A DNA stretch of 64,000 bases from Symmetrospora coprosmae (lineage: Eukaryota > Basidiomycota > Cystobasidiomycetes > Symmetrosporaceae), in NCBI GenBank assembly GCA_008802785.1, contig VUYT01000017.1:248001-312000 (forward strand), read 5' to 3'. The notes beneath the pieces are model-generated. The model worked only from the letters and a program-made list of their open reading frames with translations, made no database searches and was not told the DNA's origin. Positions 1 through 64,000 of this stretch are shown here, piece by piece. The position numbers and the translations under genes are program-made. How positions within the stretch are numbered: position 1 is the first letter of the stretch; each line of letters opens with the position of its first letter.

Positions 1-3000
1 AGGTCCTCCTCTTCTTCATCCGGAGTAGGCTCACGTTGGCGTCCGGAAGAGTCTTCATCCATCTCTTCCAGGCGCTTTCGTCGCTCCTCCTCCTTCTCCG
101 AATCGGGCCCTCCACGTTCCTCGTCCTGGTCTTTGTCGTCTTGCATAGCTTTATCGGGGATTTGGTGCACCTGTGTCCTGTCCTGAACGGACGGGTTGAC
201 CATCTCTTCGACTTCCATGGCCTCGAAGTCGTCGACCATTCTGTTCTCGTCCATCTGCTGGCCCGCTTGCTTTGCATCCTCCTCGTCCGCAGCTCCGCTT
301 GCTTGCAGTGTTACGTCTTCGTCCGCATTCTGCGTGTACTCGATGTCCTTCGTGTCGTCAATGAGCGTATCTTCCTTGGCGTTCGTCTGATCAGACGTCT
401 CCAGGGCATCTGGAATGGCTTCAAGGCGTCGCATCCAGGCTTTTGAGGCGTCGCCCAGATCGCGGCGTTGCTCTTCCGGCTGGACAGTATCCCCGCCCTC
501 TTGATCATCGGCGTCTTCTGAAGCCTTGTTTTCGGCCTGCTGGATCTCTTGCGAATTGGACGTGTTTGCGTCTGGCATAGCTTCGGATCGACCGGATGCG
601 CTGCGATCCTGTTGCCTCGCCCGCTCCCGTCGACCTGCCTTGCCCGCGTCAGCCTGACCCGCTTGGCCAGAAGGCGCGTCCATCTCCATATCGCCCGGCG
701 TCTCGTCTTGATCGCCGTCCTTCTCGCGCTTCTCGTCCTCGGTCGGCAGAGTTGATGCGGAAGGGGCATCGCCTCCAGAAGTCCCAGCGTCCCCGCCTGA
801 CGTGTGCTGCATGGCTTCTTCTTCTTCTGTGTCTGGCTGGTCACCATCTGCTTGAGGTTGTGGAGAGCCCGCGACTTCCTGCTTATCCTCTTCATTCCCG
901 GCACCTTCAGACATTCCATCGTCGTTGTCATCTCGGTGGCCGTCAGGGCCTGAGGACACACACGTGCTTCTTCGTTAGCATGGCATGCATCAATAAGCTC
1001 AGGCGCTCGCTGCTCACCTTCTAGCTCGCCGTCCATTGCGAGATCCTCCTCGTCCTCCTGCTCGTTTTCCTTGTCGGGCTGCGCATCAAGTTGAAGATCA
1101 TCTGGCAGGTCCAGAGCTTGAGTCTCGTTGTCTAGGTTGGGCATTTCCTGCCTTTCCCTATCCTCCACCTGCTCGCCATTCTCGTCCTCTCCAGGCTCGT
1201 GCTCGGGCTGGACTTCCATGTCTTCGGGAGCATCTGCCTGTTCATCCGCACTTTCTTCCTCCTTCTCCGTCTGGTCACCGTTGGCATCAATATCGTTATC
1301 GCCGACCTGATCCTCCTTCTTCTTTTCTTCCTTCTTGTGAGGTTTGTCATCCTGCCTGGTGCCCATCTCGGGGTCGCCGCTTTGTTCAGCCTGCTGGTCA
1401 GTCTGCTCGTCCGTCTCCTCAGGCTCCTCCTTCTTGTCATCTCCGCCCCAGAACTTGTCGTCGACAGCTCCTGGATCCAGAGGATCGACCTTGCCAACTT
1501 CCTCTTGGACATCGTCCTCCTCTCCGTCCTCCTCATCCTGGTCACCGTCCTGTTCGTCGTTCTCGTCTTCAGGAACGTCTTCCGTACGTCCGCCAAAATC
1601 GTCGGTCATGTCGACTGCAGCATCGTCTTTCTTATCCTGCTGCTCGGGCTGTTTGTCGTCCTCATCCTGATCATCCTGATCTTGAAGCCCTTCGACCTGC
1701 TCTTCGCCTTCGATTTCATTGCTGACGTTCTTGTCCCCTTTGCCCGCTCCCATACCCGTTCCCTCGCTGGTCTGCCCCTCGCCGCCTGACTGTGTCTCGC
1801 CTTCAGAAGGTTTACAGAAGCCTTCGTCAGCAAGCGTGAGCATCAATCCGACCAAGACGTGGCAGAACTTGAGGAGAGAGCGATGCCAGGCGAAATAAGC
1901 GAAGATATGCTGCTCGAGCAGGGACAAGTACGCTTGCAGTACGGGCATCACCCTGTCCATATGTGGAGCACGTTACATGATTAGCTTCAGACTGAAGACT
2001 GAGAACGGACGCTAGATCTCGGTGAGCGGGAACGCACCTGGCCAGCAGTATTTCGGACGCAGTGGAGGTATTTGGCCCGCAGGAGCGCATGAAAGCTTGG
2101 AGATGGTCCATTACGTCAGGCAAGCGGAAGCGCACCAGCTTCTGCTGCATGTGCATCGCCGCTTGCTTGAGACCAGCGTCGTCAAAATCGTCGTCCTCCT
2201 TCGCAACTGGTGCTGGTGCCTCGCCATCCACTCCTTGGATGACGACAAGTAGCGAACCGATAAGGGCGGCGTGCGCGACGACGCTCTCTGCCGGACTCTT
2301 CTCGTCGGCCGCGGCGGACCGTTCATCGTGCACGATTGAGGCCCAAGTCGTCGATGTCCATGCTATAACGGGCTCCAGCAGGTAAGCCAGACGAGGGTGG
2401 CTAGACAAGATCGCGTCGAGGTCGCTGCAGACCTCGACCCAAGCACCTTGCGCGGCAATAAGGCTCTCGGCGGATCTGAGCGATGTGAATTGGCAGCCGG
2501 AGAGTTGCTCTCGCGCGCATTCGAGAGCTTGAAGGCGAGCAGGCAGCGCATTCTCGATAGAGCTGACGGCGGATGCTAGCGATTTGAGCCCCTCCGCATC
2601 GCTGACATGTTTCGCAAGCAAGACGTGACGCCTCGCGGTCGCTTCGCATTCGCGCAGAACGTGCTGTAGCTGGTATGTAGCGTGAAGTATCGCGTCGACT
2701 CGGTCGAGGCTGATGCTATTCTGCTGCGTAGCCAGACCGCTCTCCAAAACTGCGGCGGCCGTGCTGGCGAACTTGGCAGCTTTCGCGTGGTGGTCCATGG
2801 CAACTTGCAGAAGTCGGCGATCATCAACGATCAAGGCGAAGCAGCTTTGTATAGAGCCGACAGCCGTCTGGAAGTTGTGGGAACTGATGTCTTCGTGATG
2901 CATCGAAGGTGTCTGACGCAAACTAGGGAGACGTCCAAGATTGCGGTAGAAGTAGGTATTGATGCTCTCGATCGTGGCCATGAGAAGATCATCGGGCTCG

Positions 3001-6000
3001 GCAGCGACTAGAGGCGGCGTCTCGTAGAGTTGAGCCGAGTTCTGCTGTCTAGCAAGCGTGGAGGGTGCTGGTCTGGGCGACAGGCCAATTCGCTTTAGCT
3101 CCTTCAGCAGGTCCGAGAGCGCTTTACGCTTCCTGTCCGTGACCGCGCCCACAGCTTTAGCTATGGCTTCCTTGCTGTCTCCCTTGGCTTCCTCTTTCCG
3201 AAGCGTGTCGGCGCGATCGATGATTGTGCTGGTCAAGTCGTCGACTGTTCTGGTTGCGGCAGCAGCCAGCTCAACATTCTGCTTGGTGAGTATGGTACGT
3301 AGGCGGTCAACCGTCACATCGAGATGTACGATGGCGGCCGGGGTGCCCTCTGGCAGTGCCGGTAATGTCGCTGGTAGGGCAGCAAGCTCTCGCATCGGTA
3401 GCGCGATTGGCAGGGATACTGTGGTGCTGTTTTGTATCTGACCGCTCTGCCGCGTAGTTGTATTGAGGAAGTTGGATGCGGGTTTGTCGAGAAGCGCTCG
3501 TAACTTCCTGACAATCTTATGCAACTGACGATGGCTCTTCTGCGCACTTTGTCGCAGCGCGTAGATGTTGACATCCTTCCAGCTCGCTAATCGGAGAACA
3601 TCCTGGACCTCCCGCTCGAGGTTCTTACGCTCAGCTGCCAGGTGATTCAGCATTTCTGCTCCTTTGCGACTGTAGAACTGATGCACGTTGAACAGGATGG
3701 CGGAGACGTGGCTGACGAGCGTACTGGTCGAGGCCGCCACCACCTTGCAGAGCCGTGCAAAGGAAAGTACGAGGTCGAGCCTCTTGCTGAATTGACCGAT
3801 CGGACTGGCCGAGAAGAAGGTCTCCAACAGTCCGACCAGAGTGTGCAGATACTGCTGAGCTTCGTCGGCTGTCGTAGCGCCGTCCGCTTGCATGGCTACT
3901 GCGGCGCGAACGGCGGTCTCGTAGAACCGGAACCACCAGTCCGCGACAGGCTCGCAGAACTTGGCCTCTTGCACTTCGAGCAGTCTCGCCCACGAGTAGA
4001 GCTCCAGCCTGCGCCACGAGACGATAATTTCGATGTACTGGCTTTGGAACGAGCGAAGGCTGGTCTCTTTGCTCGCGTAATTCTCCCAGTCTTCGATCTT
4101 GCTGAGCAGTGCGTCGAGGTAAGTGAGCATCTTGGCGATAGGCGTCGTAGAGGGCACACTCAGTAGCGCAAGGCAGCGCTCCTGGATATCCATCAATACC
4201 ATCTGATCTGGCCATTCCTCAATGAGTGCATTGACCCGTGCCAGCATAGAGGCGGCGACAGGCTCCAGCTTGCGGATCTCTTCGAGACTGCCGTCTTGGT
4301 AGAAGTCGAAGTGCCGCGTCGTCTTGTCGGATCCGTTCAGGGTCTCGACAAGGTTGTCGAGCTGGTACACTACGGAGCCGGCATCGATGCTCTCGGAGAG
4401 CTGGTGAGGGAAGGCCTGCGTGATCTGACGAACAAGCGATTCGCGGAGGTGGGAGTAGTCGGGGAGAGAGGTCTGAAGGGCGGACCGTTCCAGACATGTC
4501 AGCTGCTCGCCGAGCTCGGAAGCGACGGTAGTGCCGATGGCTTACATCCTTTCCTGGCATAAAGAGCCGCTGATGCAGGGTATACATCGACAGCACGTCG
4601 TCCTGGCTGAAAAGCTTCGGCACGGATGTCGCGCTGCTTATCTTGATGCTCGCGCGAGGGCCACTATCTTCGTCCTCGTATGTCGGAAACAGCTCGGCCA
4701 GCTCGGCTGCTTCCAGGTCGTCATCAGCCGGAATGATAACTTCCTGCTTCCTCGATTTGTAGATGCTCTCGGCTTCGGCTTTGGCCTCCTCCGCTCGCTT
4801 TTGGTCGATCGCCCACAGGTGAAAAATCTGTTCGTACGTTCTGTGTAGGTGGGCTGCAGCCGTAGAATCCGGCAACAACTTCAGAGATGCTGGTGTAGCG
4901 TGCGTCGTAAAGACGATTGACGACAAGTGGAGCCGTGCGAGCTGGGACGGCGAGGTGATCGGCTTGGCCTCCGTCTTCAGGGAAGAGGGTATATGCATGG
5001 CTAAGAGAGGTGCTGCTGCTGGAAGAGACGGGTACGCCGTTAGGTGGGCGAGAGCCTGCTCGTGGACAGCACCAGCCTTGCCGGCGCGGTGCTTTTGGAT
5101 TGTATGGCTATACAGCCCAAGACCGATGCTGAAGGTACCGAGGCAGAGCAGCAACGGCTCGGTGATGTCGCCGTAAGCAGCGTAGGCACGAAGCAGACGT
5201 CCAACGATCGACGAGACGGCATCCTGCACGTTCTGGATTTGGGAGGCCATGCTGTCGGTGTACTCTGTCGAGCTCAGCAGGGCTTTGACGACCTGGGAAC
5301 TGCCAAAGAGCGAGCCAGATGCCTGGCCAAGCTCTGTGAAGAGCGCAGCCAAGATGGCTTGTCCTCCTGCTCCCTTGCGTCTGGTGACGCTTTCTTCGAG
5401 CTGGCTTAGCTCGCTACTGATGCCGATGAGCTGTCCGGCAAGTACGTCTAGCTCGATCGTGCCCGTCCCGCCTGCCTGATCTCGCACAAGGCTGGCGTTT
5501 GAGGCAGCAGCTGCGAGCAGTCTCCCTTTCTGCCGGGCCAAGAAGGCCTCTTTGGCCTGTGTCGCCACCGACGGATCGAGTGGGATGTTTGGCAGGAAAG
5601 ATATCCAGAAGTAATTGGCGAAGTGGAGATAGGCCGAAGCGAGAGGCTTGCTTGTGTCTGAATTGCGGGCGAGGGCCTCGCTTAATTGTGCTAACGAGCT
5701 TCGTAGAGCTGAAGTAGTGCTGTCATTGTCCACCAGGACAGCGGATACTGTCTCCAGCTTGGTTGCAAGTGTCTCTCCTGCTGTCCCAGGCACTGCCCTG
5801 CCGATGGCGGCCAGCAGCTAGAAAGGTTGGCATAATTTCAGCGCAGTCCGCATGAAGGCGTCTTGAGCTGCCTTTCCACTCACCTCCGACACCAAATGAA
5901 GGAGCAGCTCAGTCATGCACTGCAGGCGGCTTGGACCGCTCAGTGTAGCAAGCTCAAAGTGTGCCTGGCCACCGCTCTTGATCTGCTGCATCGCCTGCGC

Positions 6001-9000
6001 GTGCAAAGACAGTGGCAGGCTGATCGACGTCGCTCTACGTGCGCCGAACCGACAGACACATCAGACGAAATCGTCATTGGGCTAGGCTAAAGAGTGGGAG
6101 CTTACCTGGTGCTAAGGACATCGGCCAGAAGAGAGCTTGACAGGAGGTCAGCTGGGAGATGTGCCTGTTGTGCATGCACGACAACCGAGTCAGTCATGTC
6201 GGAACAAGCCGACGTGAGGCACGTTTGTACCGCACCCTTGAAGAGTCACCCGCTTCGAAGCACAGATGCTTGACCCATTCGGCGAGCATCTTGCTTTGAT
6301 TCCGGGCGAAGTACGGTTGCAATGAAGCGAGTGTGCGCTCGGAAGCAGAAGCAATACTGAGAAAGGTGGTACTGTTACCGTCCGAGCTTGATGCTGTTCT
6401 AGCGAGTGCGTGAGTCTCGGCCAGGGAGACGATGAGATGCATGTCGACGCGCTCGTTCGGATCCTTTGTGGCGGCTGCAGTGCCGGCGAGCTTCTAAGTA
6501 CCGGACAGACGGTGGAAACTGGATGGTCAGAAGGAAAGGGAAGAACAGCCTGATCTGTATCGTCGGCACACTCACGGTAGCAAGCTTGTCGAGGACAGCA
6601 GAGATGGAAGCCACTTGCTCTGCCGTACTCGCAGTCTGCGCTGCGATGCGAATCTCGTAGAAAAGGACAGCCAGTTCTGTCGGGACAGGCAAGGTTAGCG
6701 CCCCATAGCAACAGGCACGGACGCAAGATGTAGCGAAAGGGACACGCACCGGTTGGAATCGAGCTGAGGGAGCATTCCGTGGCGAGCTGCTCGATATGCT
6801 TCACTTTGTGCCTAAGAGGTGCCGCGAGCTTGGCCGGCAGGAAGTGCGTCCATATCTTCTCAAAGTTGTGCCCGGAGGTCCGCCTGACTGCGGTCTTTGC
6901 ATGGGTGAGAGCAGCGTGCAGCGAGTGCGACTTGTCGAGCACAGCAAACGGTGCACCGTCGAGCGTCTCCTGAAGCCACGAAAGGATCGTCTGGTAGGTG
7001 GCGTAGTCGAGATGCTCCTGAGCGGCTACATGCTCAAGCTCGAAGGCAAGTGCCTCCAGAGAGGTCACTGCCTGCGCCAGCGCAATGTCGTTCTCGGGTG
7101 ATGCTTGCAGAGCAGATGCACAGCTGATTGTAGTCTCGTAGATGCTTTGCTGAAGGGGAAAGATCGATGCGACACCGGTCTCAAGACGTTGGAGGCGAGA
7201 AGGGTGGGCAGCATTGATGCAAGACAACTCTCCAATGCTGTGCTTGCTCGTGCGTCCTTCGACGGCCGTACGTGAGCGGAGAGCCAGAGCCTGTTGCCCT
7301 GATAGCGTCCTGAGCAGACATTTCGCAACGCCATCGATTGCAAGAAGATGGCTCCGTGCTGCAACAGGCACTGCCTTGCGAGCATCGTTGCTGTCAAGGC
7401 TGAACAGGATGGGCTGGTGCAGAGTGAACATCGAGCTCGCCCATCAGCGAAGAGTCTAGCTTCGAGGATCGGACTACACTCACCTTGATAGCGCCGAGGC
7501 TTCCCACAGAACTGATGTAGGCACTTCTCACGCGCAATCGCGGAGCCAAGAACGACATTCCATGGAAGCGTTCGAGGCGAGTATCGGGAGCTCGTCTCGC
7601 AAGAGCTCCGAGCGACTCCGCCGAACAGGCCAGAACGGCCGTGTCCGCGCTGGTAGCAAGGGCTGCAGCGGTGTTGCCAGAACCCTCTGCCGCAGGGCCC
7701 GCGCCAGACGATGCACTAGAGCTAGGGGCGACGACCAGACTGGCGCTCGAAAAGGGTGTTCTTTGTATTGTCGCTGACGGTTTCTGCAGAGCTATTTCTA
7801 CACCGCGATTCCGCATAGCCCGCGAAAGTTCCCCATGGCGTGGGTCTAGCGCCATGACTACCCGGAAGTCCGGATGAGCCTCGACGGTGACGATGGCATT
7901 ATCGACAGCTCCCCTTTCTGCTAGTAGGAGCTTGCCGTTGGGTTCGAAGAGGCCGTTCAAGCGGTCCAGGACCGAGGCATTGCAAAGATTGGCGTTCTCG
8001 ATGACGAAGATGTCACCGCTCTTCATAGCCCGAACGAGCGGACCGTCGATCCACTCGAAGCGCCCAGGCAGAGTGGCAGAGGCGATGGAATCTTGCAGAA
8101 GATCGAAGGCGTGGAAGGCGTCTTGCGAGAGTATCAAAGACGAGCAATGCTTGCGGAAGAGCGCCACCTCCCCTTGCAGCCCCGCGCCGGCAGTCGACGC
8201 CGGTGACGTGCAGCTGCTTGCGACCGTGGCCAGCTGACGGAAGGCCGCATGCGTAGCAGCAAGTTCTGCGCGGGAAGCAGTCGAGGTTGCAAAGTCTTGA
8301 AGGCAAGATTTGATGCGAGCGAGAGCTGACAGACGAAGGCGCGTCAAGTTGGACTGCTCAAAGGTGCCGAGCATCTCGAGGGTGTCGGTCTGAGGATTCA
8401 TGTGGAATGACTGGACGCGTTGGCCGACCAGAGCAGCGTACTGATGTACAACGGAAGTCTTGCCGGAGCCTTGAGGACCAGTAACAATGGCGAGTAGGTT
8501 AGCCTGTAATGAAGCTGCGAGAGTTTGCAGAGGACGGAGCTGAGACTGCTGGAACTGAGTAGGATCGCTTGCGGGTATTGAAGCGAGGGTATCTCTGCGG
8601 ATGACTGGCGTACTACCGATGCGTGCCGCGCGAGGAGTTATTGCTGGTCGTCCTGCACGATCATGAGGAACTGAAAGGCCAAATAAGTCTTGGAAGAGAG
8701 CGATGACTTGCTCCCTATCTGCGTCAGTCCGGAAGCGTTGCAAGAAAAGGATATCGAGGTACTCGACAGGGTGGCCGGGTGACCTCTCGAGGCCGGCTGG
8801 GTGCAGAAGTAGCTGGAACCATCGTAGGAGATCACGGAGGTTGACCTCCCATGGTGCTCCCTGCTGCGCGAAACGGGAGCTTGAGGTCGTGAGAGCATTG
8901 AGCTGTGTGACGAAGCTGACCATCCGCTCGACTGTCTCTTCGTCGGCGGCATTGCTGTAGAGGGCCTTGCAGATGGCGCTGTAGTCGTGCTGCTGGAGCT

Positions 9001-12000
9001 CATCCATGTAGACTTGAGTGAAGCGGTCCACAAACGATCTCGGCAGACCTTTGCGTGATCCACCCTGATTGGAGGGGTTCTGGGCGGCGAAGATGCGAAA
9101 GTTGGGGTGGCGGACGAAAGAGCGGTCTAGTTCGGGGATGTACACCGAACCCCGGTGGTCGAGACACGAATTGAGGCCTTCCAGGACAGACTGACTTGCC
9201 AGGTTCATCTCGTCCAAGAGGACCCAATCGCCCGCCTGCATGGCAGCAAGGAAGGGCGCATCCCGCCATGCGAACTCTCCGCTCTTGCCGCCTTCGACCG
9301 GCAGATCGCTACCGAAGAGGTCGATGAGGTCTGTCTGATCGGAGAGATTGATGCGGCAGAGGTGGAAGTTGGCTAGGCGCGCCAGGGCTGTCACAAGACT
9401 CGTCTTTCCAACACCTGGGCTACCCTCGAGGAGGATCGGCTTGGGCAGCTGTAGAGCCCTCATCACCTTGCGAGCATTAAAGAGGGTGGTCGGTGCAAGC
9501 AGGCTGAAGTCGTTGGATGTGCCGGCCGAGTCGGTCGCTCTGCTCTTCTCGACGGCGAAAGGTGCGATGGTGAAATGAGTTGCCGTAGAGGCAAAAGAGG
9601 GTGTGTGTATCGTAAAGTGGTCTATGGCGGTTGATGCGAGACCGGCCAGGCGCACTAACTCGCCAACACTGTCGCGCCGGAGAGCCGTCACGGCAGCGGG
9701 CATGAGGCCGGAGGTGGCAGATGTCGATCCGATAGAGTCGACCAGGGTCAAGAGAGCGCCGTGGACAAAACCCTCCCTTGAATCTTCGGTATAGACGTTC
9801 ATAAAAGCCACCCAGGCCAAGACGTCCCGGAGCGTCACGACTGAACCGAAAGCTGGCGGGTCGCGAGGGCGGACGGCTCGCGTGAACCAGGAGGAGAAGT
9901 CCAATAGTAACGGAGTGAAAGCCTGCAGACTTGGCGACGCCCATCGTCCGTTGATGATGTCGGTCAGATCCTGCGTGTCCGTGACCCAGGGGACCCAGAT
10001 CTCGGTGAAGCGGTTGCGCAGGGCAGGCGAGAGCTCCTTCTTGCCATAGTCTCCGCCTGGGTTCATGGTTGCCAATACCTTGAAGCGCTCGTGTCCTACA
10101 ATGCGGACATCCTCGAGGTTCTCGGCACCCTTCTCGGCGACCACAAGTGTCCTTCCTGACTCGAGAACGCTGTTCAGCCGCTCTAGAACAGAGTCGTCGG
10201 CGAGCGATATCTCGTCCAGTAGGACCAGGTCGCCGTGCTTCATGGCCTGGACGAGCGGACCGTCGTGCCATAGGAATAAAGCGGAGGCCTCCTTCATCTT
10301 CTGGAGGAGGATCTTTGCCGGGCTGGAAGAGCGCGAGAGCGAATCCACCTGCTCCATGAGGTCCTCGAAGGTCGCATCGTCGTCGTTGAACATGGAGCCT
10401 GCCGTGGCGAGGAGCTGGACCGCCTCGGCGCGCAGCCCTTCCTGCACCGATGAACGATTCCGGATAGGTCGCTGCGACCCGATGAGATCGGCCGTCTCCG
10501 TGTTCTGGTGGCAGTTGACAATGTGCAGCGCACAGTTGAGTGCATCCGCAATCGACTGGCAGACGGACGTTTTGCCCGACCCGGTCTCGCCAACCAGGAG
10601 AACGGGCTCGTTATGCTGTAGGGCCGAGCGGACGAGAACATACAGTCTTCGCATGGCGCTCGTCCACACCAACTCGCTGGACGGCGCCTGGGTGCTACCA
10701 ACGTACTGCGAGAACGCCGTCTGGTAGAGTTCTCGCTCGTCTAGCTTGACCTTCATGGTCGTTTCGATAACCTCCTTGACAACCTCCTTATCCTCCAACT
10801 TTCGAGCTCGCTCAGCCAGCAGCATGTAGCCATCTGCGGCCAGCTGCTCATAGCCGACCGCCTCGCGCCCACCCCAGCGGAAGAGATCTCGAAGTGTGAC
10901 GAAAGCTTGCTTCTCTTCAAAGACCCGGGTCGACTGCCGTCGTTTCTGCAGCTCGAGAAAGACAGCAACAATCTTCTTGGCATACGAGGGCGCAATCTGG
11001 CAGCGCTCGCAGAGAATGCGCTCGAGCTCGTCCTTCGGGACATCGCTGAAATGCATTTCCAGGAATCGATTCCGGAATGCCCGAGACAAAACTTTGCGCC
11101 CGCCGTATAGCCCTGGCGGGTTCTGTGTGGCGAAAAGCATGAAGTGCGGGTGGGGCTTGACAACCTCCTGCGTCTCCGGGATGACCAGCTCCCGATTGTC
11201 GTCAAGCAGCCTGTTCAAGGCTTCGAGAACGTCGGTGGGCGCCAGGTTGAGCTCGTCGAGCACAATCCAGTCCCCGTTCCTGACGGCCTTCACGAGGATG
11301 CCTTCTCGAAAGACGAGCTTACCCGTCTGTGGGTCTGAGACGTACGTGCCGAGATACTCTTGTATGTCTGTATGTTCGTGGTTGTTGATGCGGACAAAGC
11401 GGTGGCCCGTCTGGCTGGCCAGATATTCGATGATACTCGTCTTTCCGCTCGATGTGGGACCCTGAATGAGCACGGGGAACCGGCTGATGGCGACAGCCCG
11501 GGCGAGATTGACGAGCTTGGTCTGCACGGACGCCGTGAGAACGTATTCGGCAGACGAGTCGACGGGCAGCGAGCCCTTGGCGAGCCAGAACGAGCTGAGC
11601 TGTACGTAGCTATCTGCCGTCGATGCAGGCGGCTTGGTGGGAACTGCCGAAAGGAAGGAGCGTGGGTTCTTGGCCCTCTCAACAAAGTGCTTCTGCATTA
11701 GCTCGAGCACCGTGTCGGCGCTCGAACCCTCGAGCAGGGTGGTGAAGGCCATGACACAGCCTTCATAGACTGCCCTTCGGATACCGAAAGTGGAGCTCAG
11801 GTCCGCGGCGAAGGTGAGCGCTCTGGCCAGGGTGCGCATCGAGAAGTGCGGCGGCTGATTCGTGCCGTCCGCGAGCTTGCCAGCTAGGGCGAGCGCCTTG
11901 ATGGCGAGGTAGAACTCGGCCACGTCAAGGACAATGCCCCGATCGCCAACTGCGACGTGCCCAATGTAACCCTGGACGATGCTGAGCAGGGCCTCCCGGT

Positions 12001-15000
12001 CGGCATCAGGCGGAGGGACGTAGATTTCGGTAAATTTGGCACGGAGAGCAGGCGGTAGATCGCGCTTCCCCACGTCTGTCGCAGGATTCATGCATGCAAA
12101 GAGGCGGAAGTCCGGATGTCTCCGTACTGGCTCGAGGTCGCCTCGCTCAGTAAGCACGAGCGAGGCGTCCGAATGTTGAAGCAGCGTCGACAGGGATTCC
12201 AGCGTTTCTGGGGTGGCCAGATTGACCTCGTCCAGAAGGACCCAATCTCCTCTCTGGATGGCCTTGACAAGCGGTCCTTCCACAAATGCGAAGGCGAACT
12301 TAGCAGCTTTTGCATCTTGTCCAACCTGGCGCTGTTCGAATTGCGCCACGTCGGCGAGAAAGGTCTGCCAGGCCGAGGCGATGTCATTCGTCGACGTTTT
12401 CCGTTTCTTGCGCGGCGAGTCTTCGATAGAAGCGTCCGCAGCGGCGCGGAGGGCAGTGATGCGGTCCGAGGCCATGCGCGCTGCTTCCCGCCACAGACCG
12501 ACAAGGCGAGCCCACTTCTTCTTCTTGAAAGCTTTGGTGACGGCAGCCGTGTACTCGGCGTTCCTCGCCAGACTGAACGTCCGGGAGAACAGCTCGACAA
12601 ACTCATTCACCAGGTCGAGAGCAGTCCCTGAGAAGCGAGAACAGGCACATTAGCCGGGTAAAATCCGGGACAGCAACTTCCTATTCGTGATGATCACTCA
12701 CGCTCCATCTCCTCGGCCTCATTGACGGGCTTGAAGCCTCCCAGCAGATCAGACGCCTCTGTCTGATTCGACAAGTTGAGTGCAACCAAGTTGCGCCCGA
12801 GCCTTTCCGCCATGTATCCCACAGCAGCCGTCTTGCCCGTGCCCGTCTCGCCGACCATGAGGACGGGTTCAGCGAGCTGGGTCGAGACGGCGAGCTTCTC
12901 GAGCAGGACCAGGAACGGCTTGGTGAGCGCGTACGGCTTCCTGTCGATGGTGGCCCGCTTCCGCGCGAGCTTTTGCAGTGTTGCACGCCCGATCTGCACG
13001 CTGCCTGCCACATCTGCATCCTGGGTTGCTGTGATCTCTGGCGTGCGGCCGGCAAGCATCCACTCGACCCTTTCGGCGCTGAGGGCGAGACCGTCGCGCA
13101 GGGCAGCGACAATAGCGAGGTACTTGGTCGAAGCCGATGCAGCTGGCCTTCTCGGCTGCTCAGACGTTGACGCACCAGACGCCATCGAGGTCGGTGCAGG
13201 AGCAGAAGCAGGTGGAAATGCGCCGAGAAAGACGTCCCGAGCTTCGATAAAGACCTCCTCCTGCAAGACGGGATTCTGCTCAATAGACGTAATATCCAGG
13301 TCGCGCGGCAGGCGGCGCTGAACGCGCTCGCACCACTTGACGAGGTCGCGGATACCGACATCGCGCGACATGCCCGTGCCGCTTGATCCCGTAGCGCCAT
13401 TTGCAACGTGCTTGACGGCGTCCCACACCTCAACGAGGCGCGCGATCATGCCCTCGCTGAGGCGCGTAAAGCGGCCCTGCACGATGCGCCGCGTCTCTTC
13501 GAGCGTGGGAAGGTCGAGCCGCACGTTCGTCCAGTACTGATTGCCCAGAAAGGTCGCGCTCGGGTGCTGCGCGTGCGTGCTGTCGCTCGAGGCAGACTGC
13601 ACGCTGCGCGTCGCAAAGAGCATGAAGCCCTCAGCAGCGGGGACCCATTGCCCGCCGGCGGACACGCCCACGCCATTCTCGCCCGCCCCGCCCCACGCGC
13701 CCCCAACAAAGCTCTCGCGGCGGTTGCGGATGCGTTCGACAAGCTCAGCGACCGTGCACAGCACATCATCCGCAGCTCGGTCAACGTCCTCCAGGACAAG
13801 CCAGCGTCCGTGGCGGATGGCGCGTGTGAGCGAGCCCTCGACGAAGACGAACGTGCCCGGCTCGGTTGGAGAGGACGAGAGCGAGCCTAAGAGCGTCTTT
13901 GCGTCCAGCGAGCGATCAGCCAGGTTGATCGTGACAATCTGCCTGTCTCGCGGCGTCTGTACACCACCAGCGCGCGTGTGCAAGATCCGGTGCAGCTCCT
14001 CCAGCACGCAGGCTTTGCCTGCGGACGGTGGCGAGCTGAGGAGGATCGGAGCCCGAGCTGCAGTCAAGCTCGCCAGTTGGCGCAGGGCTCGCACGGCGGG
14101 TGCGCTGGGGACGAACGTCGACAATCGCGGGACCTGAACTGTGTCGACTTGCGGGTGCGGCAGCCCTTGTGTGCTGGCTGAAAGCAGAATCGACGAGTCT
14201 GGCAGGCACGACTCGCGCAGCGTGTAGATGCCCTGCACGCAGGTGACCAGGGGTGTAAGGTCTTCATCGGTGAACACGAGTCGCGTGACAGCAGCGGGAT
14301 CGAGGTCCATACTGCTGGTCTCGGGAATGGCTTCCTCGGAAGGGCGCCGGAATGGTAGGCGCCAAGCAGCTCTTGCCATCTTGGAGGACTCGCTCTCGTA
14401 GATCCAGGCGTCGATGTATGCGCTCTCAACCTGGAATGTAGCCTTGCCCGTTGCATCGACTCGAGGACGACTCCCCACAAGTCTGGGCCAACCCTCGAGC
14501 CATTCTTCGCCCTGCCCCTTTGGCTTGCTGAGGTCTGGGAACGGGACGATCTGCACGACCGTGCCGTCCTTGCCATTCTCTGTATCCTTGTCTGGGTCGT
14601 ACACGAACTGGCGCCGCAGATCCTCCTTGGAGGGGCCTGTCCAGCCGAGCCACAGGCACGTTATCTGCCATGCGAGGGTGCGCATGCTGACGTACGGGTG
14701 AGAGGACATGACGTCTCGCAGGAGGAGAGGTGGTATTGGTCCGCCGTAGTTGTGCAAGACGGTTGGGATGAGCGGGAAGTGCGGGACGAGCTCGATGAGA
14801 GTGTGCAAGGTGAGCAGGAGCGCGGGCAGCTCTGGGTGGTAGATGAGCGGCGAGGCGTCATCAGACGGCTGCAAGGCAGATGATGGCAGGCCGGGTGGCG
14901 AGAAGTTTGCTGGAAGGTCCGACAGCAATGTGAAGGGTGTCGGCGTTTGGAGGTGCGGATGCCGCAGAAGCACGAGGAGCATTCTGTGCAGGAGAGATTG

Positions 15001-15809
15001 TCAGCTTCAAGCAGGCAGAAGCGAGGAAAGGCGCAGGCGGCTGCTCACGGGTACAGCGAAGGCGACGTTGCGAGCAGTCTGGTGAGCGCAGTGAGCACGC
15101 GAACGACCAGTCGCTTGTCGATCTGATCTGCCTGAGCGGAGAAGCCCCGCTGTCCGTCGTGACTGAGGAGCATGAGCCATCTCGCGGCTATGTCGAGCAG
15201 GATTGGGCTGAAACAGCGCGCGACAGGGACTGTGAGGGCGGGATGCAGGGCGAGGCGAGCTACAGTGTCGAGCAGGCGGGCCTTGAGCTGCGCCGGTGTG
15301 TCCTGGTGAGCAGCATAGCGGCTGCTCTTCTTGCCTGCACCGTCGCGGACCGAGCTGAGCAGCTCGAGATCTGCCAGACTGACGAGCTCCTCCCGCGATA
15401 CTCTGCTGTCGACAGCGTTGTCCTGGCCGCTGCTGCTGTCTGCGTATGCCCCTAGCTCTGGCACTGCAACTTGGGCGCCTGCACCGAAACCGAGCTCGTC
15501 CAAAAAATCTGCGATTCCGGCTGCGACGTTGTAGGACTCTGGATCATTGGCGGTGTGCGCTGCGGCATCAAAGGCGAGGACGAGGTCTGGCATGCTGTCT
15601 GTCCCGTCCATCTGCCGCTGCCTTGCCATCGCAGCCTCGAGCTCGGCCTTGCTCTGCTGGAACTCCTCTCGCGACTCGAAGAAGGCGCTGTGCGGTTGGA
15701 GGCATGGGGTTAGCAGCTGATGGCAGCATGGCGGAGTAGCCTGCTCATGCACGCACAGAGCATCCTGGATGCCCTCTGGCTCGCTCGACATCATCGCAGA
15801 GGTGACCAT
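1..15809 (-). CDS. MDN1: Midasin, giant AAA ATPase of 60S ribosome assembly (3' end off window)
   Basis: Dynein-like ATPase that strips assembly factors from pre-60S particles in nucleolus and nucleoplasm. Six AAA modules are readable in order, with P-loops near 14.01 kb (SSPPSAGKAC, degenerate), 12.85 kb (GETGTGKT), 11.45 kb (GPTSSGKT), 10.58 kb (GETGSGKT), 9.41 kb (GSPGVGKT) and 8.48 kb (GPQGSGKT). A long helical linker (7.4-1.9 kb) follows, then a Asp/Glu-rich tail (1.83 kb to the edge). The C-terminal MIDAS/VWA domain that binds Rsa4 and Ytm1 must lie left of base 1; the frame is still open there. First exons 15757-15809, 15049-15687, 12702-14983, 7484-12627 and 6750-7413 join in phase; at least a dozen introns in all, one at about 932-1018 in the acidic tail. 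The ATG at 15809 is the first in the phase-matched exon; 15794 and 15791 are alternatives. Family certain; the start is moderately sure. Confidence 0.96.
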
Positions 15810-16400
15810 CTCTGATATGTGTTGGTCTGGAGGAGGAGGATGGTAGACAAGTGGGGCTGGGCTGCAAGAGGCTCGGGGTGGCAAAGATCCTCCATTCTTA
15901 TCTGCGTCGAGGAGGACAGCTTTCTAAAGCACAGGAGGACCACCAGAGCACGCCTACTCGGAAGGACAGCAAGAGTGCATACCCTGAGGCGAGGCGAGGC
16001 TCACAGTCAGCAGGAGCGATGGATGACACCCACTTTACTCGCTCCTCGGAACCGACCAAACGGCACAAGAAACGACGACGACGACACAGCAATGCTAATC
16101 ACACATCGGAAACATCTATGAGTTGTGCAGAGTGGGATATAAGAGGAAGAAGGGACAGTACTCGAGTGAGGGGAGGAGAGGTGGTTGCAGTACGACGCCG
16201 GGAGGATGGTCGAATCGAGTGAGGAAAGCCCCCCACCTCATCGCGCAGTCGCGGATTGCCGGAAGTTCGTGTACGCCTTGTTCTGGGCGCAGAGTCTTCT
16301 TTGTGAGTGCTCGCCTGCTCTTTGCCGCGTCGTGCGGGTGTGCGCGCCTGCCTCTCCGAGAGCGCCCCACCCTTCCCTCCCAGCGCCTGGCACCCCGGTC
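15810..16400. other. Intergenic: midasin 5' region and VRG4 3' flank
   Basis: No supported gene. It holds the promoter and leader of midasin and the 3' flank of the upstream-lying transporter, both on the minus strand. Small open frames on either strand here lack family features. No clear TATA box or terminator hairpin was seen. Confidence 0.5.
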
Positions 16401-18417
16401 TCATCTCGGCCGGCCCATGTCGAATCCTCCCGGACCTTTGCTCGACGCAGCCGCTGCAGCAGCAGCTTGTTTGGCCAGAGCATACACTATTCCAGCCACG
16501 CCGCCTAGGAAGATGGCCGTGACGGATGAAAAGGTCGCGGCGTCTCCAAAGAAGATGATGCCTGACGCGGCCAGCGGCAGCTTGTTGAGCGCGCCGACCA
16601 TGCTGCGACAGCGCACATGAAGAGACTCAGTCATGTCTCGCCTGTGATCTGTGGGTGCAAGAGCGAACCCACCTATACGTCGTCGACGACGTCACGCGCA
16701 TGCACCACGGCGTGCTGTACGAGATGAGGACGGCGACGAGGCCGGAGAAGAAGATGGCCGAGAAGAGGGTGAAGCGGCCCTGGGATGGGCTGTACGCGCA
16801 CACACGACCAGCGGCATAGGTCAGCTGTCCGCCTCGTCGTCTCATTCCTTCGACACTGAATCCTCGGTGCGTCGCACGGGGCAACCCACAAATTCAGTTC
16901 GAAATTCTCGGACGACCAGCTCTCTGTGAGGAGCGAGAAGACGGCAAGGACGGGGACGGAGAGCAGATTGTTATAGAAGCATGAGTCGAGGTCCTGTGCA
17001 CCAACGAACCGAGAGTGAGACTGGCGAGTCAGCCGGTGCCGTCCCGGTCAGGGATCCAGCGGAGGCATTGGACACATGAGACCCACCTTCAGGCCGATAG
17101 TGTCAATCTTCTTCTTCATCCCCAGCGTGTAGCTCGCCGTCGCGATGCAGTTGGTGGCCATCCACAGGTAGCCGACGGGCGAGTTGCCCTTGGTCACGGC
17201 TGCGAATGCCGCGGACGTCGCGTCGGCAAAGAGGTAGCGGGCAATGTCGTCGTACGCGGCCACGACGGACGAGAGGACCTGTGCGCCATCGAATGAGGGA
17301 GTGGGAACGCGTCCGTGAGTGGTTTGGGGTAGTGAGGGTGCAAAGGACAGGAGCCGGCCCCCACGCACCATGAGGCCAAACGCGACGAGCGTCATGGGCG
17401 TGATGCTCTTGCCGAACCAGACGAGCTCGCCGTAGGCGATGAGAATGATGGTGAGGTTCTTGAAGATGGTGTACACGGCCATGGTGAGGTATTGCTGTAC
17501 GCGTACGGAATACGCTGCCAGTGTCAGCTTTTGTCTAGGAGGATAGGCGGAGGCGCAGTGTCGGGATCCAGACCCACCAGGGCTTTGCTTCCCGTGTAGA
17601 TGACGCAGACGAGCGACAGCGTGACGGGAAGCCACTTCTTTGCCGTCTCGTGGTCGTAGTCGCGGAACGTAACGAGCTGCGGCGTGTGGGCGTGTGCATG
17701 CGCAGACAGACAGGGTCAGGTCAGCCCGATCCAAGAGGCGCAAACACCGGCCGCGCTCGGCCTGCAGTGCAAGCCCAGCGTTGCGGCGTTCGATGGGCAC
17801 GTGGAGAAGTAGAGAGGAAGAGACGCACCCCTGCGCGCTTGGCGGCCGACACGGCGAGCACGCCGACGAGTCCTTGCAGGCCCAGGAGCAGAAAGTTCAT
17901 TGTAAAGTGGTGCCCGGAGAGGACGAACTGGTTTGGTGGATGGGTTGGAAGACGTCCTGAGTCAGCATCACCGCAGCCCGCTACTGCACCATCCGCCATC
18001 CACTCGGCGTGCGTGCAGCGCATTCGACGCCATCAGCCGCTCGCCCGGTCCGTCCAGGCAGCGTATTCATGCACGCGCAAAGACGCGCCCCGGTCGAGCG
18101 AGCCGACGGTCAAGCAGAACAAACGCCGACGCCGACGCCGACGCTCGCGCCCGCGCACCCACCTTGTTGGTGACCGTCATCAAGATGCTGGCAACGCAGT
18201 AGCTCGCAATGGCGAACGCCGGGTGCTGCTCCTTCTCCTGAAAGATCATGCTGCCCCCGGCGCCCCGGCTCGCCCCTGCAGAGACGGTGCGCCCGCCCAT
18301 GTTCATGTTCACGCTATCGTCCAGCCCGCCAATGACGGTCTCGCCGTCCCTTCCTCCCCCGTCACCGCCGTTCATGAGGGGGATCTGCTGCTCGCTCGTG
18401 TCGCGCGAGGAGGCCAT
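16401..18417 (-). CDS. VRG4: Golgi GDP-mannose transporter
   Basis: Nucleotide-sugar antiporter of the drug/metabolite transporter superfamily that brings GDP-mannose into the Golgi lumen for protein and lipid mannosylation. Exons 18163-18417, 17829-17927, 17578-17676, 17369-17494, 17087-17278, 16890-16993, 16673-16789 and 16401-16602 join in phase to 397 aa, the usual family length. The GDP-mannose signature GALNK is present ([10 protein letters not shown], last exon), as is the conserved [16 protein letters not shown] helix. About ten hydrophobic segments follow a hydrophilic Ser/Gly-rich cytosolic N-terminus of about 55 residues. The last exon ends in an Ala-rich tail. The start is the only ATG before the first helix. 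Seven introns, all GT-AG. Function is certain by motif; the length of the N-terminal tail is less sure. Confidence 0.96.
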
Positions 18418-19023
18418 CGTTGTTGGCTCTGGCTCTGGCTGGCTGGCTGGATTGTCACTGAAGGACGCGTCGACGTGGCAGATGTATAGACCGTGCGCGG
18501 GTACTGTACTTGTCTGCCTGCAGCTGCGTCAGTCTCGCTGCTATGGGTCCCCGTGTGTATGTGGGCCAGAGGAAGAGGAACAAGGCAAGGCATCGGCAAG
18601 GCATGCAGAGACAGGACAGACTACCGGTACCGCGGGCTTCACCGCGCAAACATCAGGCAATGGAGCAGGAGTCACTGCGAGCAATACAGAGATGAGAGGC
18701 AAGGCGACAACAGATGGTACGCAGGCAACGTCACTGCTGGGCCAGGGAGTTGCAGCGCGCCTTCCCGTGTAAAAGACACAAACGCCCTCGCTTGCTTTCG
18801 GACTCGTCCAGCTACGGATACAGCTGAGCAACCAGGCGCAGACGAGCCCTGTACCTGACCCTGTGAGCACCGCGCGCACCATCAGCTACGAGAGCAAGGT
18901 GTGCATGTATCGTCGGCCTTTTCTTGCTGTTGCCCTGCGCAGGCAAGCTTTGCACGTGCCCCCCTGCTTCTGCTGCTACTCGTATGCGTTGAGAGCCCAG
19001 CAAAGACGTCTGGTCCATTCACA
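18418..19023. other. Intergenic: VRG4 5' region and PBDC1 3' flank
   Basis: About 600 bases without a supported gene. Presumed VRG4 promoter and leader next to the PBDC1 3' UTR. Several GC-rich open frames cross it on both strands but none has a recognisable motif or phase-compatible splice sites. Confidence 0.5.
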
Positions 19024-20422
19024 CTATGCGTTTTTGAGCGTTTCGCGCTGTAGTATTTGTCACAGGAGATGAGAAGTCAGTCATAAGTGGGGCCGGAAGA
19101 GAGAGAGAGAAGCAATGCGACTGGCTCGCTCGCCAACCCACGTTCTCGTAGACATGGTCGTTCAGGCCTTCGCGGCAGCGCAGCAGCTCAAACACGATCC
19201 ACTGTATCCGCAGGACTGCAAGACTCGAGCGGAAGAGTGAGGTGGAACTAGTGAGTCAAGCTGGCATCACGGTATAGAGTTAAAGCGTCAGAAGGTGAAG
19301 CGCACCGAAGATGGAGTTCTCCTCGCTGAAAGCATGCAGCGCGTCAGTTGTCGGCAGTGACGACGAGTGATCAGAACGCAGGCTAGGGACGCGCACCTGT
19401 AGCCCTGCCGGCAGTCACTCCGTAGCAAAGTTCCGAAGTTGTCTGCGAGAAACGGAGGTAGCCATGGCCTGTCAGTGGGACGGGACTTGCGCAGTCTGCG
19501 CCGCAGCCATGCACGTACAATCCTCTGTTTCGGGAAGCAGGGAAGCAGGACCGGCACGGCAACAGCACAAGGCCAGGGTCGACGCGAGTCAGCTTGATCA
19601 GGACCCACCTACGGCAGGCGACAGCGCACAGACCGGCCGTGCCAAGAACGCTACGCACCGATAGTCTTCTCCCATTCCTTCATGAACGCGCGCCACTTTG
19701 TCTTCTCGGCAGGCGTTTTCAGATCGTCATCCTTGACGTTTGCGATCTTGGCATTGTCCTTGAACTCGGGAAAGTGCTCGCGGAAGGACGCGAGAAGGGC
19801 GTCGTCGACTCTGCGCGCGGATGTTCATTGGCACAGACAGCATCAGCGAGTGCGGGTGCGAATGCGAGGCGGGGAGAGAGAAGGGGAGGAGCCTACTTGG
19901 TCAGCTTGATCTTCTTGGGCCCGACCGAGAGGAGCAGGTTCCAGTAGACCCTGCGAAAGCGGCGGCAAAGACGAGGATGCGTGCATGCAATGTCAGGAAG
20001 TCGTCCGGGTCACGCCAGCCCGGTACCGCCGAAAACGCACTCTGCATGCTCCATGCAAATGACTGCGGAAAAGACGCGCAGCGTGTGTCAGCTCCTGCGC
20101 GGGTGTCATCGATGCAGCCCTGCCTGCCTCTGACCTGCGAACTGCTTTTCGATGTCTGTAGGAGCGCAGCCGCGCACCCAGCGATAGATACGGGTCAGCG
20201 GCTCCACCAGCGCGAGCAGTGCACAAGTCCGCCGCAACAATAGCCCGCCTCACCATCGTTGTTGCCCGCAGTGGCTGCGTTGCGTTATGCGACCAGTGCC
20301 GTCATCACCAAGGTTTTGAGCAGGGAGACGGCGTCAGCGCACGCCGGGCGACCGAGGAGCGCCAGTCAGAAGGCCGCACCGGCATCGAAGCCTTTTGGGA
20401 TGTACTGCATATCGGTCGACAT
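19024..20422 (-). CDS. PBDC1: PBDC1 / Ypl225w family protein (eEF1A biogenesis chaperone)
   Basis: Small cytosolic protein; the yeast member (YPL225W, Chp1) helps nascent translation factor eEF1A fold. Eleven exons join in phase to 160 aa: 20380-20422, 20254-20274, 20135-20155, 20041-20062, 19897-19950, 19659-19810, 19519-19524, 19397-19442, 19306-19325, 19142-19215, 19024-19047. Family hallmarks are KIKLTKVDDALL, EDYNFGTLLRSD, GYSEENSIFVLRIQ and CREGLNDHVYE. The seventh exon is only 6 nt; with it the conserved EDYNFGTLLR is restored, without it the frame breaks. Coding sequence is a third of the locus, the rest being ten introns of about 50-210 nt. Identity rests on the whole-length family pattern; a search with the spliced product would be decisive. 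Confidence 0.9.
19519..19524 (-). other. 6-nt micro-exon of PBDC1
   Basis: Reading the minus strand, an AG acceptor at 19525-19526 is followed by six bases and then a GTACGT donor (19513-19518). The six bases supply the end of a Glu codon, an Asp codon and the first base of a Tyr codon, giving the family motif EDYNFGTLL across three exons. Confidence 0.82.
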
Positions 20423-20735
20423 GGTGGGCGTCCTTGTTCTCGTGTCGCGATGGATGGAAGGCACTCGTACTCGAAAGAGCTTCAGAGACGGCCTGACGGC
20501 ACGTGTGTACGAGTTCAGCATCAGTGGCGCGAGGTACCCTAGTACACCCTGGAAGACAAGACCAGCGAGCATCACTGCGCAGTCAGGCCTCATTTCGGCT
20601 ATCTCGCTCTATTCATATCTAGTGCGCCTCGCCGTACATCGCCCGAGCTGACCACACCCTGCCATCCTTCATGTACGCAGCGCCTACTCCTCATGTGCGC
20701 ACGGATCGTACTGACCGCTACGCTCCTCTGCCATC
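20423..20735. other. Intergenic: PBDC1 5' region and DGA1 3' flank
   Basis: About 310 bases between two minus-strand genes. No coding feature supported; expected to hold the PBDC1 promoter and the DGA1 3' UTR. Confidence 0.5.
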
Positions 20736-22778
20736 CTAATCTACAATACTGAGTTCCCGCTTCCTGCCAACGGCGTACGTGTCCTTGTGCGTATCCCAGA
20801 TCCTGTGGCCAATACCGTGGCACACCAAATATCCCAGGACGCCGAGGGGGAAACCGTCAGCAAAGCGCGCTTTTGCGCAGGGCGGCCTGGAATTGCGCGC
20901 GCGCGCACACGCTCGCACGCACCGTGTCAGCTCGGCAATGTAGCGCTGCTGGACGTCCTGCATCTGTGCCATGGACGGGTTGTCCGCTTGCGTCACTCGG
21001 ATCGGCCGGCCGACGACCGAGACGATGGGGTGTCGGTACGGCAGGAAGCCAATCGTGTCTGGTAGAGCCCAGTCCGGTGAGACCATCAGCTTGAACGGGG
21101 GCCGTACACAACTGTCTTGGACGTGCTCACAGTTGAGGATACCGCGACCGTGGAAGATTGCTTTCAGGCAGAAGGAGATTGAGCGGGTGGTGATCGTTGG
21201 TGGGTGAGGAGTCAAGCGGAACTCACGGAGCGTAAAGCCAAACTGCCTCTGGAACTGTTTCTGGAGCTTGTACAGCTTCGTCCCTTTCGGATTGGCGAGT
21301 TGCGCGAAGAGCTGGGCTCGGATGGTATGCAGCAGCATCAGCAGGAGCTTGGTCTAAGCGGTGTTTCCCTCATCTACATCGACGAGGAAGCACGCGCACG
21401 CACATCGTTCTCGCCAAAGCTGAAGACGGGGACGAGATCTGCCCCTTCGCGGATGGCAAGCTTGATGAATCCCAGCCGGCGCTTGAGTGTCAGGTCGGCC
21501 GTCCCTGGGTGCGCAGACAGCGACTCGGCTGCACCGCCGACAACGATCGTGAGCGAGGCGCCTGGGCCGGAGCGAAGAATGTGCTGGCAGGACTTGTACG
21601 AGACGGAGCAGATGCCAAGCGCCATGCTGCGTCGAGCGCGGGTGAGGGGCGGTGTCAGCTGTAGACTCGATAATCCGACAAGGCACTCGCCGGCCATACA
21701 GGATGTCCCGGTAGATTGGCAGGCGGAAGTTGGTCGTGAGCTGTAAGCGCGGCAGTGTGTGACGAAGAAATGAGTTCAGCGGGAGTCCGACAGAGCGCGC
21801 AAAACGTGTCGGCTCACCGTCAGCAGATGCGGGCGAAGACCAGGGAAGAGCTTTGAGAATCCAGTGGCTGAGCAATTATCATCGCAGAGCGTCAGCGGGG
21901 ACTTCCATACTGCCTCTATGAGCCCGAAAGAGAGCGTTGGCTCTTCGATGAGATCCGCATACTCACCTTCCGTGGCGAATGAGCCGATAGCGCCCACGCC
22001 AATAATGCCGTGCGGATGATACCCAAAAACATAGCGTCGGTCAGGAGGCAGATCCTGGGTCTTAACGAGCGTCATTGGGAAGTAGCCTGCGGAAGAGACC
22101 CAGCCAGCGCGTCAGCCTCTCCTCTCTGCGGGATTGATACAGGCGCCCTGCGAGGCGTTGCTAAACAGCGGGACTCACCCGTCCAGAGTCTCCAGATGAC
22201 GCTGTTCCGCAACCACTGGCTTCGCCTGCCGCCTCGCCCTGGTGCTCGGTCTGTGCAACGTGGAGACGGGTTCAGCCAAGGCGCTCAACCCAGGTCACGT
22301 TTCACGCGGTTGGGGCCGTCTTGCCGCTCCAGGAAACCAACGCACCGAAGGCAACCCAGACGACGTAGGTGATGATGAGAGGCCATAGAGGAGGTATCGA
22401 GCTGCTCGCAAAGAGCCACGTCGAGGCTGTCAGCGCTAGGATCGCGACACGCGCGGGCACCCCGGCCGACCCGGACGGACTCACCAGAGGTACAGGAAGA
22501 TGAAGAGAGTGATAGGGAGGATGAAACCCCAAACGCAGACCACACTTGTTTGAGCGCGTCTATTAGGCGGCACTGAAAGCGGGACGAGCCTTTCGAATGG
22601 GGTCGTTGTCGTTGTCAGCTGACGCTTGGCCCATTTCGCGGACGCAAGCTCACTGGATACCAGGCGTGGACGGCATCCGCGGCAGTGCAGGTGCGCCATT
22701 CGCAGCCTCTACAGCTGCCACAGCGCGGGCTGCGACCTCTTTCTCGCTCAGGCCAGCCGGCTGGTCGTGGGTGCTCAT
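20736..22778 (-). CDS. DGA1: Diacylglycerol acyltransferase, DGAT2 family
   Basis: Transfers a fatty acyl group from acyl-CoA to diacylglycerol, the last step of triacylglycerol synthesis at the ER and lipid droplet. Twelve exons join in phase to 369 aa: 22654-22778, 22485-22589, 22346-22401, 22179-22250, 21967-22086, 21818-21867, 21700-21740, 21404-21626, 21227-21311, 21131-21160, 20923-21058, 20736-20802. Family marks in order: LVPLSVPPNRR before the membrane hairpin, two hydrophobic segments (FILPITLFIFLYL; LIITYVVWVAF), the active-site YHPHGIIGVGA, ATGFSKLFPGLRPHLLT, MALGICSVS, VGGAAESL, GFIKLAIREGADLVPVFSFG and the C-terminal RIWDTHKDTYA. Length matches yeast Dga1 and mammalian DGAT2 (about 350-420 aa). 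The ATG at 22778 opens the phase-matched first exon. Confidence 0.96.
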
Positions 22779-23109
22779 TTCGGGCCGTTCACGCGTACAC
22801 CGCAGCAGGAGCGCGTTGCTTCAGGGCTTTGGCCAGGCCGTGAGTCAGCACCGTACAGATCGTGCCTCTTCAGGGTGTCTTCTTTACTCTATCGTCGCAG
22901 GTCCGCAGCTGTTTAGACTGTCAGTTGGCCGAGAGCGAGGTGTTCTCAGGGACGCGGGAATTCAGGCACAGGCAAATGACGCAGATGGACCAAGGCTGCC
23001 CGAGATGCAAAGAGCACAGAGGCAGAGATGCAATGCAGGGCAGGTCGTGTGAGTGTGACGCTCTGTATGCATGTATCAGCGGTCTGCCTAGTGGACAATG
23101 CGAGAAACA
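22779..23109. other. Intergenic: DGA1 5' region and HDAC 3' flank
   Basis: About 330 bases with no supported gene; presumed DGA1 promoter and HDAC 3' UTR. Nothing repeated or structured was noticed. Confidence 0.5.
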
Positions 23110-25548
23110 TCAAGGTGTGACCACAGGTGGCGGTGGGGCAATGGCGCCCGCCTTGAATGTGAACCGGACAAGCGGTTTGCCTGGTCGTGCTGAAGGCACA
23201 CTCCCTTCCTGCTGCAGCTGAACCGTCCGCAGCTCCTGCGTTGCAGAATTTGTGTCTGGGGTGGATACGCCATCTCCTTCGACCGGAGCTGCAGGACCCG
23301 CGCGCGGGGGCTGCACGGCTTCCTCTTCTGCAGCTAGGCGTGCATCCTCTCGTGTCGGTGTCGGAATGACGACTGTTTCAGCCGTTGGTAAGACTGGCAC
23401 AAGCTCTGCGGGCATAGTTGCCTGCTGCGCCACTTGTGGTACAGACGGAGGCACAGGCGGCGCGACCGTCTTCTTGGCACGCTGTGTAGGCGTCGCGGCG
23501 GGGGTGACTGCTCTGCTGCGCGTCTGTCTCGTCGCGGCCCCCGGCAGTGGCTCAGCCTCTTCCGCTTTCACGGCCCGCAACGCCGGCGCAGCGGGCACAT
23601 GCGCAGGCGGATCTCGGTCCGGCATGGCCTCTTCCATGCGCTCGAACGCATCCCGCACCGCACCGAACCACGCTTCTTCGACCTCTCCCTTCCTGCCGCT
23701 GCCGTTTGTATACCCGCCCTTGGGCTTGGAAGCCTGGAACGCTGCCGTGTGCGCGGGCGGCAGGAGCCGCTCGTACCTTGCGAGGAGCTTGCCATCCCAC
23801 CAGTCTTCTCCCTGCTCCTTCTCGTACTCGGTATACGGCTTTGGATCGACAAAGCCCCGAACTGCGATCCGCACTTCGACGTCAGCTTTCATGCTACGCG
23901 AGATTGGCGGGAGAACGAAAGAGACCCACGCAAGCTGCCCACCCCTGTGCTGAGGGCCTGCAGGCTGTACCCGCCCTCGAGCACAGCGACGAGCTTCCCT
24001 CCCGCGTGCGCATCCGCAAACTCGGCGACGTCCACGCCGAACCTCCTGTAGAAATCGGTGGGGACCTTCCGGCCGTGGCGGCTCATGCCCTGGTACTCGT
24101 ACTCGGACGCGTCGAAACCGGCGGACACAAAGACGAGGCTCTTCGCCGGGTCGGCGCGAGTCTTGCGCAGGAAGGAGAGCGCCGAGCCGAAGAGCGCGCC
24201 GGTGTAGCTGGGGTACAGAGAGGTGTGGAATTCGTCGGGGGTGGAGTAGTCCTCGAGGTGCACATTGCGGACGTACTGCCCGCCGGCCTGGCCGTCTATG
24301 CTGAGCGATGCAGCGGCGATGAGAGCCGGGTCTAGCTCTTCGCAGGCTGGAAGGAGGGTTTGCCAAGTCAGCATGCTATTCTTGCGCGGAAGCAACAAGG
24401 ATGCGAGCTTACGGTATGAGTTGACGTCATGGAGAGAGCCGTAGAAAATTTGCAGGGGTGGTCGTGGCTCTTCTGGAGGGATGGTTGGCTTTTTGGGCGA
24501 GCCTTTCCGAGGCGAGGCGTTCTTCTTGGCTGCGAGCGCCTGCAACTGCTTGTGGGCCAGAGCATTCAGGCGCCATACGATCTCTTGCGTCCCGTTGCCG
24601 TGGTGCAGGTCGATATCGAGGATGACCACCTTGGCTACTCTGTGCTCGAGGTACGCTGTAGCGCGTGCGCAACGTCGCTGTCTCAGTACAGAGGCGGCGG
24701 TGTTCTAGCAGGGTTAGATAATGCTACTCACCGTGAGCAGCCGCAACGGCGACGTTGTTCAGCCAGCAGAACCCCATCGCATTCTCCGTCTCGCAGTGAT
24801 GCCCGGGCGGCCTGACGCTGACGAACCTCTTCTGTCCGGACGTGTGCGTGTCTCGCGCCGGAGCGCACACCTCGTCCACGGCCTGGCAGCATGCTCCGAG
24901 CGCGCCCTCGAGCGCCTCGAGCGAGCGCTCGCACAGGTACAGGTCTCCCTGCGAGAGCGGCTCGGGGACCTCTGACTCGCCTGCTGCGTGGCGCGCGGCG
25001 ACGCTGTGGATGTGCGCGAGGAGCTGGGCGGCGTACTGCGAGCCGTGCGCAAGCGCGACGGCGGGCGAATCCAAGGGGAGGCGACGGAGCGTGGAGGAGA
25101 TGGCGAACGGGCGGCCGGAGGACAGGATCTCGCCCGTCACGGTGCGAGGCGGGGCGGCGGGGCCGGCGCCACCGGAGAGCGTCAGGCTGCCGAGGAGGTC
25201 TTCGAGCGCGTCTGTCCCGCTGGCTGACGGCTCTGTGGGGCGCTCACGCTCGCGCTCGCGCTCTTTTCCTTTTGCGCTTGCATGAGACAGCCGACCGTGA
25301 GCGACGGCAATGCCCAGGCGTATCGAGCGCAGCCTGTCGGCTCGCTCAAAGACGTGGAGATCGCTTGGAGTCCGCGTCCAGCGGTGGAGGTGGCAGAGGG
25401 ACTGCAGGATGACGCCCACGCTCGGTCGGTCCGCCGATACCGATACCGACACCGATACCGCTCTCTGAGGCGCTGTGCTCGAACCAGAGGTGGAGAATTC
25501 GCTACCTGCCATCTGGCCCCTTGCCATTGTCGCTGTCGCGGAGGTCAT
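23110..25548 (-). CDS. HOS3: Class II histone deacetylase, HOS3-like
   Basis: Zinc hydrolase that removes acetyl groups from lysines of histones or other proteins. Exons 24732-25548, 24413-24655, 23930-24346 and 23110-23861 join in phase to 742 aa. Catalytic marks: FVSVRPPGHHCE with the His pair and CWLNNVAVAAAH (exon 1), DIDLHHGNGTQEI (exon 2, Asp and His of the metal site), SAGFDASEYEYQG (exon 3) and LEGGYSLQAL. A Lys/Pro insert of about 20 residues follows the HHGNGT segment, as in fungal Hos3. The C-terminal quarter (EDWWDGKLLARYERL, then a Pro/Ala/Thr-rich tail) lies outside the catalytic fold. Several ATGs occur near the start (25548, 25527, 25512). HDAC identity is certain; assignment to HOS3 rather than HDA1 is inferred from the insert and tail. 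Confidence 0.92.
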
Positions 25549-25824
25549 CCCGCGACTTGCTTGGGGCAGAGACCGCAGCGAGAGGCGGGGCTCGGCTGGC
25601 AATGGACTAGATCATAGATGGTATGGCCGTCGTGTGTGTGTCTTGTCCATGAGAATCTGCGTCGCCCGTTATCCGTGCTATCTCAGCAGTGAGGGAAAGA
25701 CGAAGACGAAGAAGGGCTTCTCTCCTCAGCCTGCCTGCCTGCCTGCCTGGCTCTCCTCTGACCGACACTGCAGCATAGCATAGACACATACAGCAACGAC
25801 CACAAGGACACCAGGACAGCCAAG
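25549..25824. promoter_or_regulatory. Divergent promoter between HDAC and SmB
   Basis: Two genes start back to back with about 276 bases between their ATGs, so their promoters must share this stretch. A pyrimidine/purine-skewed run with CTGC repeats lies at about 25720-25760. No TATA box stood out. Confidence 0.6.
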
Positions 25825-27081
25825 ATGGTCGCAGCTGTGAGTCTGCACTGCAATGTCCCAGGCCGGCTGCGCGCTGGTTGCGTCGGAAGCCTCAAACCGG
25901 GAGAGGGCACAACGGTGGGCTGAATTCTGTGACATGACATGCCATGTCCCATTGCACCCAGACAAAGAAAGGCTCGCGCATGCTCGGCCTCGTCAACTAC
26001 AGGCTGCGCATCACCATCAACGACGGCAGGCAGTTTGTCGGGCAGATGCTCGCTTTCGACAAGCACATGAACCTCGTCGTCGCAGACACCGAGGAGTTCC
26101 GCCTCGTAAAGAAGAGGCGCTCAAAGGAGTGAGTGGGACTGCGGTGCGAACGCCGACGGCTACGGCGATGGCGATGGCGACGAGGGCACGGACGTATGCT
26201 CTCCGGGTGTGCCTGTATGGCGCTCAGCAGCTGGACGTCTGCACGGAGCAGGTGGACGGGCAGGACGAAGCTGCTGCGAGGTATCAGCGGGTGCAACGTC
26301 TGAAGAGAGCCTGGCACAGTCTCTGCACGACCACATCCGAAGCTCGCACCAGCACGCTTGCAATCTGGCGGGTCCGCAAGCGCCTCGTCGCAATCATGCT
26401 CCCGCGCGCCCTCTTCCTATCAGCCTGCGAGACCAGTGCTCTCCCTCGGACCAAATCCAGGACGCTGACACTTGTTCCCCATATTGTCCTTTCCAGCGAG
26501 GACGTCGACAATGACGAGCAGATGATGAAGCGCGTCCTCGGGCTCGTCATCCTCCGAGGCGAGACGGTCGTCAGCATGAGCGTCGAGGGCCCTCCGCCAG
26601 CAGATACCGGAGACAAGGGACCGGGAGTGGGTCGCAGCCGCATGCACCTTCTCCTCCAGTGGGCAGAACATGACTGACAGCGTGTGATTTCCTCTGCTCC
26701 ACCTGCGCCTGCGCAGCTCCAGCCGGGCATGGGCCGCGGCATGCCTGCGGGTCGTGGAATGGGCATGATGCCTGGTGGACGTGAGCGGTCCCACTCAGTC
26801 AACTCTGCTCGAGATATTTCATCAGAGCGTCGCCTGACGTGTCTCTCGTTGTATGCCTCTCCCCGCAGCCGCACCCCCAGCGTTCGCCCGAGGAGGTCCC
26901 GTCAACTTCCAGCCTCCGCCAGGCTTTGCCCGTGAGTTCCACCGCTCTTTCCTAGTGCGATGGCATCAGCTGACGGACGGCGCACGGTATGCTCTCAGCC
27001 CCCGGTGCACCTGGCTTTGCGCCTCCTGGCATGCCCGGCATGATGCCTCCTCCGGGCTTTGCCCCTCCAGGGTTCAGGTAG
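25825..27081 (+). CDS. SMB1: Small nuclear ribonucleoprotein SmB/B'
   Basis: Core Sm protein that forms the heptameric ring on U1, U2, U4 and U5 snRNAs in the spliceosome. Six exons join in phase to 172 aa: 25825-25836, 25962-26128, 26497-26626, 26717-26780, 26869-26931, 26999-27081. Sm1 motif: [20 protein letters not shown]...[10 protein letters not shown]; Sm2 motif: [20 protein letters not shown]. The C-terminus is a Pro/Gly/Met-rich tail ([12 protein letters not shown] at the end) with GRG repeats, as in metazoan SmB. The first coding exon has only 12 nt (MVAA). Notable as a splicing factor in a genome so dense in introns and micro-exons. Confidence 0.97.
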
Positions 27082-27439
27082 GATGGAGACTCCCAACCAA
27101 CCCAACCCACAAAAGATGGCAATGGCAGGGCTGGACGCAATGTAGTGGTACGACGGTGCGGTGGTACAGCAGCAGCAGCGCGCGTGTAACAGTATATCCC
27201 CAGGCTGCAAGTTGCCCTTTGCGGTGCATTCGCGTGTGCATGTGACTGCGCGCGGAGACTTCGCCACTTGTCCTGCATCCAGTATGCCATTGCGCTCGCC
27301 TCTGCTTCTTCTTTCTCCACTTCGCTTTCATCCTGTCCATAGCTATCGCTGCACTCGCCTCTCTCGTCTACCTGCTCTATTGCTGTCGTCGTCATCACCG
27401 TCCGCCGCATCTTCAAGAGCACGGTCCACGTCACGCGCA
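27082..27439. other. Intergenic between SmB and flavin-reductase gene
   Basis: About 360 bases: SmB 3' flank and the next gene's promoter. A pyrimidine-rich stretch lies at about 27297-27385. No supported coding feature. Confidence 0.5.
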
Positions 27440-28940
27440 ATGGCGTCGACGTCTGCAGACGGCAGCAGCAATAGCAAGGAGCACGCCACGCCGTGCGGAC
27501 CACCATATCCCAACACGTCGAACAGCTCGCCTGCTCACTGACCCATCGCCTGCTCTGTGCACCAGCTTCTTTGACCATCCCGCAAGATTCCACCGGACAG
27601 CCCCGCCCAACCCGTCCTGGAAGCCTGGCCAGGGCCTCACGACTGTTGCACCCGAGGGCGCAGACGCCGAGGTGTATGACCTCTTTGCCCGCTCGCGGAC
27701 GGCGGAGGGGCAGGAGGCTCTCTTCAAGCGCGTCGACCCGGCGTCCACGCCACCTGGCGACCTATGTACGTCGGAGTGTGCCGTGTCGTGGATGCACGTC
27801 GGAGTGTGCCGTGTCGTGGTGCCGTGTCGTGGATGCATATCGACCGTCCCGCCCGCTAATGTGCTTGTGACGAGACCTCACAGACAAGCTCATGATCGGA
27901 GGCATCGCGCCGCGCCCTATCGGTTTCTGTAGCACCCTCGACGAGAACGGCACGCCCAACCTCGCGCCTTTCTCATACTTCCAGGCAGCAGGGCATCAGC
28001 CGCCCATCATCTTCCTGTCCTTTACCGTGACGTGGGTGTGCCCGCTATTACCCGTGTGTCTGTAAGGAGAGTATAGGCTGACAGACGGATGCCTGTTCGG
28101 CGGCAAGCAGTGGCCGGAAAGACTCGTGCAACAACATCAAAGCAACGAAAGAATTCACGGTGAACATCATCTCTGAACCCTTCATCGAGGCTGCCAAGTG
28201 AGTCGCACCCCGCGCCCACTCGCTGCAAAGCGTACGCATATCTTGTCCTGACCGCTGTCGAATCGCACGCACACAGCTACACGTCGATAGACGCCCCGCC
28301 CGGCTCGTCAGAGTGGGAAATGTCCGGCTTGACGCAGATTCCAAGTCAGACGGTCAAGCCTCCGCGGGTAGCTGAGTCGGCTTTCTCGATGGAGTGCGAA
28401 CTAGGTGCGCGTCGTTGAGCTCTACTTGCGCGGGTCTGTCACGGCTGACAGGCTATCACTCGACAGAGCACTTTTACGATGTGAGCCGGTCCGTGCATCG
28501 TTTCTGCGGAGACGGACTGACGCCGCTTCGCCCGTGTCCAGATTAAATCGCCCACAGATCCGAACAAAGTCACCGGAGTCGTCATTCTAGGTGCCTCGAA
28601 TGTCGCAACTATACAAGGACAGCTACTGACGCACGCATCTCGCACAATAGGCCGCGTCAAGCTTTTCCACGTCCGCAAGGACACCATCACAGAACGTGGA
28701 TCCATCGACCCCGCGCGATTGCTGCCCGTCTCCCGGCTCGGCGGGATCTCATACGGGCGGACGACCCAGGCGTACGGTGCGCTGTCTCGTCTTGTCCTTC
28801 GACTGCGGTATCTGGAATGCAGCTGATGCAGAGGACCCCTTTGATTCGATCTAGACATGCCGCGCCCGAAATACGAGGAGGAGGTCGCAACCGGCGCACT
28901 CGACTCGCTCAAGCAGCAGCCAGGAGCCAAGCTCAGCTGA
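27440..28940 (+). CDS. Flavin reductase-like (FMN-binding split barrel) domain protein
   Basis: Likely flavoprotein of the DIM6/NTAB family; substrate unknown. Nine exons join in phase to 309 aa: 27440-27516, 27566-27765, 27884-28031, 28111-28197, 28277-28404, 28452-28480, 28542-28590, 28651-28776, 28855-28940. Core features are GGIAPRPIGFCSTLDENG, NLAPFSYFQAAGHQPPIIF and KEFTVNIISEPFIEAAN, which match the FMN-binding barrel, followed by VTGVVILGRVKLFHVRKD. The first donor (GTCGAA) is weak, so exon 1 and the start at 27440 are less sure than the rest. The tail (PRPKYEEE...) is typical of fungal members. Similar proteins are widespread in fungi, but I know of no settled role. Confidence 0.8.
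27767..27835 (+). repeat. Tandem repeat inside an intron of the flavin-reductase gene
   Basis: A unit of about 28 bases containing GGAGTGTGCCGTGTCGTGG occurs twice in direct succession, followed by a shorter third copy, all within intron 2 (27766-27883). It lies just after the splice donor. Confidence 0.8.
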
Positions 28941-29323
28941 TCTGCTAAGCGTATACATTGGAGGCTGTACAGGCAGACCAACTTGATTATCTGACCCGCT
29001 TGCCTGCCGTCTACGCGCATCCGCTCCGGACTTGAGCTGCCTCTTCTCACGCGTACCTTGCCTCCCCCACACGCTCCGCGCGAGGTCCGCGCGACGTCCG
29101 ACAGACAAAAGGGCGATCGTGGCGATGCTCCCTTATGGGCAACTGACTATGCGCGCTCTGCAGCTATTTGAGCTGCTCACTGGCGGTCCTCTGCCCCCTC
29201 CATCCTTCAAGAGAAAACCACTCCAAATCCCAGCCTTCAACTCTCCGACGCGTCGTGTGAGCGACGCACGTCTTCACACCTCTTGATTCGGAGAGCAGTC
29301 ATACGCATCTGTAACAGCCACCT
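28941..29323. other. Intergenic, about 380 bases
   Basis: 3' flank of the flavin-reductase gene and presumed promoter of the next plus-strand gene. No supported coding feature or repeat. Confidence 0.45.
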
Positions 29324-30350
29324 ATGAACTCTCGAAGGCGGGCTAGCCCGTTAGACCGAAGCGGCAGGTCGCTATCCCTGGACAGGCACCGCCGCGCCTC
29401 TTCTGCATCTACCGCACCACCGCCGCTACCATTGCGTACCCTCCAATCCAAGCTGGACGCCAAGGAAGTGGTGGCACGGCAGCAGCAGCAGCGGCACCAG
29501 CGAGGCTTCACAAACCGGTCTGGCAATAACGTACGAGCTACATCGAGTCCACAGCACCTTCCAGGGTTTGTTCAGGGTCGACCAACAGCTCAGCCTGTGG
29601 ACCCGCGCACGTCTAAGCGAAGAACGTCGCCGAATAGTCAGCCTGCGGGAACCACTCCGAGGCAGACGCGTCAACAGCCCGCACAGAAACAAATGTGGCC
29701 ATTGCAGGCCGCTGACAGGAACTCGCGAAATCAAAAGGGACATGAACTCCAGCAAATGGCGGCTTCGCGATCGCCTGAGAGGCCAGCGGGCGCTGCCACG
29801 CAGAAGCTGTCGTGGTACAACTTCTCCGCCAAGCGAAAACTGAAAAAGGAGAACAAGAAGAAACTGCACAGACTCATCCAGGATGCCATCACCAATTATG
29901 ATGCGCGCTATCCTAAATTATACAAGTTCAACGCCGACTGCACACTCTACGACAAGCTGAAGAATGCCAATGCGCTAAAGGTCATCGGTGCAGAGGGATT
30001 CAGCGAGGACTTCGTTTTAGCAGAGAGCGACTTCAGCGACTACATGAAGCAAGAATGGCTCATGCAGGTTCGGTTGTCGTTATTCGCGTCCGCATCTCTG
30101 CTATGATGCTGATCACTGGCACTCCTTCTTTCCTCAGTGGACGAGCTTGAAGCCTGATAGACACGGGCATCCCGGCTGTCTGGTCTGGAAGAAGCTCCGT
30201 TTATACGCATTCGCCAGGACTGAGAAAGTGAAGCTGACTGACGCCCAGAAGAGGGAGCACGCAGAGCTGTATCAAGCTGTAGAGTCTCAGGGCGGAGGCC
30301 GCGGTGGATTTGGCGGATTCGAGCTCAGTTCTTTGGCAATGTTCGGCTAA
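29324..30350 (+). CDS. Unrecognised basic protein, 318 aa
   Basis: Not recognised. Two exons, 29324-30067 and 30138-30350, join in phase. The first 170 residues are rich in Arg, Ser, Gln and Pro and look disordered (a QQQQ run near residue 51). A more ordered, charged segment follows (AKRKLKKENKKKLHRLIQDA, LYKFNADCTLYDKLK, SEDFVLAESDFSDYMKQEW, DAQKREHAELYQAVE) before a Gly/Phe tail. No signal peptide or membrane segment. The ordered C-terminal half and clean splice phase argue for a real gene. The next gene downstream is also unrecognised and similarly basic, but I see no clear sequence match between them. Confidence 0.6.
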
Positions 30351-30644
30351 TCCCGAGACACATACATAGAAACCCTTGCGCGTAAGCTCGGAGCCCAAAC
30401 AAAGGTGAGGATGGCGCCATCGGCTGGTCCGTTGTCGAGCCTCTTTTCCCGTTCTTCCGCGTGCAAACCCTGCTCGCATCCCTTATAGCCTGTTTCATGA
30501 TCTCCTTCCCCCGACTGCTCACTTATCGCTTCCGCTTACAAACGCCGATTACACAGTCTTGCTTCTCTCCCCAGTACCGTTCTCACCTCCTCGTGCAGAT
30601 GTCCGTCTTTCGCGAATGAGCAGACAGCTGCTACGAATGGCACG

Positions 30645-31489
30645 GTGGATCCCTACATATCGATGTATTCTGGAGGCGCCGATCTGCGAGCCAGCTCTTG
30701 GCAGCAGCTATCACACCGCGCCCTCTTCGCACGCACTGCTTACGCCACCTCTGGTAGCTGGGCGAGGGATGGCTCGCCTTTCAGGGCCTCACCGAGCCAG
30801 CCTTTGCACCACCTCTGCAGTTGGCGCTGCTCCTCGTCTGCACCACGACGCTCGCGAACTGACTATCGCCCACTGCACTCGCGACCAGTAACCTCAGCAC
30901 GACCCAGACTTGGCGGCATGAAGATCAAAGTCAAGCAGGCCACACCTATCAAAATGGGCTCTCATGCCTTTGTAGTGGCGATAAATGACAGACGACGGTG
31001 CGTGGTCTACACCCGCGAGGAGGGGCAGCGCGACCAGCACGAGGTGGAGAGAATGTTCGACGATATTGACATGAACAACATCGATCCGGAGAAGCACAAG
31101 GTTTGCAGCGTCTCTCTCAAGCAAGGGTGAGAGACCAGATCCTGATCATTCACGCTATACAACAGCATGCCCTTCTCACATACCGACACGACCGATTCGG
31201 CAACCCCTGGCGCAATGCTGATGGCACCGTCCAAAAACCACAACTCCATCTGCTCGAGGCAGCTCACAGTGACCGCGGGACCGCTTCTCCCGGAACGGGC
31301 AAGGGGAAGTCTGGCGGTTTTGGCTGGCCCAGGAAGTGGAATCTCAAGGGAGGACAGTCTGCTAAGCCAAAGCCACAAGCCCTAGTCCAAGTAGCCAAGA
31401 AGGTCATGCCGACACCCAGAGAACATCTCCCAGCCCTCGCCACGCCACTGAAATTGCGAAGATCCGTTCCCGTCGGCACTTCGCGGTAG
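30645..31489 (+). CDS. Unrecognised protein, about 259 aa
   Basis: Not recognised. Exons 30645-31100 and 31166-31489 join in phase if the weak donor GTTTGC is used, giving DPEKHK followed by HALLTYRHDRFGNPWRNADG and a Lys/Gly-rich C-terminus (WPRKWNLKGGQ). A stronger donor at 31129 (GTGAGA) would join in another frame and end at 31385, so the exon boundary is uncertain. The N-terminal 90 residues are Ser/Arg-rich and could be partly untranslated; KIKVKQATPIKMGSHAFVV near residue 92 looks more ordered and begins after an in-frame Met. Transcript data would settle the structure. Confidence 0.42.
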
Positions 31490-31678
31490 GTACGTGCACG
31501 TTCAGTCTGCTCAGATACGGACAGAGAGCACACAGAGCAGAGACTGCTGAGTCCTTTCGAGGATCCAACTCTGTACTTCTACTCCAACATGTTGTACAAC
31601 TCCAGCTACGATTTAGCCCCGGTGATACTTCAACGTTCTCGTGGTCTAGGAGCATTCCGTAAACGGTAGGTCGTCCTA

Positions 31679-33504
31679 TCACAGCGTTGGCATCGACGCG
31701 CTTTCCGTGTCGTACGCCGGCAGAGCATATGCTTCCCCTATCCGCGAATGTCTGCCCATGCTATGACGTGACCCTCTCCGACCGACGACGATCATCCCGA
31801 CTTTCCACATGGCCGCCAGAACGGTGGCGCCCAAAGCGAGCGTTACAAGGGCGCCTGCACACGATAGAGCGTACGGTAAGCGTGAAGCACCGCGCTGTGG
31901 AATCTGAAGTAAGATTGCTCACCGATGAAGCCCGCGACAAGCGGAGACGTATGCTGACGCCCGATCGTAGATGAGGGCCCGTTGAAGCTCGTGGTGGAAT
32001 TGTAGTCCGCGACGAGGTCGCACCCGCGAGTCTCGGTGTTGCCGCACTCGTTACACCACTGGCCAAGGCTGCTGATGCCGTACGGCTGCACGAGCGCACA
32101 TCAGTTCTGCCAGCGTGCAATTGCCTCGGTCGAGAGGCGCTTGGATGAGACTCACCTCCATCCTTTGGACAAACTCGTCAAGCGAGTACGCCGGACTGCC
32201 AGACCCAAACATATTATACGCGGTGAAGTCGGCCACCTCCGATCCGTTCTTGAAGTTGAGCGTGACGGTGTAGCTATTCGTGACTGTCTCGCGGCGAATT
32301 TCGAACGCAAGCGCTGCGGCATAGTTGACCACGCCTGCGACTTCGGGATATGTCTGTGCGACCTGCGTCATGTTGAACAGCGAGATGAACGGCTTGTAGC
32401 TGATGCCGAGCCCGCGGAACAGCATTGGGTCACTCGAATTGCGGATGTCATTCAGCGCGTCGATGATGACGGGCAGGATGGTCCGCCCAGCGACATTGCC
32501 TATGGATGTCGGACTTGGATCGGAGAAGCTGGTGTATTCGTGCCAGTTGGCCCATGAGCGTGCTTGGCGCCATATGTTTTCGCCTGTGGCCTGCATGAAC
32601 GAAGCGGAGTGGATCTGCGGGAATCGCGGTGGTAGCCTTTCATCAACCGAGTTGCAGATGGCAAGTTACGGTAAGCTGCTCACGTAGTTGACATTGATGT
32701 AGCTATTGGATAGTATCGAGGCAATCAGCGACTGTGTCCGAGGCCGGCCACGCCGCATCGGAGGCAGACGTACTCGAACACGTTCCACATGTTTTCGAGG
32801 CTGACGTTCCGCCCGCCAACGACAGGTCCGAGAGTCTCGAGGAATGGCGCTGCGACTTCCGCCTGCGTCTTGAAGGCCTCGCTCGCGTACCATGCTTTAT
32901 TGTCGGCCGTGTATGCAGGACACTCGACCCAGCCTTCAAGCGAGATGTCTTGCTCCGGCTCGACACTCTCGATGCTCACATACTGGTATCCGCCGAGCGG
33001 AGACACGATCGTCGTACCGTTCGCGAGTGTGGTATTTGAGAGGGTGGTAGCTGGGAAGGAGCCCTGGGTGAGAGCGACGGTCGAGTCGAAGATGACGCTC
33101 CCTTCGCCGCCTGCATCCGCGCTGTCTCACAACAACGACCGTGACGTCCTTTGCGTTAGAGAGCATGAATCTTGTCGTACGCATGCGTGCGCACCTGAAA
33201 TGAATCTGCTTGTCGTTTAGCAGGGTCGCATTGAAGCCCTGAATAGCGGTCGGCGAGCTTGGGTCGAGATATCGCGAGCGCAAGAGCTGGCCTAGCTGAT
33301 ATTCCTGCTGCTCTCCGAGCGGAGTGATGACAGTATCGGAAGGCGTGTACGAGGTGGGACTCTGGTAGAAGCCTTCTCGGTCACCATGTCGGAAGAGGAC
33401 GACGACCTGCGAGCGTGACGAAGACGTCTGTGAGTTGCGGGAAAAGGGAGAGGCAAACAACGACGATGCAGTGAACACTCAACGCCGACGACTTGACTGG
33501 ACAT
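31679..33504 (-). CDS. Histidine-acid-phosphatase-like membrane protein
   Basis: Branch-2 histidine phosphatase superfamily; members hydrolyse phosphomonoesters outside the cell or in vacuoles. Seven exons join in phase to 472 aa: 33484-33504, 33195-33427, 32774-33121, 32684-32702, 32156-32614, 31923-32085, 31679-31854. The nucleophile motif RHGDR is intact (VVVLFRHGDREGF), and later family blocks (PLGEQQEYQLGQLLRSRY, NVFDYINVNY, SWANWHEY) are present. Several Asn-X-Ser/Thr sites suggest a secreted ectodomain. A single membrane helix (about GFIGALVTLALGATVLAA) and a basic tail lie at the C-terminus. No signal peptide is visible at the chosen start, and the usual His-Asp proton-donor pair is not seen where expected (LFRGLGISYKPF). 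One internal exon is only 19 nt. Confidence 0.85.
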
Positions 33505-33784
33505 GGGCGTCAGTAGCTGGATAGGATGCTTAGTGCGATGCTTGCTCGCTTTAAACAGTCTATCACCTGAGGATAGGCGAGGAGAAAGCTTGCCGGGCTT
33601 CGCCACCGCGCCCCTGAAGCTCCTGTCGCTGCAGAGCCACGCGACATCAGCACGAAGAATGAGAACAAGCGCAAAGCAGGCAATTGGATACGATCTTCGG
33701 CATGAGAGCACAGAAAAGCGTCGAGCAGCGTTGTAGAGTAGGCTTCCCTTGCGTCTCCCCAGTAGTGCAACCGAATACATCGCA
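33505..33784. promoter_or_regulatory. Divergent promoter between phosphatase-like and repeat genes
   Basis: About 280 bases between two opposed ATGs. Minus-strand open frames from the plus gene's antisense run across it, which makes the stretch look coding by composition but without motif support. Confidence 0.5.
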
Positions 33785-35544
33785 ATGGCGTCGACGGAGT
33801 CGCTTCTTCGCATACATGAGAACGAGGTCGCAGCGCAGATCCCCCTCCCGCTCCATATCTCACAGCTCATCTTTCAGCATCTGCGATCCGACGAGAGCTA
33901 CCTTCCGGCGCAGCGAGACGAGCTCGCCACCGCATGGACCTCTGGTGCGGTCGCGTCGTCTGCTAGCAGGGAGGCTACGCTGCAGCGCAAGGGAGCTCGA
34001 TGGGTGTCGGACGCCGTCGACAAGCTCAAGATACTGCATGAGAAGATAGCGATCGCGCACCGAGAGAACGATGTCGGTCGCCTGACGGAGATGCACGACA
34101 GAATCACAGCGTCAGTCTTTTCGGCGGATCTGAGCTGTTTTGACCCATCTGACCCGCATGCCTACTGTTCGCCGCTGTAGCTGTCCGAACTGGACTCCAG
34201 GCGATGTTTTTTACATCCAGAACTGGCCAACTCTGTCGAAAGATGCGAACAATCCGGATGCAGAGCTCTGGGACCCGAAGAATCCATCCGATTGCGCCAA
34301 GTTCCTGACGTTGGAGGGCATGCACCAGCGTGGAGTCAGTGTTGCTAGTCAGCGCTTCGGTAGCACTGTCAGCTGAAGCCGTCTTCTAGCAGATATGCGA
34401 TATTAACTGGACGCCGGCACGCTTCTCGAACAGCCAGACTGGCAAGAACCCGCAGAACAAGCTCAGCGACCAGACTTTGACGGCTTGCGACAACTTCGTC
34501 ATGCACATGGTCGACATCACGTTGCAGCTTGGCGGGGCTGTCGTCTTCCTCTCGTCCTGGAATCGTACGCGATTTTTCAGAAAAGCCGGATTGTATGGCA
34601 TCACGCTGTACCCCTGCAAGGTCAACATCCCCATCAGTGACGACGGTGAACTGGCCAGTGGGCTCTACTTCGCAACAACCGAGACCGACAGAAATCTCGC
34701 GAAAGCCGGCAAGGTCATGTTCAAGGACAGCCTTGGAGTTCTTTCCGGCAAGCCGGCCTCTTTGACGCAGCTTGCTGCGAATGTACGTGCACTCTCATAG
34801 ACAGTTGTATTGAGTCTTAGCTAAGGCCGAACTCTACAGGATCTCACCCGTGGCGTCTTGTACGCTGCCTGTCCGCTCGTTTTTAACCCGCTCGAATCGG
34901 TCCCGGTAGTCCATCTGAAGTGGGGCACGCTCGAGAAGACCGATATGCTCTGGTTCTGTTGCGAGCTCGGCCGCCTCGCCAAGTTGAAGAAAGATTGCGG
35001 AGAGCTGTGGACCGACGAGATTGCCATGGTGCAGCACGGAGCCACTTTCCACTTCGCCGCTCGCCTCGAGAGCTACATCCGCAACAATGCGGCGGATATC
35101 GAAGCAGCTCGTCTTGCCCTTCCCCTTAACCTTCGCAACTCCTCACTCGCTGCCGCCAAAAGCATGATGGTACAGCGCCAGCAGATCTCCATGCTGCGGA
35201 TCCGACGCTTCCAGACCGACGATGGCGAGTGGGTCGAGGGCACCGGATACGATCAGGCGCATGCAACGAGAGCCATGTATCGCTGGTTCCAGACCGGAGA
35301 CGGAGAATGGGTGTACGGTACTGGTTCTGACCAGGGATACATGCAGTGGTACAGCAGCATGCAGAAGGAGCGCGAGTGGACGACGAAGAGCGGAGAGAAG
35401 AAGTCCGGAAACGGCTGGGACCAAGGGTACGACCTTTGGTTCAGCAGCATGCAAGAGTGGCGCGAGTGGACGACGAAGAGCGGAGAGAAGAAGTCCGGAA
35501 ACGGCTGGGACCAAGGGTACGACCTTTGGTTCAGCAGCATGTAA
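33785..35544 (+). CDS. Orphan protein with C-terminal tandem repeats, ends at an early stop
   Basis: Not recognised. Four exons, 33785-34110, 34181-34334, 34393-34782 and 34840-35544, join in phase to 524 aa. Two of its introns use the donor GTCAGT. The N-terminus looks helical (HISQLIFQHLRSDESY; WVSDAVDKLKILHEKIAIAH), followed by a Trp-rich segment (NWTPGDVFYIQNWPTLSKD) and an ordered central domain (LQLGGAVVFLSSWNRTRFFR; VVHLKWGTLEKTDMLWFCC). The C-terminal repeat has the core EWTTKSGEKKSGNGWDQGYD. Translation would stop at 35542-35544 in the third full repeat unit, but the same frame stays coherent to 37005. No signal peptide. Either the gene is being lost in this strain, or the stops are bypassed by splicing. 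Confidence 0.65.
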
Positions 35545-36210
35545 GAGTGGCGCGAGTGGACGACGAAGAGCGGAGAGAAGAAGTCCGGAAACGGCTGGGA
35601 CCAAGGGTACGACCTTTGGTTCAGCAGCATGTAAGAGTGGCGCGAGTGGACGACGAAGAGCGGAGAGAAGAAGTCCGGAAACGGCTGGGACCAAGGGTAC
35701 GACCTTTGGTTCAGCAGCATGCAAGAGTGGCGCGAGTGGACGACGAAGAGCGGAGAGAAGAAGTCCGGAAACGGCTGGGACCAAGGGTACGACCATTGGT
35801 TCAGCAGCATGCAAGAGTGGCGCGAGTGGACGACGAAGAGCGGAGAGAAGAAGTCCGGAAACGGCTAGGACCAAGGGTACGACCATTGGCTCAGCAGCAT
35901 GGAGGAATGGCGCGAATGGGCGACAAAAAGCGGAGAGACGAAGTCGGGCAATGGCTGGGATCAGCAGTACAGCAGCATGGAGGAATGGCGCGAGTGGACG
36001 ACGAGGAGCGGAGAGAAGAAGTCCGGCAACGGCTGGGACCAGCAGCAAAGCAGCATGGAGGAATGGCGCAAATGAACGACGAAGAGCGGAGAGGAAAAGT
36101 CAGGGGATGGCTGGGACCAATGGTACAGCAGCATGGAGGAGTGGCGAGAGTGGACGACGAAGAGCGGGGAGAAACGGTCAGGCAACGGCTGGGACCAGCG
36201 GCACAGCAGT
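35359..36210 (+). repeat. Coding tandem repeat: six 90-nt then four 78-nt units
   Basis: Unit boundaries at the ATG of each copy: 35359, 35449, 35539, 35629, 35719, 35809 (90 nt each), then 35899, 35977, 36055, 36133 (78 nt each), ending at 36210. The 12-nt shortening keeps frame. Each unit encodes about 30 or 26 residues around EWTTKSGEKKSGNGWDQ. Two older, diverged copies lie upstream at about 35200-35358 (GEWVYGTGSDQGYMQWYSSM). Units 2-5 are almost identical, so the array expanded recently. Confidence 0.95.
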
Positions 36211-37005
36211 ATGGAGGATCTACGACCTGTTAGGCTTCTTGGTGGCCTCGTGCTAGTCACAGCCAGGCAAGCCGTCTGTATCGCCAGAGCAAGGACGAAT
36301 CTCATCGAAATGCTCGAGGACAAGCGACCTTTCGCGCACCTCATCAACCTTTATCGACGAAGTCTCACTCACATGATCACCCACTCTGGTCGGCAAGTTC
36401 GGGGCACACAAGATGATCAAAGGCACATCTCACACTCACGTGTGAATGTGAACCCCGATCCAAGCTGGTTCGACGATCCCCTCGCCCCCTACACTCGCTG
36501 GTTCCCCGACTCAACCGACAAAGCGGATGTCGAGGCACGAGCTGCGTTCGGGTCGACAGAGCTGCTTCTTGAGCTGTTGTACGAGCACCACAATAAGCAG
36601 CAGGCAGAGCAGCGTGAGCGCACACGGCAGCTGCAGCTCAAGGCGCGAAACGTGCTCTTTCACGCTCCCGCGCCCGAGAACGGCGACACAGCCACATCAT
36701 CAGCTAGTCCGGACTGCAACCCAATGGACATCGAGCCCCTTCAGCAGGAGCCGATGCAGATCGATGCGCCCGAGGAGCACGTCTCCCAAGCGTCGAGCGT
36801 CGACAGCTCCTCAGAGGGTGGAATGGCCAGCGAATGCGATACGGCCAGCTTTTGCGTCCAGACCGAGACGGTCAGCATCACCATCAGGAGGTGGAAGGAG
36901 TATGGCTTTTATGAGACGGGTGCCTGGATCCACAGCGATGGTGGCTACTTCTTCGTTGAGCTTGAGCCGCCAGCAACCAAGCGCACCGGAATCATGCTAG
37001 GCTGA
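35545..37005 (+). pseudogene. Downstream remainder of the orphan repeat gene, same frame
   Basis: Continues the frame of the preceding gene after its stop. Further in-frame stops lie at 35632-35634, 35866-35868 and 36073-36075, all inside repeat units; from 36133 the frame is open to a TGA at 37003-37005 (290 aa). This part is not repetitive and looks like genuine protein: KADVEARAAFGSTELLLELL, an acidic Met/Asp/Pro stretch, and a C-terminal block SITIRRWKEYGFYETGAWIH. Base composition matches the upstream exons. I read it as the former C-terminal half of one protein of nearly 1000 residues. Confidence 0.6.
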
Positions 37006-37533
37006 CTTCGAGAGCTCGGCAGCAGGCTCCCGAAGTCAGAGCAGCGTCAGAACGTTGTCTTGCGATGATAGATCCGTTAGCCATGCAGCGTATTGTCCAA
37101 TGCCAGATGCAGATGCCAATGCCAGATGCAGATGCCAATGCCACTGCCCGCTGTCCTGACGCGCTCTTCTCAATCTGCACGCAGTCCAGAAGTCCTCTCG
37201 AAGATCTTGCACCAGAGCTCATGTCAGAGCGTTAGCAGCTAGCATCCGGGACCATGCACGAATCCATCTGCCTGCAGCAAGGAGGCTTACTGCTCTTCTC
37301 TCCTCTCTCCCTCTCTTTCTCTCTCTCTCTCAAGTCTGTCCACGCTTCATCCTTCATCCGTAGATCGCCAGTCCCGGTCCCTTTCTGAAGCTGTCCCCGG
37401 GGCGGAGACTCCGGCAGGAGAAGCCGCTGCGCCCTGCCGCCAAATGGGAGTCGCGGCCATTGCTTTGCAGCTTCTTCCTCAGCTTCTTCGAGCTCTCTCT
37501 CCTCTTGACAATCGCAAGCATCAGCTCATCACC
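37006..37533. other. Intergenic with short repeats and a pyrimidine tract
   Basis: No supported gene. It carries a 19-nt direct repeat (37101-37142) and a CT-rich tract at about 37290-37335 that may belong to the promoter of the next gene, a common place for such tracts in fungal promoters. Confidence 0.55.
37101..37142. repeat. 19-nt direct repeat
   Basis: Two adjacent copies of TGCCAGATGCAGATGCCAA, with a partial third, in the intergenic stretch upstream of the dioxygenase gene. Confidence 0.8.
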
Positions 37534-38895
37534 ATGAAACTCACCACGTCTGCTCTCCTGCTCGCTGGAGCTGCCGCCATCGTCTCTGGTGAGTTTAGGA
37601 CGCCAGCAGGTCTCCGCCGAAGGGTAGTGGCGGCAGGATTTCTGACTGGCTCTGTTTCTGCACACAGCTCACGAAGGACCAAAGACGCCCGACGAGATCA
37701 AGGCATACAATGCTCTGCAGTCGACCATCTACCATTGCGCTCCGGCCGTGAAGGTGGGCTACCTTCCTCGCGAAAGCTCCGCTTGAGGCCAGCTCCGCTC
37801 TCCGCGAGCGGGTCTTTGGTTCTGGCGCCTGGCGAACGGCACGCGTTGGAAATGGATACTGACTGGAGAGCTCCCCTACCGCTGGACAGGCCTTCACGGA
37901 CCAGCGTCGGAAAGCGTGGCAGCAGCGCATGCTCGGCGCCGACGCTCTCGCCGACAAGAACCTCTTCGTTCAGGGCAGCTTTGGGGACCTCGGCCTGGAT
38001 GGTTCGGACGGCGCCAAAGATGCACCGGAAGGAAGCAACCCTCCCAAGCTCCTCTCGTGCGACACGGTCGAAGAGCGCAAGATCCTCAACAACACCTGCG
38101 TCCTCGCGCCCATTGTAACGCAGGGGCCATACTACCACACCTGGGGACACCCGATCCGTCAGAACATGGCGGAATGGCAGCTGGGCGTGCTTTTCGTGAG
38201 TGCCATCCTTAGAGAGCGTTTCTATGGTCTTATACTAATATCACATATCCCCGCAGCTCATGGATATCGGAATCATGGATGTCGAGACATGCGAGCCTTT
38301 GCCAAACGTGCTGGTTGACATCTGGCACGCAAATGCGACAGGGCACTACGCCGGACACGGCAACCCTGCACCTCATCTCATCAACGAGGAGCCCCAGCGC
38401 GGAGGAGCGCGGTCAGGCCTGCTGAGCGCCTTCCCGCGGGAGAATGACCACGAGACGTGGCTTCGCGCCGCCTGGCCGAGCGACAAGAACGGCGTCGCGC
38501 AATTCACCTCGGTCTTCCCGGGCTACTACACGGGTCGCGCGACGCACGTCCACGTCAAAGTGCACACAGAGTGGACGCCGCTCCCGCACAACAGCTCGTT
38601 CGAGATTGGCACGACGGCCTACACGGGACAGCTGTTCGTCGACGACGAGCTCAACCTCGCCGTCGACAAGATCTGGCCGTACAACACAAATTCGCTCCAG
38701 AAGCCCGGCAAGGGCGGCCGCACGCGCAACTGGCGAGACTCGCTCAACATTTTCGACGACTCGCACAAGGGCGGCCACCAGCCAACCTTCCACATCGAGC
38801 CCCTCAATGGCGTACTCGAGCAGGGTCTCATCGGCATGATTACGCTCGGCGTCAACCGGAGCCACGTTATGGACCAGTCGCCTTGGAAGCCATGA
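37534..38895 (+). CDS. Secreted intradiol ring-cleavage dioxygenase
   Basis: Family of non-haem Fe(III) enzymes that open catechol rings between the two hydroxyls; secreted fungal members act on plant- or lignin-derived catechols. Exons 37534-37588, 37668-37753, 37890-38195 and 38257-38895 join in phase to 361 aa. A signal peptide is plain (MKLTTSALLLAGAAAIVSA). The dioxygenase core shows TQGPYYHTWGHPIRQNM, PLPNVLVDIWHANATGHYAG and FPGYYTGRATHVHVKVH, containing the Tyr/Tyr/His/His iron ligands. Two Asn-X-Ser/Thr sites lie in the mature part. The start is well supported by the signal peptide and by ATCACC before the ATG. The natural substrate cannot be told from sequence. Confidence 0.93.
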
Positions 38896-39186
38896 GCGTA
38901 TGCGTGGTGCTCTCGCGAGTACGGTCGTCAGCTTAGCTTTCGCGGGAGGTTTCCCAGATGTTTGTTGCTCAGCTAGTCATTACGCTTGGTGTTCAGCAAT
39001 GCAGTCAGATATTGCCGCGTCCAACTCGCTTGAACAGGTGCTCCAGTTGCTGCAGGTGTCTCAACAACAGTTCAGGAGCCGAGAAGAAGAGACAGTACTG
39101 GCTGACCTGCGGAATGGATTTGCTAGAGAATGCAGATCAAAGAGAAGTAGACGAAAGAGGATGAAAGAAGGACGGCGGATCTCTTG

Positions 39187-42100
39187 CTAGTTCAAGAAGC
39201 CTCTGCAGCCTGGCATGCCGCACAGGCAGGGTATCTTCTCGTCCTCGATGGGGAAGTGGTAGTCGTATGTGATCTCGTCGCCTTCGTAGATGGCCTGCTT
39301 GGCGTAAATGACGATTTTCTTGCTATTGCCAACGGATAGGATGCGTGCGGTGCAGTTTGGAGTGCAGCAGTGGTTGATGAGACGGCCCAGATTGCCTTTC
39401 ATGGTGGCGTCAATGACGACGTCGTCGTCGACTCGGCTGGGGTACGTCAGATCATCAGACCAAGTCAGTCAAGCACGACTATCGCCATCCGAGCAGAAAC
39501 ACCACCCACAAGAGATAGCTCGATCCAATGCCCATGCGCTCGTACGCTTTTTCGCGATGATCCGCGACCTGCTGGCGGATGGACTCGCCCACGTACTCGA
39601 TGACCATCTCGCCGGCTGGAATGTGTTCGAGCGCATACAGTCCCCAGTCGTGAATGGGGCTGCGCGCAAAGCGCATCTGTTTCTTGCGCGACTTGAGCTG
39701 ATTAAACTGGAGCAGGTCTGTATCGCTCGCCGTCGCCTTCTTGTGCTTGTCGAGGCCGGAAGCGAACTGCCGCGCGTTGGCACGCGCCAACCGGGAGACG
39801 GCAATGGCGGAGGCAGAGGTGGACGCGCCGGCAGTCTCGCCCACACGCGCCTGGTTGCGCGAAGCCAGGTAGCTGAGCTTCTCAAGCTGCGGTATCCGGT
39901 AGAACCCTTCGGCGCGGGCACATCCTTTCTCGTGGCGCGCTTCGGCAGTGTCCTCGTGCGGCACGGGCTGCTCCGGCGGAAGGAGTGCATGACCCTGGCG
40001 TAGCCGAGACAGGGCAAGCTTAAGATAGTAGGCGTCCTCGCTCTCCGTAATGCCGAGCTCGGAGGGACGTGTGATTGGTGGTTGTGCCACGATAGGGACT
40101 GCGGTTGCGGCTGCGGCCCCCTTACGCCCCTTCTTACTGCCCTTCTTGGAGCCTTTCGCAGGAGCGCGAGCACGACTCTTCTTCTTTGCAGGTTCCAAAG
40201 CTGGCGCGGACGCCGCATCTGCCACGGCTTCCGCGACATCCTCAGCGTTGGCGATGCCTCCATGGTGCTCAACTGCGGGTGCAGCCATGAGATCCTCGGC
40301 CAGGGTCCCCTCGACCGCGTCCGCCTCAAGCGCGGCTTCCTCGGTGCTGACCGTGTCAGCAAGGCGGGCTGGAGCCGCGTCGTCCAGCATCGGCCCGGCT
40401 TCTGTCGGAATTGGTAGGGCGGGCGACAGCAGGCGAGCGCGCTTTGGCAACGGCAGATCGGAATCTGGCGCGACAGCGTCTATTTCCTCCAGGCCGCGCT
40501 TCGGCATGTCTGCGTGCATTGAGGGTGAAGGGAGTCTTTCGGGCGCGGGGAGCACCAGTTCGACCACGTCGACAGCGTCGGCCTCTGCTTGGTGGGTAAT
40601 GTGTAGCGGGATGATGTCGGCCGGAGGAGACGACAGCGGAGACGATGGTGGTGCCTCCTCATCTGCAGCAGTCTCTGCTTTAGCAGAGGGCGTCTGGGCA
40701 ACTTCATCCGCCGCAGGGAGAACGATATCGACGCCCTGTAACAGGGCAGGATGGGCAGCAGCGAGCTCTGTCGCCTTCCTCGCTTTCTCCGCCTTCTCGA
40801 GCTCGCTGTCACTGGCGTCTTCAACGCTTGAGGTGCGAATTCGGTCTTCGCCGTTGCCCTGCTTGACCTCCTTCTCCTCCTTCTCCTCTTCGCTGCTAGT
40901 CCAAGTAATGGCTGGCTTTGCGGGCAATGGAGGGTTTCTTTTCGTCTTTTTAGGCTTGGCCGAGAACCGGCGTGCAGGCATGGCGGCGGAGACGCGGTCC
41001 TCATCCGATTCAGACGCTTCTGTGAGCGAAGCAGCAGGCTGTGAACGGCGCTGCTTCTTTCTGCTTTGATCCCGTATATAAGCAGTAGCATCTGAGCCAG
41101 ATTGCCCATCCATAGCTGACTTTTCGCGCGCACGCCGCACAGGCGAGTCTTTGCGGGGACTGGCGAGGGTGTCGGCACTGGACTGGAGGGCCTCTGCCGC
41201 GAACTGCACTGGGTAGGCCTCATCAGCCTTGATGTCCTGAGCTAGTCGTGCAGGCTTCGGCCGGAAGGATGGCAACTGGGATGATCCGGCGGGCGCTTTC
41301 CGAGCCGGAATAGCTGCAGTCGGTGGCGCATACCCGTTCAGGTGCAGAGTGTGCGCGGGGGTCGCTGGTGGGGCGGCAGGCGCTTCCTTCGTGTGCTGCG
41401 CTACAGCAGGGGCGGGCGGCATCCTTGCGCTGCCTTGTGACTGGCCCCAGCCTGACCCGGTTGTGGGGCCTTCGATAATGGCTGCATCAACGGCGGCTTG
41501 CCTCTCGGCCTGTGTACGTGGGCGCTTGGCATCACGCCTCCGTTCGCGCTCGGCCTCTTTCTCTGCTTGCTGCTGCGCCCGCTCGATGGCCTTTAGCCTA
41601 TCGCTTGCCTTCTTTTCCGCCTTCCTACCACTCTCCCAGTCCCGGTGAACCTGTTCCTGCTTTCGCCGCTTGTCTATCGCATCATAGCTTTCCCAGCCGT
41701 CGTCGTCTAGCTTCTTGGCCTGGTATGAGCGGCTCAGCGTGCCTTCTGAGCGATCTCGCGAGGCGTGGCGCCGGGCATCGCGCTCCTCGTCATCGGGACG
41801 CCAGGAATCGCCCTTGTGAGGTTGGCGAGCTCGGGAATTGGGGTCTTGATCACGATAGTCGTAGATCTGAACTGTACTATTGTGATATCGGGTCTGCTCC
41901 TCGCGATCGTAAGAATCGCGGGTGTAGCCATTGTGCTGGCGGGAGTCACGCTCATCTGGGTAGCGGTCCGCCTCGTCGCCGTACCAGCGGCGCCCTTCTC
42001 CATTGGCAATCGATCGGGCAGGCGAACAAGTCCTACCGTGGGGAGGCTCATGGCTGTCGCGGAGGTGATCTTCGCCAGACGCACGACTGTTGTCCGCTTC

Positions 42101-45100
42101 CTCCGTGTCATCGGGCATAGCGTCCACAACGGTTTGCCAGGGTCGGTTCATGCTCTGCACAGGCAGCTTGTGCCCGGCGACCTCTTTCTCCTCAAAATGT
42201 TGCCGAGCTCCTCGAACGCTTGCCTCCTCGTCGAAGAGTAGGTAGAAGTGTGTGTCGTCTTCGATGATCTGGAATGCGGTCAGCGGCAACACATCAGCCG
42301 CAGCGGTGTATGGTTTTGAAAGACACAATAGGAACCGCTCGCACCGTGGACCGCTTGATGCGACGTGCCAAGAAGGCCTTCAGAAGGACCATGGGATCCG
42401 GAGCGAGGTCTTTCAGCGGTTCCAGATCCGTCTTCGCTACTCTGAGGCAGTCGTTGTTCGAGTCGACAATTCTCTGTAGGGCAGCCTTGTGTCGGCTGAG
42501 AGGTCCAGGGCGGTGCATTTGGTGGCTCGGGCGTGCATGCGAGGGCTGAGGTGACGATCGCCGGCGGGTCCGAGCGGAACTGGGCACGCCTTTCCTTGCA
42601 CGAACAAAAACCTTGTCTGCTTCCTCCCTCCTGCGGTCGGCTTCGGCGCTGTCCTCATCCTCATCGCTGTCCTCCTCTCCGTTATTTTGATCGTCCCGGC
42701 CTCTTCCTGGCAGCCGAGGCAGGGTAGGTGGAAGACGAGGAGGGTCGCTCTTTGGCGTTGCCCGAGTAGGCGAAATCTTCGAGGGGCTTCCCCAGCCTCG
42801 ATCGGTAGCTGGCACCCCCGCAGGAGTGAGAGCCTCATCGAGAGTTCGCCCAGCATCCCCATTAGGCAGGCCGTTGCTTGATGATGGTAGCCTAGAAATG
42901 GACCTTCCGCCTTCTGGCATATCGCCGGCTGCGGAAGCTGATTTGCCGGAGGCACCCAAGGCGGCCTTGGCCGTATCCACCGCCTGTTGTACGGGTTCCT
43001 GGGTAGCAGGCTCGATCACAGGGGTCGCCGAAGGCTGTGCTGGGGCCTCGTTCACGATGGCTTTGGCTTCCATCCTGCGGCGTTTCTCCTCTGTCGCCTC
43101 GGCGATTAGTCTTGCAAAGACCGCGCCATCCCCGTCGAGCTCAACCCTGAGCCTCTTTTCTCCTTCCATACCAGTGAGGAGGACGGTTCTCTGGCCATTC
43201 TGCCGCTGAACGGCCGACTTGGCCGACATGTTCCCGTCCTGGCCATGGGCTTTGCCCGCTACAATCCTGGGCTTGTGCCCTTCCCGATACCGGACACGCT
43301 GAACCTCGTCACGAAATTTGAGGTGGCAGATGCCGAGCAGGCCGCTCGTCTGCTTGTCCATGGCCAGCTCGTGCTCATCGATGGCTCCGTATTCGCCAAA
43401 AATGCACAGGATCTTGTCCATCGTCGTGAGGGAGCTCATGTTCGAGACTGTGATTGCCGTTGGCGGAAGAGGAGGCGGTGTGCCTACGGAGTACTGATCC
43501 CACTCGTACACGACCGCCTTTACCGAAGGCATGGGCTTCCGTCGACGACTAGACTCGTGTCCATCTTTTTGGGAAGCGCTTCCACGAGGATCTGCCGTGC
43601 GCAGCTCGCCGCCCAGCCGCGATACGCCCTCACCGATATGCCGATAGACGGCCTTGCTGTCTTTTGCTGTATACAGCGGATGATTGTAGGCGAGGGCGAA
43701 GGACAACCGCTTCAGATCAAGTACCGGCAAGACCGTTTCGCCGCCGGCTTCGGCCTCAGCCATGACCATGTCCGTGACCCCCTCTTCGGTGACCGGCGCG
43801 GGCGTGGGCATGTCTGGCTGCTCATCCAACGTGACCGCGTCTTCATGTACTGGCACAGATGAGGCGTCCCGGTCAGGGATATCCACCAAAGCCACAGCCG
43901 TCTGCTCTTCCGGGTCCGCGGATGGCAGCTCCGCAGTGGTGACTGCTTTACTCGAAGCTGGATCAACGTTCACGCTAACAAGCTGTGGCCGGGTTTGAAA
44001 CATGTCGATATCTTCCAGAGAGTCTTCCGGGACTGCCGGTGCAGAGGAGAGAGGCAAGGCTGTCAGAACCTGATTCGGAAATGCAGATTCGCCAGGACAA
44101 TGCATGTCGGTGTAGAGCGGGGACGTACCACGCTCATGCGGATCTGCAAAGCTGTCCGGAGGTTTGCTTGATAGACGTACATGGCTGCCTGGATCCTGCC
44201 CGTGCGCAGAAAGCTCCGGTACTGGCATTTCGCGCATCGGCTGTGCCTGCGGAGTGGGGCCTTCTGGTGGTGCCGGCGGAACCGATGCCGGACGCTCGCA
44301 CGTGGGTGACGGAGGACGCGCAGCGTAGTGAGGTGGAGGCGGTGGCGGCGGCGGCGTTGGTGATGGCATCCGCGCTGCTGCAGGCGGACTCGGCGGTCTG
44401 CTAGCTATTGGCGGCGGGGACACACTGTGCAGACGCGGCCGGGTGCCCGAGTCCACACGCCGCGGCGGAGACGTGACAGTCCCCTCTCGCTCTCGCTCCT
44501 CACCGCGCCTGCTAGGGCCATGCTCCTCATGCAGCCCAAAGTTTGAGCCCGATGCTGGCCGGGGTGGCAAGGGGCGCACGTAGCGTTCTGGTACATGGAC
44601 ACCGAGCAGCGCCTCGATCTCATGCGCAGCGGCGGCGGCCCGTGCGTCTATCGCCTGCTGTTCGATGAGCGCCGCAGGCTCAGGGAGGTACGGCTGGTAC
44701 CTTCCGCTCGTCTTGCGTGCGCGGGGCTTCACAGCTGCTCCTGGCTTAGGCTGTTCGCGCGGCGGCGTCCCAGGCGGGCCTTGGCCAGCTACCACTGTAG
44801 TGGCATCGGCATCATCCGCTTGCGAAGCCGTAGGCACTAATGCTGGCGCTGACGCTGATGCAGCCGCACCTGGGAGCGGCCTAGGGAATGAACGTGCTCG
44901 CGGTGGCGGGGTGCCTGGCTCGTCTGATACTCGCAAGTCTTCCACGCAATCCTGTTCCTGTGGCCGCTCTGTCTCGTCGACCCTGCCCTTGCCCTTCTCA
45001 GCGGCCGTAGGTCCCGTCGTCTCGCCATTCTGTTGCTTCTGTGCCATTTTCGGCGGGCCGGCCAGCACGCTCTTTCCGATCGCCGCCTTCGCCTTCGCCT

Positions 45101-46007
45101 TTGCGAGGGGTTTGGTGGTTGTGCCCGTGCTGAGGAGCTTGACGGACAGCGTCTTGGGCGCAGCTCCCGGCACGCGAGCGTTTCTTGAAGTGCTGGACTG
45201 GCTCGTGCTGGCCGGACGAGCTTCTGGCGTTGCTGCGGGGGCCGCCGGCACACTCACTGCAATGGGACCAGGGGCAGAAGACGGCTCAGGGGGCAGCAGT
45301 GATGCAGGTGGAGGCGGGGCCGGGGCTGCCTGCGGTGGAGGGGGCGCGGTGGGTGGTGGTGGACATGGTGGGAGTGGCGGCGGCGAAGCTTGCGAGCCTG
45401 CTCCGGCTGCCGCTCCGTTAGGACGCGGCGGAGACGCCGCCTTTCCGCTCAAAGCGTTGACGGCTACCGCACTGCCCTTCCCTTTCCCCTTTCCCTTTCC
45501 GCCTGCGCCATTCAGGGAGATGGAGAGTGTGGGTGGGGGTGCAAGGCTGCTTCGCGGTTTGACGGCACTACTGGAGGAGGCCAGGAAGCCGTTGGCAGAA
45601 GGGCCTGTCCTGCCCGGGGCTGTCGCGGAGGGCAATGGACCGGAAGATGATGATGATGAAGGCGATGCAGCCCGCATTGCTTTTGGCGCAGAGGGGACTC
45701 CTGCAGCGTTCGAGGTGATGGGCGGCGGGCGGGAAGCTGGGAGCGGCGGCGAGAAGGCGCTTGTCGCTGCAGAGGACGGTAACGCCATGGCTGGGGGTGG
45801 CCTTTGTTGATGATATGCAGCATATGGATGCTGATATGGCGGCTGAGCGTGCGCCATCGGGTACATTGCTGCATTTGCATTCAACGCCAGAGCCTGGTGG
45901 TGCTGCCAGACGGACCAGTCTGGCTGTTGCTGTTGCTGGTATTGACGATTGCCGTACTGATACTGGTATTGACGGTGACCACGACCACTGTGCATCCCTC
46001 TAGCCAT
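39187..46007 (-). CDS. SET1: Histone H3K4 methyltransferase, COMPASS catalytic subunit
   Basis: Methylates histone H3 lysine 4 at active promoters. Three exons, 42327-46007, 39510-42268 and 39187-39436, join in phase to 2229 aa, long for Set1. Order: a low-complexity N-terminus of about 800 residues (Gln-, Pro-, Ala- and Ser-rich); an RRM-like domain ([29 protein letters not shown]); a short second module after the first intron ([20 protein letters not shown]); a charged linker; n-SET ([20 protein letters not shown]); SET ([59 protein letters not shown]); and post-SET ([13 protein letters not shown]). All catalytic and zinc residues look intact. The first intron is 58 nt and carries a CTGAC branch motif. 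Confidence 0.96.
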
Positions 46008-46447
46008 CCTGCCATCTAGGTCGAATGGATGGATGGACGCGTCCCAAGGTGCGCATGGGCGAAACGACCGAGAGAGAAACGCGCGCGTCTGTCTCTTTGC
46101 AGCCGGACATCAACGACAACGGCAATGACGATAATGAGCTGAGGGACAGAGATGCAGAGAGGCGTAGCGTGTGCATATGGCTCATCGCATGCAGCGAAGG
46201 GTGCGTTCGGACGCGCTCCAAGGGCTGGCAAGGCTTCGTGACGGGGCTCGCGAACGGCATCGACGTGGACTGTGTCGCGGTTGCGAGCCTGCGCATGGCT
46301 TAGGGCAGTAGCAGACACGACAAGTGGGTCCAGATCTAGACACGCTACTTGCTCCATCGGCACTCTATGGCCGTGTCGCACCATGCATGGCTGGCGCGGA
46401 GATGAAATCGGAAGGACCCGGCACCGCTACGCGCCAGACTCAATTGC
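46008..46447. other. Intergenic: SET1 5' region and zuotin 3' flank
   Basis: About 440 bases, presumed SET1 promoter and leader. Short open frames on both strands have no support. Confidence 0.5.
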
Positions 46448-48259
46448 TCAGGCAAACCCCTTGAGGTCCTTCTTGCCCGCCTTGTCGGCCCGTTCGCGCA
46501 CGACCTGCTTGACGCCCTCGCGGTCCTCCTTCTTGTCCTCCATCGCTTTGCGGAGCACCGCAGCGTCCGTGGGCTCAATCGCAGAGAAGAGCGCGTCAAT
46601 CTCGGTGAGCTGGTTCTCGACCAGCGAGGCCGGCGGGTTCTGGCCCTCGGGAAGGAGATAGTTGAGGCTCGTCAGGAGCGCGCTGGCCGCCTTCTTCTCG
46701 CGCTTGAGGTCTGATATACGCGGTGAGATCATCATCATCAAGTCAGCAGGTGATCCCGGACAGGAGGTCGTTGAAGCCGCCGCCGCGCAACGCACTCTTC
46801 TTTGCCGCCTCGCGCGTCTTCTTGTCGGCGGCCCGGTCGGCCTTGTCCGCCTCTGCCTTTGCCTTGTCCTCTGCGGCCTTTTTGGCCTCCTCCTCGGCCT
46901 TGAGCTTTGCCGCCTGAGCCTCCTTCTCCTTGTCGACAGGGGTGCTCGTGCCGGACGCGCCGCCTTTTCCACCCTTCTTCTTTGCCTCGCGCGCGGCTTT
47001 TTCTTCCTGCTTGATGCGCTTGATGCGCGGGTCGTTGGCCATGGCCTGGTCGACGAGGGTGCGGACGCGCGCAATGTCCTCCTTCTTGCGGCGCGCGCGC
47101 TCGCTCTTGTTCTTCTTCTCCTGGTACCGCTTCTCGTCGCGGCTGTCGCTCCCCTCGTTCACGTCCTTATCGAGGTACTCAAAGCTGCGCCAGCTGTCAA
47201 ACGTATTGTACCAGAACGAGTAGAACCCTTCCACCTCGTGCTTGCTCGCATCGGCAGAGCCGAGCGGCGCGACCGGCTGCGTCTTGCTGAACCGCCCTTC
47301 GCGCTCAAACACGGGGCCGTACAGCTTGACAAACTCGTCGGCGTCGGCAATCTTGTGCGAGGCAGAGGGGACGTCGTTGTCGTCGACGCCGTCGTCGGCA
47401 GAGTCGAACTGCATGCGCTTGGTCGGGTTCGAGAGCACCTCGTAGGCTGAGCGAGGCAGGTGAGATTGGGAGCGAGCGTCAGCGAGCGGTGCTAGATTGG
47501 AGGCAGAGCGCCGTCCATGTACAACTCACCCTTGGCAATGCACTTGAAGAACGAGTCGGCGTTGGACTCGCCCGTCGAGCTGGCCTTTTTGTCCGGGTGG
47601 TGCCTGAGGACCTTGCGGCGGTCTGTCAATCATTGCCAATCACCCACAGCGCATTGCACCGCATCAGCAGCGCCCGAATCAAGGCTGTGCATGCATGCGT
47701 GCATCTAACAACTTACGCGCCCGCTTGATCTGGTCCGGGGTGGCCTTGTACCTGAGGCCCGCAATGCCGAGGACGGCATAGTGGTCCTGCTGCTTCCAGA
47801 GCTTTGGGTCGAGCTCGAGCATCTCCTTGTCCTCTGGCTCGTCGGGCAGGTCCGCGTACTCGTCCACTGCACCATTCGCGGCGGCGAGGTCGGCGAGCCT
47901 CTTGCGCTCGGCCGCGAGGTGCTCGTCGTCCTCGGCGAACGTGCTGTTCTTTGCGATCCGGCGCGCGTGCGCGATGTAGGCCGGGCCTGCGGCGTACAGG
48001 CTTGCGGCCTTGGTCTCTGCAGGATGGCATGGCATGGCATTCCGTCAGCATCGTGTCGCCTCCCTGGCCGCCTTGCATGGTGTTCGCCTCATTCGTCCGC
48101 CCTCCCCTCTGCGGCCCAAATTCTGCATGCAGCTGGACCGTGGCGGACGACGACGACGACGACACGATGATTAAACTCACGCGAAAGCTTGCCAATTGCT
48201 TTCGCCGACGGAGCGGCCGACGTGCTCTCGAGCTGGAAAGGAAGCTGCAGGATGGACAT
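46448..48259 (-). CDS. ZUO1: Zuotin, ribosome-associated J-domain co-chaperone
   Basis: Partners Ssz1 in the ribosome-associated complex and stimulates Hsp70 Ssb on nascent chains at the tunnel exit. Exons 48181-48259, 47717-48016, 47530-47622, 46796-47446 and 46448-46710 join in phase to 461 aa (yeast Zuo1 433). The J-domain starts at QDHYAVLGIAGLRYKATPDQ and its HPD loop (VLRHHPDKKA) spans an intron. The zuotin homology domain (EFVKLYGPVFEREGRFS, GFYSFWYNTFDSWRSFEYLD), a long Lys/Glu/Ala helix that binds rRNA, and a C-terminal helical bundle ending at KDLKGFA follow. The last intron begins at GTGCGT just before 46796; reading through it gives a false C-terminus ending at 46743. Confidence 0.95.
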
Positions 48260-48417
48260 TGTCGTGTTTCCCTATGTGGTGGTCTGGAGTAGAGTAGAGC
48301 AGAGTACAGAGTGGAGTGGACACCGCCGAGCACAATCATCGCGGATTGAATGACGGTCTATAGCTTATAACGCCATGCTACAGAGTACACAGCATAGCAC
48401 ACCACACTGCTGCACCA

Positions 48418-49375
48418 TTACTCCGTCCGTTGCCGCTTGTCGGCCTCACTGCCTGGTGTTGGCGCACGCGCAGGCTCCTCTGCCGCAGCTGTTGTCGCTG
48501 TCCCTGCTGCTGCCGTAGTCGTCGTCGCCGTCGCCGCCGCCGTCGCCGTTGTGTCAGCCTGCTGCTCGCCCATGGCCTGCCCTGCGCGCATCGTCCTCCA
48601 CACGGCGTCGTCCACGAGCGCCCTGATCCTCGGCTCTGGGTCCTCCCCCGACGCGTCCGTCTCTGCGAGTATGGCCTGTACCTGGGCGAGCAGGTTCCCC
48701 GCGCGGTTGTTGGTCTCTATCGCCGCCTGGCGCGAGAGCGGGTCCAGCCCTGCTACCTCGCTGGGCGGGCTGAGGTTCGTGTACTGCGCAGCGAGCGCGG
48801 CGACGCTGGGATCCGTCGCTGTCGCGGTCGCAGGCGCTCCCTCTTCGTTCGAGTCTGAGCCAGAGTCCGAGCCAGAGCCAGAGGGCAAGGGCGCCAGCTC
48901 CTCGCCAGTGATGCTGCACAGGTGCGCAGATAGCTCGGGCTGCTCCTCCTGCAGCGCCTGGGCGGGTGAGTGTCCAGCTTTGTTGCGGTGCCTGGGGTCG
49001 GCCCCGAGCTCGACGGCGAGCTTGAGCATGTCGAGCGATTCGGCCGTGTACAGCGGGGTGCTGTCAAGACACGCACAGTGTACGAGTCACGCTCCCTTGT
49101 CAGCGTACCCTCGTATGGCGTGGGAGTGAGACGGCGGAAGGGTGCACCCACTCCCCATCGTTGTCCGCGACGTTGATATCGCCTCCCTTGCTCAGAAGGT
49201 ACCGCAGCAGCTCCGGATGACCCCACGACACTGCGGCATGCAGTGCAGTGTATCCATGCTCGTCCCGGGCGTCTGCGGCCATCTCCTGGACCTCTACGAG
49301 GTGCTTTACACGGTCGAGATCCCCTTCGCCCGCGGCTGTCCACAGGTTGGACTGCGCAGAGGACGTCGACACCAT
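48418..49375 (-). CDS. Ankyrin-repeat protein
   Basis: Exons 49152-49375 and 48418-49060 join in phase to 288 aa. About three ankyrin repeats fill the N-terminal half (NLWTAAGEGDLDRVKHLVEV; HGYTALHAAVSWGHPELLRY; a third with TPLYTAESLDMLKLAVELGA). The C-terminal half is acidic, then Ala/Thr-rich from GCC/GTC-type triplet repeats (about 48480-48560), and likely disordered. The general plan resembles yeast Yar1, an Rps3 chaperone, but ankyrin repeats are too common to assign this. No signal or membrane segment. Confidence 0.85.
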
Positions 49376-49925
49376 GGCTGCGGGGGTGAGGTGATGCGGG
49401 GCAAGTGCAGGGGTGTCCTTGTGCGGACGATGTCAGTGTATGGCGATGTGATGTGATGCGATGCTATGCTATGATGTTGGCAGAAGAAAGAGCTCTGACG
49501 GCGTGTCCGTACTGTACTCCCTGTCCTTCGACGCCGACGTCGCTCTCCCTCTCACCGCCATTTCAATAAGACAAGAACGCCATCGCACCGCATAGCGCAT
49601 AGCATAGCAATCCATCGCTCGCTCGTTCGTCCGCCCGCGCCCGCCGCTGCTTTTGCGCACACACGCCCGTGAGTGAGCGCTTGGCTGGCCGGCATGCTGA
49701 CTGGAGGCATCGGACAGCGTCGCATCGCCTGCAACCACAGCACCAGACGACAGCTGACTCGGGCGAGGACTGCTCCTTCCTGATATCTCAACCCCCACCT
49801 CGTATGCATATGCCTGTCTACGCCGTCCTCCACCGTCCCCGCCCCGTCCTCATCCTGGAACCCACTCTGGGTCCTCAGCGCACATCCATCCAACCTAGAA
49901 CCTAGCATAGGGAACTACCGCCGCC
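49376..49925. promoter_or_regulatory. Divergent intergenic between ankyrin gene and RVS161
   Basis: About 550 bases between two opposed starts; must hold both promoters. GATGTGATG-type short repeats lie at about 49440-49475, and GCATAG runs near 49590-49610. No coding feature supported. Confidence 0.5.
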
Positions 49926-51263
49926 ATGTCGTGGAAGGGCCTCACCAAAGCTGTGTGAGTCCTGCCGCGCTTTCCTCTGCCAGCCAGCTCCGGCGGGACA
50001 AAGGGCCCCGGGCGGGACGGGCAGGCGGGGGCCAGCAAGCGAGAAGGCTGACTTGCGGTTACGGACAACCAAAACCCATCTGCGCGCGCAACGGCGGGAT
50101 CTGCCCAGGAACCGTGCGTCCGCGTCCGACCGCGACTGTTCAGCAGCAGCCACAGATGACCTGGCTGACGCGCCCGCTGACTGACACCGACACGGACACG
50201 GACACGGACACACGCTGGGCAGGCGCGGGGACGACGCTGATGCAAAAGACGGGGCAGGTCGACCGCACCGTGGACAGCGAGTTCAGCCAGGAGGAGCAAA
50301 AGTACCGGACGCTCGAGAAGTCGAGCTCGCTGCTGCAGAAGGAGGCAAAGACGTACCTGGACAGCATCCGCGCCATGACGGCCGCCCAGGCGCGCCTCGC
50401 GGAGACGATTGACTCGTTCTACGCCGACAACAGCGACGCCGCCATGGCCGCCAACAGCTACCGCCGCGCCGTGGGAGAGCTCGAGAGCAAGACGGCCAGA
50501 GAGCTCGACGCACCCTTCCGCGCGACCGTCCTCGAGCCCATTGGCAAGATGTGCAGCTATTGGCCAGAGATCAACAAGGCCATCGAGAAGCGCAACAAGA
50601 AGGTGGGCGATCTCGCTTCTGTGAACTTAGGCTGGGCGTCAGCAGGCGCGGGCGCAAAGCCGAGCGTAGCGTCCCTACGCGCTCTGCAGCGTGCCGTGCG
50701 CCTCTGGACAACCGAAGCTGATGTCAGGCTGAGACGTCTTACGATATGCCCCTTGCCACAGCTCCTCGACTACGACGCAGCGCGCACCAAAGCGCGCAAG
50801 CTCATCGAAAAACCCTCTGACGACGCGAGCAAGCTGCCCATTGCGGAGCGACAGGCCGAAGAGGCGCGCGAGGTCTTTGAGGTGCTCAACCAGCAGCTCC
50901 TGAACGATCTGCCTATTCTTCTGGACCTGCGCGTCAACTTTCTGGACCCGAGCTTCGAGTCGAGTGAGTGCCTGCCTCGCTCGCACGCCGTGTCGCTGGC
51001 GCTCTGCACCATACGATGCGATCGAATGTACAGTAGCTGACGCGATGGCGCTCCGCTGCGATCGGGCCGCGCCCACGCCTCCATCTGCAGTGGTCCGGCT
51101 GCAGCAGATCTTTGCGCAGGAAGGGTACGAAAAAATGGGCGGAGTGCAGCGGTACTTTAGCGAAAATGTCCGAGACGATTATGCGAGCGGAGCCCTCGAC
51201 TCGCAGGTTGAGAACGCCCTTGCCGACCTCTCTACGCTCAGCATCTGCGGCATGGCCGGGTGA
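49926..51263 (+). CDS. RVS161: Rvs161/Hob3 BAR-domain protein
   Basis: Amphiphysin-type N-BAR protein that forms a heterodimer with Rvs167 and tubulates membrane at the neck of endocytic pits; also needed for cell fusion. Exons 49926-49954, 50109-50113, 50223-50602, 50762-50963 and 51091-51263 join in phase to 262 aa (yeast 265). The start MSWKGLTKAVNRAGT matches the amphipathic N-helix of the family only if the 5-nt second exon is included. Other marks: YRTLEKSSSLLQKEAKTYLD, AMTAAQARLAETID, KLIEKPSDDASKLP, LRVNFLDPSFES and the C-terminal LSTLSICGMAG. There is no SH3 domain, as expected for Rvs161. A GGACAC hexamer repeat sits at the 3' end of intron 2 (about 50190-50214). Confidence 0.95.
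50109..50113 (+). other. 5-nt micro-exon of RVS161
   Basis: CAG acceptor at 50106-50108, the five bases GAACC, then the donor GTGCGT at 50114. Joined to exon 1 (ending in GT) and exon 3 (starting GC) it gives Val-Asn-Arg-Ala-Gly, as in the family N-helix. No direct join of exon 1 to exon 3 keeps the frame. Confidence 0.85.
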
Positions 51264-51501
51264 TGCCCGCAAGACAATGGTAGTGGTGAGCATCGGCACA
51301 ATGCGGTGTGCCGCTTCCATTGCGCACGTCAGGGTGTACTTGTGTAGCGTATAGTGCGGAAGACGATGAATGCACATGGACAGGCAGTTCTTGGCCAGCG
51401 AGTTGGGCTCTTTCACTTCGAGGACGTCTGACTACACTGCTAGAATCGCTAGCTAGCTGGCCCTGCCAGTCGGCAAGTGACGATCCACGAGCTTGTGATG
51501 T

Positions 51502-54500
51502 TCATGCGGCCACCGTGGGCTGAACCTTCTCGAAGACGTAGAGGTAGGCGTGCGGGATGAGGTTGATAGCGGCCTGTGCTCCTCCGTCGGCACCTACGAC
51601 CTGCAAATGCCGCAACGCAAAGCAAGCGGGTTTCGTGAAGATAAGGAATGTGTCAGTTCCTGCCCAGTTGACCGTGCGCAATTCAGATGTATGAAGGCAC
51701 GCAAGTATTGCACTCTCCCCACCTTCTCGTCATTGAAGAAGACCCAGCCGACCTGGGGCAGGTGAACATGCGCGACATAGTGCCCGCTAGCCGCCGAGGG
51801 CCCTCTGTGCGAGATGAAGGCCTTGAGCCTGTACTCGGCGGGCAAGGCCCTGCTGCCCCTCGGCTCCGCTGCGCCTGTCGGCGACGACGAAGCTTCGGCG
51901 CTCGCCTCACCCTCGGCCTCGCCCGCGTCGTCCGGATGCGAGAAGAGCCACTCGACAGCCGCGTCGGCGCTCCCGCCCGTCTCGCGGAGCGCTTTGCGCG
52001 CCTGATTCGGTGTAAAGCCCATCTCGGCGAGCGCGGCAATCTGCTCTGCCGACGCGCCCGCCGCGCCCGCACTCGCACCCGTTGTCCCAGCGGCGGAGGA
52101 GACTTGCAGCTGTGCAGCCGGGATGGGATCGTCGATGTCGGCGTCCTCCATGTGCGCAAACAGCCAGTTCATGGCCGCATCCGCGTCGCCCGTGTTGCCC
52201 GTCGCGAGGAGCGCCTTCTGCGCGCGCACGGACGGGAAACCCATCCCTTCGAGCTGCGCCATGGCCGTTGCGTTGAACTCGATCGCCGAAGCTGTAGAGG
52301 CGGACGTATCCTCCGGGAGCAGCTCCTCGCCTTCTTGCTGGCCTGTACCCAAGTATTTGTCGAGCGAGAGCGGGCCCGACGAGATGAGAATGGGGACGTC
52401 TGGGGAGATGCGCATCGAATGACACAGTCGGAAGCAAGATGACACAGTGAGTATGCATGCGTGTCAGGAAGTGAGTGACGCTCTGCCGCAGTGACATCCC
52501 CGTACGCACCAACTTTCTGGGGGACCCAGTTGTGCAGCCGGAACCTCGTCGCATGGACGACAAGTGTGTCTGGGAAGGTCGCGAATCTGGTCGACTTATT
52601 GGCGTGCACGTTCTTGTCGCACTTGGGGCACTTGTACTCGATCGTCGCCGAGCTGGTGAGGAGTTTGAGGCACTCCTCGATCTGCACCGGCTCCCATTCT
52701 TCCTTGTCCTTCGCGTCACTGGCTGGACCTGCCGTCCCCATACTGGCTGCTGGCGCGGCAGCAGCGGGCGGAGCGGCATTCTCGCCCTCGATGGGGGCCT
52801 TGCCCTTACCTTCACTGGTGCCGGCGGGTGCAGACTCGTCAATCTCCATGGCGGCAGCGCTGGCGCCCGCCGTCTTGGGCACAAAGGGCACAGGCAGGCT
52901 GAGCGTCTCTTCGGCGACCGTCTTGTACCTGACACCTTTGCAGACGGTGCACTGCAGGCGCTCCTCCATCTCGAACTGGAAGACACGCGTCGGGTCGAGC
53001 GGCGCGTCCTCGCCGTCACCTCCGCTGCCACCGCCCCCGCCAGCGCCACCGCCGCTGCTGGCGCCCGCGTTCCTGCTCTGCCTCTGGATCATGCCAACAA
53101 GGTGCCGGAAGAACTCCTCGGCGTCCTGCTGGCGCATCGTCTTGAACTCCTCGTGGTCCTTGCCCACGAGCGCCTTGAACATGGACGGCCTGATGCCCGC
53201 CTGGAACGGCCGGTTGACGTGCGTGCCCGCGGGGACGGGCTGGCTCGCGCTCGCGGGCTCGAGGACCTCTGACCCGGCCGGCGCGTAGTGTTCCGCGGTC
53301 GCGTCCGCGTCCGCGTCGCCAGCGCGCGGCACTGCGTACCGCCCCGAGAGCAGGCCGTCCCCCACCTTGCTCATCTGGCACTCGAAGCAGCTCGCCGGCG
53401 CCGGGTTGCTGCACAGGAGTGCATGCGCAGACCCTTTTGTAAAGTACCGGTCGGCGAACTCGGGGAGGGCAAAGAGCGTCTGGAGTACGGATGCCATGTA
53501 GCAGCTGCCGTACCGTCGACCATGTGTACGAGTGAGCGAGGTCAGCCGTCCTGGCCCATCAGCTATACGGAAGCGCAGGTACGCACGAGTTGCCCAGGTT
53601 GGCCATGCCCGTGAGGCCCGGCCCAAAGAGCGGCTCTAGATCCTTGCCATCCTCGCCCGTCATTGAGAAATCAAACTTGAGGTTCTGCTCCACCTGGAGC
53701 TCGGTGAGGCTCTTTTCCGTCTTTGTCTGTGTGGCAATGTGGATGCCCCAGTGTGCGAGGTGGGCGCTGAGCGAGGGGTCGGTGCGCTCCTCGTCGCACG
53801 CGTAGCAGTACACGTCGGCGCTCCCGTCCGGCTCGATCGTGCCCAGCTTGACCGAGACTGGGTGCCGCGTCGCGCTGTAGTGCGCCAGCGCGTGCCCGTT
53901 CCCGCCCACCCCGCCGAACTGCTGCCGCCCGCACGAGAGGCCGCCGCACGTCAGACACAGCCAGAGATTGTTGGTCAGCTCGCACTGCGAGCAGTGGGCG
54001 AGGCCTTTCGGATGCAGGACACAGGGATGGAGAATGAGCGCGCGGAGCGAGACAGAGTCGGTGATGGTGACGTTTCAATGGCAGTGGAGCGCAGTGAAAT
54101 GGGAGAGACAGAGTGACGGACCGGTTTCAGTCGATCTGGGCGTTTGTTTGGCGCGAGAACAGGGAGAAGGACGCACCGCTCTGTTCGAGCTGCTTGCTCG
54201 CTTCCTGGATGAGGTCTTTGGAGTGCGAGCAGGACTGAATCTCCTCCTGCCATGCCTTTACGTCTGACTTCTGCGATGACGAGACGGACGAGAGGACGGT
54301 GGCTGTGATGGCGTCCGTCTAGGGGACGGGACAATCCTCGATGGGGGTGTCAGATGCGAGTTGTACCTTGGGTCTCTTCTCGAGGGAGTTTCAAGACGAC
54401 GCCTGCCCGCACCTGCTCGTTCCCTTGAATCTGCAGCCCGCCGCAGCCGTAGCACTTCAATGACGTGTGGAAGTCGTACCTCTCGTGCTCTGGCAGCTCC

Positions 54501-54908
54501 TCCCTGATTGCGAGGCGCTTGAAGGGCGGTTCTCCCGAGGTCTGCGGGGTCCCGGAAAAGCCGGCGCATTCAGCTGTGCTGAGCTGCTGAGCAGGGTGTC
54601 ATCATCATCAGTCGTCAGAGTGGGGACACGCAGCGCACCCGCTTTGCGGACTGGATATCCTTCGGCTTGCGCGTCTTTCGGATGTTCAGGACGACGTCAT
54701 GACCATGCCCCTGCAGCTTGTCAGCGTGGGCCTGGGCGTGGATGCGCGGACAGCCGCCATTGTAGCAGGTCAGGCAGACGTCGATGCCGTCCTCGTCCGT
54801 GTCGCCGTCAAAGCATTGGGTGCACTCGTCGCGGTACACGGGCGTGCTGAACCGCGGTGGCTGCAGATGGGAGGAGGCGGCGAGGAGGTGCGGGCATTGC
54901 GCGGACAT
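51502..54908 (-). CDS. UBP14: Ubiquitin-specific protease Ubp14 / USP5 type
   Basis: Disassembles free polyubiquitin chains and so keeps ubiquitin in circulation and the proteasome unblocked. Seven exons join in phase to 919 aa: 54639-54908, 54367-54541, 54177-54302, 53587-54004, 52510-53504, 51723-52399, 51502-51600. Order: an N-terminal variant zinc finger (DECTQCFDG, GIDVCLTCYNGGC), a canonical ZnF-UBP (HCSQCELTNNLWLCLTCGG; GNGHALAHYSATRHPV), the Cys box (TGMANLGNSCYMASVLQTLF, split by an intron at the Ser codon), two UBA domains (QLEGMGFPSVRAQKALLATG; LAEMGFTPNQARKALRETGG), and the His box (ASGHYVAHVHLPQVGWVFFN). The final exon ends AYLYVFEKVQP. All catalytic residues visible. Confidence 0.97.
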
Positions 54909-55094
54909 GGTCGAGAGAGAGGAGGCTTCTTGCTGTATATCCAGTGCGTGCAGCTGTTGTCGATATTGGATGGTGTTGGCGTTGTTGTAGCAGGCATCCT
55001 CCGTCAGGCGCCAGAGGGCACGGGCATGCAGCTCTTCTCCTCTCCATCATCCGACAGCAACGCATAGCAGAAACAGCATCATCTAGATACAGAG
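54909..55094. promoter_or_regulatory. Compact divergent promoter, UBP14 and complex I 24-kDa subunit
   Basis: Only 186 bases separate the two opposed ATGs, so both 5' UTRs and both promoters are packed here. Confidence 0.65.
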
Positions 55095-56557
55095 ATGTCC
55101 CTCGTTCGCTCCCTCATCGCATCCAGCTCGGGTGCTCTGCGCCGGCCATTGACGTGCACCAGGTCAATGGCAACGACGGCAGCACGGGCAAGCGATTCCC
55201 TCTACGTCGTGGGTTGCACACCAGTCATCGTCGTCACCATCGCAGCGGGCACTGGGACTGAACTGCTTCACGTCATTACAGCACCGCGATACAGACTACG
55301 TGTGTCCCTTGCTGACCTGACCTGACCCTCACTCGATGAGTGGACCGGACTGACCTCGCTGGCGATTGATTTGACCTGCTCTGGATTGGGCGCCGCCATA
55401 CTCATTCACAGAACAACTCGGCTGTATGTGCAGGGACAGCGTCGCTCTCTCGCAGCACCCAAGCAACGGCACGCTGACGCCCAAGAACGCCATCTTCCTC
55501 TCCTCGCAGATCCCATTCGAGTTCTCAAAGCCGTGCGTAGACCGACACGATCTCGAAAGAGGCAGAGGCAGAGGCAGAGGCCGGACAGACTGACACCAGA
55601 ACCATCCCCGCCCACGCATGCACTACAGGAACCTCGAGATGGCAAACACCATCATTGCGCGCTACCCGGCTCAGGTGAGCGCTCTCCACAGTCTGGACCG
55701 GTGGGAAGAGCCCCGGACCGCTCAAACCACCCCGTTGCCCACCGGCCCGCACACGTTACGGCCTTCAGCAAAAACAGCGGCTGACGCACACGCACACTCT
55801 TCCCTTCTCGTCCCTCAGTACAAAAAAGCCGCCGTCATTCCCCTGCTCGACCTCGCCCAGCGGCAGAACAAAGGGTGGACGAGCATCTCTGCCATGAACT
55901 ATGTGGCAAAGCTGCTCGAGATGCCGCCCATGCGCGTGTACGAGGTCGCGACCTTCTACACCATGTTCAACCGCGAGCCGATCGGAGAGTACTTTGTCCA
56001 GGTCTGCACGACGACCCCGTGCATGCTCGGCGGGTGCGGCTCCACCCTCATCCTCGACACCATCAAGGACCACCTCGGCATCAAGCAGGGGCAGACGAGC
56101 AAGGACGGCAAGTTTACCCTCATTGAGGCAGAGTGCCTCGGCGCGTGCTCGAACGCGCCCATGGTCCAGATCAACGACGAGTACTATGTGCGTCCAATCC
56201 GTGCGCAGCGAGGCGGGCTGGAGTGAACCGCTGATGTCCGGTTCTACTACATCTGCTCCGTACACTCGCACGTATCTCTCACCGCGCCAGGAGGACCTCA
56301 CACCAGAAACCATCAAAAAGGTGCTCGACGACATGTCGGCCGGCCGGAAGCCAAAGCCTGGGCCGCAGAGCGGCAGGCGGACGGTCGAGCCAAAGGGACA
56401 GGCCATCACGCTCGTTGGGAAGGTGTGTCTTCCTCCACGTCCACGCTGGCTCTGCGACGCATGCTAAAGAGCTGCCCTGTGCTGACGTGCATGTATCGCG
56501 CTTGCTCCTCGTGTGAAGGCCGCTGGAACCGAGGTGTTTGCACCCGAGTGGAGGTAG
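55095..56557 (+). CDS. NDUFV2: NADH:ubiquinone oxidoreductase 24-kDa subunit (NDUFV2)
   Basis: Mitochondrial complex I subunit carrying the N1a [2Fe-2S] cluster next to the FMN site. Eight exons join in phase to 250 aa: 55095-55208, 55282-55299, 55412-55423, 55510-55532, 55629-55674, 55819-56187, 56291-56422, 56519-56557. The N-terminus is Ser/Arg/Ala-rich and looks like a presequence. Cluster ligands lie in [12 protein letters not shown] and CLGACSNAP; other marks are [44 protein letters not shown] and [11 protein letters not shown]. Exons 2-4 have just 18, 12 and 23 nt and together encode [18 protein letters not shown], a conserved stretch, which supports them. The short final exon ends [12 protein letters not shown]. 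Confidence 0.96.
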
Positions 56558-56809
56558 AGGGCGAGGCTGCAGCACGGCCGTGTTGTACATATGTTTACAT
56601 CCGTTGTCGCAGAGCAAGCAAATGTGCATCAGAGTATACTCATTTGTCTGCAGTCCGCCAGCACGTGCCTCTTCGCCGGAGTCCGACTTGCCCATCGATC
56701 CGATACCATAGCAAGCTCATACTGTGTAGCCCTGCAGGGGAGTGACCTTCCACTCCTGACAACCTTTCCGCCGTTTCCTCCTGCCCGTTCCATCCATCCC
56801 GCAGCTCCG
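56558..56809. other. Intergenic, about 250 bases
   Basis: 3' flank of the complex I gene and promoter of CDC43; nothing else seen. Confidence 0.45.
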
Positions 56810-58592
56810 ATGGACGACCCGCACCCGCACCGGCATCCGCACGAGCGCCTCGAGTTCCAGGCGTCGCGGCACGTCAAGTACGCCCTGCGCTGCCTCACCA
56901 CGCTCCCCACAGCGTACCAGGCCGAGGATTGCTCGCGGTGCGTCTGAGCCATCCTCCATTCCTCTTGGTCCGAGCGTCCGGCCGGAAGGGAACCTCAGAG
57001 CTGAGTCGCGCCCCCGGCAGGCGTCGCGGTGCAGCATGTCCCTGGCCTTCTTTGCCCTCTCGACGCTCGAGCTCCTGGGCGCCTTGGACGACACTGACTC
57101 CGTCACTGCCAACGGTAATGAGGAAGGCCGCAAGAAACAGGGCGGCCTCTCGCGCGCGGAGAAGGCGGCGTGCGCCGACTGGATCTACACGCAACAGCAC
57201 CCGGACGGCGGATTCCGCGGCTCGCCATTTGTCGGCCTCAAGGTGCGCTTCCCTTCTCTCTCTCTCTCTCTCTTCTTCCCGTCTCTTCGGGCGCGCTTTC
57301 GGACATGCACAGCCGGACTAATGCGGCACGACGGCAGGACCAGATGCTCGAGCCGCCCCACATCGTAATGAGCTACACGGCGCTCCTCTCGCTCGCTATC
57401 CTCGGGGATGATCTGGCGCGACTGGATGTCGCGGGACTCGTGCGGAGCGTGCAGGCGTGTCAGACAGAGGACGGGAGGTGCGAATGAACCCCCCGCTTTG
57501 CCTTGTTCGCCGCGTCTTAAAGGCGCATGGCCATCGCATCGTCGAGATGCTGATTCCTCTTCGTCCCACCCCCGCAGCTTTGCCCCGTTCCCTCAGTCCT
57601 CTGAGCGGGATGTCCGCTTCGTGTACTGCGCCTTCGTCCTCTGCTACCTGCTGGATGCGTTCGACTCTATCGACGTGGACGCGGCGGTGGCGTACCTGCT
57701 GCGGTGTCAGGTAAGAATGTTGCTCCTTCTCTCCCACTATCTACCGCAATACAGTCTGACGATAGGGAGTCCACCGCTCTGGCCCCTCGCTTGACTGGGC
57801 AGTCGTACGACTATGCATTCGGCCAGGCTCCCGGTCTAGAACCACAGGGTAGGTCATCCTCTCTGAAACACGGGGATAGGAAGGCAGCTTATGCGGGCTC
57901 TCTTCGCGCCAGGCGGGACAAGCTATTGCGCTATCGCGTCTCTGCACCTCGCCGGCCGTCTGCAGAGTCTTCCACGGAGCGAGCGCACGCTCGACTGGCT
58001 CGTGCACCGCCAGGTCCCGCTCGAGGCGCACATGCTTGACGGCGAAGATGTCAGCTCCGAGTCGGATCCCGAGGGCGATGCTTTTCTTCGAGATCTGGTC
58101 GACGGGAAGCGGGAGGTTGTCGGGTGCCAGGGGAGGCCGGAGAAGCTGCCGGATGCGTGCTATAGCTTCTGGGTTGGCGGGAGCATCGAGGTGGGTCCGC
58201 TCATGCGCTGCGTAGCGGATGTTGGACACATCCACATCGATCTGACTTGCACATGTACGCACAGCTCCTTGCACCACATCGGCCGCACTTGGAAGCGCCA
58301 GAAGGGAGAATGAGCCGAGAACAGGACTTCCTGCTTCTGTGCCAGTCCAGGATGGGCGGCATTGCAAAGTTCCCGGGAGACTACCCAGGTGAGCAGGTTT
58401 CATCGCAGACGAGAGTGGGGCAGCTGAACTCATCAAAGGCGCACCGCAGACATCTACCATACCTATCTTGCCATGGCGGCGCTGGCGCTCTTTGGGTACA
58501 AGGAAGTCAAGCCGATAGACGTGTCCATCAATGTTTCGCAGGATGTACTGGAGAGACTCAAAGCGAGCTTGACAATGATCAGGAAGCCATGA
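56810..58592 (+). CDS. CDC43: Geranylgeranyltransferase type I beta subunit
   Basis: Catalytic zinc subunit that adds geranylgeranyl to CaaL proteins such as Rho1 and Cdc42. Eight exons join in phase to 399 aa: 56810-56937, 57035-57242, 57338-57477, 57578-57710, 57803-57848, 57913-58190, 58265-58388, 58450-58592. Prenyltransferase repeats are visible: DWIYTQQHPDGGFRGSPF, SYDYAFGQAPGLEPQGGTSY, GRPEKLPDACYSFWVGG (zinc ligands Asp and Cys), MGGIAKFPGDYPDIYHTYLA (zinc His). The N-terminal RHVKYALRCLTTLP and MSLAFFALSTLELLGALD match the GGTase-I rather than the farnesyltransferase beta subunit. An acidic insert of about 40 residues precedes the zinc motif. Intron 2 carries a CT run (about 57255-57285). 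Confidence 0.93.
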
Positions 58593-59071
58593 TCGCTGGC
58601 AGGCGCGACGAGTCGTCGCGCCAAAGTAGCCCCGTCGGGAGGTGCCATCACATGCACCCAGAAGGTCGATTCGATGATGTGCCCTCTCGGCTATCCGAGG
58701 GTAGCGTGAGCGCGCCCTCACACTAGAATTGCGTTGCCCTTGTTGAGCTTCTTGATGCCTGAAAGGCCGACGTCCCTCGAGGCCTAGCCTCCCTCTCCGT
58801 CCACCCTTCTCCCCCTCTTTCTCTCCCGCCTTCTCCCTCGGCGCCCTCGCTCGACGACATCGACACCATCGACCGCGCCTCGAAGCTATACAGTCTTCGC
58901 AGAGCGCCATTTGCGGCGTACGTAGCCGCGCCGGACCGTGCTGGTCATCCTCGCCCGCCTCCGAAAAACAGACGACGCCGGATCCGGACGCGAGCCGAGC
59001 CCGAGCGGATGCCGATGACCTGACGAGATTCCTCAGCGTGGAGGGACGAAGGACGCGAGTCAGAGGCCACA
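58593..59071. other. Intergenic, about 480 bases
   Basis: 3' flank of CDC43 and promoter of the next plus-strand gene. A pyrimidine-rich stretch lies at about 58785-58840. A long minus-strand open frame crosses here but is the complement of CDC43 and has no motif. Confidence 0.5.
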
Positions 59072-59899
59072 ATGTCGCTTCCGGCATACCTCGAGCCGCT
59101 GGACCCGCCAGGTCAAGAGCAACCGCAGTTCGGATACACGAGGCACAGGCCCATGTTGCTGTCCGGGCGCGACGCGAAGACGGGCGAGGTCCACCGGCAC
59201 ATCAGCAGTCTGCCTCTGAACTGCGCGTGGAGGTGCCTCGAGGCGCACAAGCGCCTCATCGGCTTTGTTACAGGGACAAAATGCGAGAGCGTGACGGCAT
59301 ACAGCGCGGCGAGTACTGCGCTGCCGAACTTGCGCATCGTCGGTGGCGAGGAGGACACACGCCTGGCAGTAGCCCTGATGGTGCTACTGCTGAGGACGAG
59401 GGAGGAGTGGGGGGAGGTGGAGCACCCGGACGCGAAAAAGGATGTCGAGGTCGTCGAGAACACACAGGCCGGAGCTGCGGTTATGGATCTGCTGAAAAGA
59501 AGCATGCGGCGAGAGACGGAGATAGAGAAGGGAGGGGCGGTGAGCATGGAGATCGCGAGCCTTCTCATGCAGCTCTGTAAGTGCATCCTGCTGTCGTCTG
59601 ATGCTTATCCTACGGCTGACTCGAGAAGCCTGCTCGTCGCCAGACTGGATCATGAGGAAAGGTCGGAACTTGCATACATCAGGTCTCCGTAGTCGCATGA
59701 CTGACCTCACTCACGGGCGACAGACGACAGCATCCCGCCCGGGTGGTATATCCCTCCGCTCGATCTCCAGGCGGCATGGCCGACTGTAGACGCTCTCGCG
59801 GACGTCCAGGACAGGCTACGAGGCCTAACAACACCTGGTGCGCCGGGTGACCTGATTCTTCTTCACGGAGCCACCAGTTTGCCGTCAATGCTGAGTTGA
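59072..59899 (+). CDS. Unrecognised protein, 226 aa
   Basis: Not recognised. Two exons, 59072-59576 and 59724-59899, join in phase. It starts MSLPAYLEPLDPPGQEQPQF, then HRHISSLPLNCAWRCLEAHK and a helical region with a charged middle. The second exon reads DSIPPGWYIPPLDLQAAWPT, unlikely to arise by chance and phase-matched to exon 1, which supports a real gene. No signal peptide or membrane segment. Confidence 0.6.
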
Positions 59900-59903
59900 A
59901 TGT

Positions 59904-60310
59904 ATGCCGTCGCCTTCTCGTAATTACACACTAGTTCCGGTCTCCGCAAAGTCCGCAAAAGCCGAGGCTTCTGACGTGTCCTCTTCTTCCGGACTGTTCC
60001 AAGCGACCCTGGACATTGTGCCAATCTCCATCCACCCCCTACAGAGGGGCAGCTGCCCGTTCACATCGCCAGGCCCCTCTGTCCGCCGCTCATCGTCTTC
60101 GGCAGATGCCACCGTAGTCACGAATAGCGTTTCAGCAGCTCCCGCACTACGCCGCAGACGTGAGCCTCTGCCGTAGCATTGTACGACTCCCCAAGATTGC
60201 GGCTTATGCGCTTACGATCGCTCGCACGGCAGGCTCCGTCCGATTCGAGCTGCCTGCAGGCGAGCTGGACTCTGGACCGGCCGCGTCCACACCAATCGAC
60301 AAGGTCTAGA
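59904..60310 (+). other. Possible short coding segments, unresolved
   Basis: Two overlapping candidates. A 90-aa frame at 59904-60176 is Ser/Ala/Pro-rich. A different frame from an acceptor at 60135 reads LPHYAADVSLCRSIVRLPKI and runs to a stop at 60308-60310. The latter looks more protein-like, but no phase-matched upstream exon was found. It may be a missed gene or a UTR. Confidence 0.2.
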
Positions 60311-60318
60311 ATGCTGCC

Positions 60319-60548
60319 ATGCCGAGAAGCGCGATGAAGCCCACGAAGGTGAGTCCGTCGCGTCCCCGTCGCTCGCCTACGCTCCGACAGAAGCTGATTT
60401 TTCCCGTTTAACACGCCTTGACAAGCAGAGCAATAAGAGCTGGAACAAGAAGCAGAGCAGAGACGGCATGGCCTTGCCCGAGTGGGAGCCTTTGCAGCCC
60501 GTACCCGCGCCCAACTGGAAAAGCATGGCCAGATCCGGAGGAATGTGA
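60319..60548 (+). CDS. Candidate small basic protein, 49 aa
   Basis: Not recognised. Exons 60319-60348 and 60429-60548 join in phase: MPRSAMKPTK, then SNKSWNKKQSRDGMALPEWE and a short tail ending ARSGGM. Strong donor GTGAGT and acceptor CAG, and the Trp/Lys/Pro-rich composition, suggest a genuine small protein, but there is no motif to confirm it. Confidence 0.38.
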
Positions 60549-60753
60549 CGGGAAGATGGATTGCGGTTGGGGCTAGGCGTAGCCGTTTCATAAGAAGATA
60601 TTGTACCCGGCATCGCTCATTGCAGCAGCCAGAACGATGCAGAGCGGTTCATTGCTTTGACGGACATGCTGGCTGGCAAGATGCTTTCTATCACATTGCT
60701 TTTCTGAATGCATTGTCATACTTGCGTCGCATCACTGGGCTCAATCACTGGGC

Positions 60754-62206
60754 TCAGGCCTTGCTGATGGTGTGCACGACCTTGGTAGTGTTCTCGCCGT
60801 CTGAGCGATAGCACACAAGAGGGCCAGATCAGCGGGCGAACACTACGAGATCAAGCAACGCGTCAGGGGACTCACTCTTAAGTTGGTCCATGCCCTGCTG
60901 CACAGTCTCAATGCCGCCGAGATCGGTGACCTCGAGGGGCTTGAGTTTGCCCTCCTCGAAGAGCTTGGTGGCAATCTTGGAGAACTCGACCTGGTTCTCG
61001 CGGTCCTCCTTGCTGGACGGGAAGAACGCAGGGCCGAAGCTCTGGTCCTTGCCAAGCGCCGTATATGCAAGCGTGCTCTACCCCGATTGAATAGAACGAT
61101 GTGTAGCATCAGTGCCTGGCCGTTCGTATGCCATGGGTCGAGGTGCCTCACCTCCGTCTTAACGTCCTTGCGGGCCGGCTCGCCGAGGTCGAACAGCAGG
61201 CACACAAGGTGGCCGCCGTTATCGCCGAAAGCAGCCTGCACCTTCTGGACGGATCCGCCCTCGGAGATGGTATCGAGGCCGTACTCGATTGCGTTTCCGG
61301 TGGCCTCTCGCAGCTTCTCGGAGACTTTCTCGTCCTAACAATCGGAGAGGAACAAGTCATCAGCGCCGTTGAGACGATGGAGGCAGGAACGGCGAGCAGG
61401 AGTGAAGGCACCTTGTAGTCGATGATGACATCGGCGCCGAGGCTCTTCAAGAGGTCATGCCTTCGCGGCGAGGCGGTGGTGGCAACCTTCATGCCGGCGA
61501 GCTTTGCGAGCTGGATGGCGTACTGTCCGACGGCTGTGGATCCGGACCAGATGAGCATCCATTTGCCCTGGGTCTTGCTCAGGTCTGCAGACGGGGTAGG
61601 GCGTGGGAAGCCGAAACGGAGGTAGAAAGCCTGGGCCGCCGTAGTGAGCGGGATGGGCGCGGACGCCGCCTGCGCAGGGGTGATGTTGTCGGGCACGACG
61701 AACGTCACGTCCCATTCGCACTTGACAAACTCGGCGTACGCGCCGTTGGTCTTGCTCTGCCCACCGCGCACGAAGCCGCCGCGCGTCTGGCCTTCAACTT
61801 TGGAAGGGACGTCCGAGCCGGTTGCGACGACGGTGCCGACAAAGTCGCAGCCGGCAATGTCGCCGGGCGAGGCGAGGCCGAACGCGACGTGCTTCCAGTC
61901 GCTGTGGGGATGCAGAAGGTGGGAGAGAGGGACGGCGCGTCAGATGGCCAACTTGCTAAAAGTTGCGCGGGGCTAGTCGAGCTCACGTCGGGTCTGGCGG
62001 GGCAGAGAGGAGAGGCAGGTGCATCAGACGCTGAGTTAATCTCTTGCGGGACACGCTTACACCGAAGTCAACCTACTCTGGGCGACTGTCAGGACCTTGA
62101 GGAGGACCTCCTTCGAGCCAAGGTTGCCAGGGACGGGCTTCTCCTCGACTGCGGTCGTCTTGCCTTCCTTGACGACGACGGCCTTCATGGTGGATGGGAT
62201 AGACAT
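60754..62206 (-). CDS. Medium-chain reductase (zinc-free quinone/enoyl reductase type)
   Basis: NADPH-dependent oxidoreductase of the MDR superfamily, near the fungal ToxD/quinone-oxidoreductase group; substrate unknown. Six exons join in phase to 352 aa: 62077-62206, 61987-61993, 61412-61901, 61152-61334, 60876-61077, 60754-60800. The GroES-like part has MKAVVVKEGKTTAVEEKPVP, AQNPTDWKHVAFG and GDIAGCDFVGTVVATG. The Rossmann fold follows with MLIWSGSTAVGQYAIQLAKL and ATTASPRRHDLLKSLGADVI. The structural-zinc cysteines are absent, as in this group. Exon 2 has 7 nt and supplies NPTDWK with its neighbours. The C-terminus KNGENTTKVVHTISKA needs the last intron (60801-60875); if that intron is kept, translation ends in it at 60829. 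Confidence 0.9.
61987..61993 (-). other. 7-nt micro-exon of the medium-chain reductase
   Basis: On the minus strand: CAG acceptor, the seven bases ACCCGAC, then donor GTGAGC. It joins exon 1 (ending in A) to exon 3 (starting C) to give Asn-Pro-Thr-Asp-Trp-Lys, the NP(T/V)D(W/Y)K motif of the family. Skipping it breaks the frame. Confidence 0.83.
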
Positions 62207-62439
62207 GTTGCGGAATGTGATGTTGTAGAGTAGGTGTGTATGGATGTGCGGTTGATGGGAAAGAGAACAGATGGTCTCGCAGGAAGAAGCTCTGAGGGAT
62301 CTTCTCGGCGCTGTGTCAGCCTTCAATTTTGCCACCGCGTCATACTTAGTCAGGGAGCCCTGGCCCGGGCCGAGGCGGCTGATCAGCGCACGCCGGCGCC
62401 CGAAGTCGAAGCCATAGCCATCCATAGCAGCCCATAGCC
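62207..62439. promoter_or_regulatory. Divergent promoter, reductase and Med9-like gene
   Basis: About 230 bases between opposed ATGs; shared promoter region. Overlapping CCATAGC copies lie just before the Med9-like ATG (about 62410-62440). Confidence 0.55.
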
Positions 62440-62850
62440 ATGAGCACGTCGGCATTGGATCCGCAGCTCTTTGCGTCTCTGCTGTGCGTCGTACCTGACT
62501 GATACGGCGCCGAGTTGGGCTGACACCGTGCGAACAGGCCCAACCTGGTGCAGCTGTACGAGCTCGCAGCGTCGGGCGTCGATGCAGCGCGGCAGCACGA
62601 GATTGCGCGGCTGGTGAGTGCGAGCGCAGCGGTTGCGTCTGGTGTGAGATACCACCTTTGCTGATGCTGATGGGATCCCCTCCGGCAGGCCTCTTCCATC
62701 CGGGACTCGCTCGCAGAAGCACGGAAGCAGGCAACCGAGATGCAGGGCGCGGATCTGACGCTCGAAGATCAAGAGGAGCTCATTGCGATTCTCGAGAACG
62801 AGCTGCTGAAGCGCAGAGGCGACCCTGCAGTGACGGATGGACAGGGCTGA
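62440..62850 (+). CDS. Small coiled-coil protein, possibly Mediator subunit 9
   Basis: Exons 62440-62483, 62538-62613 and 62689-62850 join in phase to 93 aa. The product is mostly helical: LPNLVQLYELAASGVDAARQ, SIRDSLAEARKQATEMQGAD, then LTLEDQEELIAILENELLKR. Size, the paired helices and the C-terminal EEL...LENELLKR block resemble Med9 of the Mediator middle module, but such short helical proteins are hard to assign. A profile search against the Med9 family would decide it. Confidence 0.5.
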
Positions 62851-63710
62851 GGGGAGGGCAGGACGGGCTTCGAGACGTCAAGATGTGCAAGATCTCCCAT
62901 CAGCGGTGTCAACGCTCTGGATGCGGCAATACGCAGGACGATGAAGCCCGTGATATCAACGGACGCTTGCGTCACAGATGCAGCAGCGCCAGAGCACCCC
63001 GTGTCGTCCGCCGCATGCATCGCGAGGGTCCGCATTCACTGCAACGACGTCCGCTCAGCGTTCACAAGGATGACAACCCCTCCACAACATCGCTGGTCGG
63101 TCAGCGCGGACAGACACAGCGGACGCGCAAGGTTGTCGGTCAACTGGGTGTATCTCCTCTCTGAAAGCCGCAGCGCAATAGAAGCATCCCCTCTGCCGGA
63201 AAAGCGCCCAGCAGGCTTGCCTGTGTGACGGCGGCGGTCTCTCCGAACTGCCTGCCTGCCTTGCCCTTGTGATTACGCCCGCCTCGACAATAACCTACAG
63301 GACTTGCTCCCTTGCCGTTCTGCGTGACGTGACCGTGCGTGAGAACCCGCGGTCCACGTAGCCCTCCCTGCAGTATGCGCAGGTCGTCCCCTTCGTCCCT
63401 GCTGATGATTGCCCCACGCTGCCTTGCCCAGCGGACTCCAAGCAGCTCGCAACGCCCGCCGGCGGCAGCATCCGTCTCAGCAAATAGGGGGAAAGCACAG
63501 CCGAAGCAGGCCATCATGAGCAATGTATCATCTAGTGAGCCTTCCTTTGCCGCTAGCAGTGACACCTCGCTCGACAGCGCTTCACGCCCCATCTATCGGC
63601 GCGCCCTTCGCACGTGTTTGGGCATCGAGGGGCGTCTGTGGACACTGACTGATCTCCTCCTCCTCCTTCTTCCTTCTTCCGATACCGTGCGGCTGTTCTC
63701 GACTCGACAG
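62851..63710. other. Intergenic and unresolved 5' part of the next gene
   Basis: About 860 bases. The right part probably holds the start exon of the phosphodiesterase gene; an ATG at 63514-63516 opens a Ser-rich frame (MSNVSSSEPSFAASSDT) but does not join in phase to the recognised exon. The left part shows nothing supported. Confidence 0.4.
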
Positions 63711-64000
63711 CCCTGCCGGAAGGCAACAAGTCCGACTACTCGCTCTGGCTCTCGCCCCAGTCGTCCAACGCCCTGCTCACGGGCCTCATCCTCGACCTCG
63801 CCCGCCGCCACTCAATTGCAGGCGACGGACACGCTGGCACACAACTGCAACTGCAACTGCTCCCCTTCGCTCCGCACGCGACCCTCTTCTCGGACGCTCT
63901 GATACCGCAGGAGTGGACATCCGAGCAGATTGCCGCCTGCACCAAGCGGGCTGTACACGACTGGCGTACCTCAACACCAACATCAGACGAGACGACGAGG
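63711..64000 (+). CDS. CPD1: 2',3'-cyclic-nucleotide phosphodiesterase, Cpd1 type (partial)
   Basis: 2H-phosphoesterase; yeast Cpd1 opens ADP-ribose 1'',2''-cyclic phosphate left from tRNA splicing. The exon after the acceptor at 63710 reads NKSDYSLWLSPQSSNALLTG, then LLPFAPHATLFSDALIP, which carries the first His-X-Thr motif in the setting usual for fungal cyclic phosphodiesterases. The second motif and C-terminus lie beyond the window. The start codon is not settled; the preceding exon must end in phase 1. Confidence 0.72.

Follow-up and report, generated by a model that had tools for sequence, protein, structure and literature searches.

Coding exons of only a few nucleotides have already been described in fungi. 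In the bglA genes of Sirobasidium magnum and Rhodotorula minuta, the smallest exons, set by cDNA comparison, are 5 bp and 6 bp long (PMC9142197), and many P450 genes of Phanerochaete chrysosporium contain tiny coding exons, the shortest of 6 bp (PMC1184071). A single-nucleotide exon in Fusarium CYP621A was described from a comparison of 20 orthologous genes and confirmed with SRA reads (PMC12940212). Two further papers, as excerpted, mention micro-exons merely as a TopHat setting (PMC3990503, PMC8022950). As for the protein family concerned here, Rvs161 is a BAR domain protein without SH3, and both yeast Rvs proteins carry an N-terminal amphipathic helix, an N-BAR trait that inserts into the membrane (PMC6997364). 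We found no paper in the open-access literature on the exon–intron structure of RVS161 in basidiomycetes. Fungal exons of 5–6 bp and of 1 nt are thus already published, and the RVS161-type case itself is new; since such exons are in print, its value lies mainly in annotation and in what it may reveal about the use of an acceptor and a donor only five bases apart.

The window, that is, the whole 64,000-nt stretch of DNA that was analyzed, has a G+C content of 57%–64% along its length and comes from a genome of 20.05 Mb on 77 contigs, in which the surveyed genes are intron-rich. We found in it a five-exon RVS161-type gene (Table 1) whose joined exons total 789 nt and translate into 262 aa with a single terminal stop. 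The gene is otherwise intact, and BAR is the only Pfam domain above cut-off in the 262 aa, with no SH3. Judging from its sequence, phases, uniqueness, family fit, and excess over chance, GAACC at 50109–50113 very probably forms a real 5-nt internal coding exon of this fungal gene, whose splicing, and whose probably constitutive use, we infer.

Table 1. Features of the RVS161-type gene, its neighbors, and the hairpin predicted around the micro-exon (positions in the window).
Feature	Positions	Strand	Length	Details
Upstream neighbor	49100..49432	-		Open frame on the strand opposite the RVS161-type gene; presumably ankyrin-like by its motifs
Exon 1	49926..49954	+		ATGTCGTGGAAGGGCCTCACCAAAGCTGT, MSWKGLTKAV(GT); stops 2 bases into the Val codon; then GTGAGT
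Intron 1	49955..50108	+	154 nt	GTGAGT...CAG; branch-like CTGAC, the A lying 57 nt before the 3' end; no AG for 60 nt ahead of the acceptor
Micro-exon	50109..50113	+	5 nt	GAACC, between CAG (end 50108) and GTGCGT (start 50114)
Intron 2	50114..50222	+	109 nt	GTGCGT...CAG; branch-like CTGAC motifs, the A lying 54, 42, and 38 nt before the 3' end; no AG for 65 nt; ACACGG repeats close to the 3' end
Exon 3	50223..50602	+		Opens GCGCGGGG: the two remaining bases of the split Arg codon, followed by protein AGTTLMQKTGQVDRTV...
Intron 3	50603..50761	+	159 nt	
Exon 4	50762..50963	+		From spliced alignment and gene model
Intron 4	50964..51090	+	127 nt	
Exon 5, including stop codon	51091..51263	+		From gene model
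Downstream neighbor	51594..53635	-		Open frame on the strand opposite the RVS161-type gene; presumably ubiquitin-hydrolase-like by its motifs
Predicted hairpin, left arm	50101..50128	+		CUGCCCAG (end of intron 1), GAAC bulge, then CGUG, GUCCG, GUCCG
Predicted hairpin, right arm	50199..50222	+		Ends in CUGGGCAG at the intron 2 acceptor; ACACGG repeats form one arm

The sequence-only reading of this DNA had argued from phase, and the letters and coordinates are as it claimed: exon 1 breaks off after the second base of a codon, and the first two bases of exon 3 belong to a split codon. Joined as GT+GAACC+GC, they read GTG AAC CGC, or Val-Asn-Arg, and the predicted spliced letters across the micro-exon are GCTGT-GAACC-GCGCG. 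The insert had also been called the only short one found to fit, and the 268 bases between exons 1 and 3 indeed contain exactly one AG-N5-GT. Every in-frame direct join of exons 1 and 3 loses the conserved N-helix. Starting from the ATG at 49926, we enumerated the stop-free joins compatible with the exon 3 frame. The one-intron joins (GT or GC donors, acceptors up to 50299) either carry a long intron stretch or drop the NRA of the helix, and the two-intron joins (exon 1 cut at 49952 or 49954, one additional exon of 1–60 nt, acceptor at 50222) number five, with extra exons of 5, 11, 14, 22, and 29 nt.

A purpose-written spliced aligner, which permits exons down to 1 base and GT donors only, chose exactly these five bases at all six intron costs (6, 8, 10, 12, 14, and 16) when guided by a presumed yeast Rvs161 sequence, in an alignment spanning residues 1–262 of that guide. 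Guided instead by a stretch of amphiphysin from a PDB search, which aligns to the RVS161-type N-terminus as KRLNRAQEKVLQK, the aligner chose the same 5-nt exon at both costs tried (8 and 14). Against the Pfam BAR profile (PF03114), the micro-exon form scored 163.0 bits over residues 6–228 of 262, compared with 154.7 bits when Ala-Ala replaced Asn-Arg and 144.0 to 151.4 bits for the seven other joins or starts in the scored set (extra exons of 11, 14, and 29 nt, two one-intron joins, and two downstream starts). Among the scored forms, only the one with the 5-nt exon and its Ala-Ala control matched from profile position 1.

That Val-Asn-Arg completes the conserved N-helix, a further claim of the earlier reading, is borne out by the spliced alignment, the BAR scores, and shuffling. 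By its sequence, the predicted RVS161-type protein has a putative N-terminal amphipathic helix: when the micro-exon is included, the hydrophobic moment of the segment SWKGLTKAVNRAGTTLMQ is 0.509 and the charge +3. When the N-terminal 22 residues were shuffled 5000 times, 17 of the shuffled orders reached this moment, and out of 400 residue pairs Asn-Arg is one of the 8 best by the same measure. The alternatives gave 0.485 for a join from 49953 to 50248 and 0.282 to 0.342 for the other tested forms. Contig C22 carries another BAR gene, RVS167-like in our own naming, whose helix is uninterrupted by an intron (MKGITKAFQRTP, as against MSWKGLTKAVNRAG in the RVS161-type protein), MKGITKAFQRTPHLL being read within one exon with a hydrophobic moment of 0.466. 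This agrees with the three-residue spacing supplied by the micro-exon, in a comparison of gene structures confined to one genome and one assembly. A third BAR gene, which looks GVP36-like to us, has a first coding exon that seemingly consists of just ATGTCCTGGAA (locus L007, minus strand, 2840–2830; 11 nt), followed by GTGAGT. No RVS161 relative was found among the viral contigs and GTDB genomes searched.

Chance matches depend strongly on how much of the pattern is asked for. When the interval between exons 1 and 3 was shuffled by dinucleotides with its ends kept, AG-N5-GT of any kind occurred in 531 of 2000 shuffles, AG-N5-GT reading Asn-Arg in 5 of 2000, and the strict form CAG-NAAYC-GTGNGT in 0 of 2000. 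The aligner score of the micro-exon was reached by none of 600 interior shuffles of the interval. Being permissive, the aligner placed some internal exon of ≤12 nt in 286 of these 600 shuffles, so the evidence lies in the quality of the fit and not in the presence of a tiny exon. Genome-wide (20.05 Mb, both strands), the strict form CAGNAAYCGTGNGT has 8 matches, compared with 9 for a reversed control pattern; by arithmetic from the genome count, about 6e-5 are expected in 268 bases of one strand. CTGAC together with a long AG-free stretch is found at only two of the eight sites, in the RVS161-type gene (60 nt) and on contig C18 (38 nt), and at the remaining six the AG-free stretch is 1 to 7 bases long. 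The motif CTGAC-N12..42-CAG-N5-GTGMGT was matched 29 times against 12 for its reverse, an excess that we do not take as micro-exons because real acceptors with a chance GTGMGT within the exon would also produce it.

An identical 5-nt exon, GAACC, is predicted in a GTPase gene on contig C18 (L060, 803–807; G000:C18:233189-233193), which we take to be of RAB11/YPT3 type from its match to a presumed S. pombe Ypt3 sequence. It sits between CAG and GTGAGT and is required for the P-loop GVGKS-N-LL, just after GKS, and its skipping would shift the frame. The predicted spliced letters are GGCAAGTC-GAACC-TACTCTC, CTGAC lies at 36 nt, the AG-free stretch is 38 nt, and 0 of 200 shuffles matched the score obtained with this Ypt3 guide.

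We also surveyed loci of the Ras, Arf, and E2 families with presumed family sequences as guides, and the C18 exon emerged from this survey too. Of 91 loci, 75 were aligned, and 42 distinct models with a score of ≥150 and a total of 193 introns were kept, repeat models and lower scores being dropped. These models contain 16 candidate internal exons of ≤16 nt (nine multiples of three, seven not), 11 of which were unmatched in 200 shuffles each and the other five matched by 2, 3, 18, 19, and 34 of 200; drawn from three conserved families, the figures are not a genome-wide rate. Nine further loci (L049, L053, L051, L073, L050, L023, L066, L072, and L047), presumably of Ran, Rac/Cdc42, Ras, Arf, Rab, E2, and Rho type by their match to yeast proteins, contain candidates 3 to 15 nt long, and at each of them at least one candidate withstands 200 shuffles. 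The 3-nt candidate of L047 survives shuffling, yet masking it loses only 2.4 score units, and at the E2-type gene L026 a possible exon of 2 nt (AC) is equaled by 3 of 200 shuffles. The rarity that the sequence-only reading had implied for such exons is not supported, as this genome seems to have many tiny exons and basidiomycetes are known to contain them. The survey suggests that the RVS161-type micro-exon fits this genome's habit of tiny exons.

Translation might instead start downstream, at an ATG in intron 2 (MTWLTRP...) or in exon 3 (MQKTG...), in which case there would be no micro-exon and the protein would lack the N-helix. The exon 3 frame is open upstream to 49784, as such a start would need, but the BAR score drops to 151.1 bits from the intron 2 ATG and to 146.9 bits from the exon 3 ATG, the MTWL form has a hydrophobic moment of 0.282, and MSWKGLTKAV in exon 1, together with its matching donor, is left without explanation; we regard this as highly improbable. 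We give just as little weight to joins of exon 1 elsewhere, whether from a GC donor at 49939 to 50222, from a GT donor at 49953 to 50248, or through an exon of 11, 14, 22, or 29 nt. Within the listed join classes all of these are frame-compatible on paper, and the helix moment of the join from 49953 to 50248 comes near that of the micro-exon form. That join nonetheless has the lowest of the five BAR scores obtained for these forms, at 144.0 bits, the others being 151.4 for the GC-AG join and 151.1, 151.4, and 151.3 for the exons of 11, 14, and 29 nt. The conserved NRA is lost or displaced in such joins, and the spliced aligner, within its GT donors, favors the 5-nt exon.

It is scarcely credible that the locus owes its structure to a mistake in sequencing or assembly or to gene decay, in which case exons 1 and 3 would once have been joined directly and the five-base match would be due to chance. 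The sequence does come from a single assembly, but the rest of the gene is intact, the strict match is hardly to be expected by chance in this interval, and the RAB11/YPT3-type gene of the same genome uses the same solution.

On the micro-exon reading, which we prefer, the spliceosome would remove two ordinary GT-AG introns, each recognized across the intron. Because only five bases separate the acceptor of intron 1 from the donor of intron 2, the two sites are probably not occupied simultaneously, and the introns would be removed one after the other. With Val-Asn-Arg joined, the amphipathic helix at the N-terminus of the N-BAR domain would be complete. By translation of the other outcomes, skipping the micro-exon shifts the frame and leads to a stop after 72 codons, and with intron 1 retained, translation ends after codon 10. 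Inclusion would therefore be required for the normal product, the full protein arising from inclusion only. No sign of two useful forms was found at the RVS161-type gene. Domains of SRRM3/4 and cwf21 are tied to micro-exons. Six-frame searches of the genome, with introns ignored, gave 0 matches to the SRRM3/4 C-terminal domain (PF15230) at E up to 1 and one match to cwf21 (PF08312; E 6.9e-17), a pattern in keeping with the basal splicing machinery and not with an animal-type SRRM3/4 programme.

Splice signals were compared with profiles of 162 survey introns not adjoining micro-exons, in which donors are mostly GTGNGT and acceptors mostly CAG. The donors of introns 1 and 2 fall at the 57th and 49th percentiles. 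Their acceptors are CAG but weak, at the 7th and 6th percentiles, compared with the 38th and 62nd for the gene's introns 3 and 4. The branch-like site of intron 1 lies farther from the 3' end than most, the survey histogram peaking at 20–30 nt. At an AG frequency of 0.075, the AG-free stretches before both acceptors are what is expected if the first AG past the branch point serves as acceptor. Longer flanking introns were rejected as a condition for micro-exons, with a median of 84 nt for 27 introns beside micro-exons and 93.5 nt for the 162 others (p 0.24; 189 of 193 introns, the four excluded being beside two low-gain candidates). Nor is an introner family supported as the origin of the introns, as a repeat search that skips simple repeats found the 268-nt interval nowhere else in the genome.

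A hairpin with a main stem of 22 pairs and GAAC bulged is predicted around the micro-exon. The segment 50096–50227, picked post hoc, has a z of -4.7, reached by 0 of 200 shuffles; under even tiling of the window, in which the hairpin is an outlier, a z of -4.5 was reached by 2 of 1066 strand-windows, one of which overlaps the place of the hairpin on the opposite strand. The pairing probability of the end arms is 0.69–0.70 in 49926–50260 and 0.06 in 49800–50602, and wider folds are near chance (z -0.51 for 49926–50260 and -0.73 for 49926–50230). An inverted-repeat search (≥14 nt) gave three pairs, the hairpin arms not among them. The strongest local RNA fold of the tiling lies at 6241–6372 on the plus strand of the window (z -5.7, 25 shuffles). 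As a general micro-exon device the hairpin was rejected, the RAB11/YPT3-type exon having none (z +0.3).

These folds raise the idea, which we consider quite unlikely, of an RNA switch in which CUGCCCAG and CUGGGCAG, the last eight bases of introns 1 and 2, would pair and so hide or expose both acceptors jointly, with GAAC bulged and the intron 2 donor buried in the stem. While the hairpin is folded, there would be no splicing and translation would stop after codon 10, and once it is opened, both introns would be removed. If true, such coupling would suppress the frame-shifting skip and would allow the splicing of an exon too short for exon definition.

If the constitutive micro-exon is as we propose, a conserved membrane-shaping protein would be readable only via a five-base exon. 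To judge from the survey, several of this genome's most conserved genes use such exons. Standard annotation could give wrong N-termini or broken P-loops for these proteins. At the RVS161-type gene, the open frame upstream of exon 3 could lead a gene finder to start at the intron 2 ATG.

Compared with published cases, the RVS161-type gene resembles the bglA genes of basidiomycetous yeasts in combining many introns with a tiny exon, of 5 bp or 6 bp there; unlike it, bglA encodes a glycosidase, and the mean introns there are 81 and 60 bp, against 154 and 109 nt for those flanking the present exon (PMC9142197). The P450 genes of Phanerochaete are, like the RVS161-type gene, from a basidiomycete, whereas the RVS161-type exon is 5 nt long and not a multiple of three (PMC1184071). 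Trichoderma virens Xlr2 similarly has a fungal micro-exon with a functional effect, although that exon is a regulated alternative one, unlike the RVS161-type exon (PMC11121469), and the 5-nt exons of Drosophila Ubx are of equal length but belong to an animal gene (PMC8042270). While the exon of CYP621A is 1 nt long and is documented by 20 orthologues and by reads, and that of the RVS161-type gene is drawn from the sequence of one genome, in both cases incompatible phases inside a conserved motif are resolved by a tiny exon (PMC12940212).
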